Positions 1 through 64,000 of a stretch of 64,000 nt of DNA are shown in pieces. This stretch comes from Persephonella sp. KM09-Lau-8 (GTDB taxonomy: Bacteria; Aquificota; Aquificia; Aquificales; Hydrogenothermaceae), in assembly GCF_000703085.1 (NCBI RefSeq), contig NZ_JNLL01000001.1, positions 496,001-560,000 on the forward strand. The letters run 5' to 3'. Under the pieces are notes generated by a model. The model made no database searches and was not told the origin of the DNA. It saw only the letters and a list, made by a program, of their open reading frames with translations. The translations under genes were made by a program, and so were the position numbers. Positions within the stretch are counted from its first letter, which is position 1. Each line of letters opens with the position of its first letter.

Positions 1-2
1 CA

Positions 3-386
3 ATATTTGACAGCTGGCAACCATGGTCTGGAGATATAAGAATAAGACAAAATGGTGCCCTTGTTGCTGATAGAAAGGGGGTAGCGACCCCGTATGCAAT
101 ATATTCATTGCAGGATAGAGGAATATTCTTTATTCCTCCGGGGACAGAAGTTTATGAAGGAATGGTGATAGGGGAGCATAACAGGGATAACGACCTTTGG
201 GTAAATATTACAAGGGAGAAAAAACTTACAAATGTCCGTGCAGCTGCCAATGATGAGAACATAAAAGTCACTCCCCATAAAGTAATGGATTTTGAAAGGG
301 CTATGGAATGGATTAATGAAGATGAGCTAATTGAAGTTACACCGGATGCAATAAGAATTAGAAAAAAACAACTAAAGAAACCATAA
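3..386 (+). CDS. typA: GTPase TypA/BipA, C-terminal 127 residues (partial)
   Basis: The gene enters from the left edge and only its last 127 codons are present. The frame is open from base 3, with no start codon inside the window that belongs to it. The stretch reading GALVADRKGVATPYAIYSLQ, followed by DRGIFFIPPG and YEGMVIGEHNRDNDL, matches the conserved C-terminal part of TypA/BipA, a translational GTPase of the EF-G superfamily that acts on the ribosome and in 50S assembly. The GTPase domain lies outside the window. The end is typical of the family (KVMDFERAMEWINEDELIEVTP and a basic tail). The TAA stop overlaps the ATG of the next gene by one base, so the two are probably co-transcribed. 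Confidence 0.95.
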   Translation: MFDSWQPWSGDIRIRQNGALVADRKGVATPYAIYSLQDRGIFFIPPGTEVYEGMVIGEHNRDNDLWVNITREKKLTNVRAAANDENIKVTPHKVMDFERAMEWINEDELIEVTPDAIRIRKKQLKKP

Positions 387-1072
387 TGGATGAATTAGTT
401 CAGTTATTAATACCACCAATTTTAGGAGCTTTCATAGGGTATATAACAAACTATTTAGCTATAAAAATGCTTTTCCGTCCTTACGAAGAAAAAAGGATAT
501 TCGGGGTGAAAATTCCTTTCACCCCTGGATTAATCCCCAAAAGAAGAAAAGAAATTGCCATTTCCCTTGCCAAAACCATTGAGAAACATCTTTTTACCCC
601 AGAAAAACTCCATAAACTTTTTGAGGAAAGCGGATATAAAGAAAGATTACAAAAGAGAATTGAAATAGTATTAGACCAGCTAATAGACGACATAATGGAA
701 GATATAAGGGATACAATCAAATCAGGAATATCCCTTGGAAAGATTAATATAAAAACTACACTTATTGCAACAGCTCTGGAAAAGGCTCTTGAAAAGCTCT
801 CAGAGAACCTTAAGGAGAAGCTTAAAGAAAAACTTCTTGAAAAAGCCTCTGATAACATAGAAAAAAACATAGAAGAAGAACTGCCACAGATTTTGTCCCA
901 GCTTAATGTGGAAAAGATGGTTGTTGACACACTTATGGAAATGGATATCCAGACCCTTGAGGAGATTGTTATAGGTTTTTCCGAAAAACAACTAAAACAT
1001 ATTACCTATACAGGGGCAGTTCTGGGATTTTTAATTGGGTTATTACAGAGTATTTTATATTTGTTACACTAA
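386..1072 (+). CDS. DUF445 family membrane protein
   Basis: A 228-residue protein. Residues about 8-30 form a hydrophobic segment with the DUF445 signature (GAFIGYITNYLAIKMLFRPY, then FTPGLIPKRR). A long charged, helical middle (about 60-190, rich in Lys/Glu heptad-like patterns) leads to a second hydrophobic segment at the C terminus (about 208-226). The family is widespread and has no established biochemical role. The protein is shorter than the Bacillus YheB-type members, a compact form. The start ATG overlaps the typA stop (TAATG), suggesting translational coupling. After the stop, no clear terminator is seen before the CRISPR leader. Confidence 0.85.
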   Translation: MDELVQLLIPPILGAFIGYITNYLAIKMLFRPYEEKRIFGVKIPFTPGLIPKRRKEIAISLAKTIEKHLFTPEKLHKLFEESGYKERLQKRIEIVLDQLIDDIMEDIRDTIKSGISLGKINIKTTLIATALEKALEKLSENLKEKLKEKLLEKASDNIEKNIEEELPQILSQLNVEKMVVDTLMEMDIQTLEEIVIGFSEKQLKHITYTGAVLGFLIGLLQSILYLLH

Positions 1073-1336
1073 CCTTTGAGAAAAAATTTAAAAATTTGAG
1101 TCTGTCGATCGCAAATTTTTGACCTTTAATTGAGACAAAATCTCACAGAAAATTTGGCTAAAATTTAAATCTCGGCTTTGTATACCAAAGGTTTGTCGAT
1201 CCCTGGGGATTTTTGCGGGATTGGAGGTCGACTGAAAATTAATTTAATTTGACAGCAATTCAAATTTTTCGTATATTTATTTTCAACAAGATATATCAAT
1301 GGCTATTTGACAATAGAATATGAAATCAATTTCAGC
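1073..1336 (+). promoter_or_regulatory. AT-rich leader of CRISPR array 1
   Basis: A 264-base gene-free stretch between the DUF445 gene and the first repeat. It is AT-rich with short inverted elements (for example TTTAATTGAGACAAAAT followed by CTCACAG). It lies at the end opposite the decayed repeat, so it should be the leader from which the array is transcribed and next to which new spacers enter. It contains a good promoter at 1249-1277, listed separately. Part of it (about 1127-1156) resembles sequence at about 59568-59597. Confidence 0.7.
1249..1277 (+). promoter_or_regulatory. Putative sigma-70 promoter for CRISPR array 1
   Basis: TTGACA at 1249-1254 is a perfect -35 box, followed after 17 bases by TATATT at 1272-1277, one mismatch from the -10 consensus. 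Transcription would start near 1284, about 50 bases before the first repeat, in the direction expected from the decayed repeat at the far end. Assigned by consensus only. Confidence 0.6.
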
Positions 1337-1967
1337 GTTTTTAGCGTGCCTATAAGGAATTGAAACATCAGGTAAAGAAACTACAGACCGGCACAACTGC
1401 ACGTTTTTAGCGTGCCTATAAGGAATTGAAACATAGAAAAAGAAATAGAAAAAGAAGATTTAAAAGACGGTTTTTAGCGTGCCTATAAGGAATTGAAACA
1501 CATTCACAGAACACTCTGGAGCGAACTTCAATGAGTGTTTTTAGCGTGCCTATAAGGAATTGAAACAAGAAATAAAAATAAATGAAGAGCAGAAAAAAGA
1601 AGTTTTTAGCGTGCCTATAAGGAATTGAAACTGAGGTGATAAGGAAAACCGATTGATTTCATTTTCCTGAAGTTTTTAGCGTGCCTATAAGGAATTGAAA
1701 CCGGTCAGGGTCTAACATCAACTGAGGCTGAGAAAAAGGTTTTTAGCGTGCCTATAAGGAATTGAAACACTAAATATATGTGGTCTTTTATCCTTTTCAG
1801 AATGTTTTTAGCGTGCCTATAAGGAATTGAAACAACACCCTGCCGAAATTTGCACCAACGGGCAGTCCTAGTTTTTAGCGTGCCTATAAGGAATTGAAAC
1901 AATCTTTTCCATTCTCCAGCCCATTCTAATCCTACTTGTTTTTAGAGTGCCTATGAGGAGCTGAGGT
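1337..1967 (+). CRISPR. CRISPR array 1: ten 30-base repeats, nine spacers
   Basis: The 30-base repeat begins GTTTTTAGCGTGCC and ends AAGGAATTGAAAC. Exact copies start at 1337, 1403, 1470, 1537, 1602, 1672, 1739, 1804 and 1871. A tenth copy at 1938-1967 has seven mismatches, mostly in its 3' half, and is the ancestral, decayed end. The nine spacers are 35-40 bases long. The ATTGAAAC 3' end is the usual crRNA tag end, so transcription runs left to right, in agreement with the leader and promoter at 1073-1336. The repeat type resembles those used by type I-B or III systems of thermophiles, but no cas gene flanks this array. The decayed repeat ends 7 bases from the stop of the convergent permease gene. 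Confidence 0.98.
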
Positions 1968-1974
1968 AAAATCT

Positions 1975-3033
1975 TTATAAATTCTTTCTCAGTTTGGGGT
2001 CTAAAGCATCTCTTAGAGCGTCTCCTAGTAGATTAAAAGCCAGAATTGTTATAAATATTGTTATCCCCGGAGCAAGTATCCACGGATAGTTTGATATTGC
2101 TGATATACTCCTTGCAGCTGCCAGCATATTACCCCAGCTTGCATAAGGCTCCTGAATACCAAGACCAAGCAAAGAAAGAGCACTTTCCCCTAAGATATAT
2201 CCTGGAATTGACAAAGTAGCAGCAATCAGCAGATAAGAAAATGTATTGGGAATTATATGACGGGTTATTATCCTGAGAGAAGATGCCCCATAACTTTTTG
2301 CCGCAAGGACAAACTCTTGTTCTCTGATAGACAGAACCATTCCCCTTATAACCCTTGCCAGACCAGCCCAGCCAATAAACGAAAGAATAACAACAATTAA
2401 GAAATATACCTGCACAGAAGACAGGGTAATAGGAAAAATAGCCCTTAAAGCCAGCATAAGATAAAATCCAGGAAAAGACATAACTATTTCAGACAATCTC
2501 ATCAAAATATTATCAATTCTGCCACCAAAATAACCAGATATCCCCCCAATAATTGCCCCTATGGAAAAAGATAATAAAACCCCTACAATTCCTATAGAAA
2601 GAGAAATTCTTGCACCATATAAAAGCCGTGAAAATATATCCCTGCCTAAGTTATCAGCTCCCAGTAAAAATATTTTCCCTTCCTTTACACCAAACAGATG
2701 AACATTCGTTGGTATTAAACCAAGTAAGTAATGCTTTTCACCCTTTACAAAAAAGTAAATAGGGTATTTTGTTGAATAATCAATTCTGTATTTTTTGAAC
2801 ACAGGGTCAACAAGTTCATATTTATAAACAAAAGGTCTTAAATGGAAATTCCCATCTTTATCAAAAAAATGTATCTGCGTGGGAGGATGATATGGAGTAT
2901 CCCTGTGCTGTATATCATAAGGATATGGAGCTATAAAATCAGCAAATATCGCCAGAAAATACAATATCCCCAACACATACAGGGAAACATAAGCCAGTTT
3001 GTTTTTCTTTATGTAATATAAAATTTCTCTCAT
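1975..3033 (-). CDS. Peptide/nickel-type ABC transporter permease (DppC/OppC family)
   Basis: A 352-residue inner-membrane permease. Residues about 15-36 are the first membrane helix. A large extracytoplasmic insert (about 37-125) follows, then the conserved core begins with LGADNLGRDIFSRLLYGARI, a hallmark of DppC/OppC subunits. The cytoplasmic EAA loop is visible near residues 238-268 (FVLAAKSYGASSLRIITRHI, then IPN). It should pair with the DppB-type permease encoded upstream (3448-4434) to import peptides or similar solutes, but neither the binding protein nor the ATPases are in this window. Its start overlaps the stop of the small gene before it by four bases (ATGA). Confidence 0.92.
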   Translation of the reverse strand: MREILYYIKKNKLAYVSLYVLGILYFLAIFADFIAPYPYDIQHRDTPYHPPTQIHFFDKDGNFHLRPFVYKYELVDPVFKKYRIDYSTKYPIYFFVKGEKHYLLGLIPTNVHLFGVKEGKIFLLGADNLGRDIFSRLLYGARISLSIGIVGVLLSFSIGAIIGGISGYFGGRIDNILMRLSEIVMSFPGFYLMLALRAIFPITLSSVQVYFLIVVILSFIGWAGLARVIRGMVLSIREQEFVLAAKSYGASSLRIITRHIIPNTFSYLLIAATLSIPGYILGESALSLLGLGIQEPYASWGNMLAAARSISAISNYPWILAPGITIFITILAFNLLGDALRDALDPKLRKNL

Positions 3034-3431
3034 TTTCTAAAATACTTACCTATCAAAAATCCATATTTATTTTCAACTGCTGTTTCAAGACTTTTAAGTA
3101 GCTCTTCTGCTGATTTTCCGTCCTCTGGAAAATCTATATAAACCTCAACAACACTTTTGTTGAAAAACTCATATATTGCTTTGCTAATAAAATCAGCTCC
3201 CTTTTTGTCTGTGCCAGTAAGTATAACAAACAGATTATTATCTATCTCACAGAAGATGTCTGTATTTCGCAAAACCTCTTTAACAACCTCTTTAAGTTTC
3301 TCATATTCTTCCTTAAACTCTGGTCTGATAAATGCAAGTGCAAAATTTTCAGGACAATTAAACCTATGGTTGCAGTTAACCATAAACTCAACAAATTTTT
3401 CAAAATCCTTAAACTCAATTTCTATAGCCAT
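3030..3431 (-). CDS. Small degenerate GGDEF-like protein within a permease operon
   Basis: A 133-residue soluble protein without signal peptide or membrane helices. The order of segments resembles the nucleotide-cyclase fold of GGDEF domains: FALAFIRPE near the start, a strand with DNNLFVILTGTDKKGAD at about 65-81, and a C-terminal part VYIDFPEDGKSAEELLKSLE that matches the end of diguanylate cyclase domains. The GG(D/E)EF active-site motif itself is missing, so catalysis is unlikely; a ligand-binding or regulatory role is an inference. It sits between the two permease genes, 16 bases after one and overlapping the other by four, so it is co-translated with them. Assignment rests on pattern only. 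Confidence 0.55.
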   Translation of the reverse strand: MAIEIEFKDFEKFVEFMVNCNHRFNCPENFALAFIRPEFKEEYEKLKEVVKEVLRNTDIFCEIDNNLFVILTGTDKKGADFISKAIYEFFNKSVVEVYIDFPEDGKSAEELLKSLETAVENKYGFLIGKYFRK

Positions 3432-3447
3432 AATACAAACCCCCAGT

Positions 3448-4434
3448 TTATTTCAAAACACCTTCAACTTCTCTTTGTCTGACCCTTGGGTCAAGTTTTG
3501 CAAGTAGAATATCTGCTATCAGATTACCAATGATTAACATAATAGCACCTATATATAATCCACCCATAACCAGATATAAATCCTGTGATAAGACAGCATC
3601 AAGCATAAGCATTCCCATTCCCGGCCAGTTTACAATAATCTCAATAAGTGCTGCTCCTGATAGAAGGTTTGCAATCTCAAAACCAAGAAGAGTAATAAAT
3701 GGATTTAATGCATTTCTAAGGGCATGTCTGAATATTACCTGTTTTTCCGGTAATCCCTTTGCTCTGGCAAACATAACATACTCAGAATGTAAAGCCTCTA
3801 TCATTGCACTTCTAACAAGTCTAACAAGACCTGCCAGTGAACCTATAGCCAGAACAAAGGCAGGAAGGGACACATGCCATAATCGGTCTATAATTTTTCC
3901 TGTTAAACTTAGCTGGTCATAATCAGGTGAAGTTGCCCCTCCTGTTGGGAACAATCCGGTTTTAACGGCAACAAATAAGAGCAAAAATGCCAGAAAAAAG
4001 TTTGGAATAGACATAAATGTAAATGAAAACAGCTGTATAAACTTGTCAATCCATCTGTTTGGATTTAAAGCAGCCCATATCCCAAGGGGAACAGCCAGTA
4101 GCCATGCAAGTAAAGCAGAGGTTATGGATAAAAACAGAGTATTTCCTATCCTCTCCTTGATAAGCTCTATCACCGGCACATGATAGGAAAATGAATATCC
4201 AAGGTCAAACTTTAAAGCATTGATTAACCATTTAAAATATTGAACCAGAATAGGCTGGTCTAAACCATAAGCCTTTTCAAGCTCTTTCAAAGTTTCTTTT
4301 GAAATCTGGGGGTTCATTCTAAGCTGGTCTAAATAATCGCCGGGAGCCATCTGGATAATAATAAACGAGATAAATGTAATCCCAATAACAAGGGGTATCA
4401 TCTGAATAAGCCTTTTAACTATATATAAAAACAA
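3448..4434 (-). CDS. Peptide/nickel-type ABC transporter permease (DppB/OppB family)
   Basis: A 328-residue permease with six predicted membrane helices. The N terminus (LYIVKRLIQMIPLVIGITF, then SFIIIQMAPGD) is the family signature. The EAA loop (EYVMFARAKGLPEKQVIFRH) lies near residues 220-240 and the protein ends with the typical LDPRVR motif. It heads a three-gene minus-strand operon with the GGDEF-like gene and the DppC-type permease. The start ATG at 4434 faces the plus-strand gene at 4502 across 67 bases, so that interval must hold promoters for both directions; a TATAAT occurs at 4463-4468 on the plus strand. Confidence 0.93.
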   Translation of the reverse strand: MFLYIVKRLIQMIPLVIGITFISFIIIQMAPGDYLDQLRMNPQISKETLKELEKAYGLDQPILVQYFKWLINALKFDLGYSFSYHVPVIELIKERIGNTLFLSITSALLAWLLAVPLGIWAALNPNRWIDKFIQLFSFTFMSIPNFFLAFLLLFVAVKTGLFPTGGATSPDYDQLSLTGKIIDRLWHVSLPAFVLAIGSLAGLVRLVRSAMIEALHSEYVMFARAKGLPEKQVIFRHALRNALNPFITLLGFEIANLLSGAALIEIIVNWPGMGMLMLDAVLSQDLYLVMGGLYIGAIMLIIGNLIADILLAKLDPRVRQREVEGVLK

Positions 4435-4501
4435 ACTTCCCCTACAAAAAATTGTTATTTAATATAATTTAACAGAAATTGAGTATCTGAAGGAGGATAA
4501 A

Positions 4502-5275
4502 TTGGAAAAGAAAAAGTGGAGAACAGCAATAAGCTGGCATTTTGATAAAGAAGCTTATGTAAGAGGATACAACCTCAGGGAAATGGTAAAAAATCTAACA
4601 TTTACAGAGGCTATATACCTTGTTCTAAAAGGAGAGCTTCCTGATGAGAAAGAAAAAAGAATGTTAGATGCCATATTTGTGGCTACTGTTGAGCATTCAA
4701 TTGCTCCACCATCTATAATTGCTGCCCGTGCTGTTATAAGCGGAGGAAATTCTTTGCATGTTGGAGTTGGTGCTGGAATTCTGGCTTTTGGAGAAGCTCA
4801 CGGTGGTGCACTGGAAGGGGCTATGAAATTTTTACAGGAAAATATAGACAGAAATCCTGAAGAAGCTGTAAAAAAATACTTTTCACAGGGAAAAAGAATT
4901 CCCGGATATGGTCATAGATACTACAAAGAGGCAGACCCAAGAACCCAGACATTATTTGAGATAGCAAAGGAAACAGGATTTTATGGAAAATACTGCCAGT
5001 TTGCACAAGAGGTAGAAAAAGCTATAGAAAAAATCAAAAGCAAAAAGCTGGTAATGAATGTTGACGGTGCAATAGCAGCAATTGTATCAGAAATGGGATT
5101 TGACTGGAGGCTTGGAAAAGGATTTTTTATTATAGGTAGAGTTCCGGGAATAGTTGCCCATGTTTATGAAGAGTTAACAATGGAAAAACCATTTTCCAAA
5201 AGACTTGATGAAGAAAAAGAGGTTGAATATTTAGGAGAAAAACCAAGGGAATTCCCAGATAGATATAAAAAATGA
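4502..5275 (+). CDS. Citryl-CoA lyase-like protein (citrate synthase C-terminal fold)
   Basis: A 257-residue protein covering only the catalytic citrate-synthase-like fold. RIPGYGHRYYKEADPRTQ carries the conserved His and DPR motif of citrate synthases, and AAIVSEMGFDW with FFIIGRVPGIVAHVYEE matches the C-terminal CoA/citrate region. Stand-alone proteins of this size are citryl-CoA lyases of Aquificota or the lyase half of ATP-citrate lyase. They split citryl-CoA into acetyl-CoA and oxaloacetate in the reductive TCA cycle. A citrate-synthase-related C-C lyase of another pathway cannot be excluded. The start is TTG at 4502, chosen because AGGAGG lies just upstream and no in-frame ATG precedes it. 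The stop overlaps the next gene by four bases. Confidence 0.75.
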   Translation: MEKKKWRTAISWHFDKEAYVRGYNLREMVKNLTFTEAIYLVLKGELPDEKEKRMLDAIFVATVEHSIAPPSIIAARAVISGGNSLHVGVGAGILAFGEAHGGALEGAMKFLQENIDRNPEEAVKKYFSQGKRIPGYGHRYYKEADPRTQTLFEIAKETGFYGKYCQFAQEVEKAIEKIKSKKLVMNVDGAIAAIVSEMGFDWRLGKGFFIIGRVPGIVAHVYEELTMEKPFSKRLDEEKEVEYLGEKPREFPDRYKK

Positions 5276-7284
5276 CAGATTTTGATAAAAGCTATGCAGA
5301 CTTTCAAAGAAGACGCCGTAATATTTTTATAATCTCTGTTATAGTTTTTGTTTTTATTGTTGGAAACCTTTATATTTTCAAAGAGATTTCCAAAGTAAAA
5401 GACGTCTTTAACCCGTATATCTTCCTAATCATAATAAATATTGATGTCGTATTTTTCCTTGCTATTTTGGCTATATCCCTCAGGCATCTGATAAAACTAT
5501 TTTTTGAAAAGCGAGAAACCACAGGTAAGCTAAGACGGAAACTTTCATTTATCCTGATTTCAATGGTAATTATACCTGCAATGATACTTTCAGTAGCATC
5601 TATAAGCCTTATATCAAATGCAACAAACCTATGGTTTAGCGGTAAAGTAGAAAAAGCATTAGACCTTACCCAGAAAATAATAGATGAGGATATCAAAACA
5701 TACTCCCAGTTACTTGATGAAATTGTCTATATGATAGAAACCAAAAAAATAACCCCCTACGAAGCATTTAAAAAATTCAAGATAAACTCAATGATAATCC
5801 TTGATAAAAATAAAAAACCTGTAATGATTTATGGAAAACCTAAAAAACTGGTTGAAGATTTTGATTTCCAGCTAAAAAAATATATTTTTGAGGAAAATGG
5901 CCAGTATTTTCTCAGGTATATAAGAAAATTCCAAAAAGACAAATACATAATAATTGAGTATCGCCTACCACCTTTATTGTCCAGATATAAGCAGGAGATA
6001 AACTACATATCAGACATTTATTCAAAATTCAGGTATTACAAAAATCCAATCAGGGTGAGCTATATCGTAACTATGCTCACTATTACCATGTTTGTTATTT
6101 TCGCTGCCCTGTGGTTTGCCCAGTATGTTGTTAGAAATCTGACTTATCCTCTGGAAAGGCTTGTTGATGCTTCCAAGAAACTGGCACAGGGAAATCTTAA
6201 TGTAAAGGTTGATATTAAAGCTCCTGATGAAATAGGTATCCTGATAGATGAATTTAATCACATGGTAAAGGAGCTAAAAGCCCTTTATCTCCAGCTTGAA
6301 AGAAGTAATAAAGAACTAAAGGAAAATAAAGAATACCTTGAGGCAATTCTGGAAAACGCCAGAACAGGAGTTATATATTCAGACAAATACGGCAGGATAG
6401 AAAAAATAAACAAAGCAGCTGCAGAGATATTAGGTATAGACCCCTCACAGATAAAAGGCAAAGATATAGAAGAGTTTATGAAAAGTATTGGCTTAGACAT
6501 AAAAAATATTGAAAAAGAACAGACCATAAATGTTGATGGAAAGATAATAATAGCCAGAATAACAAAACTATCAAACAAAGGATATGTTCTTGTTTTTGAT
6601 GATATAACAGATGTGGTTGCTGCTGAAAAAGTCCTTGCTTGGAAAGAGATAGCCCAGAGAATAGCCCATGAGATAAAAAATCCGCTTACTCCTATTAGAC
6701 TTTCTGCAGAAAGGATAAAACGCCAGTATCATAATGGCAATCCAAAATTCCCAGAAATACTGGAAAAGGCTGTTAATGTTATATTTACAGAAGTTGACCA
6801 TCTGTCAAAGCTTGTTAAAGAGTTTGGTCAGTTTGCAGCCTCAGGCAGACAAATAACCAGAGCAGAAATTAACCTAAAAGAGCTAATAAAAGAAATAGCA
6901 GACAGTTATCAATCAGAAAAATTTAAAATAGATATAGATATACCTGATGATATATCCTTGAAAGCTGACAAAAAACTACTCAGGCAGGCATTTTTAAATC
7001 TGGTTCAGAACAGCTATGAAAGTATTGATAAAGAAACTGGAGTATTGAAAATAAAGGCAGAAAAAGAAGATAACAAAGTTATCATCACCTTTAAAGATAA
7101 CGGAAAAGGAATTCCCCAGACAGAACTGGAAAAGATTTTTATCCCATATTATTCCAAGAAATCAAAAGGTTCAGGCCTTGGCCTTGCAATAACAAAAGAA
7201 ATAATAGAAAACCATGGAGGAAGCATAAAAGCCCTTCCTTCAGAGGAAGGGGCTGTTTTCCGGATAGAACTGCCTTTATCCTGA
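5272..7284 (+). CDS. NtrY-type membrane sensor histidine kinase
   Basis: A 670-residue kinase. Three hydrophobic segments lie in the first 115 residues. An extracytoplasmic sensor region (about 115-260) and a fourth membrane helix (about 265-283) follow. A HAMP domain (about 285-340), a PAS domain (about 350-440) and the kinase core complete it. The phosphorylated His is residue 466 in IAHEIKNPLTPIRLSAERI; the N box (NLVQNSYESI), G1 (DNGKGIP) and G2 (GSGLGLAITKEI) motifs are intact. The layout and the NPLTPIRLSAERI motif are those of NtrY. No NtrX partner is adjacent; the NtrC-type regulator at 14095-15477 has its own kinase. The start overlaps the citryl-CoA-lyase-like gene. The 3' end overlaps the convergent hydrolase gene by nine bases. 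Confidence 0.9.
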   Translation: MTDFDKSYADFQRRRRNIFIISVIVFVFIVGNLYIFKEISKVKDVFNPYIFLIIINIDVVFFLAILAISLRHLIKLFFEKRETTGKLRRKLSFILISMVIIPAMILSVASISLISNATNLWFSGKVEKALDLTQKIIDEDIKTYSQLLDEIVYMIETKKITPYEAFKKFKINSMIILDKNKKPVMIYGKPKKLVEDFDFQLKKYIFEENGQYFLRYIRKFQKDKYIIIEYRLPPLLSRYKQEINYISDIYSKFRYYKNPIRVSYIVTMLTITMFVIFAALWFAQYVVRNLTYPLERLVDASKKLAQGNLNVKVDIKAPDEIGILIDEFNHMVKELKALYLQLERSNKELKENKEYLEAILENARTGVIYSDKYGRIEKINKAAAEILGIDPSQIKGKDIEEFMKSIGLDIKNIEKEQTINVDGKIIIARITKLSNKGYVLVFDDITDVVAAEKVLAWKEIAQRIAHEIKNPLTPIRLSAERIKRQYHNGNPKFPEILEKAVNVIFTEVDHLSKLVKEFGQFAASGRQITRAEINLKELIKEIADSYQSEKFKIDIDIPDDISLKADKKLLRQAFLNLVQNSYESIDKETGVLKIKAEKEDNKVIITFKDNGKGIPQTELEKIFIPYYSKKSKGSGLGLAITKEIIENHGGSIKALPSEEGAVFRIELPLS

Positions 7285-8037
7285 TAATTCTTTAACAAAA
7301 GATATAAGCAGTTTATTAAACTCTTCTGGATTTTCAAAAGGCGGCAGATGTGCACTGTTATCAAGTTCATAAAATTTTGCATCAGGAATGCCATCTGCAA
7401 TCTTTTTCACAATTTCTGGAGGAGTGACCTTTTCATCATCTTTTCCTGCCACAACGATTGTGGGAACATTTATGCTTGATAGCAATCCTGTATTATCAGG
7501 TCTTATGGCCAGTGCTTTAAGAGCCTTTATAATTCCTTCTTCGGTAGCCTGATTCATTATACATCTAAGCTCTTCCATTTTTTTCTTGTTTTCTTTTGTT
7601 GCAGGTGAGGTCTGGGCATCAAGCATAAACTCTATAAGAAAATCTTTTCCTTCTTTTTCTACTCTTTCTATAGTTGCATATCTTGCCTTTTTAGCCTCTT
7701 CAGTATCTGCTTCAGCCCTTGTTGCTACAAAAACAAATCCTTTAACCATATCTGGATACCTTCTCCACAGGTCAAACATAATATATCCACCCATACTATC
7801 GCCCACAGGAATAACCTTTTTAACCCCTAAATCTTTTACCTTTGATAAAATTGCATCTGTAAGGGTCTCAATTGTGTATTCATCAGGATAATTCCTTTCA
7901 TCACCAAATCCCGGATAATCAACGGCTATATAAGGAATATTTTCTCTTTCCAGAGCTTCAAACTGATATTTATACATACTTTTGTTTAATGGAAATGCAT
8001 GTAAAAACAAAACAGCCTCAGGTATAAAAACTCTCAT
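7276..8037 (-). CDS. Alpha/beta-fold hydrolase
   Basis: A 253-residue soluble protein of the alpha/beta-hydrolase superfamily. It shows the oxyanion-hole region (LFLHAFPLNKSMY), the nucleophile elbow GDSMGG with the catalytic Ser near residue 82, an acidic residue after VAGKDDEKVTPPE, and the catalytic His in NSAHLPPFENPEEF near the C terminus. This is the 3-oxoadipate enol-lactonase / BioH / esterase-like group; the substrate cannot be told from sequence. An SD-like AGGAGG lies just before the ATG. It is convergent with, and overlaps by nine bases, the NtrY-type kinase gene, and is divergent from the response regulator gene. Confidence 0.85.
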   Translation of the reverse strand: MRVFIPEAVLFLHAFPLNKSMYKYQFEALERENIPYIAVDYPGFGDERNYPDEYTIETLTDAILSKVKDLGVKKVIPVGDSMGGYIMFDLWRRYPDMVKGFVFVATRAEADTEEAKKARYATIERVEKEGKDFLIEFMLDAQTSPATKENKKKMEELRCIMNQATEEGIIKALKALAIRPDNTGLLSSINVPTIVVAGKDDEKVTPPEIVKKIADGIPDAKFYELDNSAHLPPFENPEEFNKLLISFVKELSG

Positions 8038-8117
8038 TTTAACCCTCCTTTTTGTTTTTTATTTTATTATATGTTTTTTCACTTCCTTTTCACTATTTCA
8101 GGAATAAATTTTTTAGT

Positions 8118-8774
8118 ATGAAGATACTGATAGTAGAGGATAACGAAGAGCTTAATAATACGCTGAAAGAAATACTGGAAATAAATGATTATATTGTTGA
8201 CTCTGTATTTGATGGAGAGCAGGCTTTAGAGTTTGCTAACCTGTATGAGTATGATCTTATCATCCTTGATATTATGCTACCTAAGATTGATGGTTATAAG
8301 GTCTGTCAGATTTTAAGGGAAAAGGGAAATAACACCCCTGTTTTAATGTTAACGGCGAAAGATACCTTACAGGACAAAGTAAAAGGTCTTGATATAGGAG
8401 CAGACGATTATCTGGTAAAACCTTTTGAGATAGAGGAACTTCTTGCAAGAGTCAGGGCATTAATAAGACGGGTATCCACCGAAAAAAATAAGATAGTTCA
8501 GCTGGGAGATATAAAAATAGACCTTGAAAAAAGAGAAGTTTACAGAGATGGAAAAAGTCTTGTAATAACTCCTAAGCTTTTCTGTATCCTTGAACAACTA
8601 ATCAGAAACCGAGGAAAAATCGTTACTTATGAAAGCCTTATGAACAAATGCTGGGATATAACAGATTATCCATCTAAGGAAACGGTCAGGGCAAATATAA
8701 AACTCCTGAGAAAAATACTTCAGGACAAAGATATCATCCAGAATATCTCCGGCGTAGGATATAAAATAGAATGA
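8118..8774 (+). CDS. OmpR/PhoB-family response regulator
   Basis: A 218-residue regulator. The receiver domain (about 1-118) has the acidic pocket in LIVEDNEE, the phosphorylated Asp at residue 51 in LIILDIMLPKIDG, and the conserved Lys in YLVKPFE. The C-terminal winged helix (about 125-218) has the OmpR-type recognition region (KETVRANIKLLRKIL and ISGVGYKIE). The frame stays open to an ATG at 8052, but that would add a 22-residue hydrophobic extension foreign to the family, so ATG 8118 (MKILIVEDN) is chosen. It overlaps the kinase gene downstream by four bases, which should be its cognate sensor. Target genes are unknown. Confidence 0.93.
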   Translation: MKILIVEDNEELNNTLKEILEINDYIVDSVFDGEQALEFANLYEYDLIILDIMLPKIDGYKVCQILREKGNNTPVLMLTAKDTLQDKVKGLDIGADDYLVKPFEIEELLARVRALIRRVSTEKNKIVQLGDIKIDLEKREVYRDGKSLVITPKLFCILEQLIRNRGKIVTYESLMNKCWDITDYPSKETVRANIKLLRKILQDKDIIQNISGVGYKIE

Positions 8775-9931
8775 AACTTGACCAGTTTCTTAAAGCAAGA
8801 TTAAAAATAACCCTTCTTATTTCAGCAATATCAACCTTTATCCTCGCTGCTTTTGCAGGAAGTATTTACTATTTTTACAAGGAACAGATTTTATATGAAA
8901 TATCAGATGAACTTAAAAGTATTGCCTTTGAAGTTTCCAAAGTGGTTGAGAACCCATTAAGAGATTTTTCTATAGTAAAAAATGTAAATATCCCAGAAGA
9001 TACTTATCTGTGTGTTTACAACTACGATGCAAAAATGGTTTTTTACAAAAATAAACTATGTGAAATTAAAAATTTCTTTTCAGGTTTTCAGGTAATCGGA
9101 TATGATGTCGTCTTTGGAACCTCAATAGAAAAAAATGGAAATCTCTATTATATATATGTCGGGAAAAATCTCAGCAGAATACTGGCAAGTATAGATAAAC
9201 TAAAGCTTATCTTAATTTATGTAACATTTGTTATATCAACGATAATCCTTGTTTTTTCATTTTTAATCTCAAAAAAGATACTGTCTCCTATTAAAGAAAC
9301 TGTAGAAAAACAAGAAAGATTTACACAAAACGTATCCCATGATCTTAGGACACCGCTAACAGTAATTTCATCAAATCTATATCTGATAAAACAGAAAAAC
9401 TTTAAAAATATTGAAAAAAATATTGAGAATATAGCACGAACAGTAGAATATATGAAAAGCATTGTTGCAGATTTACTGTTTATAAGTCAGATAGGAGAGA
9501 AAGAGAAAAAAACTGTAAATATAAATGAATTATTGAAAAAACAGCTTCATCTTCTCTCTCCAAAGATAGAAGAAAAAAATATAGGTGTGATATTTAAAGA
9601 AGAAGACCAGATAACCATAGAAGCAAATCAGGCAGACATGGAAAAGTTATTTTCTAATCTCCTTGAGAATGCCATTAAATATAACTGTGAAAATGGAGAA
9701 ATAATAATAACAATAAAGAAAAAGCAGGTATCTATCAAAAATACAGGAAAATTAATTAAAAAAGAAAATCTGGACAAGATATTCGAAAGATTTTACAGAG
9801 AAGATGAATCCAGAACATCTGAGGGCTCAGGTCTTGGTCTTGCTATAGTAAAAGAGATAGCAGACTTTTATAAACTCAAAATTAAGGTCAAGGTAGAAGG
9901 GGTTCATAACGAATTTATAATTAGATTCTAA
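8771..9931 (+). CDS. Sensor histidine kinase, partner of the upstream OmpR-type regulator
   Basis: A 386-residue membrane kinase. Membrane helices near residues 14-34 and 148-168 bracket a periplasmic sensor domain of about 110 residues with two Cys (YLCVYN and KLCEIK). The phosphorylated His is residue 190 in NVSHDLRTPLTVISSNLYL; the N box is NLLENAIKYN and the G2 box GSGLGLAIVKEI. The G1 position reads IKNTGKLI instead of DxGxG, a variant seen in several OmpR-partner kinases, so activity is still likely. It is translationally coupled to the regulator (ATGA overlap). No HAMP domain is obvious between the second helix and the His box. Confidence 0.9.
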   Translation: MKLDQFLKARLKITLLISAISTFILAAFAGSIYYFYKEQILYEISDELKSIAFEVSKVVENPLRDFSIVKNVNIPEDTYLCVYNYDAKMVFYKNKLCEIKNFFSGFQVIGYDVVFGTSIEKNGNLYYIYVGKNLSRILASIDKLKLILIYVTFVISTIILVFSFLISKKILSPIKETVEKQERFTQNVSHDLRTPLTVISSNLYLIKQKNFKNIEKNIENIARTVEYMKSIVADLLFISQIGEKEKKTVNINELLKKQLHLLSPKIEEKNIGVIFKEEDQITIEANQADMEKLFSNLLENAIKYNCENGEIIITIKKKQVSIKNTGKLIKKENLDKIFERFYREDESRTSEGSGLGLAIVKEIADFYKLKIKVKVEGVHNEFIIRF

Positions 9932-9992
9932 AAAAATTTTTTATACAACCAAAAATGTTTATAATTATTAGAAATTTATGCAGGAGGGGATT

Positions 9993-11042
9993 ATGAAAAT
10001 AGCTGTTGTTAGTTTTGATAGTGATCTTGTGGCAAACGTGGCTGCAGAGTTATCAGGTGCTGAGGTAAAGGGATATATGGATTCTCTCAGTCTGATTAAT
10101 GAACTGAAAGAAAGTAAATTAGAAAAACCAGACGTTGTTATATACGATGCGTCTGGAGGAGAGATAGCACTTAATGCTCTGGAATTTTTTGTATCCAGAC
10201 CGCAGGTAAAAGGGATTGATATAAGAGCCTTAATAGAAAAGGGTTCTATCAGTGATGAAAATCTTAAAAAATTTGAGGGTTTAAGGTTTTACGACAAAGA
10301 TACAGAACTGGGTGCCCTAATAGAAGAATTAAAATCGAAAGTCATAGAGAATCCATCTATTTCTATGAAACCTGAAGAAAAAACCGTTCCTGCTCATGAA
10401 GAAAAATCTGAAGCTCCTGAGAATAATGAAGAAACTTACGTTCCACCACAGGATATAGAGGCTCTTTTAGGGGAAACCATATCTGGCTCTGAGGATTCAA
10501 CAGGAGAGTTTGAACTTGAACTTGAAGAGGATGTATCTGATATGGATTCTTTACTTGAGGAATTAACTCCTCAAGAAAAAGCACAGGAAACATCTCCACT
10601 TGAAGAAGCTGCTCCCTCAATAGAGGAAGTAATAGCAGGAAATGGAAATAAAGTTCCAGAAGAACCTGTTGTTAGTAAACCAGAAAAATCTGAAATTGCA
10701 AGCACAAATCAGGGAAATATTAGATTAACTATTGATCTCTCCCCTGAAGAAATTAAAAAAATAGTTCTGCAAACCGCAGTTGAAAGATTTATAGAAGAAA
10801 TCAGATCAGATCTTGATCTGGACAAAATCAAAGAAGAAATCCAGAAAGATTTCTTTGACAGACTTGAAAAAGAGATGACCCAATCCATAGACCAGATGAA
10901 AGAAGAGATAAAAGCAAAACTGTTTGCAAGCATTGAAGCAGACCTTAAAGAAAAGATAAAAGAAAGCATAAAAGAAGATGTTGCAAGAATAACAACAGAG
11001 CTTGTAAAAGAGAAACTCAATCAGGCATTTGGCGGTGGATGA
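9993..11042 (+). CDS. Receiver-like / acidic linker / coiled-coil protein of unknown function
   Basis: A 349-residue protein in three parts. Residues 1-120 look like a receiver-type alpha/beta domain (IAVVSFDSDLVANVAAEL, then PDVVIYDASGG at the place of the phosphorylated Asp), but lack the paired N-terminal acids of true receivers. Residues about 120-240 are a low-complexity Glu/Pro/Ser-rich linker. Residues about 240-349 are a charged amphipathic helix (IKEEIQKDFFDRLEKEMTQS, continuing with similar units). The architecture suggests a cytoplasmic scaffold or polarity-type protein; this is inference. ATG 9993 is preferred over ATG 9978 because GGAGG at 9983-9987 is correctly spaced only for the former. 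A 10-bp perfect hairpin lies just after the stop. Confidence 0.6.
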   Translation: MKIAVVSFDSDLVANVAAELSGAEVKGYMDSLSLINELKESKLEKPDVVIYDASGGEIALNALEFFVSRPQVKGIDIRALIEKGSISDENLKKFEGLRFYDKDTELGALIEELKSKVIENPSISMKPEEKTVPAHEEKSEAPENNEETYVPPQDIEALLGETISGSEDSTGEFELELEEDVSDMDSLLEELTPQEKAQETSPLEEAAPSIEEVIAGNGNKVPEEPVVSKPEKSEIASTNQGNIRLTIDLSPEEIKKIVLQTAVERFIEEIRSDLDLDKIKEEIQKDFFDRLEKEMTQSIDQMKEEIKAKLFASIEADLKEKIKESIKEDVARITTELVKEKLNQAFGGG

Positions 11043-11049
11043 TAAACCT

Positions 11050-11073
11050 GAAAGCCCTCTCAAGAGGGCTTTC
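11050..11073. terminator. Perfect 10-bp hairpin between convergent genes
   Basis: GAAAGCCCTC and GAGGGCTTTC pair around a TCAA loop. The hairpin lies 8 bases after the stop at 11042 and overlaps the last codon of the convergent flippase-like gene. There is no long T-run on either strand, so it may act as a weak or factor-assisted terminator or as a 3'-end stabiliser for both transcripts. Confidence 0.6.
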
Positions 11074-11941
11074 AATCCCTCAAAAATAAATAACAAAACG
11101 CAGCTATAACTGCCGCACCCATCAGCATAAACAGGTGGACAAATACAGAAGCCAATAAAGCTGTTTCTTTATCAATTCCAAATAATATTAAAAGCCCTGC
11201 ATAACCACCTTCATAAGTTCCTATTCCAGCCAATCCATGAATTGGGAGTATAGTTGTCAAATCCCCTGCAGAAGCTGCAAAAAATGCTTCAACAAAGGAC
11301 AAATCTACTCCTGAAGGTAAAACAAGATAAAAGGCTGTAAATTTAAGAATAAATGTTAAAACAGAAAGAACATACAACACCATTATATTTTTGGGAGTCA
11401 ATTTTGTATCATGAAACGCCTTTATTTTTTCATGTTTTATAAATGAAACCAGAAACTTAAGCACAAATGCGGCTAAAGGCATTAATATAATCGTAAGAAT
11501 AGCCAGCAAAGGCATCCCTTTAAAAAGAAAAAAAGACATTCCGAACACAGCAAAAAGAGAAAGTGCATCAAATATTCTCACAGAAACAAAACTAACAGCA
11601 CTTTCCGATATAGGAATATTTTCCTTTTTAAGCATATAAAAAAAAGATAATTCTCCTGTCCTGAATGGCATAAAAATATTAAATACCGTATTAAAAGCAG
11701 TAATTTTGAAGAGTTTTTTAAACTGGTTTATGGATAATGTAAGTTTCCACCTGAAAGCCCTTGTCAAATATGAACCAATATAAAGGATAAAGGCGATAAT
11801 AATATTTGCAGGGTTTATCTCTTTAAAAAACTGCACAAATTTATCAAAACCTATTACCCGGTAAAACAGGTATATAAAACCTGCAGATATAGCTATGGAA
11901 ACAAATAGCTCAAATATCTTAATGGCTTTTTTCTTCAACAA
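11072..11941 (-). CDS. Flippase-like integral membrane protein (lysylphosphatidylglycerol synthase TM / UPF0104 family)
   Basis: A 289-residue protein with about eight membrane helices. The family features are visible: GSYLTRAFRWKLTL near residue 55-70, FNTVFNIFMPFRTGELSFFY at about 85-105 (the conserved P-x-R-x-GE motif), and a glycine-rich C-terminal part with DLTTILPIHGLAGIGTYEGG. Relatives include the membrane domain of MprF and AglD-like proteins, thought to move lipids or lipid-linked sugars across the membrane. The gene overlaps the preceding glycosyltransferase gene by 23 bases, which supports a joint role in transferring or flipping a polyprenyl-linked sugar. Confidence 0.85.
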   Translation of the reverse strand: MLKKKAIKIFELFVSIAISAGFIYLFYRVIGFDKFVQFFKEINPANIIIAFILYIGSYLTRAFRWKLTLSINQFKKLFKITAFNTVFNIFMPFRTGELSFFYMLKKENIPISESAVSFVSVRIFDALSLFAVFGMSFFLFKGMPLLAILTIILMPLAAFVLKFLVSFIKHEKIKAFHDTKLTPKNIMVLYVLSVLTFILKFTAFYLVLPSGVDLSFVEAFFAASAGDLTTILPIHGLAGIGTYEGGYAGLLILFGIDKETALLASVFVHLFMLMGAAVIAAFCYLFLRD

Positions 11942-12917
11942 GCCCTCTGTTTACCACTTCAAGCTTTTTATCTCTTATGATTTCCTTGATTATATAAGGT
12001 CGCTTGCCCTGTGATTCGTAATAGGTTCTTGTTATAAGCTCAGCGACTATACCTGTTGAAATAAGCTGTATTCCAGAAAGGAAAAATAATGTTCCAAATA
12101 TTAGCAGTGGCCTATTTCCAATGTCTGCACCGGTAAACAGTTTTAGCCCTACAAGATAAAGCAGAATAACAGCACCAATCAGGAGTAAAACAGCACCCCA
12201 TCCACCTAAAATTCTTAAAGGTTTTGTTCTATAATCCAGTAAGAACTTAACAAGTATTAAATCCAGTAAAACCTTAAACGTTCTTGATATCCCATACTTT
12301 GATTTTCCATATATTCTCGGGTGATGTTTAACAGGAATTTCTGTTACCTTTGCACCAATTGCCTTTGATAAAGCAGGCAAGAATCTGTGCATCTCTCCAT
12401 AAAAATCCAGATTTTTAGCAACTTCAGCCCTATAAGCCTTAAGAGAGCATCCATAGTCATGGAGATGAACACCAGTAACCTTTGATATAAGCCAGTTTGC
12501 TATTCTGGATGGAAGAGTCCTGCTTATAAATGCATCTTTTCTGTCCTTTCTCCATCCGCTTACAATATCATATCCCTGATTAAGCACTTCTAAGAGTTTA
12601 GGAATATCTTCAGGGTCATTTTGAAGGTCACCATCCATTGTTATGATAATATCTCCTCTGGCTGTTTCAAAGCCTGCAGACATTGCCGCAGTCTGCCCAA
12701 AATTCTTCCTGAAATTAACCCCAACAACATGAGGGTCTTTTTCTGATAACTCTTTTATAATTTCCCATGACCTATCTGTAGAACCATCATTTACAAAAAT
12801 AATTTCATAGCTTTTTCCAAGGCTATCAAGAACCTTTTTTAGTTTGTCATACAAAATAGGAAGGTTTTCTTCTTCATTATAAATAGGGATAACAACTGAT
12901 AATTCTACCTTTTCCAT
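11919..12917 (-). CDS. Family 2 glycosyltransferase with C-terminal membrane anchor (DPM/ArnC-like)
   Basis: A 332-residue enzyme. The GT-A domain (about 1-220) shows VVIPIYNEEENLP, FVNDGSTDRSWEI and the metal-binding DGDLQNDP; MHRFLPAL and HHPRIYGKSKYG match the polyisoprenyl-phosphate sugar transferases (dolichol-phosphate mannose synthase, ArnC, GtrB). Two membrane helices follow (about 238-260 and 272-296), as in GtrB-type proteins. It should transfer a nucleotide-activated sugar to a polyprenyl phosphate at the cytoplasmic face. The overlap with the flippase-like gene suggests that protein moves the product. The sugar is unknown. Confidence 0.88.
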   Translation of the reverse strand: MEKVELSVVIPIYNEEENLPILYDKLKKVLDSLGKSYEIIFVNDGSTDRSWEIIKELSEKDPHVVGVNFRKNFGQTAAMSAGFETARGDIIITMDGDLQNDPEDIPKLLEVLNQGYDIVSGWRKDRKDAFISRTLPSRIANWLISKVTGVHLHDYGCSLKAYRAEVAKNLDFYGEMHRFLPALSKAIGAKVTEIPVKHHPRIYGKSKYGISRTFKVLLDLILVKFLLDYRTKPLRILGGWGAVLLLIGAVILLYLVGLKLFTGADIGNRPLLIFGTLFFLSGIQLISTGIVAELITRTYYESQGKRPYIIKEIIRDKKLEVVNRGLVEEKSH

Positions 12918-12925
12918 TTCTCTCC

Positions 12926-14098
12926 TTATTTCCTCGTAAATTTAACAATACCCCTTATTCCAAGAGGTCTTAAATTTTTTCTATAAAATCTTGAGGCTTC
13001 TCTATACTCTTTGAAATACCCTATTATAACAGAATAGATGGCTTTACCATCTATTATATCCCTTTTTATCTCTGGGTTGTAACCTTTTGCTTTAAGTTTT
13101 TCTGCAATGGATATGGCTGCTTTTTTGTTAGAGTATCTGCCAACAAGCACATAAAATCTTATTTTGGGTTTTACTATTTGAGGCTTTTCTTGGGTTTCAG
13201 GGGTATATTTTGCTATCGCCTGTCCACCTGTATATGGATTTACATTTTCTGTATTTTGTTGAGCTTGAGCTGAAGGAGTTACATTACCTTCCTGATTAAT
13301 ATTAAATATATTTCTTCTTTTGGCTGTTTTTTTGTCAATCAGATTAAGATATTTTTCTATCTCAAGCTTAAGTAGTTCATTATTTTCAGCAAGTTTTTTG
13401 GCTTTGATTAGATAAACTCTTGCTTTTTCAGGATGATTTAAGTAATAGTATGACTTTCCAAGTCCAAGATAAATTCTGGCATCTGATGCACCTTTATCAA
13501 CGGCCGAAAGAAATACATTTAATGCTTCTTTATATCTTTTTTCCTGAATATAAAGATTTCCAAGGGCAATATATGCAGGTAATATATAGGCATTATAGGC
13601 AATGGCTTTTTTTAGATTTTCTTCTTCCTTTTTCTTATCTCCCATTTCTTTATAAATCATTGCTATGTTGTAATAAGCAAGGTCTTTTTTCATATAGTTT
13701 GGGTTTTCTATTGCTTTATGGAAATAGCTGATAGCTTCTTTGTATTTCTTTTCTTTTGCAAGGATAGTTCCCAGATTTGTGTATGTTTCTGCTCTATCAG
13801 GTGCTACTTCAAGTGCTTTTTTTAAGAATTCTTCAGCCTTCTGGAACTCTCCTACATTGCTATAGGCTATGCCCAGTGCATTAAGTATGTCAGGGTCATT
13901 TGGAGAGATTTTATAAGCTTTTCTCAGATAATAAATAGCCTGTGCATTGTTTCCTGCCTGCAAGTAGGAAATTCCAAGTTTATAGTAGTATGTGGCATTT
14001 TGAATCTGCGGTGTTTCTGAGACATTAGAGGTTTTGGGTGCACATGAAAACAATGCAACTCCTGAAACTATTATCAGCAAAAATAATATCTTTCTCAT
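12926..14098 (-). CDS. TPR lipoprotein with C-terminal SPOR domain
   Basis: A 390-residue exported protein. The N terminus is a lipoprotein signal ending in a lipobox with Cys at residue 19 (ALFSC). Residues about 35-245 hold about six TPR units (for example AIYYLRKAYKISPNDPDILN and KKALEVAPDRAETYTNLGTI). A Pro/Gln-rich linker follows, then a SPOR domain at about 310-388 (IRFYVLVGRYSNKKAAISIA) that should bind denuded peptidoglycan at division sites. A role as an envelope scaffold in cell division or wall maintenance is inferred. The start overlaps the NtrC-type gene by four bases, and 8 bases separate it from the glycosyltransferase gene, so all form one minus-strand operon. Confidence 0.85.
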   Translation of the reverse strand: MRKILFLLIIVSGVALFSCAPKTSNVSETPQIQNATYYYKLGISYLQAGNNAQAIYYLRKAYKISPNDPDILNALGIAYSNVGEFQKAEEFLKKALEVAPDRAETYTNLGTILAKEKKYKEAISYFHKAIENPNYMKKDLAYYNIAMIYKEMGDKKKEEENLKKAIAYNAYILPAYIALGNLYIQEKRYKEALNVFLSAVDKGASDARIYLGLGKSYYYLNHPEKARVYLIKAKKLAENNELLKLEIEKYLNLIDKKTAKRRNIFNINQEGNVTPSAQAQQNTENVNPYTGGQAIAKYTPETQEKPQIVKPKIRFYVLVGRYSNKKAAISIAEKLKAKGYNPEIKRDIIDGKAIYSVIIGYFKEYREASRFYRKNLRPLGIRGIVKFTRK

Positions 14099-15477
14099 TT
14101 TCTCACCTTCCCCTTGTTTATGTTTAATTCTTCGATTTTTTTGTGGATTGTATTTCTATGAATTCCAAGATATTTTGCAGCTTCTGAAATATTCCCATTA
14201 GTATACTTCAAAACTTCCTCAATTATTATAGTTTCGGCTTTTTCTATCAGCTTAACATAAATATTCTTTTTCTCATTTTCCAACATCTGTTTTACTTCTT
14301 TTCGTATTCCTTCCTGCCAGTCTGTAGTGGTTGTTTCCTGCGGATATATGTATTTTCTCACTATATCAGCTGTAATAGGTCTTTCTCTGTAAATAACTAT
14401 TAGTTTATTAACAAGATTTTTTAGTTCCCTTATATTTCCGGGAAAATCATAATTCATCAGCATATCAATGGCATCCTCTGTAAAACCACCTTTTTTAAGT
14501 CTGTGAGTTTTAAGTGCCTGTTTTGTAAATAACTCAACAAGTTCAGGTATATCTTCTTTTCTTTCCCTTAAAGGTGGAAGATTTATCTCTATTACAGATA
14601 ATCTGTAAAAAAGATCTTCCCTGAATTTTCCTGAGGCCACCATTTTAACAAGGTCTTTATTAGTAGCTGCAATAACCCTTACATCTACCTTTATACTTTT
14701 GTTTGAACCTACTGGAGTTATTTCCATTTCCTGCAGTGCCCTAAGCAATTTTCCCTGTGCTTCAAGGGGTAGTTCGCTTATCTCATCTAAAAACAATGTT
14801 CCCCCATTTGCCGCTTCAAATTTTCCTGTTTTTTTTCTGTCTGCTCCTGTGAATGCTCCTCTTTCGTATCCAAAAAGCTCACTTTCTATAAGCCCTGCAG
14901 GTATTGCTGCACAGTTAATGGCTATAAAAGGAGCTTCTGCTCTGCTGCTGTGTCTATGTATAAGCTGTGCTACGACCTCTTTACCTGTTCCACTTTCCCC
15001 TGTTATTAAAACAGGCTGATTACTTGCACTTGCTCTTCCTATTAGCTTAAAAATTTCCTGCATTTGAGGGCTTTTACCGACAATGTCTATTTCAGGTTGT
15101 TGGACAGTGGTTTCTGCAGGGGAAATTTTTTTGATTTCCTGAACTACTTTCCTAATCTTTTCTATATCAAATGGTTTTGGTATATAGTCGTAGGCACCTA
15201 ATTTCATTGCTTCAATCAGGTAATTATACTCATCATGACCAGAAATCATTACAACATAGGGTCTGTTTTCAAGGGAAACTATTGATTTAAGAATCTCTAT
15301 ACCATTTGCATCAGGGAGAGAAATATCAAGAAAAACAATATCAGGATTTTCTTCCTTAATAAGCTGTAATGCATTACTACCTGTTTCAAACGCTTTTGCT
15401 TCAATTCCTTCCTTTTGCAAAACTTTTTTTAAAACATTTCTTATGGTTCTCTCGTCATCAAAAATAAAAGCCTTCAT
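14095..15477 (-). CDS. NtrC-family sigma-54-dependent response regulator
   Basis: A 460-residue activator with the full NtrC layout. The receiver domain (1-120) has the phosphorylated Asp at residue 51 in IVFLDISLPDANG and the conserved Lys in YIPKPFD. The sigma-54 interaction AAA+ domain (about 135-370) has Walker A GESGTGKE, the GAFTGA loop that contacts sigma-54, and Walker B GGTLFLDEI. A Fis-type helix-turn-helix sits at the C terminus (NISEAAKYLGIHRNTIHKKI). It is translationally coupled to the NtrB-like kinase upstream and to the TPR-SPOR gene downstream (four-base overlaps). The regulon is unknown; nitrogen or envelope control are both possible. Confidence 0.93.
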   Translation of the reverse strand: MKAFIFDDERTIRNVLKKVLQKEGIEAKAFETGSNALQLIKEENPDIVFLDISLPDANGIEILKSIVSLENRPYVVMISGHDEYNYLIEAMKLGAYDYIPKPFDIEKIRKVVQEIKKISPAETTVQQPEIDIVGKSPQMQEIFKLIGRASASNQPVLITGESGTGKEVVAQLIHRHSSRAEAPFIAINCAAIPAGLIESELFGYERGAFTGADRKKTGKFEAANGGTLFLDEISELPLEAQGKLLRALQEMEITPVGSNKSIKVDVRVIAATNKDLVKMVASGKFREDLFYRLSVIEINLPPLRERKEDIPELVELFTKQALKTHRLKKGGFTEDAIDMLMNYDFPGNIRELKNLVNKLIVIYRERPITADIVRKYIYPQETTTTDWQEGIRKEVKQMLENEKKNIYVKLIEKAETIIIEEVLKYTNGNISEAAKYLGIHRNTIHKKIEELNINKGKVRK

Positions 15478-16466
15478 TTCTTACCTCTATCTGATATGGG
15501 AAGCAGTATTTCAAATGTTGAATCACCTATATATCTTAAAACACCTCCGTGGTCTTTTACTATCTTGTAAGAGGATGATAATCCGATACCCATTCCTGTT
15601 TTTTTGGTTGAGACAAATGGAAGAAAGAGTTTATCTATCATATCTTCTGGAACTCCGGAACCGCTATCTTTTATTTTGATAAAAATCTTATTTCCTGCAG
15701 GTGAGTAAACCTTGTCCCATGATATTCCTGTAGATATTCTAATTGTTCCTTTCTTGTCTGTAGCTTCAATACCATTTTTTATTATGTTTATAAGCACCCT
15801 TAGCATATAATCAGGGTCAACAAAAAGGTCAGGGATACTCGGGTCATACAGCCTTTCAAATTTTACTTCTGGATATTGTTTTTCCAGAGATTTTATAGCT
15901 TCATCAATTAATTTGTGAATATTTATCTCTCTTTTTCTAAGGGGAACAGGTTTTGTTATGTTGGTGATTTCATTAATCAGACTTTCTATTCTTTTGATTT
16001 CGTATAGTATATCCTCCACAAGCTCTTTGTCATTTATATCCTCTTTGAGAAGCTGGGCTGCTCCTTTTATTCCTCCAACAGGACCTTTCATATCATGGAA
16101 TATAGAGGATAACAGTTTTGAAATGGTTATTATCAGTCCTTCTTTTCTGGCCACTTCTTCAAGTTCAACAAATCTGGTTATATCCCTTACAAGCAGTGTT
16201 ATTCCTTTGTTTTCAAAAGGAAAGACATCTATCAAAAATTTGTTATTGTTAATCTCTTTAAAAATTCCCTTTACGGAACGACCTGTTTTAATTGCTTCCA
16301 TAGATAATAGTTCAGAGAATAATTGATTGAGCTTAGATTTTCCTATCTGGGATTTTAGAAAATGACCTGCCTGATTTGCGTAGATGATATCTCCTTTTTT
16401 AGAAACAACAATTAATGGGTCTTCTATACTCTCTAATATCTTCTCAAAATATTCCATTTTTTTCAA
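15474..16466 (-). CDS. NtrB-like cytoplasmic histidine kinase
   Basis: A 330-residue kinase without membrane helices. A PAS domain (about 5-100) precedes the His box; the phosphorylated His is residue 124 in SIFHDMKGPVGGIKGAAQLL. An ATPase domain follows with NIIKNGIEATD (N box), IKDSGSGVPEDM (G1) and GMGIGLSSSYKIV (G2). The compact PAS-HisKA-ATPase form with the partner NtrC-type gene overlapping by four bases makes it the cognate kinase. The start ATG comes directly after the thiC terminator hairpin, and no Shine-Dalgarno sequence is visible, which is odd. Confidence 0.9.
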   Translation of the reverse strand: MKKMEYFEKILESIEDPLIVVSKKGDIIYANQAGHFLKSQIGKSKLNQLFSELLSMEAIKTGRSVKGIFKEINNNKFLIDVFPFENKGITLLVRDITRFVELEEVARKEGLIITISKLLSSIFHDMKGPVGGIKGAAQLLKEDINDKELVEDILYEIKRIESLINEITNITKPVPLRKREINIHKLIDEAIKSLEKQYPEVKFERLYDPSIPDLFVDPDYMLRVLINIIKNGIEATDKKGTIRISTGISWDKVYSPAGNKIFIKIKDSGSGVPEDMIDKLFLPFVSTKKTGMGIGLSSSYKIVKDHGGVLRYIGDSTFEILLPISDRGKK

Positions 16467-16469
16467 AAA

Positions 16470-16485
16470 GGGGGAAAGCTCCCCC
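16470..16485 (-). terminator. Terminator downstream of thiC
   Basis: On the minus strand the hairpin GGGGGAGCTTTCCCCC, a 6-bp stem, starts 8 bases after the thiC stop and is followed by TTTTT. This is a standard intrinsic terminator. It abuts the ATG of the NtrB-like gene at 16466, so the ntrBC-like operon is probably transcribed by partial readthrough or from a promoter inside thiC. Confidence 0.75.
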
Positions 16486-16492
16486 TGAGGTT

Positions 16493-17887
<1,395 letters not shown>

Positions 17888-17954
17888 TTATATACATTCA
17901 AAAAATGGCCTAAAAAATGAAAATGGTCATATAGAGGGTGTTTTTAAGGAAAAA

Positions 17955-18037
17955 AATCACCACTCCCTACGACGGTATCAACCGTATCAGGTTCAAAGGG
18001 TATTTTCTCAGACCTTTATGGTCACCCCTGTGGCCTT
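17955..18037 (-). promoter_or_regulatory. TPP riboswitch (THI element) upstream of thiC
   Basis: Read on the minus strand, the element begins CCACAGGGGTG, continues with CTGAGA and ACCCTTTGAACCTGATACGG, and ends CGTAGGGAGTGG. These are the conserved blocks of the thiamine pyrophosphate aptamer, with P1 closing through CCAC/GTGG. It lies about 105 bases before the chosen thiC start. A T-rich run (GATTTTTTTCC) follows the aptamer directly, so the expression platform may be a terminator or the masking of the AGGAGG at the start codon; I cannot decide which by eye. Confidence 0.93.
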
Positions 18038-18072
18038 ATTCAGTTTCTATTAATATATACTTTTGAACTGAT

Positions 18073-18606
18073 TTAATCCAGTTTTTTATAAATGGCGCCT
18101 TCAGGTGTTAGAATACTCTCAATAATATTTACTTCAATATAGGCCTGACTGCCAAAATCTATATCAGAATACCTTTTCATTGTGTTTAAAAACTGCTGTT
18201 TTTTTACATGCTTTATTCTTTTTAAAGTAATATGCGGCACAAAATTTTTATCTGATTTATATCCCAGAACTGCAAGTTTTTCAGAAATAAATGAGTTTAA
18301 ACTGGTTAATCCTCCATTGTTATCTTTGACTTTTACAAAAAATACCCGTGGATTATAAATATTTGGGAATGCTCCAAGACCTGAAAACTGAATATCAACC
18401 TCTATTTCTTTATTCAGAACAGGAGATAAAACCTGCTTTATATTACTAATTTCTTTATCTGAAGAATTTCCGATGAATGTGTATGTTATATGGAAGTTTT
18501 TTTCTGGAATCCATCTCCCTGCGATTATTCCACCAAAGTCTTTTTTTATTTTTTCATACTTAAAATTTGGTATTTTAACGAATGAACCAATAAATATCCT
18601 TTTCAA
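18073..18606 (-). CDS. thpR: RNA 2',3'-cyclic phosphodiesterase (ThpR/LigT family)
   Basis: A 177-residue protein of the 2H phosphoesterase superfamily. Both catalytic H-x-T/S-h motifs are present: HITYTFIG near residue 39 and HITLKRI near residue 145, and the spacing and length fit ThpR. Members open 2',3'-cyclic phosphates at RNA ends and were first described as 2'-5' RNA ligases. It is divergent from the DUF501 gene (start 18655) with 48 bases between. An unlinked rtcB RNA-repair gene is found at 60651 in the same window. Confidence 0.9.
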   Translation of the reverse strand: MKRIFIGSFVKIPNFKYEKIKKDFGGIIAGRWIPEKNFHITYTFIGNSSDKEISNIKQVLSPVLNKEIEVDIQFSGLGAFPNIYNPRVFFVKVKDNNGGLTSLNSFISEKLAVLGYKSDKNFVPHITLKRIKHVKKQQFLNTMKRYSDIDFGSQAYIEVNIIESILTPEGAIYKKLD

Positions 18607-18654
18607 AAATCCACCTGCATTGAATTTTTACTTAACTATTTATATTTTAAAGGT

Positions 18655-19065
18655 ATGAAAGTGGCAAAACAATTTCCAGTGGTTTTTGATGAAGAAAAAG
18701 GAATTTATATCCCCCAGCCTACAAGGTTCTGGATTTTAGATAAAAAACTACATTCAGCTATATCCAGACTGGAAGAGAAAGGCTTTATTAAATACTGGGA
18801 AGAAAAAGTTTCAAAAGATGAAGAGCTATTTAATTTTTTTGTAAAACTTCACCTTAAAGAAATTCACGAAAGGGAAAAACTTATCTCAAACAAAAAATAC
18901 CCTGAATATGTGGTTCACAAACTACTTTCAACAGGGATAGGTGGTATTCAGGATTACAATAAAAAACCTTTTAAGGTTAAATGTTTGCATCTCTGGACGG
19001 CATATCATCTGGGGGATGAAAAATTCAAAAATCCCATCGGCGAATTCGTCATAGAAAGGTTGTAA
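18655..19065 (+). CDS. DUF501 family protein
   Basis: A 136-residue soluble protein. The family pattern is clear in the second half: GIGGIQDYNKKPFKVKCLHL, then a short alpha segment and NPIGEFV close to the C terminus. DUF501 proteins are small, widespread in bacteria and uncharacterised; in other genomes they sit near enolase or ppx genes. Here the neighbour is mnmG, 57 bases downstream. No signal peptide or membrane segment is seen. Confidence 0.85.
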   Translation: MKVAKQFPVVFDEEKGIYIPQPTRFWILDKKLHSAISRLEEKGFIKYWEEKVSKDEELFNFFVKLHLKEIHEREKLISNKKYPEYVVHKLLSTGIGGIQDYNKKPFKVKCLHLWTAYHLGDEKFKNPIGEFVIERL

Positions 19066-19122
19066 TCAATCGTTGTATTCTTATATTATTTAAGCCTTAA
19101 ATAAAAAATCTGAGGGAAATGA

Positions 19123-20979
19123 ATGGTTTACGACACAGAATTTGATGTTGTTGTTATAGGTGGAGGACATGCAGGGATAGAGGCAGCTTTATCAGCTGCA
19201 AAATTAGGGGTGAAGACTGCCCTTATAACACTGGACAAAGAAAAAATAGGTCTTATGCCCTGTAACCCTGCAATTGGAGGAATAGCAAAAGGTATCGTTG
19301 TCCGTGAGATAGATGCCTTCGGCGGTGAGATGGGAAAGGCCATAGATGCAACAGGCCTACAGTATAAAACCCTAAACACAAGAAAAGGTCCTGCAGTCCG
19401 TTCTCCAAGGGCACAGGCAGATAAAGAGGAATACAGAAAATATATGGTAAATAAAACCCAGAATACTGAAAATCTAACTGTTATAGAAGGGGAAGCTACA
19501 GATATATTCCTGAAACCCCATTCAAACGAGGTTGAAGGAGTTGAGGTAGACGGAAAACTCAGAATAAAAACAAAATCCGTTGTTGTAACAACAGGAACAT
19601 TCTTAGACGGTGTTATTCATATAGGAGACAAACAGATACCTGCAGGTAGAATGGGGGAAAAACCTGCAACAAAACTGCCTGAGTTTTACAGAAGAGCAGG
19701 TTTCCCACTCCAGAGATTTAAAACAGGAACGCCGGCCAGACTGGATAAAAGAACAATTGATTTTTCAGGTCTTGAGGAAGCTCCTGGAGATGAACCACCA
19801 CCAAAATTCTCATTCTGGACAGAGCCTTACGGCTCATACTGGTTCAGAGAAGGACAAAAAGACCAGATTCCTTGCTATATAACACATACAACTCCGGAAA
19901 CCCACAGAATAATAAGAGAAAACCTCCACAGAACAGCCCTTTATGGTGGTGCAATAACAGGGATTGGCCCAAGATACTGTCCATCAATAGAAGACAAAAT
20001 TGTAAAATTTGCCAATAAAGAAAGACATACAGTATGGCTTGAGCCTGAAACAAGGGACGGGATAAGCATTTATCCAAATGGGCTTTCAACATCTCTACCA
20101 GAAGAAGTCCAGTGGGAGATGTACCGTTCTATACCGGGACTTGAAAATGTAGTTCTTCTAAAACCTGCCTATGCTATTGAATACGACATTGTCCCACCAA
20201 CAGAGCTTTATCCAACCCTTGAAACAAAAAGAATAAAAGGGCTTTACCATGCAGGAAACTTCAACGGAACGACAGGATACGAAGAGGCAGCAGGACAGGG
20301 ACTTGTTGCCGGTATAAATGCAGCTCTCAGAGCTTTAGGAAAAGAGCCGTTTTATATAAGAAGAGATGAAGCCTATATCGGAGTTATGATTGATGACCTT
20401 ACAACAAAAGGAGTTATAGAACCTTACAGGTTGTTTACATCCCGTTCAGAATACAGACTTCATCTCAGACAGGACAATCCTATCCTCAGGCTTTATGAAA
20501 AAGCATATAACCTTGGAATGCTGACAGAAGAGCAGTATAGATATGTGAAAGAAACTGAAGAAGAAATCCAACAGTGGCTTGATAGATACAAAGAAGAAAA
20601 AACAAAAGTTGGAGAAAAAACAGTAACAGCCTTTGAGCTTTTAAAAAGACCAGAAATGGATGTTGATAAGCTAAAAGAGTATGGAATTCCTATACCTGAG
20701 AGGGATTACATAAAAGAAGAAATAGACATAAATGTTAAATATTCAGGCTATTTTGAAAGAGAAAAAAGAATGAATGAAAAGATGAGGCATCTTGAGAATA
20801 TAAAAATTCCAGAAGATATAAACTACGAGGAAATTCCAGGATTGAGAAAAGAAATCGTGCAGAAGCTAACAAAGGCAAAACCAATGACCCTTGGACATGC
20901 TGCAAGGCTTGAGGGAATTACTCCGGCAGCAATAACAGCAATAATGATACATCTTGAGAAAATAAAAAAGGGGCATTAA
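19123..20979 (+). CDS. mnmG: tRNA uridine-5-carboxymethylaminomethyl modification enzyme MnmG (GidA)
   Basis: A 618-residue FAD enzyme of normal length. The FAD-binding motif [15 protein letters not shown] lies at residues about 11-25, the family signature [20 protein letters not shown] follows, and [11 protein letters not shown] and [12 protein letters not shown] are conserved. With MnmE it installs the cmnm group on U34 of several tRNAs. The C-terminal MnmE/tRNA-binding helices ([20 protein letters not shown]) are present. ATG 19123 is preceded by GAGGG. The stop is inside a bidirectional terminator shared with the convergent HU-family gene. Confidence 0.97.
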
Positions 20980-20988
20980 GCCCCTTTT
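20966..20988. terminator. Bidirectional terminator between mnmG and the HU-family gene
   Basis: AAAAGGGGC and GCCCCTTTT form a 9-bp stem around an ATTAA loop, with A-runs and T-runs on both flanks, so the hairpin works on both strands. It overlaps the stop codons of the two convergent genes, which themselves overlap by four bases. Confidence 0.85.
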
Positions 20989-21263
20989 CCATTGAGTCTG
21001 CTTTTTAGCAGTTTTCCTGTTTTAAAATGAACTGTTCTTCTAGCAGGGACAAGAATCTTTTCACCTGTTCTTGGGTTCCTTGCCATTTTTTCAGGTCTTT
21101 CTTTAACCTTGAATGTTCCAAGACCTCTTATTTCTATCTTTTCCCCATTTTGAAGGCCTTCAATCATAGCCTCAAAAATTCCATTTACAATCTGGAACAC
21201 TTCTTTTCTGTCAAGATGTGGAAATTCCTCTGCAATAATCTCTATCAGGTCTGACTTTTTCAT
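20976..21263 (-). CDS. HU/IHF-family DNA-binding protein
   Basis: A 95-residue nucleoid protein. [20 protein letters not shown] and the DNA-arm region [20 protein letters not shown], then [20 protein letters not shown], match the HU/IHF family. The arm sequence with ARNPRTGE and the [12 protein letters not shown] end look nearest to IHF beta subunits, but a homodimeric HU is equally possible. The start overlaps the ileS stop by four bases, so it is translated from the ileS mRNA and ends at a strong terminator. Confidence 0.93.
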
Positions 21264-24103
21264 TTATCCTCCTCTATCTGATTGATATCAATTTTCATTA
21301 TTTGTAGTTGCTGGAGACATCTATCACACACAGGTTGTCCATCTTTTCCAACGGATACGTCATAAATCCAGCATCTTGGACATTTTTCTCCTTCTGCCTG
21401 TTTAACAGCTACAACAGCATCTTTAACACTTTCCCCTTCAATTACCACTTCCCCCTCAGGTTTTTCGGATAGTTCAATCTGGGACACAGTAAAGAAAAAT
21501 TTAATCCAATCTATTCTCTCTTCAACAAGTTTTTTATAGTGTTCTGGGAGTTTGAGAATTACTTTGGCCTCATAAGGATGTCTGATAATATCTTTTTTAC
21601 GGGCTTCTTCAAGGGCTTTCAGCACATCATCCCTGATTTTCAACAGGTCTGAATAGGTATTTTCAAGTTCCTGATTTATCAGGCTTTCATTTACAAGGGG
21701 CATTTCCTCAAGATGAATACTTTCTTTTGCTGTTTTATCAAACTCTCTAACATGGTTCCAGACTTCTTCCATAGTAAAGGATAAAATTGGTGCAAGTAGT
21801 TTAGCAAGTGATGTAAGCATTATGTAAAGTGTTGTCTGGGCAGATTTTCTTTCAATTGTATCCGGTGCATATACATATAGCCTGTCCTTTAGAATATCCA
21901 GATATATAGCTGACAGGTCTACAATCATAAATTTCTTTATCTCATGGTATATTCTGTGAAATCTATGGTTCTGGTAAGAGCTATGGGCTATATCAATTAA
22001 TCTCTGGAGTTTAGACAGCATCCATCTGTCTATCTCAAGCATATCTTCATATTTAACCATATCCGTTTCAGGATTAAAATCATAAAGGTTTCCAAGAAAA
22101 TATCTGAATGTATTTCTAATTTTTCTGTAGTCATCTGCTATAGCTTTCAGCAGGTTCATTCCGATTTTTATATCTTCTGTGTAATCCTCAGAAACAACCC
22201 ACAGCCTTATAATATCAGCCCCGTACATTTTTATAACTTTCTCAGGGGCTATCACGTTTCCAAGGGATTTGGACATCTTACGGCCTTTTTCATCAAGGAT
22301 AAATCCATGGGTTAAAACGCTGTCATAAGGAGCCCTGTCGTAAGATGCCACACCTTCAAGGAGTGAAGACTGGAACCAGCCTCTATGCTGGTCTGAACCT
22401 TCAAGATACATATCAGCAGGCCATCTAAGTTCTTCCCAGAAACCTGTTTTTAGCACCGATGCATGGGACACCCCTGAGTCAAACCATACATCAAGGATAT
22501 CCTCTTCTTTTTTAAACTCTGTGCCTCCACATTTTGGACATTTATATCCTTCTGGGAGTAATTCCTTTGCATCTTTTTCAAACCATATATCAGCACCGTA
22601 TTCGTGGTTTTCAACAAGCTTTGCAACATGCTCAAAAACTTCTTCCTCTTCCACTATATAATCACAATTTTCGCAATAGAAAACAGCTATGGGCACTCCC
22701 CAGCTCCTCTGTCTTGATATACACCAGTCAGGTCTGTTTTCCACCATTGATTTTATTCTGTTTTCTCCCCAGTGGGGTATCCATTTAACCCTTTCTATCT
22801 CTTTAATAGCCTCTCCTCTAAGGGTATTTCCATTTTCTAAAACAGCATCCATAGCTATAAACCACTGGGGTGTAGCCCTGAAAATAACAGGATTCTTACA
22901 TCTCCAGCAGTGTGGGTATGAGTGTTTTATTGTTTCGTGGTGGAGCAGTGCTCCAACCTCTTTGAGCTTTTCTATGATAGGCTCATTGGCATCAAAAACC
23001 CTTAATCCCTGTATAAACTCTGGAGCCTCCTTTGTAAATCTTCCCTCATCATCAACAGGGGCAAAAGGCTCAACTCCGTACCTCTGTCCTATTACATAGT
23101 CTTCCTGACCATGCCCAGGAGCCATGTGAACAAGCCCTGTTCCTGTTCCAAGTTCAACAAACTCAGAAAGGTATATCTTTGAAACCCTGTCTATAAACGG
23201 GTGTTTATACTCTAAAAACTCAAGCTCCCTACCTTTTACCTCTTTTATAACATTTCCTTCTATTCCTGTTTTTTCCTTGAAGCTTTCCAGAAGCTCTTTT
23301 GCAACTATGAAAACCTTTTCTCCTTCATCAAGGAAAACATAATCAAACTCAGGATTGACCATAACCCCAAGGTTTGCAGGAAGTGTCCATGGAGTTGTTG
23401 TCCATATTACAGCATAGGTTTTTTTCTGTATATCAAACGGTGGTTCTACAAGCTCAAAAGCAACATAAACAGATGGGTCTTTTTTATCTGCATATTCAAC
23501 CTCAGCCTCAGCCTCAGCTGTTTTGTCATATATACACCAGTAAACAGGCTTTTTACCTCTGTAAGCTATTCCCCTTTTGAATATCTTTCCAAGTTCTCTA
23601 ATCTCCTGAGCCTGATAAGAAGGTCTCATTGTAAGATAAGGCTTTTCCCAGTTTCCGATTATCCCAAGTCTTTTAAACTCTTCTTTCTGTATCTCAACAT
23701 ATTTTGCTGCATATTCTCTGCATAATCTTCTAAACTCTGCTTTTGAAAGGTCTTCCTTCCTTTTTTTCTCTTTTTTCAGCTGTTTTTCAACTTGCTGCTC
23801 AATAGGAAGACCATGGCAGTCCCATCCTGGAACAAAAGGTGCATCTTTACCCAGCATAGATTGGTATTTAACAAGGATATCTTTTAGAACCTTGTTAAGT
23901 GCATGTCCCAGATGGATATTACCATTGGCATAAGGAGGTCCATCATGGAGAATATACTTATCCCTTCCTTTTCTTTCCTTCCTTAATCTTTTATATAAAT
24001 TAATCTCATCCCATTTTTTTATAAATTCAGGTTCTCTATTTGGTAAATTCCCTTTCATCGGAAAAGATGTTTTAGGCAGGTTAAGGGTGTCTTTCCAGTC
24101 CAA
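21260..24103 (-). CDS. ileS: Isoleucyl-tRNA synthetase
   Basis: A 947-residue class I synthetase. It has the HIGH motif in PPYANGNIHLGHALNKVL (about residues 56-73), the editing domain with GTGLVHMAPGHGQEDY, the KMSKS loop in DEKGRKMSKSLGNV (about 610), and a C-terminal zinc finger CPRCWIYDVSVG followed by CDRC. Bacterial type-1 IleRS architecture, complete. The ATG is preceded by GGAGG. Downstream, an HU-family gene overlaps its end by four bases. Confidence 0.98.
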   Translation of the reverse strand: MDWKDTLNLPKTSFPMKGNLPNREPEFIKKWDEINLYKRLRKERKGRDKYILHDGPPYANGNIHLGHALNKVLKDILVKYQSMLGKDAPFVPGWDCHGLPIEQQVEKQLKKEKKRKEDLSKAEFRRLCREYAAKYVEIQKEEFKRLGIIGNWEKPYLTMRPSYQAQEIRELGKIFKRGIAYRGKKPVYWCIYDKTAEAEAEVEYADKKDPSVYVAFELVEPPFDIQKKTYAVIWTTTPWTLPANLGVMVNPEFDYVFLDEGEKVFIVAKELLESFKEKTGIEGNVIKEVKGRELEFLEYKHPFIDRVSKIYLSEFVELGTGTGLVHMAPGHGQEDYVIGQRYGVEPFAPVDDEGRFTKEAPEFIQGLRVFDANEPIIEKLKEVGALLHHETIKHSYPHCWRCKNPVIFRATPQWFIAMDAVLENGNTLRGEAIKEIERVKWIPHWGENRIKSMVENRPDWCISRQRSWGVPIAVFYCENCDYIVEEEEVFEHVAKLVENHEYGADIWFEKDAKELLPEGYKCPKCGGTEFKKEEDILDVWFDSGVSHASVLKTGFWEELRWPADMYLEGSDQHRGWFQSSLLEGVASYDRAPYDSVLTHGFILDEKGRKMSKSLGNVIAPEKVIKMYGADIIRLWVVSEDYTEDIKIGMNLLKAIADDYRKIRNTFRYFLGNLYDFNPETDMVKYEDMLEIDRWMLSKLQRLIDIAHSSYQNHRFHRIYHEIKKFMIVDLSAIYLDILKDRLYVYAPDTIERKSAQTTLYIMLTSLAKLLAPILSFTMEEVWNHVREFDKTAKESIHLEEMPLVNESLINQELENTYSDLLKIRDDVLKALEEARKKDIIRHPYEAKVILKLPEHYKKLVEERIDWIKFFFTVSQIELSEKPEGEVVIEGESVKDAVVAVKQAEGEKCPRCWIYDVSVGKDGQPVCDRCLQQLQIMKIDINQIEEDK

Positions 24104-24225
24104 GATTTAAACCTCCAGCAAAAGTATTCAAGAATAATTATTTTATCATGTTAAGGGAATTACGAATAAGCCAAATTAATGAAGTATAATTTAATAATTA
24201 AATCATTTGAAAAAGAGGTGAAAAA

Positions 24226-24699
24226 TTGAAAAGACTGCTTTTTATACTTCCTGCAATCCTATTTTTTTCAGTGGCTTACTCTCAGCCACAGGCAGAATCC
24301 ACAGAAAACTTTTCAATAATTGATGAGATTAATGATGATAGCTGGATGGATAAATATTTTCTCATTAAGAGATTTAATTTCCTGCCTGTAATCCGTGATT
24401 ACAGAGATGAGCTTGGTCTTACAGATGAACAGCTAAAAATCATAAATCAGTTCTATAAAAAGTATTACAAAAAAATGGTGGATATAGCTAAAAAAATTCA
24501 GGAAGAAGAAAAAAAGCTTGAAAATATGATTTTAAATGGCGGAAGTCCTGAAAAAATAAAAAAGCTTGTGGTTGATATTGCAAAACTAAAAGCAGAACTC
24601 ACCGTTTATAACATCAAAGAAGTCAGAACACTCCAGAGTGCAATGACAAAAGAGCAGTTTAAAAAACTACTTGATTTATCAGGTCAGGATATGATTTAA
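24226..24699 (+). CDS. Spy/CpxP-like periplasmic protein
   Basis: A 157-residue exported protein. Residues 1-20 are a signal peptide (KRLLFILPAILFFSVAYSQ). The mature part is mainly helical, with two LTxxQ-type motifs (ELGLTDEQLKIINQFY and SAMTKEQFKKLLDLSG) framing a long charged helix. This is the Spy/CpxP/CnrX group: periplasmic chaperones or metal sensors. The start is TTG at 24226, chosen because GAGGTGA is well placed before it and the signal peptide begins there. It is the first gene of a long plus-strand operon and is 2 bases ahead of the TolC-type gene, so a link to envelope stress or metal efflux is likely. Confidence 0.75.
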   Translation: MKRLLFILPAILFFSVAYSQPQAESTENFSIIDEINDDSWMDKYFLIKRFNFLPVIRDYRDELGLTDEQLKIINQFYKKYYKKMVDIAKKIQEEEKKLENMILNGGSPEKIKKLVVDIAKLKAELTVYNIKEVRTLQSAMTKEQFKKLLDLSGQDMI

Positions 24700-24701
24700 C
24701 C

Positions 24702-25964
24702 ATGAGATATCTGTATCTCTTGATTTTATTTTTATACTCAACAGGTTTTGGTCTGACCCTTGATGATGCAATCAGACTGGCGTTAAACAATCATCCCTAT
24801 CTAAAAGAGCAGTATCACTATCTAAAAGCCTCAGAATTTGATTATAAATACAGCTGGGGAAATTTTTCCCCAAAGATAAGTTTTAATTTCAGTTATACCA
24901 AATCCAGAGATGGTTCAGGTGGAGATAGTTTTAGTAGAAACCGTTCTATAAAATTTTCATGGACACTTTATAACTCAGGAACAAATATATTAGGACTTTT
25001 AAAAAGTAAAGAATCTTTACTATCAAAACAAAAAAGCTACAGCGAAGACCTGCTGGACATTATCTACGACGTTAAAAAAGCCTATTACGAGGCCGTTGCA
25101 AAAAATCAGATATACAAGATTCGCCAGATTCAGCTAAAAGCAGCACAAAAAGACCTTGAACTTGCACAGAAAAAGCTTGAACTGGGACTGGTAACAAAAG
25201 CAGATTATCTTCAGGCAAAAGTAAGACTTGAAGATATAAGATATTCATTAATCAGCGCAGAATTTGAATACAAAAAAGCACTGGCAGAGCTCAACAGCCT
25301 GATAGGATATCCCCTTGATATACAACTTGACCTTGATTACTCAATACTAAAAAGATTTGAAATTTATGATGTTCCTGATTTTAAGTTTATCAGGAAACTT
25401 GCCTTTAAGAAAAGACCTGTCTTTAAGCAATACTATCATGATATCAAAAGGGCAAAATACTCAACAAAAGAAGAACTCCTCAGCTTTACACCTACAGTTT
25501 CGGTATCTTATTCCTTAAACAAAGACCACTTTTCATCCTCAGAAACAGACTATTACAATGTTTTTAACTTTAGTCTTAACTGGACTATATTTGAAGGTTT
25601 GAAAAGATACCATGCATATCTATCAGCAAAAGAAAATGAGCTGGCTGCAAAGGAAAAGCTCAGGGAACTAAAAAGAACAATAACACTGAAACTATACAGG
25701 TATTATATGGACTTAAAATCTGCATACAGAAATATTGATGTAGCCAGAACGCTTCTTGAAGAAGCAGACCATAACTACAAACAGGCAATCGGTGAATACA
25801 AAGCAGGAAAAGGAGATATCATATCCCTGCTTACAGCAGAAAGTTCCCTTGCCAGTGCCCACGAAAAATTCGTAAACTCATTACTTGATATTGCCCTTAC
25901 AAAAGCAACACTGGAGCGGGAGATAGGGGTTGTTGATTTGTCTAAGGAGGAACAATCCCAATGA
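24702..25964 (+). CDS. TolC-family outer membrane efflux protein
   Basis: A 420-residue protein. A signal peptide (MRYLYLLILFLYSTGFGLT) is followed by LDDAIRLALNNHPYLKE, the usual start of TolC-type proteins. Two homologous halves carry long coiled helices (AAQKDLELAQKKLELGLVTK and EEADHNYKQAIGEYKAGKGD), each with the conserved G-x-x-x-K/D-x-L/I pattern. It forms the trimeric outer-membrane tunnel of a tripartite efflux pump. The stop overlaps the adaptor gene by four bases. Confidence 0.92.
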   Translation: MRYLYLLILFLYSTGFGLTLDDAIRLALNNHPYLKEQYHYLKASEFDYKYSWGNFSPKISFNFSYTKSRDGSGGDSFSRNRSIKFSWTLYNSGTNILGLLKSKESLLSKQKSYSEDLLDIIYDVKKAYYEAVAKNQIYKIRQIQLKAAQKDLELAQKKLELGLVTKADYLQAKVRLEDIRYSLISAEFEYKKALAELNSLIGYPLDIQLDLDYSILKRFEIYDVPDFKFIRKLAFKKRPVFKQYYHDIKRAKYSTKEELLSFTPTVSVSYSLNKDHFSSSETDYYNVFNFSLNWTIFEGLKRYHAYLSAKENELAAKEKLRELKRTITLKLYRYYMDLKSAYRNIDVARTLLEEADHNYKQAIGEYKAGKGDIISLLTAESSLASAHEKFVNSLLDIALTKATLEREIGVVDLSKEEQSQ

Positions 25965-27193
25965 AAAAATTTCTAATTATAGGACTTATAATTCTTATCC
26001 CGATTGTTGCAGGTATTTACTACTACACTAAACAAAAGGAGCACCAGAATCAGATAAAAATCTATGAAACAGCAAAGGTCAAGAGGGGCAAAATTCAGAA
26101 CATAATAAATGCTACCGCAATTGTAAAAACTAGAGTTAACGCATATCTGAAAATAGGCACCCGTGCAACAGGTGAGATACAAAAGATGCTTGTTGATGTT
26201 GGGGACTATGTAAAAAAAGGCCAGTTAATTGCTGTGATAGACCAGAGGGAATACAAAAAAGATGTGGAAGCTCTTAAATATCAACTTAAGGAAGCTCAAA
26301 AAAAATTACAAAAAGTTTTACAAGTATACCCTGCCAGAATAAAAGAAGCCGAGAAAAATCTATCTGTCGCTCAGGCAGAATACGAATATGCAAAATGGAA
26401 TTTTTCACGAGAAAAACAACTTTTAAAACAGGGATTTACCACCCAAGAAAGTTATGAAAGAGCCCAAAAAGAGCTAAAAGCAAAAAAAGCCCAGCTTGAA
26501 CTGGCAAAGGCCACACTGGAAAAGCTCAAACTTGAGTATAAAAACGAAAAGGAAATAGCACAGGAAAATATAAAAGTTACTCAAAAACAACTGGAAAAAG
26601 CAAAAATCAGGCTATCCTATACAGAAATATACTCTCCAATAGATGGAATAGTCTCAAAAGTGGTTGCCCGTGAAGGAGAAACCCTTGTTGCAGGCCTGCA
26701 GGCAGGGGAACTGGTTACGATACTCAAACCAGACAAACTGGAAATACAGATTTTTGTAGATGAGACAGACATAGGAAAGGTAAAACCCGGACAAAAAGTT
26801 ATCTATTACGTTGATGCCTATCCAGACAAATTTTTCCACGGAAAAATAACACAGATTTACCCTGAGCCAATCGTTAAACAGAATATAGTTTATTATCTTG
26901 CAATAGTCCCAGTAAAAAAGGAATATGCAATCTATCTAAGACCTGAAATGACAGTTTATACAAAAATAATAGCCGGAGAGAAAGATAACGCCTTAATTAT
27001 TCCCAACTCAGCAATCAGATATGAAAAAGGAAAACAGTATGTTTATGTAATACAAAACGGCAAACCTGTAAAAAGATATATAAAAACAGGCTGGATAGGA
27101 GAAAACTACACAGAAGTAATAGAAGGATTAAAAGAAGGCGAAGAGATAGCGGTTAAATTCTCAGCACCTGTTAAAACAAAGGTCTTCAAATGA
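25961..27193 (+). CDS. MacA/HlyD-type periplasmic adaptor protein
   Basis: A 410-residue membrane fusion protein. An N-terminal membrane anchor (about 3-23) precedes the first half of a biotinyl-lipoyl domain (VDVGDYVKKGQLIAVIDQRE). A long alpha-hairpin (about 95-210) follows, then the second lipoyl half (YSPIDGIVSKVVAREGETLV), a beta-barrel domain and a membrane-proximal domain. This is the MacA type that links an ABC transporter to a TolC channel. It overlaps the TolC gene and the ATPase gene by four bases each, so the three are made together. Confidence 0.92.
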   Translation: MKKFLIIGLIILIPIVAGIYYYTKQKEHQNQIKIYETAKVKRGKIQNIINATAIVKTRVNAYLKIGTRATGEIQKMLVDVGDYVKKGQLIAVIDQREYKKDVEALKYQLKEAQKKLQKVLQVYPARIKEAEKNLSVAQAEYEYAKWNFSREKQLLKQGFTTQESYERAQKELKAKKAQLELAKATLEKLKLEYKNEKEIAQENIKVTQKQLEKAKIRLSYTEIYSPIDGIVSKVVAREGETLVAGLQAGELVTILKPDKLEIQIFVDETDIGKVKPGQKVIYYVDAYPDKFFHGKITQIYPEPIVKQNIVYYLAIVPVKKEYAIYLRPEMTVYTKIIAGEKDNALIIPNSAIRYEKGKQYVYVIQNGKPVKRYIKTGWIGENYTEVIEGLKEGEEIAVKFSAPVKTKVFK

Positions 27194-27861
27194 AAGAAGT
27201 AATTAGACTGGAAAATGTAAACAAGATATACGAAACAGCAGGTATAAAAACCCATGCTTTAAAGGATATAAATCTAACCATATACGAAGGTGAATTTGTT
27301 GCCATTATGGGAGCATCAGGCTCAGGTAAAACAACCCTTATGAATATAATGGGATGCCTCGATACTCCCACCTCTGGAAAATATTACTTAATGGGCAAAG
27401 ATGTATCTACCCTTGATGATGACCATCTTTCTGAAATTAGAAATCAGTATATCGGATTTGTTTTTCAGCAGTTTTTTCTAATACCCTATCTCACTGCTTA
27501 TGAGAACATACTTGTCCCAGTAATATACTCAAAATACAACTTCAAAGAAAAAGAAAAGGAAGCTGAAGAAATACTGAAAAAAATAGGCCTAAAGGACAAA
27601 AAAAATCACAAACCAAACCAGCTATCAGGGGGACAACAGCAAAGGGTTGCCATCGGTAGAGCATTGATAAACAATCCAGAGCTAATTCTGGCAGATGAGC
27701 CAACAGGAGCACTTGACAGCAAAACTGCACAGGAAATCATGAGGATTTTTGTTGACCTGAACAAATCAGGGAAAACAATAGTTTTGATAACCCACGACCC
27801 AAATGTTGCTTCCTATGCCCAGAGAATACTAAAAATTTCTGATGGTAAAATAATTAGCTGA
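27190..27861 (+). CDS. MacB/LolD-type ABC transporter ATPase subunit
   Basis: A 223-residue ATP-binding protein. Walker A is GASGSGKTTL near residue 40, the signature is LSGGQQQRVAIGRAL, and Walker B is LILADEPTGALD with the conserved His in LITHDP. It belongs to the MacB/LolD/FtsE group. Unlike E. coli MacB it has no fused membrane domain, and no FtsX/MacB-type permease gene follows; the next gene, 22 bases on, is a SurA/PpiD-like protein. The permease must be encoded elsewhere or the ATPase serves a distant partner. Confidence 0.92.
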   Translation: MKEVIRLENVNKIYETAGIKTHALKDINLTIYEGEFVAIMGASGSGKTTLMNIMGCLDTPTSGKYYLMGKDVSTLDDDHLSEIRNQYIGFVFQQFFLIPYLTAYENILVPVIYSKYNFKEKEKEAEEILKKIGLKDKKNHKPNQLSGGQQQRVAIGRALINNPELILADEPTGALDSKTAQEIMRIFVDLNKSGKTIVLITHDPNVASYAQRILKISDGKIIS

Positions 27862-27883
27862 AAAATTTTTAAAGGGGAGATGG

Positions 27884-29263
27884 ATGTTTACAAATGTAGG
27901 AAAATCAAAGTTTATGAAAATAGTTCTTTTCATAACAACATTTGCATTTGTAGGAACCGCTTTTGTAGCATTAGTGGTTTATAAACTATCAGGAAATATA
28001 CAGGGTGCTGCTGAAATAAATGGAAGAACAATACCTATTGCAGAATACTATTATTATCTGAATCTCCTTACAAGACAGGCTGAAGCACAGGGAATAGAAC
28101 CAAACAAAAAAGCCTTTAGAATAGAAGCGTTAAAAAATGCTATAGACCAGGAATTACTTTATCAAGAAGCCCAAAAGGAAGGTGTTGAAGCCACAGATGA
28201 AGAGGTAAAGCAGTATCTACTTGATATTCCTGCTTTTCAGGAAAAAGGTAAATTTTCCAAAGAAAAATATTTTGCATTTTTGTCAAATATAAATCTTTCT
28301 CCCCAGATGTTTGAACAGATTTTGAAAAAGGAGCTTTCTATCAGACATCTTCTTGCTATCCATAAGGTAGGTTTTTATATGTCAGAAGACGAGCTAAATA
28401 CATTTGTAAAGAAACAGCTATCCAGAATTTCAGGAAAAGTAGCCATAATAACTCCAGCAGTAGAAAATCCAACCCAGCAGGAAATAGAAGAATACTACAA
28501 ACAAAACCTGAAAGAATTTGCCGGTAAAAAGGGAAAATTAATAACAGTTTACAAAATTGACAAAACCCTGAAAGACGCAGATAAAAAAGCCCAAAAATTA
28601 TTCCTGAGCCTGAAAAACAACCAGCAACCATCCCAGGAAGAAGGAATTCAAAAAATATTTTCAGGGGAAATTTATGACAAAAATATAAATCTTCCTGAAA
28701 AGGTAAAAGAAGAGCTTGATAAACTTTCCCAACAAAAACCAATATTACTTGTATCTACAGACAAAGCCTATTATCTAATAAAATTTGAAAAAGAAGTTTC
28801 AGAGCCAATTCCCCTTGAAAAAGTCAAAGAAAAAGTTATTGCAAGCATAAAAAGTAAAAAGCTTGCAGAAAAAACAGAGGAATTATACAAAGCTATATCG
28901 AAAAAGATTAAAACTATAAAAGACCTGAAATCATTATCAGAAAAGTATAATGCGGAAATAAAAGAAATAAAAAATCAGCCTGCTCAAGGTATAGCAATGG
29001 AATACGGTATTCCATTAGATAAAATTTCACTTTTAACAAAAGCAAAACCTGGCCAGATTATAGAACCATTTAAAACCTCCACAGGAATTGTTGTAATAAA
29101 GGTTGAAGAGGTGTCAAAACCAGAAGAGAAAGCAAAAGAAGATATGTTGAAACTTATGAAACCAATCCTGACAAATACCAAATACCAGACAATTGTCAGA
29201 ATGTTTATAGATAAACTTCAAGAAGAGGCAGAAATAAAAATTAATAAAAGGATTATCCAATAA
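27884..29263 (+). CDS. SurA/PpiD-like membrane-anchored chaperone, parvulin domain degenerate
   Basis: A 459-residue protein. A single N-terminal membrane anchor (about 10-33) precedes the SurA-N type chaperone domain (AAEINGRTIPIAEYYYYLNL, IDQELLYQEAQKEGVEATDE). The second half has a long helix and a parvulin-like segment at about 375-415 (KAKPGQIIEPFKTSTGIVVI), but the usual parvulin start motif with its catalytic residues is not evident. It should fold or hold envelope proteins at the inner membrane. It lies between the efflux genes and the HD-relic gene, with zero bases to the latter. Confidence 0.8.
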   Translation: MFTNVGKSKFMKIVLFITTFAFVGTAFVALVVYKLSGNIQGAAEINGRTIPIAEYYYYLNLLTRQAEAQGIEPNKKAFRIEALKNAIDQELLYQEAQKEGVEATDEEVKQYLLDIPAFQEKGKFSKEKYFAFLSNINLSPQMFEQILKKELSIRHLLAIHKVGFYMSEDELNTFVKKQLSRISGKVAIITPAVENPTQQEIEEYYKQNLKEFAGKKGKLITVYKIDKTLKDADKKAQKLFLSLKNNQQPSQEEGIQKIFSGEIYDKNINLPEKVKEELDKLSQQKPILLVSTDKAYYLIKFEKEVSEPIPLEKVKEKVIASIKSKKLAEKTEELYKAISKKIKTIKDLKSLSEKYNAEIKEIKNQPAQGIAMEYGIPLDKISLLTKAKPGQIIEPFKTSTGIVVIKVEEVSKPEEKAKEDMLKLMKPILTNTKYQTIVRMFIDKLQEEAEIKINKRIIQ

Positions 29264-29743
29264 ATGCAGCAAACGCCGTATGCCTATGATTTTTTATGGA
29301 ATCAGATAGAGCTGGGCTTCCAGGAAATACGGAAGCCTGCTTACCGTAAACTTGTAGAGCAGTTTTTGTTTGATCCTGAAATCCGCAAAAAAGTAGAGAA
29401 ACTCCCTGATAAAACAGGAAGAAAATATGAAGGGGGTCTACTTGAAAAAACCGCTTCTGTTTTATCCTTATCTTTATGCATGTATGATAACTACCCAGAA
29501 ATTGATATAGACCTTATATTAACTGGTATAATATTGTCATTGTTATGTAAGGCATTTACCAAAAAAGAATGCTTTAATATATTGAAATCTTATCCAGATA
29601 TCATTCCTTTTATTTTTAAAAAGAATAGGAAGAAGCCTTCTCTGGAATTAACTGTTTTTGATGGAATCCAGAGGCTTGATAATAAAATAATTCTAAAGTT
29701 GATGGCACAGCGGGAGCGGACAGGCGGGGAAAAAATGCAGTGA
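29264..29743 (+). CDS. Small HD-domain relic, metal ligands lost
   Basis: A 159-residue soluble protein. The segment KYEGGLLEKTASVLSLSLCM and then YPEIDIDLILTGIILSLLCK aligns by eye with HD phosphohydrolases of the YhaM/RNase Y-like group, which read GGLLEHT and then GALLHDIGK. The metal-binding His of GGLLEHT is Lys here and the HD pair is replaced by Ser-Leu, so hydrolase activity is unlikely. The family link is inference from that pattern. It starts directly after the stop of the SurA-like gene and is followed 9 bases later by the ODP hydrolase gene. Confidence 0.5.
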   Translation: MQQTPYAYDFLWNQIELGFQEIRKPAYRKLVEQFLFDPEIRKKVEKLPDKTGRKYEGGLLEKTASVLSLSLCMYDNYPEIDIDLILTGIILSLLCKAFTKKECFNILKSYPDIIPFIFKKNRKKPSLELTVFDGIQRLDNKIILKLMAQRERTGGEKMQ

Positions 29744-29752
29744 GGTGAAGGT

Positions 29753-30529
29753 ATGGTTCCAGAAGACAGGAAATTGTTTGACAATGGTTCCCACCAGAAC
29801 ATCCTTCTTGAAGATTATGGTCACGGCGAGATGGTTCAGGCCAATGTCCACTTTATAGTAGACAACAATCAGGGAATTATCCTTGATCCTGGGGGACATA
29901 AAGTATTCAAACATCTTCTTTCCGAAGTGGGAGGACTGATAGGGGTTGATAACCTTAAATATATTTTTCTTTCACATCAGGATCCTGATATTGTTGCAGC
30001 CATAAACGGATGGCTTATGACAACAAAGGCAACTGCACTTTGTCCAAATCTCTGGACAAGATTCATTCCACACTTTGGTGTTGATAGACTTGTTGTTCAC
30101 AGAATAAAAGGTATTGGGGACAAAGGAACCATAATCAGACTTGGAAATTCAGAACTTTACATCCTTCCTGCCCATTTTATGCATGCACCTGGAAATCTTC
30201 AGATATATGACCCTGTTTCCAAAATTTTATATTCTGGTGATCTTGGAGCTTCACTGGGGCAGGATTATATATATGCTCCAAGTTTTGAAGAACATGTTAA
30301 ATATATGGAAGGATTCCACAAAAGATATATCCCAACATCAAAAGTCCTTAAAACATGGGTAAAAATGGCAAGACAGCTTGATATTGAAATGATAGCTCCA
30401 CAGCACGGAGCAATAATGAAAGGTAAAGATATAGTTAATAAATTTTTCGACTGGCTTGAAAATTTAGAATGCGGTATAGATATTATGGAAGATGTTTATC
30501 AAATTCCGCAGGAACATTTTGAAGGATAA
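29753..30529 (+). CDS. ODP-type metallo-beta-lactamase-fold protein (FprA-like, no flavodoxin domain)
   Basis: A 258-residue protein. The fold motifs are IILDPGGHKVFK, SHQDPDIVAA (in place of HxExD), the His of HFMHAPGN, the Asp of YSGDLGA and the His of PQHGAIMKG. These are the ligands of the diiron site in flavodiiron proteins and the related ODP oxygen-sensing domains of chemotaxis proteins. The flavodoxin domain that flavodiiron enzymes need for electron delivery is absent, so it is more likely an O2/NO sensor or needs a separate electron donor. It sits between the HD-relic gene and rsmH (2 bases on). Confidence 0.8.
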   Translation: MVPEDRKLFDNGSHQNILLEDYGHGEMVQANVHFIVDNNQGIILDPGGHKVFKHLLSEVGGLIGVDNLKYIFLSHQDPDIVAAINGWLMTTKATALCPNLWTRFIPHFGVDRLVVHRIKGIGDKGTIIRLGNSELYILPAHFMHAPGNLQIYDPVSKILYSGDLGASLGQDYIYAPSFEEHVKYMEGFHKRYIPTSKVLKTWVKMARQLDIEMIAPQHGAIMKGKDIVNKFFDWLENLECGIDIMEDVYQIPQEHFEG

Positions 30530-30531
30530 AA

Positions 30532-31412
30532 TTGGTTGAACATTATCCGGTTTTACATAGAGAGATATTAAATTTTTTCAAAAATATAAAAGGAAAATAT
30601 ATAGTTGACGCAACAGTAGGAGGAGGGGTCATTCCTTTTTACTCCTGAAATCTCTACCAGATGTTCATATAATTGGTCTTGATAAAGATGAATATGCTTT
30701 AAAAAAAGCAGATGAAAAATTATCCCAATTCAAAGGTAGATACACCCTTGTTAAAAGCTCCTTCAAAGATTTAGACAAAGTTCTTGACCAGCTTGGCATT
30801 CCTGAAGTCAATGGCTTTTTATTTGACCTTGGGGTTTCAATGTTCCAGTTAAAAACCGAAAGGGGTTTTTCTTTCCAGCGGGAAGAACCACTTGATATGC
30901 GAATGGACACTTCTCAACATCTTACAGCTTATCAGGTTGTTAATCAGTATCCAAAGGACTTACTTGAAAAAATAATTTTTGAGTATGGAGAGGAAAAATT
31001 TGCCAGAAAAATTGCAAAAAATATAGTTGAATATAGAAAGAAAAAGCCAATAGAAACCACAAAAGAACTGGCAGATATCATATATAAAACATATCCTCCT
31101 CCTTTACGCCGAAAAAGAATACATCCTGCCACAAAAACATTTCAGGCAATAAGGATAGAAGTAAATAACGAACTAAATGAAATTAAAGAAGGAGTTACAA
31201 AAGCAATAGACAGAACACAAAAAGATGGAATTATAGCAGTTATCTCATTTCATTCCCTTGAAGATAGAATTATAAAAAATATCTTTAGGGAAGCTAAAAA
31301 ATTAAAGAAAGTAGAAATACTGACGAAAAAACCTATTACACCGGGAGAGGAGGAACTCAAAGAAAATCCTCCCTCACGTAGTGCAAAACTAAGGGTCGCA
31401 AAAAGGGTTTAA
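30532..31412 (+). pseudogene. rsmH: rsmH, 16S rRNA m4C1402 methyltransferase, with frameshift
   Basis: Translation from TTG 30532 (after GAAGGA) gives VEHYPVLHREILNFFKNIKG and VDATVGGG, then hits TGA at 30646. The protein continues in another frame with GHSFLLLKSLPDVHIIGLDK through to TAA at 31412. Joining them restores the family motif DATxGGGGHS and a full 293-residue enzyme. The break falls in GGAGGGGTC at 30625-30628: one extra G repairs it. The second part is intact and typical (GVSMFQLKTERGFSFQREEP, HPATKTFQAIRIEVNNEL, ISFHSLEDRI). RsmH is highly conserved and heads the rsmH-ftsL-ftsI block, so a sequencing error in the G-run is as likely as a real mutation. Canonical slippery sequence is absent. 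Confidence 0.9.
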
Positions 31413-31414
31413 TC

Positions 31415-31717
31415 ATGAGGGAGTTAGTAATAGAACTAAAAAAAGATTTAAGTTATATCAAAAAATATACATATTTCTGGGGATTTATACTGTTAATGGC
31501 AGGTGTTATGGTTCTCTACAACCAATATTATTTCCACGTTGATAAGCAGATAGTTGAACTTACACAAATAAAGGGTCAGTTAACTGCGAAAAAACTTTTA
31601 TTACAAAAAGAAATTAGTAAACTATCTTCCCCAGAAAGAATCAACAAAATAGCAAAGCAAAAACTCAATATGGATACTGTGGATTACTCAAGAGTGCACT
31701 TTATAGATACAAAATAG
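31415..31717 (+). CDS. ftsL: FtsL-like cell division protein
   Basis: A 100-residue bitopic protein. A short cytoplasmic N terminus precedes one membrane helix (about 20-38: YFWGFILLMAGVMVLYNQYY). A periplasmic coiled coil follows (about 45-75), ending in SSPERINKIAKQKLNM, which resembles the end of FtsL/DivIC-type proteins. Sequence similarity in this family is always weak; the position between rsmH (2 bases) and ftsI (8 bases) is what identifies it. It would bridge FtsB/FtsQ and the FtsI-FtsW septal synthase. Confidence 0.8.
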   Translation: MRELVIELKKDLSYIKKYTYFWGFILLMAGVMVLYNQYYFHVDKQIVELTQIKGQLTAKKLLLQKEISKLSSPERINKIAKQKLNMDTVDYSRVHFIDTK

Positions 31718-31725
31718 AGACATGA

Positions 31726-33444
31726 ATGGATAAAAATAAGGTTTATATTGTTGCCTTTCTTATAACCCTTGGATTTTTTGCAGTTGTCGGGAGATTATTT
31801 TACTTTCAGGTTCTCAAACAACAGGAATTCTTGGAGTATATAAAAAAACAGTATTATGCTGAAGAAAAACTAATTCTTCCAAGGGGAACAATTTACGACC
31901 AGAATGGAAGAATTCTTGGTATAAGCGTTCCAACAATAGATGTTTTTGCAATAAAGAAATACATAAAAAACAAAGAAAAAGTTGCAAAAGAACTTTCTAA
32001 AATTCTTAAAATCCCTTATCAACAAATCTTGAGAAAACTAAACGGCAAAAAGAATTATGTCGTTTTAGCCAGAAATATAGATACTTCTTACAAAGATAGA
32101 ATTCTCGCTTTAAGAAAATCCCTGCAAGAATGGAATCTTGGGATTGTTGAAAGTTCAAAAAGATACTATCCCCTTGGTAGCATAGCAGGTTCAAATATAG
32201 GTTTTGTAAACAAATATACAGGAGAAGGAGCAGCAGGGCTGGAGCTTAAATATGATGATTTACTGGGAGGAGGTTTTGCAAGTATAGTTCTTATGAAAGA
32301 TGCCCTTGGAAATCCTATAACTATAGAAAAAGAAAAAAATGATAAAAACATAAAAGATATAAAACTTACCATAGACAGTAATATTCAATTTATAGCTGAA
32401 GAAGCTCTAAAAAAACTTATAAGGGAAAGAAACCCCAAAGAAGCAGCTATTCTAATTATGGATTCTAATACTGGTGAGATCGTAGCTAATGCAACATACC
32501 CCAACTATAATCCAAACAAATACTGGAAATATAAAAATCACAAAAATATATCCTTTCATAATGCCTACGAGATAGGTTCACTGGCAAAACCATTTGTCCT
32601 CGCAGAAGCTATAGATGAAAATAGAATAGACTTCTCAAAAGAATATTACTGTGGGGAAGGAAAAGTCGTTGTTGATGGTATCAGAATTAGAGACCATAAA
32701 TCCTACAAAAATCTCACACCTGAAGATATCATAGTTCATTCATCAAATGGTGGAATCATAAATATAGCTCTTCAACTTGATCCGGATAAATTGTATGAAC
32801 GTTTTAAATCACTTGGTTTTGGTAAGTCGACCAAAACATTTCCCGGAGAAGCTTCAGGATTGATCAGACCCTTTAAAAGGAAAGTGGATGTGGCTTATGC
32901 GTCAATAGGCCAGAACTGGACAGCTACACTTGTTCAGGTAGCAGTGGCTTATTCAGCGATTGCAAACGGAGGTTATCTTGTAAAACCACATTTTCTTAAA
33001 GAGATAATCAGTTCTTCTACTGGAGAAACTCAAAAAATAGAGATAGGAAAAACGGAAAAAGTCCTGTCAGATGAATCTGTCCAGAAACTTCAAAGAATAC
33101 TTATTCAGGTGGTAGAAAGAGGAACAGCTAAAAAAGGAAAATCCGAGTATTTCACGATAGCAGGGAAAACAGGAACAGCTCAGAAATATGACCCTGCAAT
33201 AAAAGCCCTTTCCAATGAGAAATTTTACACATGGTTTGCAGGTTATTTCCCTGCAGAAAAACCAAAATTTACAGTGGTTATATTTGCAAATGAACCTAAA
33301 AAAATAAAAAAATGGGAGTTTATCGGTGGTGGAACAGTTTCAGCTCCTGTTTTAAAATTTTTAGTTGATAGAATAATGTTTTATTATAAGCAAAAACCTG
33401 ATAAAGAGGTGGAGCATGGAAATAAGAACCCACAGGGAAATTAA
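31726..33444 (+). CDS. ftsI: Septal peptidoglycan transpeptidase FtsI (class B PBP)
   Basis: A 572-residue class B penicillin-binding protein. An N-terminal membrane anchor (about 8-27) is followed by RGTIYDQNGRILGISV, the start of the PBP dimerisation domain. The transpeptidase motifs are SLAK in YEIGSLAKPF (the acylated Ser), SSN in VHSSNGGI, and KTG in IAGKTGTAQKYD. It cross-links septal peptidoglycan with FtsW. ATG 31726 is chosen. A four-codon reading frame, ATG AAT GGA TAA at 31722-31733, overlaps this start. The 3' end overlaps the thioesterase gene by 29 bases. Confidence 0.95.
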   Translation: MDKNKVYIVAFLITLGFFAVVGRLFYFQVLKQQEFLEYIKKQYYAEEKLILPRGTIYDQNGRILGISVPTIDVFAIKKYIKNKEKVAKELSKILKIPYQQILRKLNGKKNYVVLARNIDTSYKDRILALRKSLQEWNLGIVESSKRYYPLGSIAGSNIGFVNKYTGEGAAGLELKYDDLLGGGFASIVLMKDALGNPITIEKEKNDKNIKDIKLTIDSNIQFIAEEALKKLIRERNPKEAAILIMDSNTGEIVANATYPNYNPNKYWKYKNHKNISFHNAYEIGSLAKPFVLAEAIDENRIDFSKEYYCGEGKVVVDGIRIRDHKSYKNLTPEDIIVHSSNGGIINIALQLDPDKLYERFKSLGFGKSTKTFPGEASGLIRPFKRKVDVAYASIGQNWTATLVQVAVAYSAIANGGYLVKPHFLKEIISSSTGETQKIEIGKTEKVLSDESVQKLQRILIQVVERGTAKKGKSEYFTIAGKTGTAQKYDPAIKALSNEKFYTWFAGYFPAEKPKFTVVIFANEPKKIKKWEFIGGGTVSAPVLKFLVDRIMFYYKQKPDKEVEHGNKNPQGN

Positions 33445-33805
33445 TCCTAAATATTCAGGAGTGCCCTTAGCCGTTGAAACTGATAAATTTGCCTCTGTGA
33501 TTTTAGAACTTACAGAAGAGATGAAAGCCGATGAAAAAGGCCTTGTTCACGGAGGTTTTATTTTTTCTGCTGCCGATTACTGCTCAATGCTTGCTGTAAA
33601 TCATCCAAATGTTGTTCTTGCCAAGGCAGAAGTAAAATTTTTAAAACCTGCAGTTGTAGGAGAGCATATTGTATTTGAAGGAATAGTTATTGAGAAAAAT
33701 GAGAACAAAAGAACAGTAGAAGTTCAGGGAAAAAACGAACAAAACGAAATCATTTTCACAGGCAAGTTTTATTGCGTAATAACCCCAAAACATGTGCTTG
33801 ATTAG
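33416..33805 (+). CDS. Hotdog-fold thioesterase (PaaI-like)
   Basis: A 129-residue protein of the hotdog superfamily. GLVHGGFIFSAADYCSMLAV is the PaaI/FapR-type motif, with HGG at the turn before the central helix. Then VVLAKAEVKFLKPAVVGEHI completes the fold. Such proteins hydrolyse acyl-CoAs or sense malonyl-CoA; no HTH domain is present here, so FapR itself is excluded. The start ATG 33416 follows GAGGTGGAG and lies inside the end of ftsI (29-base overlap). It is the last gene of the operon that starts at 24226. Confidence 0.8.
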   Translation: MEIRTHREINPKYSGVPLAVETDKFASVILELTEEMKADEKGLVHGGFIFSAADYCSMLAVNHPNVVLAKAEVKFLKPAVVGEHIVFEGIVIEKNENKRTVEVQGKNEQNEIIFTGKFYCVITPKHVLD

Positions 33806-33809
33806 ACCT

Positions 33810-33838
33810 CTGGCAGAAAAAACAAACTGTGCTATAAT
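33810..33838 (+). promoter_or_regulatory. Promoter of the tRNA-Cys gene
   Basis: CTGGCA at 33810-33815 (four of six -35 bases) and a perfect TATAAT at 33833-33838 are 17 bases apart. The predicted start point is about 8-10 bases upstream of the tRNA 5' end at 33854. It lies directly after the thioesterase stop. Confidence 0.65.
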
Positions 33839-33853
33839 ATATTTTCCTCACAT

Positions 33854-33928
33854 GGCGGGATAGCCAAGTGGTAAGGCAGGGGACTGCAAATCCCTTATAC
33901 GCGGGTTCGATTCCCGCTCCCGCCTCCA
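33854..33928 (+). tRNA. tRNA-Cys (anticodon GCA)
   Basis: A complete cloverleaf. The acceptor stem GGCGGGA pairs with TCCCGCC at 33918-33924. The anticodon loop has ACTGCAAAT with anticodon GCA, and the T arm reads GCGGGTTCGATTCCCGC. The discriminator is T and the 3' CCA is encoded (33926-33928). The only tRNA seen in the window. It is followed by the convergent HIT-family gene, which ends at 33932. Confidence 0.98.
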
Positions 33929-33931
33929 AAT

Positions 33932-34312
33932 TTAAAACAAATACTTTTGCTTATCTGGAATTACTCCCCTAACACCACCTACAGGATTTTGGGTATCCCC
34001 TTTGTATCTGGGAATTAGATGAATATGAACATGAAAAATAGTTTGACCTGCTGTTTTCCCAATATTTACCCCAATGTTATATCCATCAGGCTTAAATTTC
34101 TGGTCTAAAAACTCCTTTGCCCTGTCTATTAGTTCAATAAAAGCAGTTTTCTCTTCCTTTGTTGCGTCAAAATAATTATCAAAATGCCTATAAGGAATAA
34201 TTAATATATGTCCTTTTGTTACAGGGTATTTGTCGTATATTGCGTAGCACAACTCATTTTTTAGAATTATATTTTCCTCAGGCATATTACAAAAGGGACA
34301 TTCTTTATTCAT
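33932..34312 (-). CDS. HIT-family nucleotide hydrolase/transferase
   Basis: A 126-residue protein. The histidine triad HVHIHLIPR lies near residues 95-103, preceded by GYNIGVNIGKTAGQTIFH; the N-terminal CPFCNM is a probable zinc ligand pair seen in many bacterial HIT proteins. Members hydrolyse adenosine phosphoramidates or Ap4A-type nucleotides. It is 15 bases downstream of the GGCT-like gene on the same strand and ends four bases from tRNA-Cys. Confidence 0.93.
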   Translation of the reverse strand: MNKECPFCNMPEENIILKNELCYAIYDKYPVTKGHILIIPYRHFDNYFDATKEEKTAFIELIDRAKEFLDQKFKPDGYNIGVNIGKTAGQTIFHVHIHLIPRYKGDTQNPVGGVRGVIPDKQKYLF

Positions 34313-34327
34313 TTCTTCACCTCTTTT

Positions 34328-34699
34328 TTATATTTTTCCTTTTCCGTAATCCTTATAATCTCCAGATGGTATAAATTCCCCTTCAGGATAAGGATAAAAA
34401 TAAATCCATGCTTTTATAGGTTTACCATTCAATAACACTTCTATCTCTTCCCGATAATAAACATCAGGATGTTCTTCAAGCTGGTCTAAACGTTTTAAAG
34501 TTTCTTCATCTACTTCATAAACCTCCCCTTTTATGTGTGTTTTCGGAATTTTAACCACATAAGGTATCCCATCTGCATACAGGCTATATTTTTCTTTTGT
34601 AATTGCCTCTCCTAAGAATTCGCTATTTTCTAATAATCTATGGTTCCAATAGCCTTTCCTTAAAGTGCCGTAAACAAAAACATAAAATTTTTTCTCCAA
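34328..34699 (-). CDS. Gamma-glutamylcyclotransferase-like protein (AIG2/GGCT family)
   Basis: A 123-residue protein. FVYGTLRKGYWNHRLLE is the YGTLR/YGSL substrate-binding motif. The conserved acidic residue lies in EETLKRLDQLEEHPDVYYRE, and the C-terminal strand is KAWIYFYP. The family cleaves gamma-glutamyl amines or peptides to pyroglutamate or acts on related amides; the exact substrate is unknown. It is divergent from the cas6 gene (start 34766), 66 bases away. Confidence 0.88.
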   Translation of the reverse strand: MEKKFYVFVYGTLRKGYWNHRLLENSEFLGEAITKEKYSLYADGIPYVVKIPKTHIKGEVYEVDEETLKRLDQLEEHPDVYYREEIEVLLNGKPIKAWIYFYPYPEGEFIPSGDYKDYGKGKI

Positions 34700-34765
34700 T
34701 TTCCATTCCCTTGGACAATGTAATAAACTAGATTCTATTAAAATTTTATTTTTTAGGAAATTTTA

Positions 34766-35635
34766 ATGGTAGAGTTTGAGTTTTCACGGATAAGACTTGA
34801 ATATACCACCCTTACAGATTTTAAACAGCCCTATTTTTTAGGTTCTTCATTCAGAGGAGTTTTGGGGAAAAGACTGAAAAAAATAGTTTGTATAAAACCC
34901 CGAGAAGATTGTAAAGTATGCGAGTTTAACAAAACCTGTCCTTACACCGTAATTTTTGAAACAGAGCTTTATCTGAACATGCCATCAAAATATGTTCTTC
35001 AACCTGAATATGATTTAAAACAATTAAAGGAAGGAGATAAGCTAAATATTGATATAACACTTCTTGGATTTGCTTCAAATTATTGGGAATTTATTATACA
35101 GTCTTTGAATACGGTAATAAATTTGGGAAAAGAAAGATTTATCAAACAATCTGCTGTTTATTATTACCATCCATTTGCAAGCAGCTATGAACCTTTAAAA
35201 TCTGTTGTTCCCAGATTTAATGCAAAAGATTTTTTTGATATAAGAACAGGAAAAGAAGAAATAAATATAAGGCTTTTTCCTACCTCTCTAAAATTCGGTG
35301 GTAAATATATAAAAGCCAGTGAGTTTAACAAAGATTATCTAATAAAAGCTATTGTTAGCCGAGTTTCAAATGTGGCTCAAAATTATGGTAGCAAAACTGA
35401 CAAAATATTTATAAACAAATCCAAACTTGAAATTGCAGACAAAAATATGAAGCCTTCCCCTTTAAAAAGATGGTCAAACAGAAAAAAGAAAAAAATGATT
35501 GTTCCAGCCTTTGAAGGAAGTTTTAAGCTAAAAGGTGATATTAATGAGATATATCCATACCTGTTAATACTTGAAAATATAAACCTTGGAAAATCCACCA
35601 GCTTTGGTTTGGGTGTAGTTAGAACAGATTTATAA
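34766..35635 (+). CDS. cas6: CRISPR-associated endoribonuclease Cas6 (PF10040-type), solitary
   Basis: A 289-residue RAMP protein. The N-terminal part (FLGSSFRGVLGKRLKKIVCI) and a four-Cys cluster (C42, C49, C52, C58 in CKVCEFNKTCPY) are typical of the PF10040 branch of Cas6. The C-terminal Gly-rich loop is KSTSFGLGVVRTD (about 275-288). Cas6 cuts the precursor crRNA within each repeat. The gene lies 317 bases upstream of CRISPR array 2 and points towards it. No other cas gene is in the window, so adaptation and interference modules must be elsewhere or lost. AGGAAATTTT precedes the ATG as a weak ribosome site. Confidence 0.85.
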   Translation: MVEFEFSRIRLEYTTLTDFKQPYFLGSSFRGVLGKRLKKIVCIKPREDCKVCEFNKTCPYTVIFETELYLNMPSKYVLQPEYDLKQLKEGDKLNIDITLLGFASNYWEFIIQSLNTVINLGKERFIKQSAVYYYHPFASSYEPLKSVVPRFNAKDFFDIRTGKEEINIRLFPTSLKFGGKYIKASEFNKDYLIKAIVSRVSNVAQNYGSKTDKIFINKSKLEIADKNMKPSPLKRWSNRKKKKMIVPAFEGSFKLKGDINEIYPYLLILENINLGKSTSFGLGVVRTDL

Positions 35636-35952
35636 AGGTTGCATACAGATTTATAATCGTGATAAGTTATAAATAAGGAATATGGCTACCTGACAAAAGA
35701 ATATGATTTATATCATATAAAAATCTCTACAAAATCAGGGTGTAAATTTTAGCGTGATAGACTAAAATTTTAGCTAATTCTTGAAAATAAAGCTTTAGCG
35801 GATTGCATAAATTTTATGCAGATAAAAATTTGTAGAAATTTCACAATTTGGAGTAGAATATTGAAAATAAAGGCTGACAAGCAAATTTTGGAAAAATTTA
35901 TAAACCCATTTAAAAACATTAAATTACCCGCCAAATCGCAAAAATCTAAGCT
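35636..35952 (+). promoter_or_regulatory. Leader of CRISPR array 2 (gene-free, AT-rich)
   Basis: A 317-base AT-rich region between cas6 and the first repeat. No coding frame is convincing. CTGACA at 35874-35879 followed by TATAAA at 35899-35904 is a possible promoter with a long spacer (19 bases). Its position opposite the decayed last repeat makes it the leader. Segments such as GAAAATAAAGCTTTAGCG (35784 region) and TTTCACAATTTGGAG (35839 region) have near matches at 59549-59600. Confidence 0.6.
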
Positions 35953-36279
35953 CTGGAACTGACCCGCTGTTTTAAGGGTATTGCGACTTTCATGAAGGGG
36001 AAAAGTTTCTATAAAACGTTATCTAAACTGGAACTGACCCGCTGTTTTAAGGGTATTGCGACCTACGAGCTCACGTAGGGCTTTGAGGGCTTCGGCCCTC
36101 TGGAACTGACCCGCTGTTTTAAGGGTATTGCGACCGGGGACGGGGACCGGGGAGCAAGTACCCACCGGTGGCCTCTGGAACTGACCCGCTGTTTTAAGGG
36201 TATTGCGACTTATAAAACTCTGGATAATGTTTCTTAATATATTCACTGGAACTGACCCGCTTAATGAGGGTGTTGTGAC
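35953..36279 (+). CRISPR. CRISPR array 2: five repeats of 35 bases, four spacers
   Basis: The 35-base repeat begins CTGGAACTGACCCGCTG and ends AAGGGTATTGCGAC. Exact copies start at 35953, 36028, 36100 and 36175. The fifth, 36246-36279, is decayed (one base shorter, changed middle). Spacers are 40, 37, 40 and 36 bases. The repeat has no resemblance to that of array 1, so a different crRNA pathway is implied. Spacers 2 and 3 are about 62 and 75 percent GC, far above the host. The decayed copy on the right places the leader on the left, after cas6. Confidence 0.97.
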
Positions 36280-36472
36280 TTTTACGATGCAACAAATTAA
36301 AGTGTTTGAACTAAAACTTTCTCATTAGTTCCCAAAATCCTTCACCAAACTTGCAAATTATCCCCAAAAATCCCAATTTATCTTAAGAAATCCTTATGAT
36401 GGTTATCATGGCTTAAAATAATAAGGATTTTATTCTATACTTGAATAAAATTTTGCTAATCAGGAGGATTAA
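36280..36472 (+). promoter_or_regulatory. Upstream region of mrp with inverted repeats
   Basis: This 193-base stretch has no gene. AATCCTTAT (36389-36397) and ATAAGGATT (36421-36429) form a 9-base inverted repeat around a 23-base interval. Inside it ATGATGGTTATCAT (36395-36408) is a second dyad. TAAAAT at 36414-36419 could be a -10 box, so the dyads overlap a promoter position and may be an operator for the Mrp/IscS-like pair. Assignment is speculative. Confidence 0.35.
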
Positions 36473-37537
36473 ATGGCACTTCAGGGAGTAATGGACACTC
36501 TAAAAAATGCAAATCTTGAGGAAATTGGCGTTAGCTTTTCACTTGCAGACCTTTTAAGAGACCTTAGAATAGATGGGAATAACGTTTACATAAAACTATT
36601 TTCCCCAAGTGAAAAATACCATGATTATCTCAAAGAAAAAGCAGAAAAAGTATTAAAATCTATTGGAGCCGAAAAAGTAGAAGTTGAATTTACTTCAGAA
36701 CCACCGAAACAACAACAGCAACCTCCACAACCACCTCCACAAGAAAACCCTTTTGAAAACAGAAGAAGAATTCCTGGAGTTAAAAAAGTCATAGCTGTTG
36801 CCTCAGGTAAAGGTGGAGTAGGAAAATCAACTGTGGCAGTTAACCTTGCAGCAGCCCTCAAAAAAATGGGTTATGAAGTAGGATATCTGGATGCTGATAT
36901 GTATGGTCCTTCAGGACCAACAATGCTTGGAGCTAAGGACAAACAGGTAACAGCAACACCTGATAACAAACTTATTCCTCCAGAAGCCCACGGAATAAAA
37001 ATGATGTCAATTGGTCTTCTTTTACCTTCAGAAGACACTCCTGTAATATGGAGAGGTCCAGTCCTCTTTAAAGCATTATCCCAATTCCTATTTGATATAA
37101 ACTGGGGAGAAGGACTTGATTTCCTAATCATAGACCTTCCTCCAGGAACCGGTGATGTTCAGATTACATTAGGGCAGACAGCAGAAATAGATGGAGCAGT
37201 TATAGTAACAACTCCTCAGGATGTTGCCCTCATAGACGTCAAAAAAGGAATACAGATGTTCAATGAAGTTCAGATACCTGTTCTGGGTATAGTTGAAAAC
37301 ATGAGTTATTTTGTGTGTCCAGATAACGGAAAAGCCTATGAAATATTTGGAAAATCAAAAACAGAAGAGATAGCAAAACAATATAATACGGAGCTACTTG
37401 GAAAAATTCCTATAGAACCAAAGGTGGCTGAATTTGCAGACCTTGGAATACCAATTGTTTTGGCAAAAGAAGATAGCAACTCAGCAAAAGCATTTATGGA
37501 AATAGCCCAAAATGTGATAAGAAAATTAAGTGAGTAA
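36473..37537 (+). CDS. mrp: Mrp/NBP35-family P-loop ATPase (iron-sulfur carrier)
   Basis: A 354-residue protein. An N-terminal DUF59/MIP18-like part (about 1-75) and a Gln/Pro linker (about 78-95) precede the ATPase. The ATPase has the deviant Walker A SGKGGVGKSTVAVNL, DLPPGTGDVQITL and ENMSYF. This family carries or transfers [4Fe-4S] clusters. The bridging motif, usually CxxC (CPHCG), reads CPDNG here, so the second Cys is missing. That departs from the usual carrier site. GGAGG lies before the ATG. The IscS-like gene follows after 19 bases, so an Fe-S role remains likely. Confidence 0.9.
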   Translation: MALQGVMDTLKNANLEEIGVSFSLADLLRDLRIDGNNVYIKLFSPSEKYHDYLKEKAEKVLKSIGAEKVEVEFTSEPPKQQQQPPQPPPQENPFENRRRIPGVKKVIAVASGKGGVGKSTVAVNLAAALKKMGYEVGYLDADMYGPSGPTMLGAKDKQVTATPDNKLIPPEAHGIKMMSIGLLLPSEDTPVIWRGPVLFKALSQFLFDINWGEGLDFLIIDLPPGTGDVQITLGQTAEIDGAVIVTTPQDVALIDVKKGIQMFNEVQIPVLGIVENMSYFVCPDNGKAYEIFGKSKTEEIAKQYNTELLGKIPIEPKVAEFADLGIPIVLAKEDSNSAKAFMEIAQNVIRKLSE

Positions 37538-37556
37538 TCAAAAGGAGGATTTAGAT

Positions 37557-38792
37557 ATGATAGAAAAAAGAGGCATCGTTTATGCTGACCATCTGGCAAC
37601 AACACCTGTGCCTGAAGAGATTGTAGAAGCTATGAAGCCTTACTTTACAGAGCATTTTGGAAACCCCACATCTTTGCATAAATTGGGGGTTCAGGCGAAA
37701 AAAGCTATAAACAGAGCCAGAGAACAAGTTGCAGAGCTTTTAAATGTAGGAAATCCAGAAGAGATTGTTTATACATCAGGAGCAATAGAAGCAAATAACC
37801 TTGCTATAAAAGGATTTGCCAAAGCTCCAGGTATCACAAGAAGAGGAAAACATATTGTTGTTTCTGCCATAGAACACCACTCTATCCTTCACTCTTGCAA
37901 AACTCTGGAAAAAGAAGGATACGAAGTTACATACATAATGCCAGACGAATACGGCATTATCTCACCAGAAAAAGTTGCTGAAGCTGTTAGAGAAGATACA
38001 ATTCTTGTTTCTATCGGTTATGCAAATAGAGAAATAGGAACTCTTCAAGATATGCCAGCACTTGTTGCAGCAGCAAAAGAGAAAAACCCAAGAGTTGTTT
38101 TCCACTCTGATATTGCTGCAGCTGTTGGACATACACCTGTTAATGTAGAAGAATGGGGACTTGATATGGCCTCATTTACAGGGCACTATTTCTATGCACC
38201 AAAAGGTGTAGGTGGACTTTATGTTAAAAAAGGAGTTCGTCTCAAACCTTTGATTGAAGGTGGAATTCAGGAAGGTGGAAGAAGAGCAGGAACTGAGCCT
38301 GTGCCATTGATTGTAGGTATGGGAGCAGCGGCAGAGCTTGCTATCAAAGAAATGGACGACAGAGTAAATAGGCTTAAAGCGTTAAGAGATAAACTCAAAA
38401 AAGGAATTGAGGAAAAAATACCTTACATCCAGTTTACAGGACATCCAGAAAAAAGACTTCCTAACCATCTTTCACTGATTGTTATGTATATTGAAGGTGA
38501 AGCTATGCTTCTTATGCTTGATTATCATAAAATCTATACAGCATCAGGTTCGGCCTGTGTTTCCTATGCTCTTAAACAATCACACGTTCTTGCTGCAATA
38601 GGTGTTGATAAAGAGATGTCTAACGGTTCTATTGTTTTCTCCCTGGGTAGAGAAAATACAGAAGAAGATATTGATTATATCCTTGATAAATATCCTGCTG
38701 CAGTTCAAAGACTTAGAGAAATATCACCATTTGGACCTGAAAACTGGGATGAGTTTGCCAAAAAAGCAGATAAATATAAAAACGTAAGATAA
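37557..38792 (+). CDS. IscS/NifS-like class V aminotransferase homologue lacking the PLP lysine
   Basis: A 411-residue protein aligned over its whole length with cysteine desulfurases: YADHLATTPVPEEI, FGNPTSLHKLG, the PLP-stacking His in SAIEHHSILHSC, HSDIAAAVGHTP (D185) and ASGSACVSYALKQSHV with Cys334 in the loop. Two key positions are changed. The lysine that binds PLP (SGHK in IscS, K206 in E. coli) is Tyr211 in FTGHYFYAPKG, and the Gln that binds the PLP oxygen is Ala188. A. fulgidus IscS is a known homologue that also lacks this lysine. A normal cysteine desulfurase reaction is therefore unlikely. ATG 37557 is chosen over GTG 37530 because AGGAGG is 8 bases upstream. Confidence 0.88.
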   Translation: MIEKRGIVYADHLATTPVPEEIVEAMKPYFTEHFGNPTSLHKLGVQAKKAINRAREQVAELLNVGNPEEIVYTSGAIEANNLAIKGFAKAPGITRRGKHIVVSAIEHHSILHSCKTLEKEGYEVTYIMPDEYGIISPEKVAEAVREDTILVSIGYANREIGTLQDMPALVAAAKEKNPRVVFHSDIAAAVGHTPVNVEEWGLDMASFTGHYFYAPKGVGGLYVKKGVRLKPLIEGGIQEGGRRAGTEPVPLIVGMGAAAELAIKEMDDRVNRLKALRDKLKKGIEEKIPYIQFTGHPEKRLPNHLSLIVMYIEGEAMLLMLDYHKIYTASGSACVSYALKQSHVLAAIGVDKEMSNGSIVFSLGRENTEEDIDYILDKYPAAVQRLREISPFGPENWDEFAKKADKYKNVR

Positions 38793-38796
38793 ATAG

Positions 38797-38822
38797 AAGC
38801 CCCTTTGGGGGCTTTTATTTTT
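38797..38822 (+). terminator. Intrinsic terminator after the IscS-like gene
   Basis: AAGCCCC and GGGGCTT pair around TTTG, followed by TTATTTTTT. It ends the Mrp/IscS-like transcript and overlaps the last codons of the convergent ClC gene. Confidence 0.85.
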
Positions 38823-40569
38823 TACCTGTAAGAATTTTTCCTATATCATAATCAGAAATAATACCTATCAAAATCCTTTCCTCTAAATTATTAACAACAG
38901 GAGCCACGCTTATATTGTTTTCCACAAATATACTCAGGGTTTCAAACAATGTTAACTCATCTGTTATGCATATCGGATTATCATTCATTATTTCATAAAC
39001 AAGTGTTTGCTCTTGTTTAAGATTACAGGCCTTAATTAAATCGTTACTTGTTACAAGACCAATAACTTTTCCTTCTTTATCCACAACAGGTAAGGCAGAA
39101 ATTCTATACTCCTGCATAAATTTACTAGCATATAAAACTGTGCTTTCTGGGCTTATGGTAATAACCTCTTTTTTCATAATATCCTTAACCAGATACCTAT
39201 TTAAAATCAGATACTTAATCTCATCTTGATGGGCAGCAGAATCCAGCTTGGTGTCCACCTGACTTTTGAAAATACTTTTTTCTCCAGATAAAAAGTGAGC
39301 AATAGCTACTGCGACGGTAGCAGGAACAAGGAGCTGATATCCTCCTGTAATCTCTGCAACCAGAATAATAGTAGACAGAGGAGCTTTAGCCGCTGCAGCA
39401 AAAGTAGAAACCATCCCAACAACAGTCATAGCGGTAATATTAAATGATGAACTGTCAGGAACTCCCATAAGATGTAGAACATTATAAACCGAAGCTCCAG
39501 TTAAACCACCAATAACAAGGGAAGGTCCAAATACACCTCCAGAACCACCTGATCCCAGTGTAAAGGCAAAAGCTATAATAACCAGAAATATACTGATAAG
39601 GATTTTCCATTCAGGTAAATACTCAAGTTTATTAAGCATTATAAGTTGAAGCCATCCATATCCTGTTCCAATGGCTATAGGAACAGTCATACCAATAATC
39701 CCAACAAAAAAACCTCCAATCCCAGGCTTTAAAACAGGATGAACTTCAAGTCTATCAAAAAAACTTTTAACTTCATCCAGAGCATATATCATTATTCTGG
39801 CAATTAATGCAGTAGAAATCCCTAAAATCAAATATGAGAGAAAATCAAATAAACTAAAGCCTTCAAATTCAGGAAGTTCTACAATAAATAAGGGAGAAAA
39901 CCCTAAAACTGAACCTACAATCATAAAAGCAACAAAAGAAGCAATAAAACTGGGGATTAAAGCATCAACTTCAAAATCTTTTTTATAAAATACTTCCGAG
40001 CTAATAATTGCTCCGGCAAAAGGTGCTTTGAAAACACCTGCAATGCCGGCACCAAGACCAACAGCAAGGGCAATATTTCTTTCCCTATCAGAGAGTTTAA
40101 ACAATCTACCTACAAAAGAGCCGATACCAGCACCAATAAGAGCAATTGGCCCCTCTTTCCCTGATACCTGTCCACTACCAATGGTTATTGCAGATGTAAT
40201 AAGCTTCCATATAGAAGTTTTCAGTCCCAGAGGAATTCTCTTATGAAAAGCCCTTATAGCTGCATCTGTTCCAACTCCTGCAGACTCTGGAGAAAATAGA
40301 TGAACCAGAATACCAACCAAAAAACCACCAATTGCAGTGGAGATAGGTAATAAATAAGGATGTTCCATTATGAACGTGTAATTCTCTTTACCACCTTCTC
40401 CTAAGGGTAAAGGAGGTATATAACCTACAAAATTAATGAGAAAAACATTAGTAAAAAAATGGATGAATTCTAAAAAAATAATTGCAAAAAGGCCAGCAAG
40501 CAGGCCAATAACCACGGGTATCAATAAATTAAGATAATTAAATCGATATCCAAGAATAGTTTTTAGCAA
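38815..40569 (-). CDS. ClC-family chloride channel/antiporter with CBS domains
   Basis: A 584-residue protein. The membrane part (about 1-430) has the ClC selectivity motifs: GVGTDAAIRAF (first), GSGQVSGKEGPIALIGAGIG with the gating Glu in GKEGP, and GSGGSGGVFGPSLVIGG. Two CBS domains occupy about 455-580 (VKDIMKKEVITISPE and VYEIMNDNPICITDE), which bind adenine nucleotides and regulate gating. The intact gating Glu is compatible with either a proton-coupled exchanger or a channel. It separates the Mrp/IscS-like pair from the iscU operon but runs in the opposite direction. Confidence 0.92.
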   Translation of the reverse strand: MLKTILGYRFNYLNLLIPVVIGLLAGLFAIIFLEFIHFFTNVFLINFVGYIPPLPLGEGGKENYTFIMEHPYLLPISTAIGGFLVGILVHLFSPESAGVGTDAAIRAFHKRIPLGLKTSIWKLITSAITIGSGQVSGKEGPIALIGAGIGSFVGRLFKLSDRERNIALAVGLGAGIAGVFKAPFAGAIISSEVFYKKDFEVDALIPSFIASFVAFMIVGSVLGFSPLFIVELPEFEGFSLFDFLSYLILGISTALIARIMIYALDEVKSFFDRLEVHPVLKPGIGGFFVGIIGMTVPIAIGTGYGWLQLIMLNKLEYLPEWKILISIFLVIIAFAFTLGSGGSGGVFGPSLVIGGLTGASVYNVLHLMGVPDSSSFNITAMTVVGMVSTFAAAAKAPLSTIILVAEITGGYQLLVPATVAVAIAHFLSGEKSIFKSQVDTKLDSAAHQDEIKYLILNRYLVKDIMKKEVITISPESTVLYASKFMQEYRISALPVVDKEGKVIGLVTSNDLIKACNLKQEQTLVYEIMNDNPICITDELTLFETLSIFVENNISVAPVVNNLEERILIGIISDYDIGKILTGKK

Positions 40570-40637
40570 AAGCCCTGCCCCGCTGACCTTGATGCAAAAT
40601 AATTATAAAACCATGGAAGTTTATTTACAAATAAATT

Positions 40638-40817
40638 TTATCCAGCAGGGGCGTAATAACATCTTTTTGGAGATTGAATTTTACCTTCTTTTTTTAGTTT
40701 TTTTATAGCTTTATCAACCTCTTTTTTATCTAAGCCTGTTATTTCTGCTATTTCTCCACTTTTTAGTGGCTTTCCAGCTTTTTCAAGAGCTTCCAGAACT
40801 TTTTCCTCTACAGACAT
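40638..40817 (-). CDS. Small winged-helix DNA-binding-like protein
   Basis: A 59-residue protein made of a single winged-helix unit: VLEALEKAGKPLKSGEIAEI, then TGLDKKEVDKAIKKLKKEGK and IQSPKRCYYAP. No other domain. It could be a minimal transcription factor or a nucleic-acid-binding accessory protein. The start ATG 40817 is chosen because GAGGAGG lies just before it; the longer frame from TTG 40832 would run through that ribosome site. It is divergent from iscU (123 bases apart), which makes a regulatory link to the Fe-S operon conceivable, not shown. Confidence 0.75.
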   Translation of the reverse strand: MSVEEKVLEALEKAGKPLKSGEIAEITGLDKKEVDKAIKKLKKEGKIQSPKRCYYAPAG

Positions 40818-40940
40818 TTTAAACCTCCTCAAAAAAGCTTTATAATTAATTTTCGTAAGGAAATATATATGATTTAACTCATTGAGGGGTTATATTATAA
40901 GTAATAAATTGGAAGCAGAATAAAAACCGGAGGTTCAACC

Positions 40941-41399
40941 ATGTTTGAATATACAGAAAAGGTGATGGATCACTTCATGAATCCAAGGAACTTAGGGGAA
41001 ATACCAAATCCTGATGGATATGGACAGTGTGGAAACCCATCTTGTGGAGACGCTATGCTTTTTACAATAAAAGTAAACAAAGAAAATGATGTTATAGAGG
41101 ATGTAAAATTCAAAACATTTGGATGTGGTTCTGCTATAGCAGTTTCTTCTGTTCTTACAGAAATGGTAAAAGGAAAGCCTATAGACTATGCACTTAACCT
41201 GACTTATAAAGAAATTTTTGAAGAGCTTGGAGGACTTCCTTCACAAAAAATACACTGTACAAACCTTGGACTTGAAACACTTCATGTTGCAATTAAAGAC
41301 TATCTTCTAAAACAAGGTAGAGTTGAAGAAGCTAACAAAATACCTGATTGCATAGAAGAAGAGGAAGAAGAAGGTATTGACTTAGAACATATAGGATAA
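40941..41399 (+). CDS. iscU: IscU-type iron-sulfur cluster scaffold
   Basis: A 152-residue protein. Cluster ligands are all present: Cys35 and Asp37 in NPSCGDAM, Cys62 in FGCGSAIAVSS, His105 and Cys106 in KIHCTNL. The LPPVK motif that binds the HscA chaperone in E. coli reads LPSQK, so HscA dependence is doubtful. The acidic C-terminal extension (IPDCIEEEEEEGIDLEHIG) and the sequence near the ligands closely resemble the Aquifex aeolicus IscU, as remembered. It heads a seven-gene operon of sulfur-transfer proteins and is 5 bases before the BFD-like gene. GGAGG precedes the ATG. Confidence 0.96.
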   Translation: MFEYTEKVMDHFMNPRNLGEIPNPDGYGQCGNPSCGDAMLFTIKVNKENDVIEDVKFKTFGCGSAIAVSSVLTEMVKGKPIDYALNLTYKEIFEELGGLPSQKIHCTNLGLETLHVAIKDYLLKQGRVEEANKIPDCIEEEEEEGIDLEHIG

Positions 41400-41404
41400 T
41401 AGCC

Positions 41405-41653
41405 ATGGAGAAGGATATTTTCCTAATGGATAAAGATACAACAATATGTTTCTGTAATGATGTTTCTTTAGGGGATATACTGCAGGCTATCCAGAATGGA
41501 GCCTGCACCCTTGAAGAACTTATGGATGCTACAGACGCAGGCACTGCCTGTGGTTTGTGTAAATCCCCTGAAGATGACCCAGATGGAGAAAGGGAAATAC
41601 ATTTAACAGAAATACTGCAACAAGCTAAAGAAAAAGGTATATGTCAAGAATAA
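41405..41653 (+). CDS. BFD-like [2Fe-2S] protein
   Basis: An 82-residue protein. Cys15 and Cys17 in TTICFCNDVSLGDIL and Cys49 and Cys52 in GTACGLCKSPED give the CxC-x31-CxxC spacing of bacterioferritin-associated ferredoxin and of the Fer2_BFD domains in NirB and NifU. It should bind one [2Fe-2S] cluster and pass electrons or act as a scaffold. In nitrogen-fixation NifU a similar domain is fused between the IscU-like and Nfu domains; here IscU, BFD and Nfu parts are separate genes of one operon. It overlaps the ThiI-like gene by 13 bases. Confidence 0.85.
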   Translation: MEKDIFLMDKDTTICFCNDVSLGDILQAIQNGACTLEELMDATDAGTACGLCKSPEDDPDGEREIHLTEILQQAKEKGICQE

Positions 41654-42699
41654 TGAAAGAAAAAAGAAGAGCTATAGCTTTATACTCAGGAGGTCTTGAT
41701 AGCACATTAGCCATAAAGCTCATTCAAAATCAGGGGATAGATGTAATTGCAGTCCATTTCTACACAGGCTTTTGTATCACAGAAACCAAAAGAAGAAGAG
41801 GCGAGAAAAAACCTGACGGCTCTCATTATATGAATCCAACTTTGAAATATGCTGCAAAATATGGCTTTAAGCTGGAGATTGTTGATATTTCAGAAGAATA
41901 TTTTGATATTGTTACCAATCCTAAATATGGCTATGGAGCAAATATTAATCCTTGCATAGATTGCAGAGCTTTTATGTATAAAAAAGCAAAAGAATTAATG
42001 GATGAATTTAATGCCGATTTTATAATCTCAGGGGAAGTCCTCAACCAAAGACCTATGAGCCAGCATCTTAAGGCTATGAAAATCATAGAAAGGGAAGCTG
42101 GAGTTGAGGGGCTTGTCCTGAAACCTTTGTCTGCAAAGGTATTACCTCCTACAATACCTGAGATAAAGGGCTGGGTTGATAGGGAAAAATTAGAAGGCAT
42201 TGTAGGAAGAAGCAGAAAAAGACAGCTGCAACTGGCAAAAGAACTTGGAATAGATGAGTTTGAGCAGCCTGCAGGTGGTTGCTGTTACTTAACTGATGAA
42301 AACTTTGCCAGAAAATATATGGAAACTCTATCTGTAGAAAATAAAATAACCAGAGAAGACCTGTATCTGCTTACCATTGGAAGACATTTCAGACTGCCTA
42401 CAGGAACAAAGGTTGTGGTTTCCCGTAACGAAGGAGAAGGTAATTTCATTAGAGGACTGAAGAAAAATTACTGGTTTTTTGAGCCAATTGGAAAAGGTGC
42501 AGTTGCTATAGCAAAAACAATAGAAAATAGGGAGCTTACTCCAGAAGAAATTAAAGATATAGCCAATCTGGTAGCAAGATACTCTAAAACAGATGAAAAT
42601 GGTAAAATAAATATAAAATATACATCCCCTACAGGGGTAGAGGGCGTTGTAGAGGGTCAAAGACTACAAGAAGAAATAATAGAAAGCTGGAGGATATAA
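41641..42699 (+). CDS. ThiI-like PP-loop sulfurtransferase with C-terminal NFACT-R-like domain
   Basis: A 352-residue protein. The PP-loop SGGLDS is at residues 16-21, which adenylates the RNA or acceptor substrate. Conserved Cys are C105 and C108 in NPCIDCRAFMYKKAKE and C214/C215 in PAGGCCYLTDENF, a pattern that could hold an iron-sulfur cluster. The C-terminal part (about 235-320, TIGRHFRLPTGTKVVVSRNE) looks like the NFACT-R_2 domain found in this ThiI/MnmA-like group. It probably thiolates a tRNA uridine. GAAAAAGG lies before ATG 41641. It is embedded among sulfur carriers that could feed it. Confidence 0.8.
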   Translation: MSRIMKEKRRAIALYSGGLDSTLAIKLIQNQGIDVIAVHFYTGFCITETKRRRGEKKPDGSHYMNPTLKYAAKYGFKLEIVDISEEYFDIVTNPKYGYGANINPCIDCRAFMYKKAKELMDEFNADFIISGEVLNQRPMSQHLKAMKIIEREAGVEGLVLKPLSAKVLPPTIPEIKGWVDREKLEGIVGRSRKRQLQLAKELGIDEFEQPAGGCCYLTDENFARKYMETLSVENKITREDLYLLTIGRHFRLPTGTKVVVSRNEGEGNFIRGLKKNYWFFEPIGKGAVAIAKTIENRELTPEEIKDIANLVARYSKTDENGKINIKYTSPTGVEGVVEGQRLQEEIIESWRI

Positions 42700-42947
42700 T
42701 GGATTTAGAGAATATAAAACCTGATATTACCCATGATGCAACAGGGACTTTTTGCCCAATTCCTATAACGGAACTTGCAAAAGTGATGAAACAGGCTAAA
42801 AAAGGACAGATTGTTGAGCTCCTTGCAGATGATGAAGGAGCTATTCAGGACGTTCCTGCATGGTGTGAAACAACAGGAAATGAGTTTTTAGGATATAAAG
42901 AAGAAGATGGCGTATATGTATTTTATGTAAAGAAAACTCAGGACTGA
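42699..42947 (+). CDS. TusA-like sulfur carrier protein
   Basis: An 82-residue protein of the TusA family (SirA-like fold). The persulfide-carrying Cys is Cys19 in the CPIP motif (ATGTFCPIPITELAKVMKQA). The rest (IVELLADDEGAIQDVPAWCE) matches the conserved second half with an extra Cys55. TusA proteins accept sulfur from cysteine desulfurases or rhodaneses and pass it to tRNA thiolases or, in sulfur oxidisers, to the Hdr-like system. The start overlaps the ThiI-like stop by one base, and the stop overlaps the next start. Confidence 0.88.
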   Translation: MDLENIKPDITHDATGTFCPIPITELAKVMKQAKKGQIVELLADDEGAIQDVPAWCETTGNEFLGYKEEDGVYVFYVKKTQD

Positions 42948-43201
42948 TGAACATGAAAATAACAGAGGATATAAAAGTTTTTCACCTGCTTGAGGAGTTT
43001 CCTGAAAGTGAAGAAATAGTCAGAAAATATTTTAGTTATTTTTACGAAAAGAAATTAGAAGATATAGCACTTAAAAGGCTAAGCATAAAAGGAGCTTTTA
43101 ACGTTTTAAATATACCTGAAGAAGACAGACAAAAATTTTTTCAGGAACTTCAAGAAAAATTAGGTGTTGAAGTTCCTAAAATCAGTATGGAGAAAGAGTG
43201 A
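42947..43201 (+). CDS. DUF1858-like small protein
   Basis: An 84-residue protein without Cys. The order ITEDIKVFHLLEEFPESEEI, VRKYF and LKRLSIKGAFNVLNIPEEDR resembles DUF1858 proteins, which are found next to hybrid-cluster, Fe-S or sulfur-transfer genes. The CxxC region seen in many of them is missing. Function unknown. It is translationally linked on both sides (TGATG overlaps). ATG 42947 is used; ATG 42953 is an alternative. Confidence 0.6.
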   Translation: MNMKITEDIKVFHLLEEFPESEEIVRKYFSYFYEKKLEDIALKRLSIKGAFNVLNIPEEDRQKFFQELQEKLGVEVPKISMEKE

Positions 43202-43455
43202 TGGTTAAAACAAGGGAACAGGAAGTAGAAAACGTTCTTAACATGATTAGACCTGCTTTAGCACTGGATATGGGGGATATTAAACTTGTAAAAGTAGAAG
43301 ATGATACTGTTTATCTTGAGCTTCTTGGAGCCTGCTCCACATGTCCTGTGCCAGACATAACAATGAAAGATGTTATCATAGTGGCTATTAAGAACTTCTT
43401 GCCATGGGTTAAAAAGGTTCATATCGGACAGCATAAATTTGAAATACAAACATGA
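43201..43455 (+). CDS. NifU C-terminal (Nfu) domain protein
   Basis: An 84-residue protein. Residues IRPALALDMGDIKLVKVEDD and VYLELLGACSTCP, with Cys45 and Cys48, are the Nfu signature; it should bind a [4Fe-4S] cluster between two subunits and deliver it to client proteins. The usual GGD is MGD here. GTG 43198 is an alternative start; ATG 43201 overlaps the previous stop as TGATG. It is the last Fe-S gene of the operon and overlaps aroE by four bases. Confidence 0.9.
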   Translation: MVKTREQEVENVLNMIRPALALDMGDIKLVKVEDDTVYLELLGACSTCPVPDITMKDVIIVAIKNFLPWVKKVHIGQHKFEIQT

Positions 43456-44300
43456 GTGATATTTTGGTAAACGGGGAAACACAGGTTTACGGGATAATAG
43501 GCTATCCCGTCCGACATTCAAAGTCCCCCCAATTCCAAACTGCCGCATTCCAAGCTCTCGGTATCAATGCGGTCTATCTTCCTTTTCAGGTCAGACCTGA
43601 AGACCTCCAGAAAGCCATAGAAGGCATAAAAGCCCTATCTATCAAAGGAATCAATGTTACCGTTCCCCACAAAGAAGAAGTTATAAAATATCTGGACGAA
43701 GTATCAGAAGAAGTTAAATATATAGGTGCTTGCAACACCGTCAAAAATATAGATGGTTATCTGCAGGGATTTAATACAGATGCCTATGGATTTATAGAAG
43801 GACTTAAAGAACTTACTCCAGATTTTGCGGACAAAAAATTCCTTGTTATTGGTGCAGGAGGAGCTTCAAGAGCTGTTGTTTATGGACTTATAAAATCTGG
43901 AGTTCAAAAAATAATCCTTGCCAATAGAACCGTTAAAAAAGCAGAAGAAATTGTCTCCGATTTTAAAAAGCTAAATAGATTTATTGAAGAGATTATAGAA
44001 GTTATTCCTCTTAATCAAATAGAGAATCATCTAAAAGAAGTAGATGTCATCGTAAATACAACCTCAATTGGTCTAAAAGATGATGACCCGCCACTATTTG
44101 ATTACTCCAAAATAGAAAAAAGACATATTATTGTGGATATTATTTACAAAAAAACAAAACTGCTTCAAGCAGCAGAAGAAAAAGGCTGTCTTTATCAGGA
44201 TGGACTTCCTATGCTTCTTTATCAGGGGGCAAGAGCATTTGAGATCTGGACAGGCCAAAAAGCCCCAGTTGAAGTCATGAGGGAAATATTATCCAAATAA
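43452..44300 (+). CDS. aroE: Shikimate dehydrogenase
   Basis: A 282-residue enzyme that reduces 3-dehydroshikimate to shikimate with NADPH. It has the substrate-binding HSKSPQFQTAAF, the catalytic Lys in NVTVPHKEEVIKYLD, the Asp in GFNTDAYGF, the NADPH motif GAGGASRAVVYGL and NRTVKKAE. It is coupled by a four-base overlap to the Nfu gene, an unrelated function, so co-transcription is positional. A hairpin follows the stop. Confidence 0.95.
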   Translation: MSDILVNGETQVYGIIGYPVRHSKSPQFQTAAFQALGINAVYLPFQVRPEDLQKAIEGIKALSIKGINVTVPHKEEVIKYLDEVSEEVKYIGACNTVKNIDGYLQGFNTDAYGFIEGLKELTPDFADKKFLVIGAGGASRAVVYGLIKSGVQKIILANRTVKKAEEIVSDFKKLNRFIEEIIEVIPLNQIENHLKEVDVIVNTTSIGLKDDDPPLFDYSKIEKRHIIVDIIYKKTKLLQAAEEKGCLYQDGLPMLLYQGARAFEIWTGQKAPVEVMREILSK

Positions 44301-44302
44301 AC

Positions 44303-44324
44303 CTAAGACAGTGTATTGTCTTAG
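44303..44324 (+). terminator. Hairpin terminator after aroE
   Basis: CTAAGACA and TGTCTTAG pair (8 bp) around a GTGTAT loop two bases after the aroE stop, followed by TCTTTAT. The T-run is short, so efficiency is uncertain. It overlaps the final codon of the convergent pseudogene. Confidence 0.6.
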
Positions 44325-44845
44325 TCTTTATCAGGAAATTTTTCTTCCAGTAGCTTTAAAACTCCAGCAATAATATCTATAGGCTCAGGAGAACAGCCTT
44401 TTATCTATACATCAACAGGAAGTTTATCCTGAACACCGTCCATTATGGCATAACTTCCTTTAAAAACTCCGCCATCTAAAACACAATCTCCAACTGCTAT
44501 AACAAATTTAGGCTTAGGCACATTTTCATAAGCTCTTAATACTGCTTTATACATATTTCTTGTCTTACAACCTGTTATCATAATTGCATCTGCATGTTTA
44601 GGAGAAGTGACAAATTTTATTCAAAATCTTTCTACATCATAATATGGATTGGACAAGGCTGAAATCTCATACTCACAGGCATTACATGAACCGCTGTCAA
44701 CCTCTCTTATCGCAAAACTTCCTTGAAAATATTTTTCAATTTTTTCTTTTAGTTTCTCACCTAAAATCTCAATATTTTCATCTCTAACCTGTATATCTTC
44801 TGACTTTATTCCTTCTTTAAGCCTTTTTTTTAGTATATTAAATAT
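44321..44845 (-). pseudogene. Decayed NuoB-like / group-4 [NiFe]-hydrogenase small subunit gene
   Basis: Read on the minus strand in one unbroken frame, the product contains VDSGSCNACEYEISALSNPY, then YDVERF, SPKHADAIMITG, VIAVGDCVLDGGVF and KGCSPEPIDIIAGVLKLLEE. These are the [4Fe-4S] ligands and flanks of the 20-kDa subunit family (NuoB, HycG, EchC). It has three defects. The start position after AGGAGG is ATA (44843-44845) rather than ATG. TGA at 44621-44623 replaces the residue after VERF (usually Gly). TAG at 44405-44407 replaces the residue before IKGC (usually Tyr). No indels are found. The rest of a hydrogenase operon is absent, so this is a leftover of a lost complex. Confidence 0.88.
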
Positions 44846-44926
44846 CTCTCCTCCTGATTTTTGTATTGGAAATATTTAGTTTTGCTTATATTTTATTATT
44901 ATAATTTTAAAAATTGTTGAGTAAAA

Positions 44927-45130
44927 ATGGTAAGCGTGATGAAAACATTAAATTTGAAAATTAGCGATAAACTTTATCGGGAAATTGAAATTTTAAGTAA
45001 AGAAAAAGGGAAAAATCCTGAGGAAATAGCAGTAGAATTATTATCACAGGCTATAGAAGAAGATATCCTTTTGAAAAAAGCTAAAAAAATTATAGAAGAA
45101 GAAAAAGATTTACTAAAAAAGTTAGCCTAA
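44927..45130 (+). CDS. Antitoxin-like protein upstream of Doc toxin
   Basis: A 67-residue protein. The first part (MKTLNLKISDKLYREIEILS) looks like a ribbon-helix-helix DNA-binding unit, and the second (EEDILLKKAKKIIEEEKDLL) is a charged helix that could wrap the toxin. Start ATG 44927 or ATG 44939 (MKTLNLK); neither has a strong ribosome site. TATAAT at 44900-44905 is a plausible -10 box. The stop is followed with no gap by the Doc gene, the usual antitoxin-toxin order, so autoregulation is expected. Confidence 0.75.
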   Translation: MVSVMKTLNLKISDKLYREIEILSKEKGKNPEEIAVELLSQAIEEDILLKKAKKIIEEEKDLLKKLA

Positions 45131-45514
45131 ATGTTTTCTACTAAACTCGTAAAAGAAATTCATAAGGAAATTATCCGTTCTACAGGCGGAAGTTTTGGTA
45201 TTAGAGATGAAAATCTTCTTGAAAGTTCTTTAAAAGTTCCTTTTCAAACATTCGGTAAAGAAGATTTATATGAAACAGCTATAGAGAAAGCTGCAAAATT
45301 ATTGGAAACTATTATAAAAAACCATCCTTTTATTGATGGAAATAAAAGAGTAGCTTATGTTCTTTTTAGGTTATTTTTAGAAGAAAATGGATATGTTTTA
45401 ACTGCTACAGAAGAAGAAAAATATAACCTGATTATGAGTATAGCATCAGGAAAAATTCCTTATAAGCAGATTGTTGAATGGACAAGAAGGCATTCCAGTA
45501 AAATTCAATCCTAA
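45131..45514 (+). CDS. doc: Doc-type Fic-domain toxin
   Basis: A 127-residue protein of the death-on-curing family. The Fic motif is HPFIDGNKRVAYVLF (about residues 72-86), with Lys rather than Gly at the phosphate-binding position, as in Doc kinases that phosphorylate EF-Tu. The N-terminal part (EIHKEIIRSTGGSFGIRDEN, then LLESSL) is the Doc family pattern. It forms a toxin-antitoxin pair with the preceding gene, in a region with other signs of gene loss. Confidence 0.9.
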   Translation: MFSTKLVKEIHKEIIRSTGGSFGIRDENLLESSLKVPFQTFGKEDLYETAIEKAAKLLETIIKNHPFIDGNKRVAYVLFRLFLEENGYVLTATEEEKYNLIMSIASGKIPYKQIVEWTRRHSSKIQS

Positions 45515-46159
45515 AATTTTAGCTTTAAATCTTTTATTGAGTTCACCAGAGGAAGTCATCAAAAATTTTTTTACAAGTCATTTCCGGTATAAGATAAATT
45601 AAGGCTTTTGTTAAATCTACTTCCTGATAGTGCTTTATTTTGTGAAATAAATACTCCCAGAGCTCCAAATGTATAATCAACATCTTGAAGCAACAATGTA
45701 AATTCATTTAGATTAAACATAATTCTTTTCAATAGTCTGGAAGTAAGAGGAGTATGGATAAAAGTATGCTCTCCTGAAGTTTAAATTATAATATAATTTA
45801 TAATAAAAAATCCCCCGAAGGGGAAAGGAGGGAGAGGGGAGGAGGTTTAGGAGAAAACTCGGGCTTCCTTGTTATTTTTATTATAGATAGTCAATGTGAA
45901 ATAGCTGTGAAACTTAAAAGTATTCATATATTAATATTTTCATAGCCTCAGGCAAGGTTTTATCTGGAGTTTTGAAATTTTTGAACTTAGAAGTGAATTT
46001 AAATCTTCAACATCTAAACTTAATAGACTTTTTCAAGATAATATAGCTTAAAACCTACTTTACGGAACATCTAATTTCTTTAAATTATTTTAGGAACCTA
46101 TTTAATCTTAAATTAGTTCTGATTGCGATTTGATAAATCTAATTTGTTCTATATAAAAT
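45515..46159. other. 645-base gene-poor stretch with decayed coding traces
   Basis: No intact gene is visible. On the minus strand 45571-45780 is open (TSGEHTFIHTPLTSRLLKRI to SLNLSYTGNDL) but has no start codon until residue 22. On the same strand near 45915-46020, LDVEDLNSLLSSKISKL continues as KTLPEAMKILIYEYF after a one-base shift, which looks like a broken gene. I cannot name either. A minus-strand UUCG terminator (45804-45824) and a purine-rich tract (45820-45856) are also here. The rest is AT-rich and shows nothing. Confidence 0.4.
45804..45824 (-). terminator. UUCG-loop terminator on the minus strand
   Basis: Read on the minus strand, TCCCC-TTCG-GGGGA is followed by TTTTTTATT. The CUUCGG-type loop and T-run are typical of intrinsic terminators. 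It lies about 340 bases past nrdR and may end the hemL-nrdR transcript or a transcript from the gene-poor stretch. Confidence 0.65.
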
Positions 46160-46627
46160 TTAGCCTTCTTCTTTTTCCTTTTCTTCAATCTCTTTAAGGG
46201 CTTTTTCAAAATCGCTTATATCCTGAAATTCATTGTATACAGATTTAAATCTTAGATATGCTACAGGGTCTATTTTTTTGAGTTTTTCCTGAACCAGGTC
46301 TCCTATCTCTGTGCTTTCTACAACTAATTTTCCTTCCTCAAGCAGATATTTCTCTATCTCATCTGCTATTTCAATCATCTGTTTTTCAGATACAGGTCTA
46401 TTTTTGGAAGCAAGACGAATTCCTCTTATAATCTTGTCTTTATTGAATGCTTCTGTTGTTCCATTTTTCTTTTTAACTATAATTTTTTCTTCTTCGTATC
46501 TTTCATAGGTTGTAAATCTAAAACCACAATCAAGGCATTCTCTTCTTCTTCGTATTACAGTCCCATCTTTAGACTGCCTTGTATCTACAACCTTATCTTC
46601 AAGTGAGCCGCAATTTGGACATTTCAT
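46160..46627 (-). CDS. nrdR: Transcriptional repressor NrdR
   Basis: A 155-residue protein. The zinc ribbon has CPNCGS near the start and CLDCGFRFTTYERYE around residues 31-45; the ATP-cone domain follows (IIVKKKNGTTEAFNKDKIIR). NrdR senses dATP/ATP and represses ribonucleotide reductase genes through NrdR boxes. Length is normal with a short charged extension (EEKEKEEG). The start overlaps the NTF2-like gene by four bases. Confidence 0.97.
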   Translation of the reverse strand: MKCPNCGSLEDKVVDTRQSKDGTVIRRRRECLDCGFRFTTYERYEEEKIIVKKKNGTTEAFNKDKIIRGIRLASKNRPVSEKQMIEIADEIEKYLLEEGKLVVESTEIGDLVQEKLKKIDPVAYLRFKSVYNEFQDISDFEKALKEIEEKEKEEG

Positions 46628-47034
46628 TCGGTTTTATCTTCCTCCTTAACTTCTTTGTAAGATAATCCATAATAAACAAAATGCCCCTGAATTTTGTATT
46701 CTTTGTTTAAATAAAACTTTGATACTACATCTGCTTTTGCGTCTTCTGCGGTATAGATGTAATACTCTAAAAGTGCATCATGTCCTTTTATCCATAATCC
46801 AAGTGGCTGAATTTTTATCTGTGGAAAAACTTTTAAAATAATCTCATAGTATTTTTTGATATTTTCTTTTCCTACAAGTGTTAATGTCTCAGGATATATC
46901 TCTTTAATTTTTGGGTCATAAAGTTCAGCTGTATCTGCATAACATTCCATAATTTTCTCTATATTGTGCTCATTCCATCCTTCTATCCATTTATCAACTG
47001 TTTCCTGAACAGGAGATTTTCCTTTCTTTTCCAT
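46624..47034 (-). CDS. NTF2/SnoaL-like protein
   Basis: A 136-residue soluble protein. ETVDKWIEGWNEHNIEKIME, the stretch CYADTAELYDPKIKE and the tail GKENIKKYYEIILKVFPQIK fit the SnoaL-like/NTF2 fold, which forms a cone-shaped ligand pocket. Such proteins are isomerases, hydrolases or binding proteins; the substrate is unknown. It lies between hemL (8 bases) and nrdR (4-base overlap). Confidence 0.75.
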   Translation of the reverse strand: MEKKGKSPVQETVDKWIEGWNEHNIEKIMECYADTAELYDPKIKEIYPETLTLVGKENIKKYYEIILKVFPQIKIQPLGLWIKGHDALLEYYIYTAEDAKADVVSKFYLNKEYKIQGHFVYYGLSYKEVKEEDKTE

Positions 47035-47042
47035 TTTTCCTC

Positions 47043-48326
47043 CTATAGCTGTTTAAATGTGTCTTCAATTGCATTTAATGTTGTCGCTATATCCTCATCG
47101 CTATGGGCTGTGCTTAAGAAAGAAGCCTCAAACTGCGATGGAGCAAGGTATACACCTTTTTCCAGCATTAATTTATAAAACTTATTAAATAATTCAAGGT
47201 CTGAGGATTTTGCATCAGCAAAGTTTTTGACTTCTTTATCTGTAAAGAACATGGTTATCATAGAACCGACTCTATTTACTGTGGCTTTTATTCCGTATTT
47301 ATCAATCAGTTCTTTCATTCCTTCTTCTAATTTTGCACCTTTTTGGTCTAATTCTTCATAAGGAGATTTTTCCTTCAGAATCTGGAGTTGTCTTAAGCCT
47401 GCTGCCATTGCAAGAGGATTTCCTGATAGTGTTCCTGCCTGATAAACAGGTCCTTCAGGTGCTACATATTTCATAATTTCCGCTTTTCCACCGTAAGCAC
47501 CCACAGGTAATCCTGCTCCTATTACTTTACCCATTGTGGTCAGGTCAGGCTCTATTCCATAAAGCTCCTGTGCACCTCCAAGAGCAAGTCTAAAACCTGT
47601 CATAACTTCATCCCATATTAGAAGAGCCCCATATTCCTTTGTGATATCTCTTAATCTCTGGTGGTATTCTTTAGATGGAGCAACAACTCCCATATTCCCT
47701 GCGACTGGCTCTATAATTACACAGGCAATATCATCTCCATGTTTTCTGAATGCTTCTTCTACAGCATCTATATCGTTATAAGGAAGAACTATTGTAAGCT
47801 GGGCAAGTTCTTCAGGGATTCCCGGTGTTCCCGGTATACCCAGTGTAGCAACCCCTGAACCTGCAGAAACCAGTAAACTATCACCATGTCCGTGATAGCA
47901 GCCCTCAAATTTTATGATTTTCTTCTTGCCAGTATACCCTCTGGCAAGTCTTATAGCAGACATTGTGGCTTCTGTTCCTGAGTTCACAAATCTAACCATT
48001 TCAACAGATGGAACAGCCTCAACAACAGCCTTTGCCATTTCTATTTCAAGCTCTGTTGGAGCTCCAAAACTTGTCCCATAGTTTGAGACCTGTTTTATTG
48101 CATTTATTATCTGGTCATGGGCATGTCCAAGAATAAGAGGTCCCCATGAAAGCACATAATCTATAAATTCATTTCCGTCAACATCCCATACTCTACTACC
48201 TTTTCCTTTGACTATAAATAATGGCTCCATCCCAAGTGCTTTAAATGCCCTCACAGGGGAGTTAACACCACCTACCAGATATTTTTGTGCTTCTTTGAAT
48301 AACTCTTTAGATTTTTCTGTTTTCAT
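47043..48326 (-). CDS. hemL: Glutamate-1-semialdehyde 2,1-aminomutase
   Basis: A 427-residue PLP enzyme of the C5 heme pathway that makes 5-aminolevulinate. It shows [15 protein letters not shown], the phosphate-binding [28 protein letters not shown], and the PLP Lys in [20 protein letters not shown]. The frame opens at TTG 48341, but ATG 48326 ([10 protein letters not shown]) with GAAGG 8 bases before it is the likely start. It leads a three-gene minus-strand operon with the NTF2-like gene and nrdR. Confidence 0.97.
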
Positions 48327-48375
48327 GCCCTCTACCTTCAAAATTTTTTATTGAAAATTATACCAGAATAAGATG

Positions 48376-48403
48376 TTGACATTGCCGAGATATATTCTAA
48401 AAT
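48376..48403 (+). promoter_or_regulatory. Sigma-70 promoter for the roadblock-like gene
   Basis: A perfect -35 TTGACA (48376-48381) is followed after 16 bases by TAAAAT (48398-48403). It lies in the 98-base gap between the divergent hemL and the small gene at 48425, with GGGGGAGG as ribosome site after it. Confidence 0.7.
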
Positions 48404-48424
48404 AAAATTACTGGGGGAGGTTAT

Positions 48425-48742
48425 ATGGATATAAAAAGGGTTGTAAATAAGCTTAACCATATGGATTTTTTAATACTGGATCAGAGGGGGAATGTTATTT
48501 ATTCTTCTAACCATAAGGAAAATCCATTAAAAAAAATAATCCCTGAAATTCAGATCGTTTCTTCTATATCCAATGAACTGGTTAAAAATTTAGGGAGAGG
48601 AGATATATTTACTATAGGTTTTAGCTCGCTGGAAGGAAATATACTGGTGGTAACTGATTCAAATTTTCATATAGCCGTTTTATTGAATAAAGATGAAAAT
48701 ATAGAAAAAATAGAAAAAGAGATACAGGCATCTTTGAATTAA
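48425..48742 (+). CDS. Roadblock/LC7-like small protein
   Basis: A 105-residue soluble protein. The fold pattern resembles roadblock/LC7 or profilin-like proteins such as MglB: FLILDQRGNVIYSSNHKE for the first strands, GDIFTIGFSSLEGNILVVTD for the centre and IAVLLNKDENIEKIEKEIQ for the C-terminal strand and helix. Similarity is by pattern only. It has its own strong promoter and a good ribosome site. It ends with a four-base overlap against the convergent acyltransferase gene. MglB-like proteins regulate small GTPases, but no GTPase gene is near. Confidence 0.5.
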   Translation: MDIKRVVNKLNHMDFLILDQRGNVIYSSNHKENPLKKIIPEIQIVSSISNELVKNLGRGDIFTIGFSSLEGNILVVTDSNFHIAVLLNKDENIEKIEKEIQASLN

Positions 48743-49614
48743 TAGATATTTTCAGGTTCTCCTTCTGGTCTTGTTTTCCATCTTTTGTGAACCCAGAAAT
48801 ACTGGTCTGGATACTGCTGTGCTGCTTTTTCAACTTCTTTTGTGTAAAGAGCAGTTAGATTTCTGATATCTTCTTCTTCATTTCCAGAAGGAGAAAAATC
48901 TATTTTTTTGATAAATATATTCAATTTGTTATTTTTATCATACACTCCGTATGCAAAATATATAGGAAGTTTAAATTTGACAGCTAATTTTGCTGGAAAC
49001 GTAACCGTTGATGCTGGGAGCCCAAAAAAATCAACAAATACGCCTCTATGTCTTAAGGCATTCTGATCAACAAGAAAGGAAATAGTTTTCCCTTCTCTAA
49101 TAGCCTTTATAAAGTCCTTTAAAGGCTGGTCATGGAATATTATTTTTATTCCTGCTTCCTGTCTTATAGAAGTTATAAGGTCATTTAGTTTTTTATTTTT
49201 CATTCTATAGGCAAGGGAAATAAGTTTTTCTGTTTCAGAAGCTATACAGGCTCCACCTAATTCCCAATTCCCAATATGTGCAGATGTTAATATCTTTGCT
49301 CCTTTTTCCTGTAGATATTCTTTCCCTTCAACTATCTGATAAATTTGGGATAACTGATCTGATTTTTTGTATTCTGGGATTTTGGGGAATTCGGCCAATA
49401 CTTTTCCGATGTTTTGGAGAGAAGCCTTCCCTGTTTGTAATTTCCAGTTTTTATCTTTTTCAGGAAAGGCTATATCAAGATTTTTTAAAATAACATCCTT
49501 TCTATATCCTAAATTCCAGAATAAATTTCCTATAGCTTTACCGGTTTTTAATGCTTTTTCTCTATCTAATTTTTTTAAAACAGAAAAAAAAGAAGAGGCA
49601 AGAAGATAGGACAT
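48739..49614 (-). CDS. LpxL/HtrB-type lipid A acyltransferase
   Basis: A 291-residue membrane-associated protein. The HxxxxE catalytic motif is in TSAHIGNWELGG (near residue 113), followed by FLVDQNALRHRGVFVDFFG and the C-terminal WVHKRWKTRPEGE, all characteristic of the LpxL/LpxM family that adds secondary acyl chains to Kdo-lipid A. The usual N-terminal membrane anchor is short here (SYLLASSFFSVL). The Nudix gene lies one base upstream in the operon. Confidence 0.88.
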   Translation of the reverse strand: MSYLLASSFFSVLKKLDREKALKTGKAIGNLFWNLGYRKDVILKNLDIAFPEKDKNWKLQTGKASLQNIGKVLAEFPKIPEYKKSDQLSQIYQIVEGKEYLQEKGAKILTSAHIGNWELGGACIASETEKLISLAYRMKNKKLNDLITSIRQEAGIKIIFHDQPLKDFIKAIREGKTISFLVDQNALRHRGVFVDFFGLPASTVTFPAKLAVKFKLPIYFAYGVYDKNNKLNIFIKKIDFSPSGNEEEDIRNLTALYTKEVEKAAQQYPDQYFWVHKRWKTRPEGEPENIY

Positions 49615-49615
49615 A

Positions 49616-50044
49616 TTAAATCTCGCCTAATTTTTTCAGTGCTTTTACTGCCCTTTCAAATATTTTTTTGTCTGTTGGATATGTGAGCATATTTTCAACT
49701 TCCTCAAATGGAACAAATTTGGCTTCATCTATCTCTTCTTTTTGAGGAACAATATCGCCGCCTACATATTTCATAAGGTAGTAATAAACAAATTTGTGAA
49801 TTCTGGATAGCTCCATGCTATACCAGTAATCTACTTCTCCAAGATATTCAACTATTTCTGCATCAACCCCTGTTTCCTCTTTTACTTCTCTAAGGGCTGC
49901 CTGGTCTCTTGGTTCTCCCCTTTCAATGTTTCCTTTTGGAAAACTCCATCTGTTTTTTACTCTAATAAGAAGAATTTCAAGTTTACCTTCCTCATTTTTT
50001 CTGTAAACTACTCCACCTGCAGAAAATTCCCATTTTGTTTCCAT
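49616..50044 (-). CDS. Nudix hydrolase
   Basis: A 142-residue protein. The Nudix box reads GNIERGEPRDQAALREVKEE followed by TGV, with all consensus residues; SAGGVVYRKNEEGKLEILLI precedes it. The type resembles Ap4A hydrolases/(di)nucleoside polyphosphate hydrolases of thermophiles, such as the Aquifex enzyme, but substrate cannot be fixed. GAGGTGGG lies before the ATG. It is 15 bases after the DASS transporter gene. Confidence 0.92.
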   Translation of the reverse strand: METKWEFSAGGVVYRKNEEGKLEILLIRVKNRWSFPKGNIERGEPRDQAALREVKEETGVDAEIVEYLGEVDYWYSMELSRIHKFVYYYLMKYVGGDIVPQKEEIDEAKFVPFEEVENMLTYPTDKKIFERAVKALKKLGEI

Positions 50045-50059
50045 TCACCCACCTCACTT

Positions 50060-51508
50060 TTATTTCATATACATTAATATGAAAATAGTTATTATAACCG
50101 AACCGATTATATTCATAAAGAACCCTACTTTTACCATCTTATTAATGGGAATAACACGGCTTCCATAAATAATTGCGTTTGGGGGAGTGGCTATTGGCAA
50201 CATAAAAGCATAACTTGCAGCAATTATAATACCAAAAATCGGATAAAAAAGGTCAATATTCATTTCTTTTAAGATACCTATCAGGATGGGGGCAAATGTA
50301 ATTACTGTTGCGGTGTTTGAACTAATTTCTGTAAGGAAAATCATTGAAATGATAAGAATAAATATAAAAAGCACTGTCATTTCAGGAGACACAACAGCTG
50401 CAACATGTTTTCCAATATAGGCTGCAAGTCCTGTTTTTATAATTAATTTTCCAAGGGCAATACCACCACCAAACAGCAGTATTGTATCCCAGTCAAGTTC
50501 CCTTAAGTCTCTGGCTGTTAATGTTCCTTCCCCTTTTCTTGCAGGCAAGAGAAATAGTAAAAATCCTGCTATTAAAGCCACAACAGCCTCAGGTATATGT
50601 GCTTTCAGAAATTTGTATAATTCCTGATTGCCAAGTAGGTTTGCAAGCCCCGGTAATATCCATAAAAATGCAGCAAGAAAAAAGACAAAAATAGTATTTT
50701 TCTCTCCCAGAGAAACCCTTGGAAGTGTTTTTTTCTCAGAATATATAAGCTGTTTTATTTTTTCCGGTTCAAAACTGAAATTTCTTATATGGAATTTTAT
50801 ATAAATGAGCATTGCCAAATAACTGAGAATTGTAATTGGAGCAGTCAATAAAAACCATTTTAAAAAATCAACGTCATAACCAGCTTCTTTTAGAAATCCT
50901 GCACCTATCAGATTAGTAGGTGTCCCGATTAAAGTAGTTGCTCCACCTATTGATGCAGCATAGGCAACAGAAAGCAAAGCAAAAACAGCAAATCCATTCA
51001 GATTTTTAATCTTTTTTGTCTTGAACATATTAATTATTCCCAGAACAAGAGGCAGTAGCATTGCTGTAGTTGCGGTATTACTGACCCACATTGAGAGTAA
51101 AAAGGCAATTAGAGAAAATCCTGCTATCAGCCTGATGGGACTTTTTATGAAAAAATCTTTTGAAAGCAGATTGAGGGCAAATCTCCTGTCTAATCCATGT
51201 TTGGTCATTGCCTGTGCAATCAAGAAACTACCTATAAACAGGAGAATAACAGGATGTCCAAGACTGAGAAATGCCTGTTTTATGTTAACCACTCCAAGAA
51301 TAACGGCAACAGTAACACCAAGAAGGGCTGTCATTGAAAGGGGTATAACCTCTGTAAGCCAGAATACAAGACAAAAACCCATTATAGCAAAAACAATATG
51401 AGCATCTCGGGACAAATCCATAGGGGTTATGTATATAATTGCAGCAACAAGAGGTGCTAATATAAGACCTATTTCTTTTCTGTAATAGCTTAGCTTAGAC
51501 AGGCTCAT
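50060..51508 (-). CDS. DASS-family (SLC13-like) anion/sodium symporter
   Basis: A 482-residue protein with about 11-12 membrane helices. The two SNT motifs that bind Na+ and carboxylate are present in MWVSNTATTAMLLPLVLGII and in EISSNTATVITFAPI, each in a hairpin, with TLIGTPTNLIGAG and IATPPNAIIYG in the matching positions. Substrates in the family are dicarboxylates, sulfate or citrate-type anions. In an autotroph C4-dicarboxylate or sulfate transport is possible; not decidable. It overlaps hom by four bases. Confidence 0.92.
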   Translation of the reverse strand: MSLSKLSYYRKEIGLILAPLVAAIIYITPMDLSRDAHIVFAIMGFCLVFWLTEVIPLSMTALLGVTVAVILGVVNIKQAFLSLGHPVILLFIGSFLIAQAMTKHGLDRRFALNLLSKDFFIKSPIRLIAGFSLIAFLLSMWVSNTATTAMLLPLVLGIINMFKTKKIKNLNGFAVFALLSVAYAASIGGATTLIGTPTNLIGAGFLKEAGYDVDFLKWFLLTAPITILSYLAMLIYIKFHIRNFSFEPEKIKQLIYSEKKTLPRVSLGEKNTIFVFFLAAFLWILPGLANLLGNQELYKFLKAHIPEAVVALIAGFLLFLLPARKGEGTLTARDLRELDWDTILLFGGGIALGKLIIKTGLAAYIGKHVAAVVSPEMTVLFIFILIISMIFLTEISSNTATVITFAPILIGILKEMNIDLFYPIFGIIIAASYAFMLPIATPPNAIIYGSRVIPINKMVKVGFFMNIIGSVIITIFILMYMK

Positions 51509-52833
51509 TGCTCTTCATCTTCAACCCTGATTATTACAGTTTTTCTTCTAATTATATTTTGGGCTTCTATCTCTTTGATTGCTTTCTGGATGTTATTTTC
51601 TGAAGCTGTATGTGTAAGAATTACCAGAGGGACTACTTTGTCATTTTCTTTTTCTGTTAAGGATAGAACTTTTTCTTTTTGGATTACTGCTGCAATGCTT
51701 ATGTTGTATTTGGCAAAAACTGCAGCTACTTTTGCCAGAATTCCTGTTATATCTGGAACAGTAAATCTAAGGTAGTATCTTGTATAAAAATCATCTGCCT
51801 TGGTAATTGAAAGGTCTTTGTGCTCCCAGTTCATAGATGTAATTTCTATCTCTCTACCAACTCCAAGGGCAATGCTTTTTGCTATATCAACAATATCGCT
51901 TACCACTGAGCTGGCTGTTGGCAGGCTACCTGCTCCTTTACCGTAAAACATTGTTTCTCCTACGCTATCTCCTTCTACCATCACAGCATTGAATACACCA
52001 TCGACTTTTGCAAGGGGATGCTCAGATGGCAGAAATGTTGGATGAACTCTAACTTCAACCTCACCGTTATGGGATTTTGCTATAGCAAGGAGTTTCAGTG
52101 TATATCCAAGCTCTCTTCCCAGGGATATATCCAGTGTATCTATATCTTCTATTCCCTCAATGTAAACCCCAGAAAAATCAACAAATCCTCCAAAAGAAAG
52201 AGAGGCAAGAATAGCTATCTTATGGGCTGCATCTGTTCCGTTTATATCAAGAGTAGGGTCTGCTTCTGCATAACCAAGCTCCTGTGCTTCTTTTAAAACA
52301 GATTTGAAATCTCTGCCTTTTTTAAACATCTCTGTGAGGATGTAGTTTGTGGTTCCGTTGAGAATTCCGTAGATTTTCTCAATTTTGTTGGCGACAAGAC
52401 CTTCTCTCAGTGCCCTTATGATAGGAATACCTCCTGCTACAGCAGCTTCAAATCCTATTCGAATGCCTTTTTCCTCTGCCTTCAGGAATATATCTTTCCC
52501 TTTCTCTGCAAGAAGTGCCTTATTTGCCGTTACGATATGCTTGTTTTTATTTATAGCTTCCACAAAAAGCTTATAAGGAAAATCTATTCCCCCTGTAAGT
52601 TCAACGATAATTTGTATATCTTCGTCATTAAGCAGTTCTTCAAGGGAGTTTGCCTTTTGATTGTCTTTTAAGGGAAATGCAAACTGTTTATTCCAGTTTC
52701 TTGTGAAAACTTTTTTTAGATTTATCTCAACGCCGGACTTTTTACGTAGTAATTCCTTTTTTTCTTCAAGAATTTTAGCAACACCATTACCAACAACTCC
52801 ATAGCCTACAATTCCTACATTTATCTGTTTCAA
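51505..52833 (-). CDS. hom: Homoserine dehydrogenase
   Basis: A 442-residue enzyme that reduces aspartate semialdehyde to homoserine. The NAD(P) motif is GIVGYGVVGNGVAKILEE; the catalytic region has TANKALLAEKG, FEAAVAGGIPIIRALREGL and GILNGTTNYILTEM; and DPTLDINGTDAAHKIAILAS contains the conserved Asp/Lys. An ACT domain at about 355-435 (FTVPDITGILAKVAAVFAKY) allows feedback inhibition by threonine. It is linked by overlap to the DASS transporter gene and by 11 bases to the dcd-like gene. Confidence 0.96.
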   Translation of the reverse strand: MKQINVGIVGYGVVGNGVAKILEEKKELLRKKSGVEINLKKVFTRNWNKQFAFPLKDNQKANSLEELLNDEDIQIIVELTGGIDFPYKLFVEAINKNKHIVTANKALLAEKGKDIFLKAEEKGIRIGFEAAVAGGIPIIRALREGLVANKIEKIYGILNGTTNYILTEMFKKGRDFKSVLKEAQELGYAEADPTLDINGTDAAHKIAILASLSFGGFVDFSGVYIEGIEDIDTLDISLGRELGYTLKLLAIAKSHNGEVEVRVHPTFLPSEHPLAKVDGVFNAVMVEGDSVGETMFYGKGAGSLPTASSVVSDIVDIAKSIALGVGREIEITSMNWEHKDLSITKADDFYTRYYLRFTVPDITGILAKVAAVFAKYNISIAAVIQKEKVLSLTEKENDKVVPLVILTHTASENNIQKAIKEIEAQNIIRRKTVIIRVEDEEQ

Positions 52834-52844
52834 TCAATACCTCC

Positions 52845-53315
52845 CTATGATTTTTCAAAGAAAATATGAACCAAGGACATTCCTGCAAAAATCCTTATAG
52901 GAAATTCATTTGTGTTATAAAGACATAGTGTTATATTCCCTTCAAATCCATGTTCCATCCAGCCTGTATTCAAAAGTTGCAGTCCAAGTCTTGTAAGTCT
53001 GTATTTTGGCTGGATAAAAATTGCGATATTATCAGGCACAGATATATATTCCATACAATCTACAAGGAAAAATCTTTTAGGCTCAACTACTATACCTTTG
53101 TCGGATATATAATCTTTTTCCAGTATATTCAGATATGGATTTTTAGGGTCAAGGATTTGTAATTCCGGCTCAAGCTCTTTCGGAAACCTATAAAATCTGT
53201 CAGATATTCTTAAATCAATGGACGAGGGCTGCAACTGCAGCTCCTCATCAAAGGGGTCTATCTCAATAGAACCGATATCTATTAATTCTTTAATCTGCTT
53301 AGCTTTTAAAATCAT
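52845..53315 (-). CDS. dcd: dCTP deaminase/dUTPase-family protein, divergent
   Basis: A 156-residue trimeric-dUTPase-fold protein. LQLQPSSIDLRISDRFYRFP is the N-terminal Dcd signature, and TGWMEHGFEGNITLCLYNTN holds the conserved Glu of the deaminase. The usual GRSSLARLG segment is PKYRLTRLG, so the first phosphate-contacting Ser is absent, and the protein is shorter than common Dcd enzymes. A bifunctional or altered enzyme is possible. It lies 11 bases upstream of hom, downstream of elbB (9 bases). Confidence 0.82.
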   Translation of the reverse strand: MILKAKQIKELIDIGSIEIDPFDEELQLQPSSIDLRISDRFYRFPKELEPELQILDPKNPYLNILEKDYISDKGIVVEPKRFFLVDCMEYISVPDNIAIFIQPKYRLTRLGLQLLNTGWMEHGFEGNITLCLYNTNEFPIRIFAGMSLVHIFFEKS

Positions 53316-53324
53316 TTTTACTCC

Positions 53325-53981
53325 TTATTTTCTGGCAAGTCTGAGAACTTCTTTAACTAATTTTTCTATACCTTCAGCAACATCCTTTATTGTTTTTCCT
53401 TCCATATATGCTGGAGTAGATACTATTTTGTGTTCTTCATCAACAAGGGCTTCAGATACTGGGCATACCAGATGTTGCTGTCCCATTGCTTCAATAGCCT
53501 TTGCCACATCTTCATCGCTACCAATTGTTAATTTTGCTTTGGCTTCCCTTAATGCTGCCGCGACAATAACAGGAGAAATACACACTGCACCTATTGGTTT
53601 TCCTTTTTCAAACATCTCAACAAGAAGTCTTTTCACTTCTGGAATAACATCTGCTTCTGCACCTTTTTCAAGGAAGTTTGAGAAGTTTTTGGCAACTCCA
53701 TATCCACCGGGCATTATAAGTGCATCAATATCATCAGCAGATACCTCATTAATATCTTTTATATTTCCTCGTGCTATTCTGGCAGCTTCAACAAGGACAT
53801 TCCTTGTTTCATCCATTTTATCGCCGGTAAGATGATTAATAACCTCTTTTTGTGGAATATTAGGTGCCATACATACAATTTCTGCACCTTCTTTATCTAA
53901 GAAATAAAGTGTGAGTGTTGCCTCATGTATCTCAGCACCATCAAACACACCACATCCTGCAAGTAATACTCCTACTTTCAT
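53325..53981 (-). CDS. elbB: ElbB-like glyoxalase of the DJ-1/PfpI superfamily
   Basis: A 218-residue protein. VGVLLAGCGVFDGAEIHEAT is the ElbB N-terminal motif, with the conserved Glu; MPGGYGVAKNFSNFL and KPIGAVCISPVIVAAAL hold the nucleophile elbow Cys. ElbB shows glyoxalase activity and was linked to isoprenoid biosynthesis in E. coli. First gene of the minus-strand operon elbB-dcd-hom-DASS-Nudix-lpxL. GGGGGTAATGCC precedes the ATG. Divergent from atpC. Confidence 0.93.
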   Translation of the reverse strand: MKVGVLLAGCGVFDGAEIHEATLTLYFLDKEGAEIVCMAPNIPQKEVINHLTGDKMDETRNVLVEAARIARGNIKDINEVSADDIDALIMPGGYGVAKNFSNFLEKGAEADVIPEVKRLLVEMFEKGKPIGAVCISPVIVAAALREAKAKLTIGSDEDVAKAIEAMGQQHLVCPVSEALVDEEHKIVSTPAYMEGKTIKDVAEGIEKLVKEVLRLARK

Positions 53982-54058
53982 GGCATTACCCCCTTTTATG
54001 AAATTTACCTGATTTTATTGTAAACTAATTTATTGAAAGAATTAACAGGAGGCAAGGA

Positions 54059-54469
54059 ATGTATCAACTGGAAGTTGTAACTCCAAAAGGAATAGTTTTT
54101 CAAGGAGAGGTTGAACAGACAGTTATAAACACATCAGATGGAGAGATTGGTGTTTTAGAAAATCATATGCTTCTTTTAACAAATGTTGTTCCAGGAAAAT
54201 TAAGAATAGAAAGGGAAAATGAAGAGCCAATAGAATTTGCAGTTACTTATGGAAATATTGATGTTAGAGGCGATAGGGTTATTGTTTTAGTTGAAGAAGC
54301 GTTTGGTATAGAAGAAATAAATGTTGAACAGGAAAAACAAATTCTTGAGGAAGCAAAAGCAAAATTAGAACAAAAAGAAACACTTTCCCTTGAAGAAATA
54401 GAGCATTACGAAAAACTTAGAGAAAGAGCAGAAGTATTGCTTGAGCTTGCAGGTGTAAAAGTCAGATAA
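54059..54469 (+). CDS. atpC: F-type ATP synthase epsilon subunit
   Basis: A 136-residue subunit. The N-terminal beta-sandwich (YQLEVVTPKGIVFQGEVEQT and GEIGVLENHMLLLTNVVPGK) and the C-terminal two-helix domain (VEQEKQILEEAKAKLEQKET) are complete. It sits in the central stalk of F1. No other atp gene is in the window, so atpC is split from the rest, as in other Aquificota with scattered ATP synthase genes. GGAGG lies before the ATG. It touches the methyltransferase gene with no gap. Confidence 0.95.
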   Translation: MYQLEVVTPKGIVFQGEVEQTVINTSDGEIGVLENHMLLLTNVVPGKLRIERENEEPIEFAVTYGNIDVRGDRVIVLVEEAFGIEEINVEQEKQILEEAKAKLEQKETLSLEEIEHYEKLRERAEVLLELAGVKVR

Positions 54470-55219
54470 ATGGAAATAAAACCATCACAGGAAGAAGTCC
54501 TTACCCCTTTTATCAGGGGTAAGGTTCAGGTCATTCAAAGCAAATCAGGTTATAGATTTAATGTTGACAGCGTTTTACTGGCAGCTTTTATAAATATTCC
54601 AGATAAACCATCAAAACTTATAGACCTTGGGACAGGCTCAGGAATAATTCCTGTTTTACTATCTCTAAAATATAAAAATGTTGAATTATATGGTGTTGAA
54701 CTTCAGGAAAGCCTCTTTGCACAGGCATGGAAGAATTTTCAGCTTAATAAGATTAAGGGACAGGTTTTTAAAGGAGATATTAGAGAGATAAGAAGAATTT
54801 TCAGACCAGAAAGCTTTGATTATGTTGTTTTTAATCCACCTTACCATAAACCGCCTGAGAGTGTTGAATATACAGAGAAAAATATAGCCAGATATGAATT
54901 AGAAGGAAATGTCCGAGATTTTATAAAAGCAGCTTCCTATCTGCTTAAAAATAAAGGCAAACTTTTTATGGTTTTTCCTGCAGGAAGGCTATCTACGGTG
55001 ATTTCACTTCTACTTGATAAACAGATTTATCCAAAAAGATACAGATTTATCCATCCAACACTTGAAGAAAAGGCTACCCATTTTCTATTAGAAGCTGTGA
55101 AGGGTGCAAACCCTGAAGGAGAAATAATAGAAAAACCCTTAATCATGTATAAAGATCCAAAAAACAAGATATACACACCGGAAGTGGAATTTATTCTGGA
55201 AAAATTTACGGAGGAATAA
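54470..55219 (+). CDS. TrmN6-like adenine N6-methyltransferase (YfiC family)
   Basis: A 249-residue Rossmann-fold methyltransferase. The SAM-binding motif is LIDLGTGSGIIPVLLSLKY (about 58-76) and the catalytic NPPY motif of N6-adenine methyltransferases is in VVFNPPYHKPPES (about 120). This is the TrmN6/YfiC group that modifies A37 of tRNA1(Val); members acting on other substrates exist. It starts directly after atpC. Confidence 0.88.
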   Translation: MEIKPSQEEVLTPFIRGKVQVIQSKSGYRFNVDSVLLAAFINIPDKPSKLIDLGTGSGIIPVLLSLKYKNVELYGVELQESLFAQAWKNFQLNKIKGQVFKGDIREIRRIFRPESFDYVVFNPPYHKPPESVEYTEKNIARYELEGNVRDFIKAASYLLKNKGKLFMVFPAGRLSTVISLLLDKQIYPKRYRFIHPTLEEKATHFLLEAVKGANPEGEIIEKPLIMYKDPKNKIYTPEVEFILEKFTEE

Positions 55220-55222
55220 TAA

Positions 55223-55540
55223 ATGGACAAGAATTCTTTGCAGGCACTTGCAAAAATATCAATTATTGAAGGAATATCCTTGCTGATACTATTTTTTATA
55301 GCAATGCCCCTTAAATATATCTGGGGATATAAAATAGCAACACTAATATTTGGCTCAATCCATGGAATTTTATGGCTTGCATTTTTATATTTCTTATATC
55401 AGGCAAGACAGAAAAATAATCTTGATAATCAATTTGTAATAAAAATGCTGATATTCTCTGTTCTTCCTTTCGGATTTATCCCTATGGAAAAAATGATAAA
55501 AGAAAGGTTAGAACCCTTTAGTCAAACAGCACAAAATTAA
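55223..55540 (+). CDS. DUF3817 family membrane protein
   Basis: A 105-residue protein with three membrane helices. The family signature is IIEGISLLILFFIAMPLKYI (first helix) and GSIHGILWLAFLYFLYQARQ (second), followed by LPFGFIPMEKMIKER. DUF3817 proteins are common in bacteria and have no known function; some are fused to transporters. It follows the methyltransferase gene by 3 bases. Confidence 0.85.
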   Translation: MDKNSLQALAKISIIEGISLLILFFIAMPLKYIWGYKIATLIFGSIHGILWLAFLYFLYQARQKNNLDNQFVIKMLIFSVLPFGFIPMEKMIKERLEPFSQTAQN

Positions 55541-55585
55541 TGTAAAATAAATTAGTCAAAAAACATAAAAAGGAGTAAAGGACTA

Positions 55586-56200
55586 ATGTCAAAACTGGTT
55601 CTTGTTAGGCATGGACAATCAATATGGAACCTTCAAAATAGATTTACAGGATGGATAGATGTTCCTCTTACAGAAAAAGGAAAAGAAGAAGCTTACAAAG
55701 CAGGAGAACTGCTGAAAGATATCAGATTTGATGTTGCTTATACTTCAATGCTTACAAGAGCACAGGAAACCCTCAGAATAATACTGGAAACTATAGGACT
55801 TGCTATACCAGTCATAAAAGACCAGGCTCTCAATGAAAGACACTATGGAGCACTCCAAGGGCTTAATAAAGATAGAGCGCGAGAGAAATGGGGGAAAGAG
55901 ATAGTTCACCTGTGGAGAAGAAGTTATGATATTCCTCCACCGGAAGGGGAAAGTCTTAAAGACACAGCAGAAAGAACCATCCCATTTTTAGAAAGGGCAA
56001 TAATGGGAGATATTTTAGACGGTAGAGATGTTCTTGTTGTTGCCCATGGAAACTCCCTCAGGTCAATAGTTATGTATCTGGAAAAGCTTTCACCTGAAGA
56101 AATCATAAAAGTAGAAATACCAACAGGAACACCTATCGTTTATGAACTTGATGAAAATGGAAATATCATAAACAAAGAAATCAGACATTTAGAGGGCTAA
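55586..56200 (+). CDS. gpmA: 2,3-bisphosphoglycerate-dependent phosphoglycerate mutase
   Basis: A 204-residue enzyme that interconverts 3- and 2-phosphoglycerate. The catalytic phospho-His is in LVRHGQSIWNLQNRFTGWID, the second His in VVAHGNSLRSIVMYLE, and NERHYGALQGLNK is typical of dPGM. It is somewhat shorter than the E. coli enzyme at the C terminus. AAAGGAG lies before the ATG; tpiA follows after one base, so a central carbon pair is co-expressed. Confidence 0.96.
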   Translation: MSKLVLVRHGQSIWNLQNRFTGWIDVPLTEKGKEEAYKAGELLKDIRFDVAYTSMLTRAQETLRIILETIGLAIPVIKDQALNERHYGALQGLNKDRAREKWGKEIVHLWRRSYDIPPPEGESLKDTAERTIPFLERAIMGDILDGRDVLVVAHGNSLRSIVMYLEKLSPEEIIKVEIPTGTPIVYELDENGNIINKEIRHLEG

Positions 56201-56201
56201 A

Positions 56202-56972
56202 ATGAACTATCTTGTAGCTGCAAACTGGAAAATGAACAAAACCGTTGGGGAAACCCTTGAATATTTAGAGGTTTTTCTACCTTCTGTAAAAGACCTTATG
56301 CATATTGATATAATGATTGCTCCACCTTTTACGGCATTGTCCTCTGCTTCAATCAAACTGGATGCAGCTAAGAAAGAAGGAGAGTATAACGTAAAACTTG
56401 GTGCCCAAAATATGTATTATGTGGATAAAGGGGCATTTACCGGTGAAATATCCCCCTTAATGCTCACCGAATTAGATGTTGAGTATGTGATACTTGGGCA
56501 CTCAGAAAGAAGACATATCTTTGGTGAAAAAGATGACCTGATTAACAAAAAAGTAATAGCAGCCCTTGAACACGGTCTAAGACCTATTTTATGTGTCGGA
56601 GAAACAATAGAAGAAAGAGAACAGGGAAAAACCTTATCGGTTGTTGAAAGACAAATCAGAAACGGTCTTGCCGGTGTTGAAATGGACATGGTTTATATAG
56701 ATATTGCTTATGAGCCTGTATGGGCAATAGGAACAGGAGTTAATGCAACTCCCGAGCAGGCAGAGGAAGTTCATAGATTTATCAGGTCTCTTATAAATGA
56801 GATATCTAAAGGAAATGACCATAAAACACGAATTTTATATGGTGGTAGTGTTAATGAGAAAAATGCCAGAGACCTGATAAAAGAGCCAAATATAAATGGG
56901 TTTTTAGTTGGCACAGCCAGTCTTGACCCTGAAAGATTTTACAAAATTATTACCGAAGTTCTGGAGGTTTAA
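56202..56972 (+). CDS. tpiA: Triosephosphate isomerase
   Basis: A 256-residue TIM barrel. The N-terminal ANWKMNKT holds the catalytic Lys, VILGHSERRHIFGE the electrophilic His, YEPVWAIGTGVNATPEQAEE the catalytic Glu with loop 6, and LYGGSVNEKNA the phosphate site. Complete and of normal length. It lies between gpmA and secG, with single-base gaps. Confidence 0.98.
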   Translation: MNYLVAANWKMNKTVGETLEYLEVFLPSVKDLMHIDIMIAPPFTALSSASIKLDAAKKEGEYNVKLGAQNMYYVDKGAFTGEISPLMLTELDVEYVILGHSERRHIFGEKDDLINKKVIAALEHGLRPILCVGETIEEREQGKTLSVVERQIRNGLAGVEMDMVYIDIAYEPVWAIGTGVNATPEQAEEVHRFIRSLINEISKGNDHKTRILYGGSVNEKNARDLIKEPNINGFLVGTASLDPERFYKIITEVLEV

Positions 56973-56973
56973 G

Positions 56974-57288
56974 ATGGAAATACTTTTTACTATACTCTCT
57001 ATTCTGCTTGTCATAGATGCTGTCTTACTTATTATCATAGTTCTAATGCAAAAAACAAAAGGTGCTGAGATTGGAGCTATTTTCGGTTCAGGTGCAGCTG
57101 CAGCTGTCCTGGGAGCAGGTGCTTCAAATATTCTTACAAAAATAACATACTGGCTCGGTGGAATATTTTTATTTCTTGTATTTGCACTTTCTTATATACA
57201 TCACAAAAGTGTAACATCAGGCTCCGTAGTAACTGATATCCCTGCACAACAAACACCTGTAGAAAAACATCAGGAGCAAACAAAATGA
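56974..57288 (+). CDS. secG: Preprotein translocase subunit SecG
   Basis: A 104-residue membrane protein with two helices (about 2-22 and 52-72). GAEIGAIFGSGAAAAVLGAG is the conserved cytoplasmic loop of SecG. ATG 56974 is chosen, with GGAGG just upstream; a longer frame from 56908 runs inside tpiA and is rejected. The tail is hydrophilic. It overlaps the next gene by four bases. The tpiA-secG order is common in bacteria. Confidence 0.95.
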   Translation: MEILFTILSILLVIDAVLLIIIVLMQKTKGAEIGAIFGSGAAAAVLGAGASNILTKITYWLGGIFLFLVFALSYIHHKSVTSGSVVTDIPAQQTPVEKHQEQTK

Positions 57289-57890
57289 GAAAAGCATTAA
57301 TTATTTTATCCTCAATCTCTATATTTTCCTTTTCATTTGCCCAGACCCTTGAAGAAAGGGTTCAGCAATTGGAAAAAAAAGTTCAACAACTGGAAGAAAG
57401 ACTGAACAAACTTGAAAATAAACAGGAAAAAACAGGTATTATATCAACCTCAGAAATTACAGATGTTATAGTTTCTTCCCCAGAACAAAAAATAATCCCG
57501 TATAAAGTTCTCTCCAAAAAGTTTAAGCCTAAAGCCTTAAAAGAAAGTCTCTGGGACAGAAACGACAAAATAATTCTTAAAATGGAATTTAAAAATAACC
57601 TGAATAAAGAAATAAACAATATAAACGGCAAAGTTATTATTTATGACAAAGATGGTAAAGAACTTATGTCAACAAAGGTTAATGTGAATAAAGCTTTAAA
57701 CTTTTTCTCCGGAACAACCATTAAACCCGGGGAAACGGTAAAAATGAATGTTGAGTTTGTTTACGATAAAAATAAACCTGAAGATAGAAAGGTTAAAGAA
57801 GCAAGCCTCAATGACCTTGTGGTTAAATTTTATCCACTTAAAATTGAGTTTGCAGATGGAACAACAAAATATATCAAATACAAGAGGTAA
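57285..57890 (+). CDS. Exported coiled-coil protein of unknown function
   Basis: A 201-residue protein. A signal peptide (RKALIILSSISIFSFSFAQ) is followed by a trimeric-type coiled coil (about 21-48: EERVQQLEKKVQQLEERLNK, then LENKQEK). The C-terminal domain is about 70-200 (KVIIYDKDGKELMSTKVNVN and FFSGTTIKPGETVKMNVEF). It has the look of a DUF-type immunoglobulin-like domain in which FxxGTxIKPGE is a strand-turn. I do not recognise the family. It sits between secG and the SPOUT-type methyltransferase gene. Confidence 0.65.
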   Translation: MRKALIILSSISIFSFSFAQTLEERVQQLEKKVQQLEERLNKLENKQEKTGIISTSEITDVIVSSPEQKIIPYKVLSKKFKPKALKESLWDRNDKIILKMEFKNNLNKEINNINGKVIIYDKDGKELMSTKVNVNKALNFFSGTTIKPGETVKMNVEFVYDKNKPEDRKVKEASLNDLVVKFYPLKIEFADGTTKYIKYKR

Positions 57891-57893
57891 TGG

Positions 57894-58466
57894 ATGAAGA
57901 ACAGCCACGTATTTATTTCGGTAGTCCATTACCCTGCTGTCAATAAGGATAAAAAATGGGTTGTTACATCTTTTACGACCCTTGATTTTCATGATATAGC
58001 AAGACCGGCAAGAACTTATGAGCTTGGTGGTTATTATATAGTTCAGCCCCTTGAAGCCCAGCAGTTTGTTATTTCTGAGCAAATAAAATACTGGACTGAA
58101 GGATTTGGCTCAACATTTAATCCAAGAAGAGCAGAAGCAGCAAAACTGGTCAGACTTGTTTCTTCAATAACAGAAGCAATGGAAAAAATAAAAGAAGAAA
58201 CAGGAAAAACTCCAAAGCTTATAGCCACATCTGCAAAGAAATACCCACAAACTATTTCTTACAGAGAAATGGCCGAAATAATAAGTAAGAGAGAAGATGT
58301 ATTCTTAATACTGATGGGAACAGGTTGGGGTATGCCTGAAGAACTTGTAAGCAGTTGTGATTATATCCTTGAGCCTATATTAGGTGCAGGAGAATATAAC
58401 CACTTATCTGTTAGAAACGCATCTGCAATAGTATTGGACAGACTTTTTTCTCCAAACAGGTGCTAA
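57894..58466 (+). CDS. SPOUT-type RNA methyltransferase (PF09936 family)
   Basis: A 190-residue protein. VFISVVHYPAVNKDKKWVVT, the stretch FTTLDFHDIARPART and the end FLILMGTGWGMPEELVSSCD, then YILEPILGAGEYNHLSVRNA, are the conserved blocks of the PF09936 family of predicted knotted (SPOUT) RNA methyltransferases. In many bacteria it lies next to trmD; here it precedes mraY by 3 bases. The modified nucleotide is unknown. Confidence 0.88.
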   Translation: MKNSHVFISVVHYPAVNKDKKWVVTSFTTLDFHDIARPARTYELGGYYIVQPLEAQQFVISEQIKYWTEGFGSTFNPRRAEAAKLVRLVSSITEAMEKIKEETGKTPKLIATSAKKYPQTISYREMAEIISKREDVFLILMGTGWGMPEELVSSCDYILEPILGAGEYNHLSVRNASAIVLDRLFSPNRC

Positions 58467-58469
58467 TAA

Positions 58470-59534
58470 ATGCTGTATCACATATTTTACCAGTTATTTG
58501 ATATCAATTTATTTAAGTATATTACATTTAGAGGTTTTTATGCTCTTATTACTTCTTTTTTGATATCGCTTGTTATAGGTCCTTATATCATTCAAAAACT
58601 AAAAGTATTCCAGAAAAAAGAAGGTGGTTATGTTCGGGACTATACACCTGAATGGCATGAATTAAAAAAATACACTCCAACAATGGGTGGAATTCTTATT
58701 ATAATCACTGTGCTGTTTTCTTCCCTTTTGTGGTGCAGACTGGATAATTTTTATGTATGGATTGTTATTTTTGCCCTTTTATCATTTGCCTTGATAGGTG
58801 GCTGGGATGATTACCTGAAAATCACAAGAAAAAAAGGAATATCTTCAAAAGCAAAATTTACAGCCCAGCTGATTTTTGCAACCTTAATAGCAGTTGCCCT
58901 TTATTTTTATCCTGGGTTTGACACTAATCTTTATCTGCCGTTTTTCAAAAATATCCATATAAACATGGGGCTTTTATATATACCATTTATGATTTTTATT
59001 ATTGTTGGCACTTCCAATGCTGTTAATCTTACAGATGGTCTTGATGGCCTTGCAATCGGGCCCTCATTAATTGCTATAGCATCTTTTGCATTTTTTGCTT
59101 ATGTAGCAGGACACTCTAAACTGGCTGCATATTTACATCTTCCCCATATTGCTGGTAGTGGAGAGTTAACAGTTTTCCTTATGGCTTTCTTAGGAGCCGG
59201 TCTTGGCTTCCTGTGGTATAACTCTTTTCCAGCAGAGGTTTTTATGGGGGATGCCGGAGCTCTGTCAATAGGTGCTGTTTTGGGAACTGTAGCTATTATT
59301 ACAAAGCAAGAAATTATTCTTGCAATTGTTGGTGGTATATTTGTTGTGGAAACTCTGTCTGTTATTATTCAGGTTGCATATTATAAAGCCACAGGAAAAA
59401 GACTGTTTCTGATGGCACCAATACATCATCATTTTGAAAAAAAGGGTATAAAAGAGCCTAAAATAGTCACAAGGGTATGGATAATATCTATTCTTCTTGC
59501 AATAATAGCCCTTTCTACTCTAAAAATCAGATAA
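58470..59534 (+). CDS. mraY: Phospho-N-acetylmuramoyl-pentapeptide transferase MraY
   Basis: A 354-residue enzyme with ten membrane helices that makes lipid I from UDP-MurNAc-pentapeptide. Motifs are KKYTPTMGGILII, the catalytic Asp pair in LIGGWDDYLKI, VGTSNAVNLTDGLDGLAIGP, EVFMGDAGALSIGAVLG and LMAPIHHHFEKKG. The last gene of the operon that starts at atpC. No other mur gene is next to it in the window; ftsI and rsmH are 25 kb away. Confidence 0.97.
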   Translation: MLYHIFYQLFDINLFKYITFRGFYALITSFLISLVIGPYIIQKLKVFQKKEGGYVRDYTPEWHELKKYTPTMGGILIIITVLFSSLLWCRLDNFYVWIVIFALLSFALIGGWDDYLKITRKKGISSKAKFTAQLIFATLIAVALYFYPGFDTNLYLPFFKNIHINMGLLYIPFMIFIIVGTSNAVNLTDGLDGLAIGPSLIAIASFAFFAYVAGHSKLAAYLHLPHIAGSGELTVFLMAFLGAGLGFLWYNSFPAEVFMGDAGALSIGAVLGTVAIITKQEIILAIVGGIFVVETLSVIIQVAYYKATGKRLFLMAPIHHHFEKKGIKEPKIVTRVWIISILLAIIALSTLKIR

Positions 59535-59619
59535 ATTTCGTTTTAAAATCTGAGTATCACATAATTTGGAGCCTTAATTAAGGCAAAATTTCACAGGAAA
59601 TAAAGCTTTCTAAAGTTTT
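59535..59619. other. Short intergenic sequence resembling CRISPR leader segments
   Basis: CCTTAATTAAGGCAAAATTT and then CACAGGAAAT (about 59568-59597) matches the array 1 leader at about 1127-1156 in 25 of 30 bases. TCACATAATTTGGAG (59551-59565) and GGAAATAAAGCTTTC resemble pieces of the array 2 leader. CCTTAATTAAGG is itself a perfect 12-base palindrome. No repeats follow. It could be an old leader or a shared promoter-like element. Confidence 0.35.
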
Positions 59620-59925
59620 CTATTTGAGTTGAGGGGAAAGTTTGGATTCTTCTTTTATTTTTTCTAAGACTTCTTTAAAAGATAGCTTGAAATTATCATT
59701 TAGTGAATATATTCCTTCAAATAAAGAAGGATCTATTTTTTCCAAGTCCTCAATATCACATTCCAATTCTACAAGTTCACCTTGAGTTGATACTGCCAAA
59801 TCATAACAGGGAGTTTTTAAAAGAATTTCATTGGATAAATCTTCATTTATTTCAATATCATCTTCAGTATAAAGGCTAACTATTCCGTGTTCTAAAGCCT
59901 CTCTATCTATTTTTAGATTAATCAT
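59620..59925 (-). CDS. Acidic hypothetical protein, possible antitoxin/partner
   Basis: A 101-residue soluble, acidic protein (LEHGIVSLYTEDDIEINEDL and VELECDIEDLEKIDPSLFEG). No recognised domain. Its start overlaps the upstream basic gene by eight bases, so both are made together. The pairing of a basic nuclease-like protein with an acidic small protein suggests toxin and neutraliser, with the toxin gene first. This is inference. Confidence 0.5.
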   Translation of the reverse strand: MINLKIDREALEHGIVSLYTEDDIEINEDLSNEILLKTPCYDLAVSTQGELVELECDIEDLEKIDPSLFEGIYSLNDNFKLSFKEVLEKIKEESKLSPQLK

Positions 59926-60364
59926 TTTTATTTATCTCCTTGACAATAAATCTATCAGATTTTTTAAAATAATCAACCCTATTTACAATTATTGTTCTTA
60001 TGTTTTGAATATCTCTATTAACAACAACTGCCACACCCTTATTATCCAGTATTTTTACGAAATAGATTGAACCTTTTTTGCTCTTGTCTATGGAAATTAG
60101 GTCAGGTTTTTTTAAAATTAAACCAATATTTTGAAGGCCGTAAATATATTCACTTTTGTAGCGAGCTTTTTTCTTTTTTCTTTCTAAGTCTTTAAAGATA
60201 TGTTTAGCTTGATAGTCAGTTAAAATGTATTCGTTTGAAAGAATATCTTTGTGAATAGCAATTATTTTTTCCTTTCTTGGATACTGTTTGAGTTTTACAG
60301 TATCTCCTATTCTTTTTTCTACTTTTCTGTTCTCACCTACGTATTTTTTAAGAAATATATCCAT
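59918..60364 (-). CDS. Possible PBECR-like RNase toxin
   Basis: A 148-residue basic, Lys-rich protein. The middle (YILTDYQAKHIFKDLERKKK, then YIYGLQNIGLILKKPDLISI and VKILDNKGVAVVVNR) resembles the BECR-fold nucleases grouped as PBECR: a Q..HI helix, an I...P(D/N)xI strand and paired beta strands. The likely catalytic His is in QAKHI. No signal peptide. Overlaps the acidic gene by eight bases. The similarity is from pattern memory and needs a profile search. Confidence 0.45.
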   Translation of the reverse strand: MDIFLKKYVGENRKVEKRIGDTVKLKQYPRKEKIIAIHKDILSNEYILTDYQAKHIFKDLERKKKKARYKSEYIYGLQNIGLILKKPDLISIDKSKKGSIYFVKILDNKGVAVVVNRDIQNIRTIIVNRVDYFKKSDRFIVKEINKND

Positions 60365-60650
60365 AGCTTAATCTTATTTTCATAAATATTTTTCCTGTTG
60401 TAAAAAGAAAATATTCGCATAATATCCAAAATTTTCAAATTCTTTCATATATTTTGGCACAAATTTTTCCAAAACTTTTTTGTTTATTATGGGTTGCTCA
60501 AACAGGAACTATATAACACATCCAATTAGGATGAACTTTTTACCTTGGAATTTTATCCTAAGGATTACAGATAACTTTTCAAAAAAATATCATTAAAAAG
60601 CAATCAGCCATTAAAATTTAGAACTTAAAAGTTTAAAAATTTTTATTTTT
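60365..60650. other. AT-rich intergenic region
   Basis: No gene, RNA or clear repeat is visible in these 286 bases. It lies between rtcB (stop 60651) and the start of the possible toxin gene (60364), both on the minus strand, and should hold the latter's promoter; no good consensus match is found. T-rich and A-rich runs only. Confidence 0.5.
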
Positions 60651-61748
60651 TTATCCCTTTATATTCACTAAAGGTTTAACTACATCAACAACTTTTATAA
60701 CAACTCCGTCCTGTGCTTGAATTACTTTGTTAATATCTTTATAAGCAAATGGAGCTTCATCAATGGTTTTTTCGTTGACTTTTGCCACAATATCTGCCTG
60801 TTCCATAACTTTCTTGAACTCTTTTAGGTCTATTGTTTCCTTTGCCTTTCTTCTGGATAATACTCTACCTGCCCCATGGGAAGCAGAAGATAAAAACTCT
60901 TTATTACCAAGCCCTACCGTCACATAAACACCATCTTTCATATTGGCAGGGATTATTCCGTATTGACCTTTTTCTGCAGGGGTTGCACCTTTCCTATGAA
61001 GAACCCCTTCTTCTGTAAGAACTGCATGGTTATGGTTTTCATTGATTAACTTTTTGTCTATCAATTTTTTAATTTCTTTTTCTGTAAATCCTAAAATCTG
61101 TAAGATTTTTTTCATCATTGTCAGTCTGTTTTCAAGGGCATACTCAAGGGCAAAGTTCATATCCTCAATATAAGCCTGACCCCAGAAGCTATCTACAGGT
61201 AGAAACCTACCCTTTTTCATATAGTAAGAGGCTATAGAGTGTCCTATATTCCTTGAACCTGAGTGTATAGTAATACATACATTCCCCTCAAGATTTTCCC
61301 CTATCTCAATAAAATGATTGCCACTTCCCAGTGTCCCAAGTGAATGAAATAGTTTGTCATTTACCTTTTTATTCAGATTTTTGTCCCCTGAAGCTGAACG
61401 GAAAGGTGTATAATCAAGGGGCTTTTTCCTGATATTTTTGCCTACAGGTATTTCTTTGTATATCTCCTGTGCAACTTTTTCCCTGTCTTTTTTGGTTTTG
61501 AAAATCTCCTCAGTCTTTATACCTGTGTCCACAAAGCACATTCCACAACCTATATCATATCCAACAAAGGAAGGGGATATATGCCCATCAACCAGTGCAA
61601 CACCACCTATGCAAAGGTCATATCCGGCATGGACATCAGGCATAATTGCTAACTTTTTTACAATATCAAGGGAAGCTACATCATGTATCTGTTTTAATGC
61701 CTCAGGCTCTATCTCCTCAAGATTTATCAGACTTTTTATCTTTTCCAT
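60651..61748 (-). CDS. rtcB: RtcB-family RNA ligase
   Basis: A 365-residue protein of the compact RtcB branch. Metal-site motifs are MPDVHAGYDLCIGGVA, VGYDIGCGMCFVDTG with the conserved Cys, TLGSGNHFIEIGEN, HSGSRNIGH, ENHNHAVLTEEGVLHRKGAT and the GMP-linked His region SHGAGRVLSRRKA. RtcB joins 2',3'-cyclic phosphate and 5'-OH RNA ends in RNA repair. ATG 61748 is chosen since AGAGGA precedes it; GTG 61787 would place that site inside the gene. It is divergent from the ABC-2 permease gene. No RtcA or RtcR gene is near. Confidence 0.93.
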   Translation of the reverse strand: MEKIKSLINLEEIEPEALKQIHDVASLDIVKKLAIMPDVHAGYDLCIGGVALVDGHISPSFVGYDIGCGMCFVDTGIKTEEIFKTKKDREKVAQEIYKEIPVGKNIRKKPLDYTPFRSASGDKNLNKKVNDKLFHSLGTLGSGNHFIEIGENLEGNVCITIHSGSRNIGHSIASYYMKKGRFLPVDSFWGQAYIEDMNFALEYALENRLTMMKKILQILGFTEKEIKKLIDKKLINENHNHAVLTEEGVLHRKGATPAEKGQYGIIPANMKDGVYVTVGLGNKEFLSSASHGAGRVLSRRKAKETIDLKEFKKVMEQADIVAKVNEKTIDEAPFAYKDINKVIQAQDGVVIKVVDVVKPLVNIKG

Positions 61749-61845
61749 TTTTTTCCTCTTCGGTTTTTTATTTAGAAAAATATTCACTGAAAATAAGTTT
61801 TCAATGTTTATTTTGCAAAAAAATAATTATAGATTATTTATTGAG

Positions 61846-62964
61846 ATGATAAATATTGGAGTTATAAAAGCTTATATTCTAAAAGAAATTACAGAACTGG
61901 TCAGGTCAAAGTTTATCATTCTTGTGTATCTTTTCCCTACGATGGTCATGCTCCTGTTTGGCTATGGCATCAGAATGGAAGTCACACATTCAAGAACAGT
62001 TATTCTGGATTATGACCAGAGTAAACTTTCTTATCAGCTTGTATCCAAATTTGAACATTCTAAATATTTTGACACTACCGTTTCCTATGAACCAGAAAAT
62101 AGAATCTTAGACAGGATGAAACAAGGTAAAGTTGATATTCTAATCATAATCCCTGAAGGATTTGAAAAAAGATTGCTAAAAGGTCAGAAAACAGAAATAG
62201 CAGCCTTTATTGATGCCTCTTTTCCACTACGGGGAGTTACTATGCAAAGTTATGTTGAGGGAATGATACTTAATGCTGCTTCTTCTTATCTGAAAAATAT
62301 TCCTGTGAAAAACCTAATCATAATAAACCACCGTAATTTGTTTAACCAATCTATGAGAGATGAAAATGCCATAGTCCCTGGTTTACTGGGAATTATTTTG
62401 CTGGTTGCCCCTGCTATTTTATCGGCTTTACTCATTGTTAAGGAAAAAGAGATGGGCACTATTTTTAACTTTTATTCTTCTCCTGTTAGAAAAATAGATT
62501 TTTTGATTGCAAAATTACTGCCTGTATTTTTTCTACATTCAATAAATATTTTTATTCTGTTTTTGTGGGCTACTTATCTGTTTAAAGTGCCATTTAAGGG
62601 CAGTTTTTTTATATTCTGGTTAGTTTCAGAAATTTATGTGCTGATAAGCGTAGCTATTGGCCTGCTGGTTTCGGTAATAACAAGAACACAGATAGTTGCT
62701 TTAATTGCAACAATAATTATCACAGTAATCCCAGGATTTTTATATTCGGGAATACTTATGCCTATATCATCTATGACAGGGGAAGCTTATATTGAAGCCC
62801 ATTTGTTTCCCGTAATGTATTACAACCATATTATTTATGACTCTTTTCTGATAGGACAGGGATTTTCTTCAACTAAGAATATTGTTTATTTTCTTATCAT
62901 GATTGGATATGCGGCAACTTTGCTTACTGCAGGTAGCATTCTAATGAAAAAGGAACTGAGATGA
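61846..62964 (+). CDS. ABC-2 type permease (YbhR/YhhJ-like), first of a pair
   Basis: A 372-residue membrane protein. An N-terminal helix (about 20-38) and a large extracytoplasmic domain (about 45-170, TVILDYDQSKLSYQLVSKFE) are followed by five or six helices (about 175-370), with KEKEMGTIFNFYSSPV as the cytoplasmic loop. This matches the YbhF/S/R-type drug or polymer exporters. The frame is open further up to 61438, antisense to rtcB, but the family starts at ATG 61846 (MINIGVIKAYILKEI). Neither ATPase nor adaptor gene is seen in the window. It overlaps the second permease gene by four bases. Confidence 0.88.
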   Translation: MINIGVIKAYILKEITELVRSKFIILVYLFPTMVMLLFGYGIRMEVTHSRTVILDYDQSKLSYQLVSKFEHSKYFDTTVSYEPENRILDRMKQGKVDILIIIPEGFEKRLLKGQKTEIAAFIDASFPLRGVTMQSYVEGMILNAASSYLKNIPVKNLIIINHRNLFNQSMRDENAIVPGLLGIILLVAPAILSALLIVKEKEMGTIFNFYSSPVRKIDFLIAKLLPVFFLHSINIFILFLWATYLFKVPFKGSFFIFWLVSEIYVLISVAIGLLVSVITRTQIVALIATIIITVIPGFLYSGILMPISSMTGEAYIEAHLFPVMYYNHIIYDSFLIGQGFSSTKNIVYFLIMIGYAATLLTAGSILMKKELR

Positions 62965-64000
62965 AAGCTTTCTGGAGTATTTTTGTAAAAGAGATAATAA
63001 CCTTTTTGAGAAATTGGGGACTGGTAATTGTCTTGCTTTATTCTTTTACTATAGATGTTTATATTGCAGGGCAGGGATTTGAGGTGAAACCCAGAAATGT
63101 ATCTATAGGGTATGTGGATTACTCGCAGGGAGTTATTTCTAAAAAAATCTTAAACCATTTGCATAGTCCTGAATTCAAACCCCAGTTGAGTTTAAATCTC
63201 AGGAAGAGTTAAGCAGGGCTATTTTTGATAAAGAAATTATGGTGGGTCTAATATTTGAATCTGATTTTGGAAAATCTCTCTATAAAAACGGAAAAACACA
63301 GCTTAATGTTTTGCTGGATTCTACAGCTGCAGCACAGGCATTTATAACTTTAACTTATTTGCAAAACATAGTGATGAATTTTTCACAGCTGAAATTTCCT
63401 GTTGAACTGAAAATTCATAAGATTTTTAACCAGAATGCAGATACCAGAAAATTTATATCTTTTTCTGAATTTTTATCGGTCTTGACACTTATTGGTGTTA
63501 TCTTATCTGCTGTTGTTTTTGTTAGGGAAAAAGAAAACGGAACATGGGATATAATGCTTCTAATGCCTGTTGATTCAAAACTTATTATTTTTGCTAAAAG
63601 TTTTTCCCAGATTATTATCACAATGATTGGCACTATTTTAAGCGTTGGTCTGATTTTATTCGGTGTATTTGATGTGCCTATGAATGGCAATTTCTGGGTT
63701 TTTATTGTTTTTACATTTGTTTATCTGCTTTCTGTTAGTGGAATAGGACTTTTTATTGCATCTGTGGCACAAAATATGCTTCAGGTGGCACAGCTCTCTG
63801 TAATTATTATGATGCCTATTATCTTTCTCAGTGGTGCATGGACACCGATATACTCAATGCATCCTGCAGTCCAGTATCTTTCTTACCTCTCACCTCTTAG
63901 ATATTACATTGAAGGAAGTATCAGCATATTTTTCAGGGGAATTCCGTCTGTAGATTTAACAATTTATTTTGTGGCGCTGACAATTTTAAGTGTAGCTTTA
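62961..64000 (+). pseudogene. ABC-2 type permease, second of pair; frameshifted and cut by window end
   Basis: The frame from ATG 62961 (AFWSIFVKEIITFLRNWGLV) ends at TAA 63210-63212. The protein continues in the next frame from about 63182 (PVEFKSQEELSRAIFDKEIM) to the end of the window, with all later features: EKENGTWDIMLLMPVDSKLI, several helices and SGAWTPIYSMHPAVQYLSYL. The break is at AAACCCCAGTTG (63177-63188). One more C restores KPPVEFKS. As in rsmH the defect is a missing base in a four-base G/C run, so an error of sequencing is possible. If real, the exporter would be dead. Confidence 0.85.

Follow-up and report, generated by a model that had tools for sequence, protein, structure and literature searches.

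The window (the whole 64,000-nucleotide stretch of Persephonella sp. KM09-Lau-8 analyzed here) encodes an IscS/NifS homologue that lacks the PLP Schiff-base lysine, and this protein is likely, at a probability that we put near 0.7, to be a PLP-free IscS that acts as a partner of IscU and donates a cysteine thiol, with the sulfur coming from sulfide or from a TusA-type persulfide. Fe-S assembly in bacteria is widely held to start with a cysteine desulfurase. Across two families of heat-loving bacteria, comparison of the sequences suggests that the desulfurase chemistry was lost and that the parts which hold the IscU scaffold were retained. The IscS-family member that is retained universally would be the one without enzymatic activity; it is constrained about ten times more strongly than the active paralogue, and an active desulfurase appears to be missing from many of these thermophiles. 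The IscS of A. fulgidus is a known precedent, and the interpretation is here extended from one protein to two bacterial families. The genome annotation of the lysine-less gene as a "cysteine desulfurase" is probably wrong, and the old question whether IscU can physiologically take its sulfur from sulfide or a carrier persulfide becomes testable in a bacterium.

The altered PLP site and its conservation

A strong ribosome-binding site (AAAGGAGG) precedes the start ATG at 37557, and a promoter scan gave a signal no better than shuffled sequence. The encoded protein matches the class-V aminotransferases from end to end (Pfam profile search, 249.9 bits), which places it in that fold and bears out the end-to-end homology to IscS/NifS of the preliminary description. 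The best NCBIfam match was NifS, with 464.8 bits (below the curated cut-off of 530.75), and the IscS score of 385 lay under the equivalog threshold of 643. In an AF2 model (pLDDT 89), the top PDB fold matches were all IscS/NFS1, and the nearest structures were those of A. fulgidus IscS. The features of the gene are given below, with counts that refer to the orthologue rows described further on.

37557..38792, + strand: IscS/NifS homologue of 411 aa without the lysine; a class-V aminotransferase in the NifS/IscS group
37593..37595, + strand: Leu13 in DHLATT (DHxATT motif); Ile in Aquifex, Ala or Ser in active desulfurases
37785..37787, + strand: Ile77 at E. coli T76 (PLP phosphate), 119/119 rows
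38028..38030, + strand: Arg158 at E. coli N155, 119/119 rows
38118..38120, + strand: Ala188 (GCA) at E. coli Q183, the PLP O3' ligand; Ala or Pro among orthologues
38187..38189, + strand: Tyr211 (TAT) in place of the Schiff-base lysine for PLP (E. coli K206)
38556..38558, + strand: Cys334 (TGT), cysteine of the mobile loop (E. coli C328), 119/119 rows; the model shows this loop as disordered
38634..38636, + strand: Val360 at E. coli R354 (substrate carboxylate), 119/119 rows
38700..38762 (approximate), + strand: IscU-binding C-terminal helix region, VQRLREISPFGPENWDEF; in the lysine-less clade, not in the lysine-bearing paralogue

The codons confirmed the residues first described, namely Tyr211 at the lysine (TAT at 38187), Ala188 at the glutamine, and the retained His107 (CAC at 37875), Asp185 (GAT at 38109) and Cys334; His210 and Thr246 are retained as well. 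That account was correct for the two substitutions but missed four more changed positions, Leu13, Ile77, Arg158 and Val360. Relative to active enzymes, the PLP lysine is absent and the T76, N155, Q183 and R354 contacts have become Ile, Arg, Ala or Pro, and Val, respectively; the pairing of a missing lysine with a loop cysteine is that of the A. fulgidus type. In E. coli IscS, desulfurase activity is abolished by K206A and by Q183E (PMC9978102). With the lysine and these contacts gone, the window protein should not desulfurate cysteine, and it would be a former IscS that is no longer a PLP enzyme, with no internal aldimine and with its phosphate, O3' and substrate-carboxylate contacts lost. Replacement of K206 by a nearby lysine was considered and rejected: Lys216 (PKG) gives no support for such a takeover because active enzymes carry it too, and the protein has lost the other PLP contacts.

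A search of 136 Aquificota genomes recovered orthologues (61-100% identity) throughout two families, the Hydrogenothermaceae and a second one that we take to be the Aquificaceae (Aquifex, Hydrogenobacter, Thermocrinis and Hydrogenobaculum). These form 119 orthologue rows, 64 and 55 respectively, some of which duplicate one genome. Tyr211 is no sequencing error, because the K206 position is Tyr in 64/64 Hydrogenothermaceae rows and Leu in 55/55 Aquificaceae rows; the Gln position is held by Ala or Pro. T76I, N155R and R354V occur in 100% of the 119 rows, in both families, as do the retained H104, D180, H205, T243 and C328 (E. coli numbering), and the Cys loop ASGSACVSxALKQ is invariant apart from its variable x. 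Within the genus, the dN/dS of the lysine-less gene against its congeners was 0.011-0.022, and that of the lysine-bearing paralogue was 0.14-0.15, approximately ten times as high. The conserved rows and the low dN/dS rule out sequencing error or decay, and the initial view of a kept variant is strongly supported.

Lysine-bearing desulfurases and SUF in the two families

The window genome has a single further NifS gene, on C1 at about 1692800-1693970, with both the Lys and Cys motifs. Its frame is broken by one base missing in an A-run, and it is intact in the sister genomes G092 and G088; the frameshift is either a real mutation or, possibly, a homopolymer error. A second, lysine-containing desulfurase, which had been named as a point to check, is therefore present but frameshifted in the assembly, so that the absence of any desulfurase cannot be claimed for the window isolate.

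A canonical paralogue, which has the Lys, Gln, Asn, Arg and Cys, occurs in most Hydrogenothermaceae and could supply sulfur in trans, which is a counterpoint to a desulfurase-free reading. Under such a division of labor, the lysine-bearing NifS would make persulfide from cysteine and pass it to Cys334 of the lysine-less IscS, or to IscU directly. We regard this as unlikely, given that the paralogue was missing from 36 of the 59 near-complete genomes of both families (completeness of at least 95%), closed chromosomes included, that it has no IscU-binding helix, that it evolves about ten times faster than the lysine-less gene, and that its frame is broken in the window genome. The genomes without it were 5 of 25 Hydrogenothermaceae and 31 of 34 Aquificaceae; one of these 36 (G034) is also without the lysine-less gene.

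Of 31 genomes searched with a Pfam profile (PF00266), 25 gave no lysine-bearing desulfurase, which confirmed 25 of the 36. The remaining strong class-V proteins were read in 16 genomes and were of the GSQK serine-glyoxylate type, an assignment that covers the strong matches and few of the weaker ones. SufB was found in 0/31 Hydrogenothermaceae and Aquificaceae genomes with the PF01458 profile, and in 5/5 genomes tested from other Aquificota families; no NifS/IscS/SufS-type desulfurase was found in the other families tested (G105-G120, f3-f5). A hidden SUF system or other desulfurase was rejected on the basis of these empty PF01458 and PF00266 searches in the genomes concerned. In many bacteria of the two families, which show neither SufB nor a lysine-bearing desulfurase, IscU and the lysine-less IscS thus make up the one assembly system that looks complete. 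Fe-S assembly from free sulfide or another donor, as suggested in the preliminary description, is thus plausible; the idea has gained strength at the family level, because many genomes are without a lysine-bearing desulfurase and SUF.

Several Aquificaceae carry a second NifS paralogue that is more degenerate (SFDGPSLMAPQG; L137, L138, L139 and L141 in G036, G029, G028 and G051); it is without the lysine and the IscU helix and has a Cys where the loop Cys lies. A Persephonella-type contig under a Flavobacteriales MAG label (L040) is a probable case of mis-binning.

Gene neighborhood and predicted docking to IscU

The genes of Fe-S assembly around the lysine-less gene in the window are as follows.

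36473..37537, + strand: Mrp/ApbC-type Fe-S carrier ATPase, directly upstream of the lysine-less IscS
40941..41399, + strand: IscU scaffold with an extra invariant, lineage-specific Cys (GQCGNPSCGDA)
41405..41653, + strand: BFD-like [2Fe-2S] ferredoxin; of sporadic occurrence and missing from G091 and G092, the nearest sister genomes
41641..42699, + strand: ThiI/MnmA-like PP-loop protein with an NFACT-R_2 domain; IscU operon, conserved across both families
42699..42947, + strand: TusA sulfur carrier; IscU operon, conserved across both families
42947..43201, + strand: small conserved operon protein, no Pfam or NCBIfam family match
43198..43455, + strand: Nfu-type (NifU C-terminal) Fe-S carrier; IscU operon

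Mrp lies immediately upstream in every locus of the two families with enough flank. The order in many Hydrogenothermaceae genomes is Mrp, IscS, IscU, PP-loop protein, TusA, small protein, Nfu and AroE, and in many of this family IscU follows IscS at 74-333 nt, in the same direction and operon. The distance of 2.1 kb to the IscU operon, noted at the outset, is true of the window but reflects a clade-specific insertion of a ClC-type channel and a small HTH gene; the HTH gene alone separates IscS and IscU in G080, which we take to be P. marina. In the Aquificaceae the IscU-to-AroE block is conserved and located elsewhere in the genome. The PP-loop/NFACT-R_2 protein possibly acts in tRNA thiolation, and the small operon protein is presumably DUF1858-like. 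Just upstream of mrp, a short CRISPR array (35951-36282; 5 repeat copies, each roughly 37-39 nt, with a spacing of 71-75 nt) stands beside a Cas6-like gene (34766-35635).

The LRxxSPFxxxNW helix is retained by the lysine-less proteins, and the lysine-bearing Aquificota paralogue ends before that region. In E. coli, the IscS-IscU interface uses the IscS C-terminal helix, and binding is lost when IscS residues 376-404 are removed (PMC2854127). The wild-type Aquifex orthologue (chain A, 100% identical to L083) and Aquifex IscU (chain D) are both present in PDB entry 9wfy. The interface helix, the synteny and this co-entry suggest that the window protein may dock on IscU. The extra IscU Cys, in GQCGNP[S/A]CGD, was present in all covering loci of both families and in 0/32 other IscU loci; it precedes the usual cluster Cys by six residues, at a position that is mostly Val in the other IscUs compared.

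In further entries (9wfe, 9wfb, 9wf8, 9wew, 9wer and 9wep), the lost PLP-site residues are restored stepwise in the Aquifex protein. These 9we/9wf entries did not rank among the best fold matches from a structure set ending 8 April 2026, and a literature search for them returned chance matches only and no paper, so that other groups are evidently at work on the lysine-less IscS now. The entries bear on a non-covalent use of PLP, for slow desulfuration or another reaction, which we consider very improbable. His107 and Asp185 remain, the stacking His, the pyridine Asp and T243 are invariant, and E. coli IscS K206A still retains some PLP non-covalently (PMC9978102), but the Thr, Asn, Gln, Lys and Arg contacts were lost together and the residue-by-residue restoration from 9wfe to 9wep suggests a wild type without a PLP site. 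It is just as improbable that the protein is only a structural or regulatory partner of IscU/Mrp (docking of IscU and control of its dimerization or cluster release) with Cys334 chemically unused. The conserved docking surface and the constant adjacency of Mrp would fit this reading, but the Cys and its loop ASGSACVSxALKQ do not vary over the 119 rows and the Cys is kept by every other lysine-less type seen.

Sulfur source and other lysine-less types

The reading that we prefer is that of a PLP-free IscS which has kept its dimeric fold, the helix that binds IscU and the mobile loop of Cys334, and which would be an obligate partner of IscU. Cys334 would reach the IscU site, either as a ligand that completes the nascent [2Fe-2S] cluster or to hand over a persulfide, by analogy with A. 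fulgidus, and the neighboring Mrp would probably carry clusters onward. Work cited in PMC7585200 describes the A. fulgidus IscS as lysine-less, in complex with IscU, and with its Cys ligating the cluster. Such a putative Cys-ligand role, which the preliminary description cited for A. fulgidus IscS, appears well supported for the window protein by the Cys loop, the IscU helix, the synteny and 9wfy.

The sulfur would come from sulfide, abundant around sulfur-metabolizing thermophiles, or from a persulfide carrier, e.g., TusA. H2S feeds E. coli IscU without IscS under anaerobic conditions (PMC13015791). The presence of TusA in the IscU operon is suggestive of TusA as persulfide source, and a TusA relay is unsupported at the E. 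coli docking site because W45, E49 and D52 are not conserved in the lysine-less proteins. As many of the bacteria have no working replacement desulfurase, their Fe-S clusters are probably made from sulfide or a sulfur carrier. We give even odds to the full form of this proposal, in which many members of both families would build Fe-S clusters without any cysteine desulfurase or SUF, the PLP-free IscS relaying sulfide or persulfide through its loop Cys to a single IscU with the extra lineage Cys, and Mrp being a fixed partner.

Among known systems, A. fulgidus IscS2 (PDB 4eb5, 4eb7 and 4hvk; D199K, 4r5f) was the top fold match of the window model and shares the loss of the lysine (to Asp), Gln (to Ala) and Arg (to Leu) together with the loop Cys; it differs in being archaeal, in retaining T76 and N155 and in having lost His205, and is about 43% identical. 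The Aquifex aeolicus "cysteine desulfurase" (9wfy and variants) is an orthologue with the same lost positions, but with Leu instead of Tyr at the lysine and Pro instead of Ala at the Gln. E. coli IscS and human NFS1 share with the window protein the fold, the dimer, the C-terminal helix for IscU and the Cys loop, but are active PLP enzymes with Lys206, Gln183, Asn155, Thr76 and Arg354. Methanosarcina acetivorans IscS1 and the MIS system (MisS-MisU) represent IscS-IscU pairs without the rest of ISC, as here, and IscS1 is reported to have no lysine (PMC7585200, PMC12442378). M. acetivorans has an active IscS2 and SmsBC, whereas the Aquificota families have no SUF/SMS and many of their genomes no active desulfurase.

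In a tree from all columns, one lysine-loss change suffices. Once 26 active-site columns are taken out, both A. fulgidus and the Verrucomicrobiota type are placed within lysine-bearing sequences and the tree requires three changes, so that lysine loss appears to be repeated; a common origin of all lysine-less IscS was rejected on this tree with moderate support, which suggests that A. fulgidus and the Aquificota lost the lysine independently. A clade of the Aquificota proteins with A. fulgidus alone was also rejected (p 0.0001), a grouping that was poorly chosen. In the Verrucomicrobiota there is an Arg-type lysine-less NifS adjoining IscU and Mrp, as well as a distinct Gln type; the Cys is retained in all of them, and 3/3 Arg-type genomes examined also have lysine-bearing enzymes. 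The Gln type (L279, L291, L296 and L301) carries Gln at the lysine, in NPNQFNGPK, and retains Arg354.
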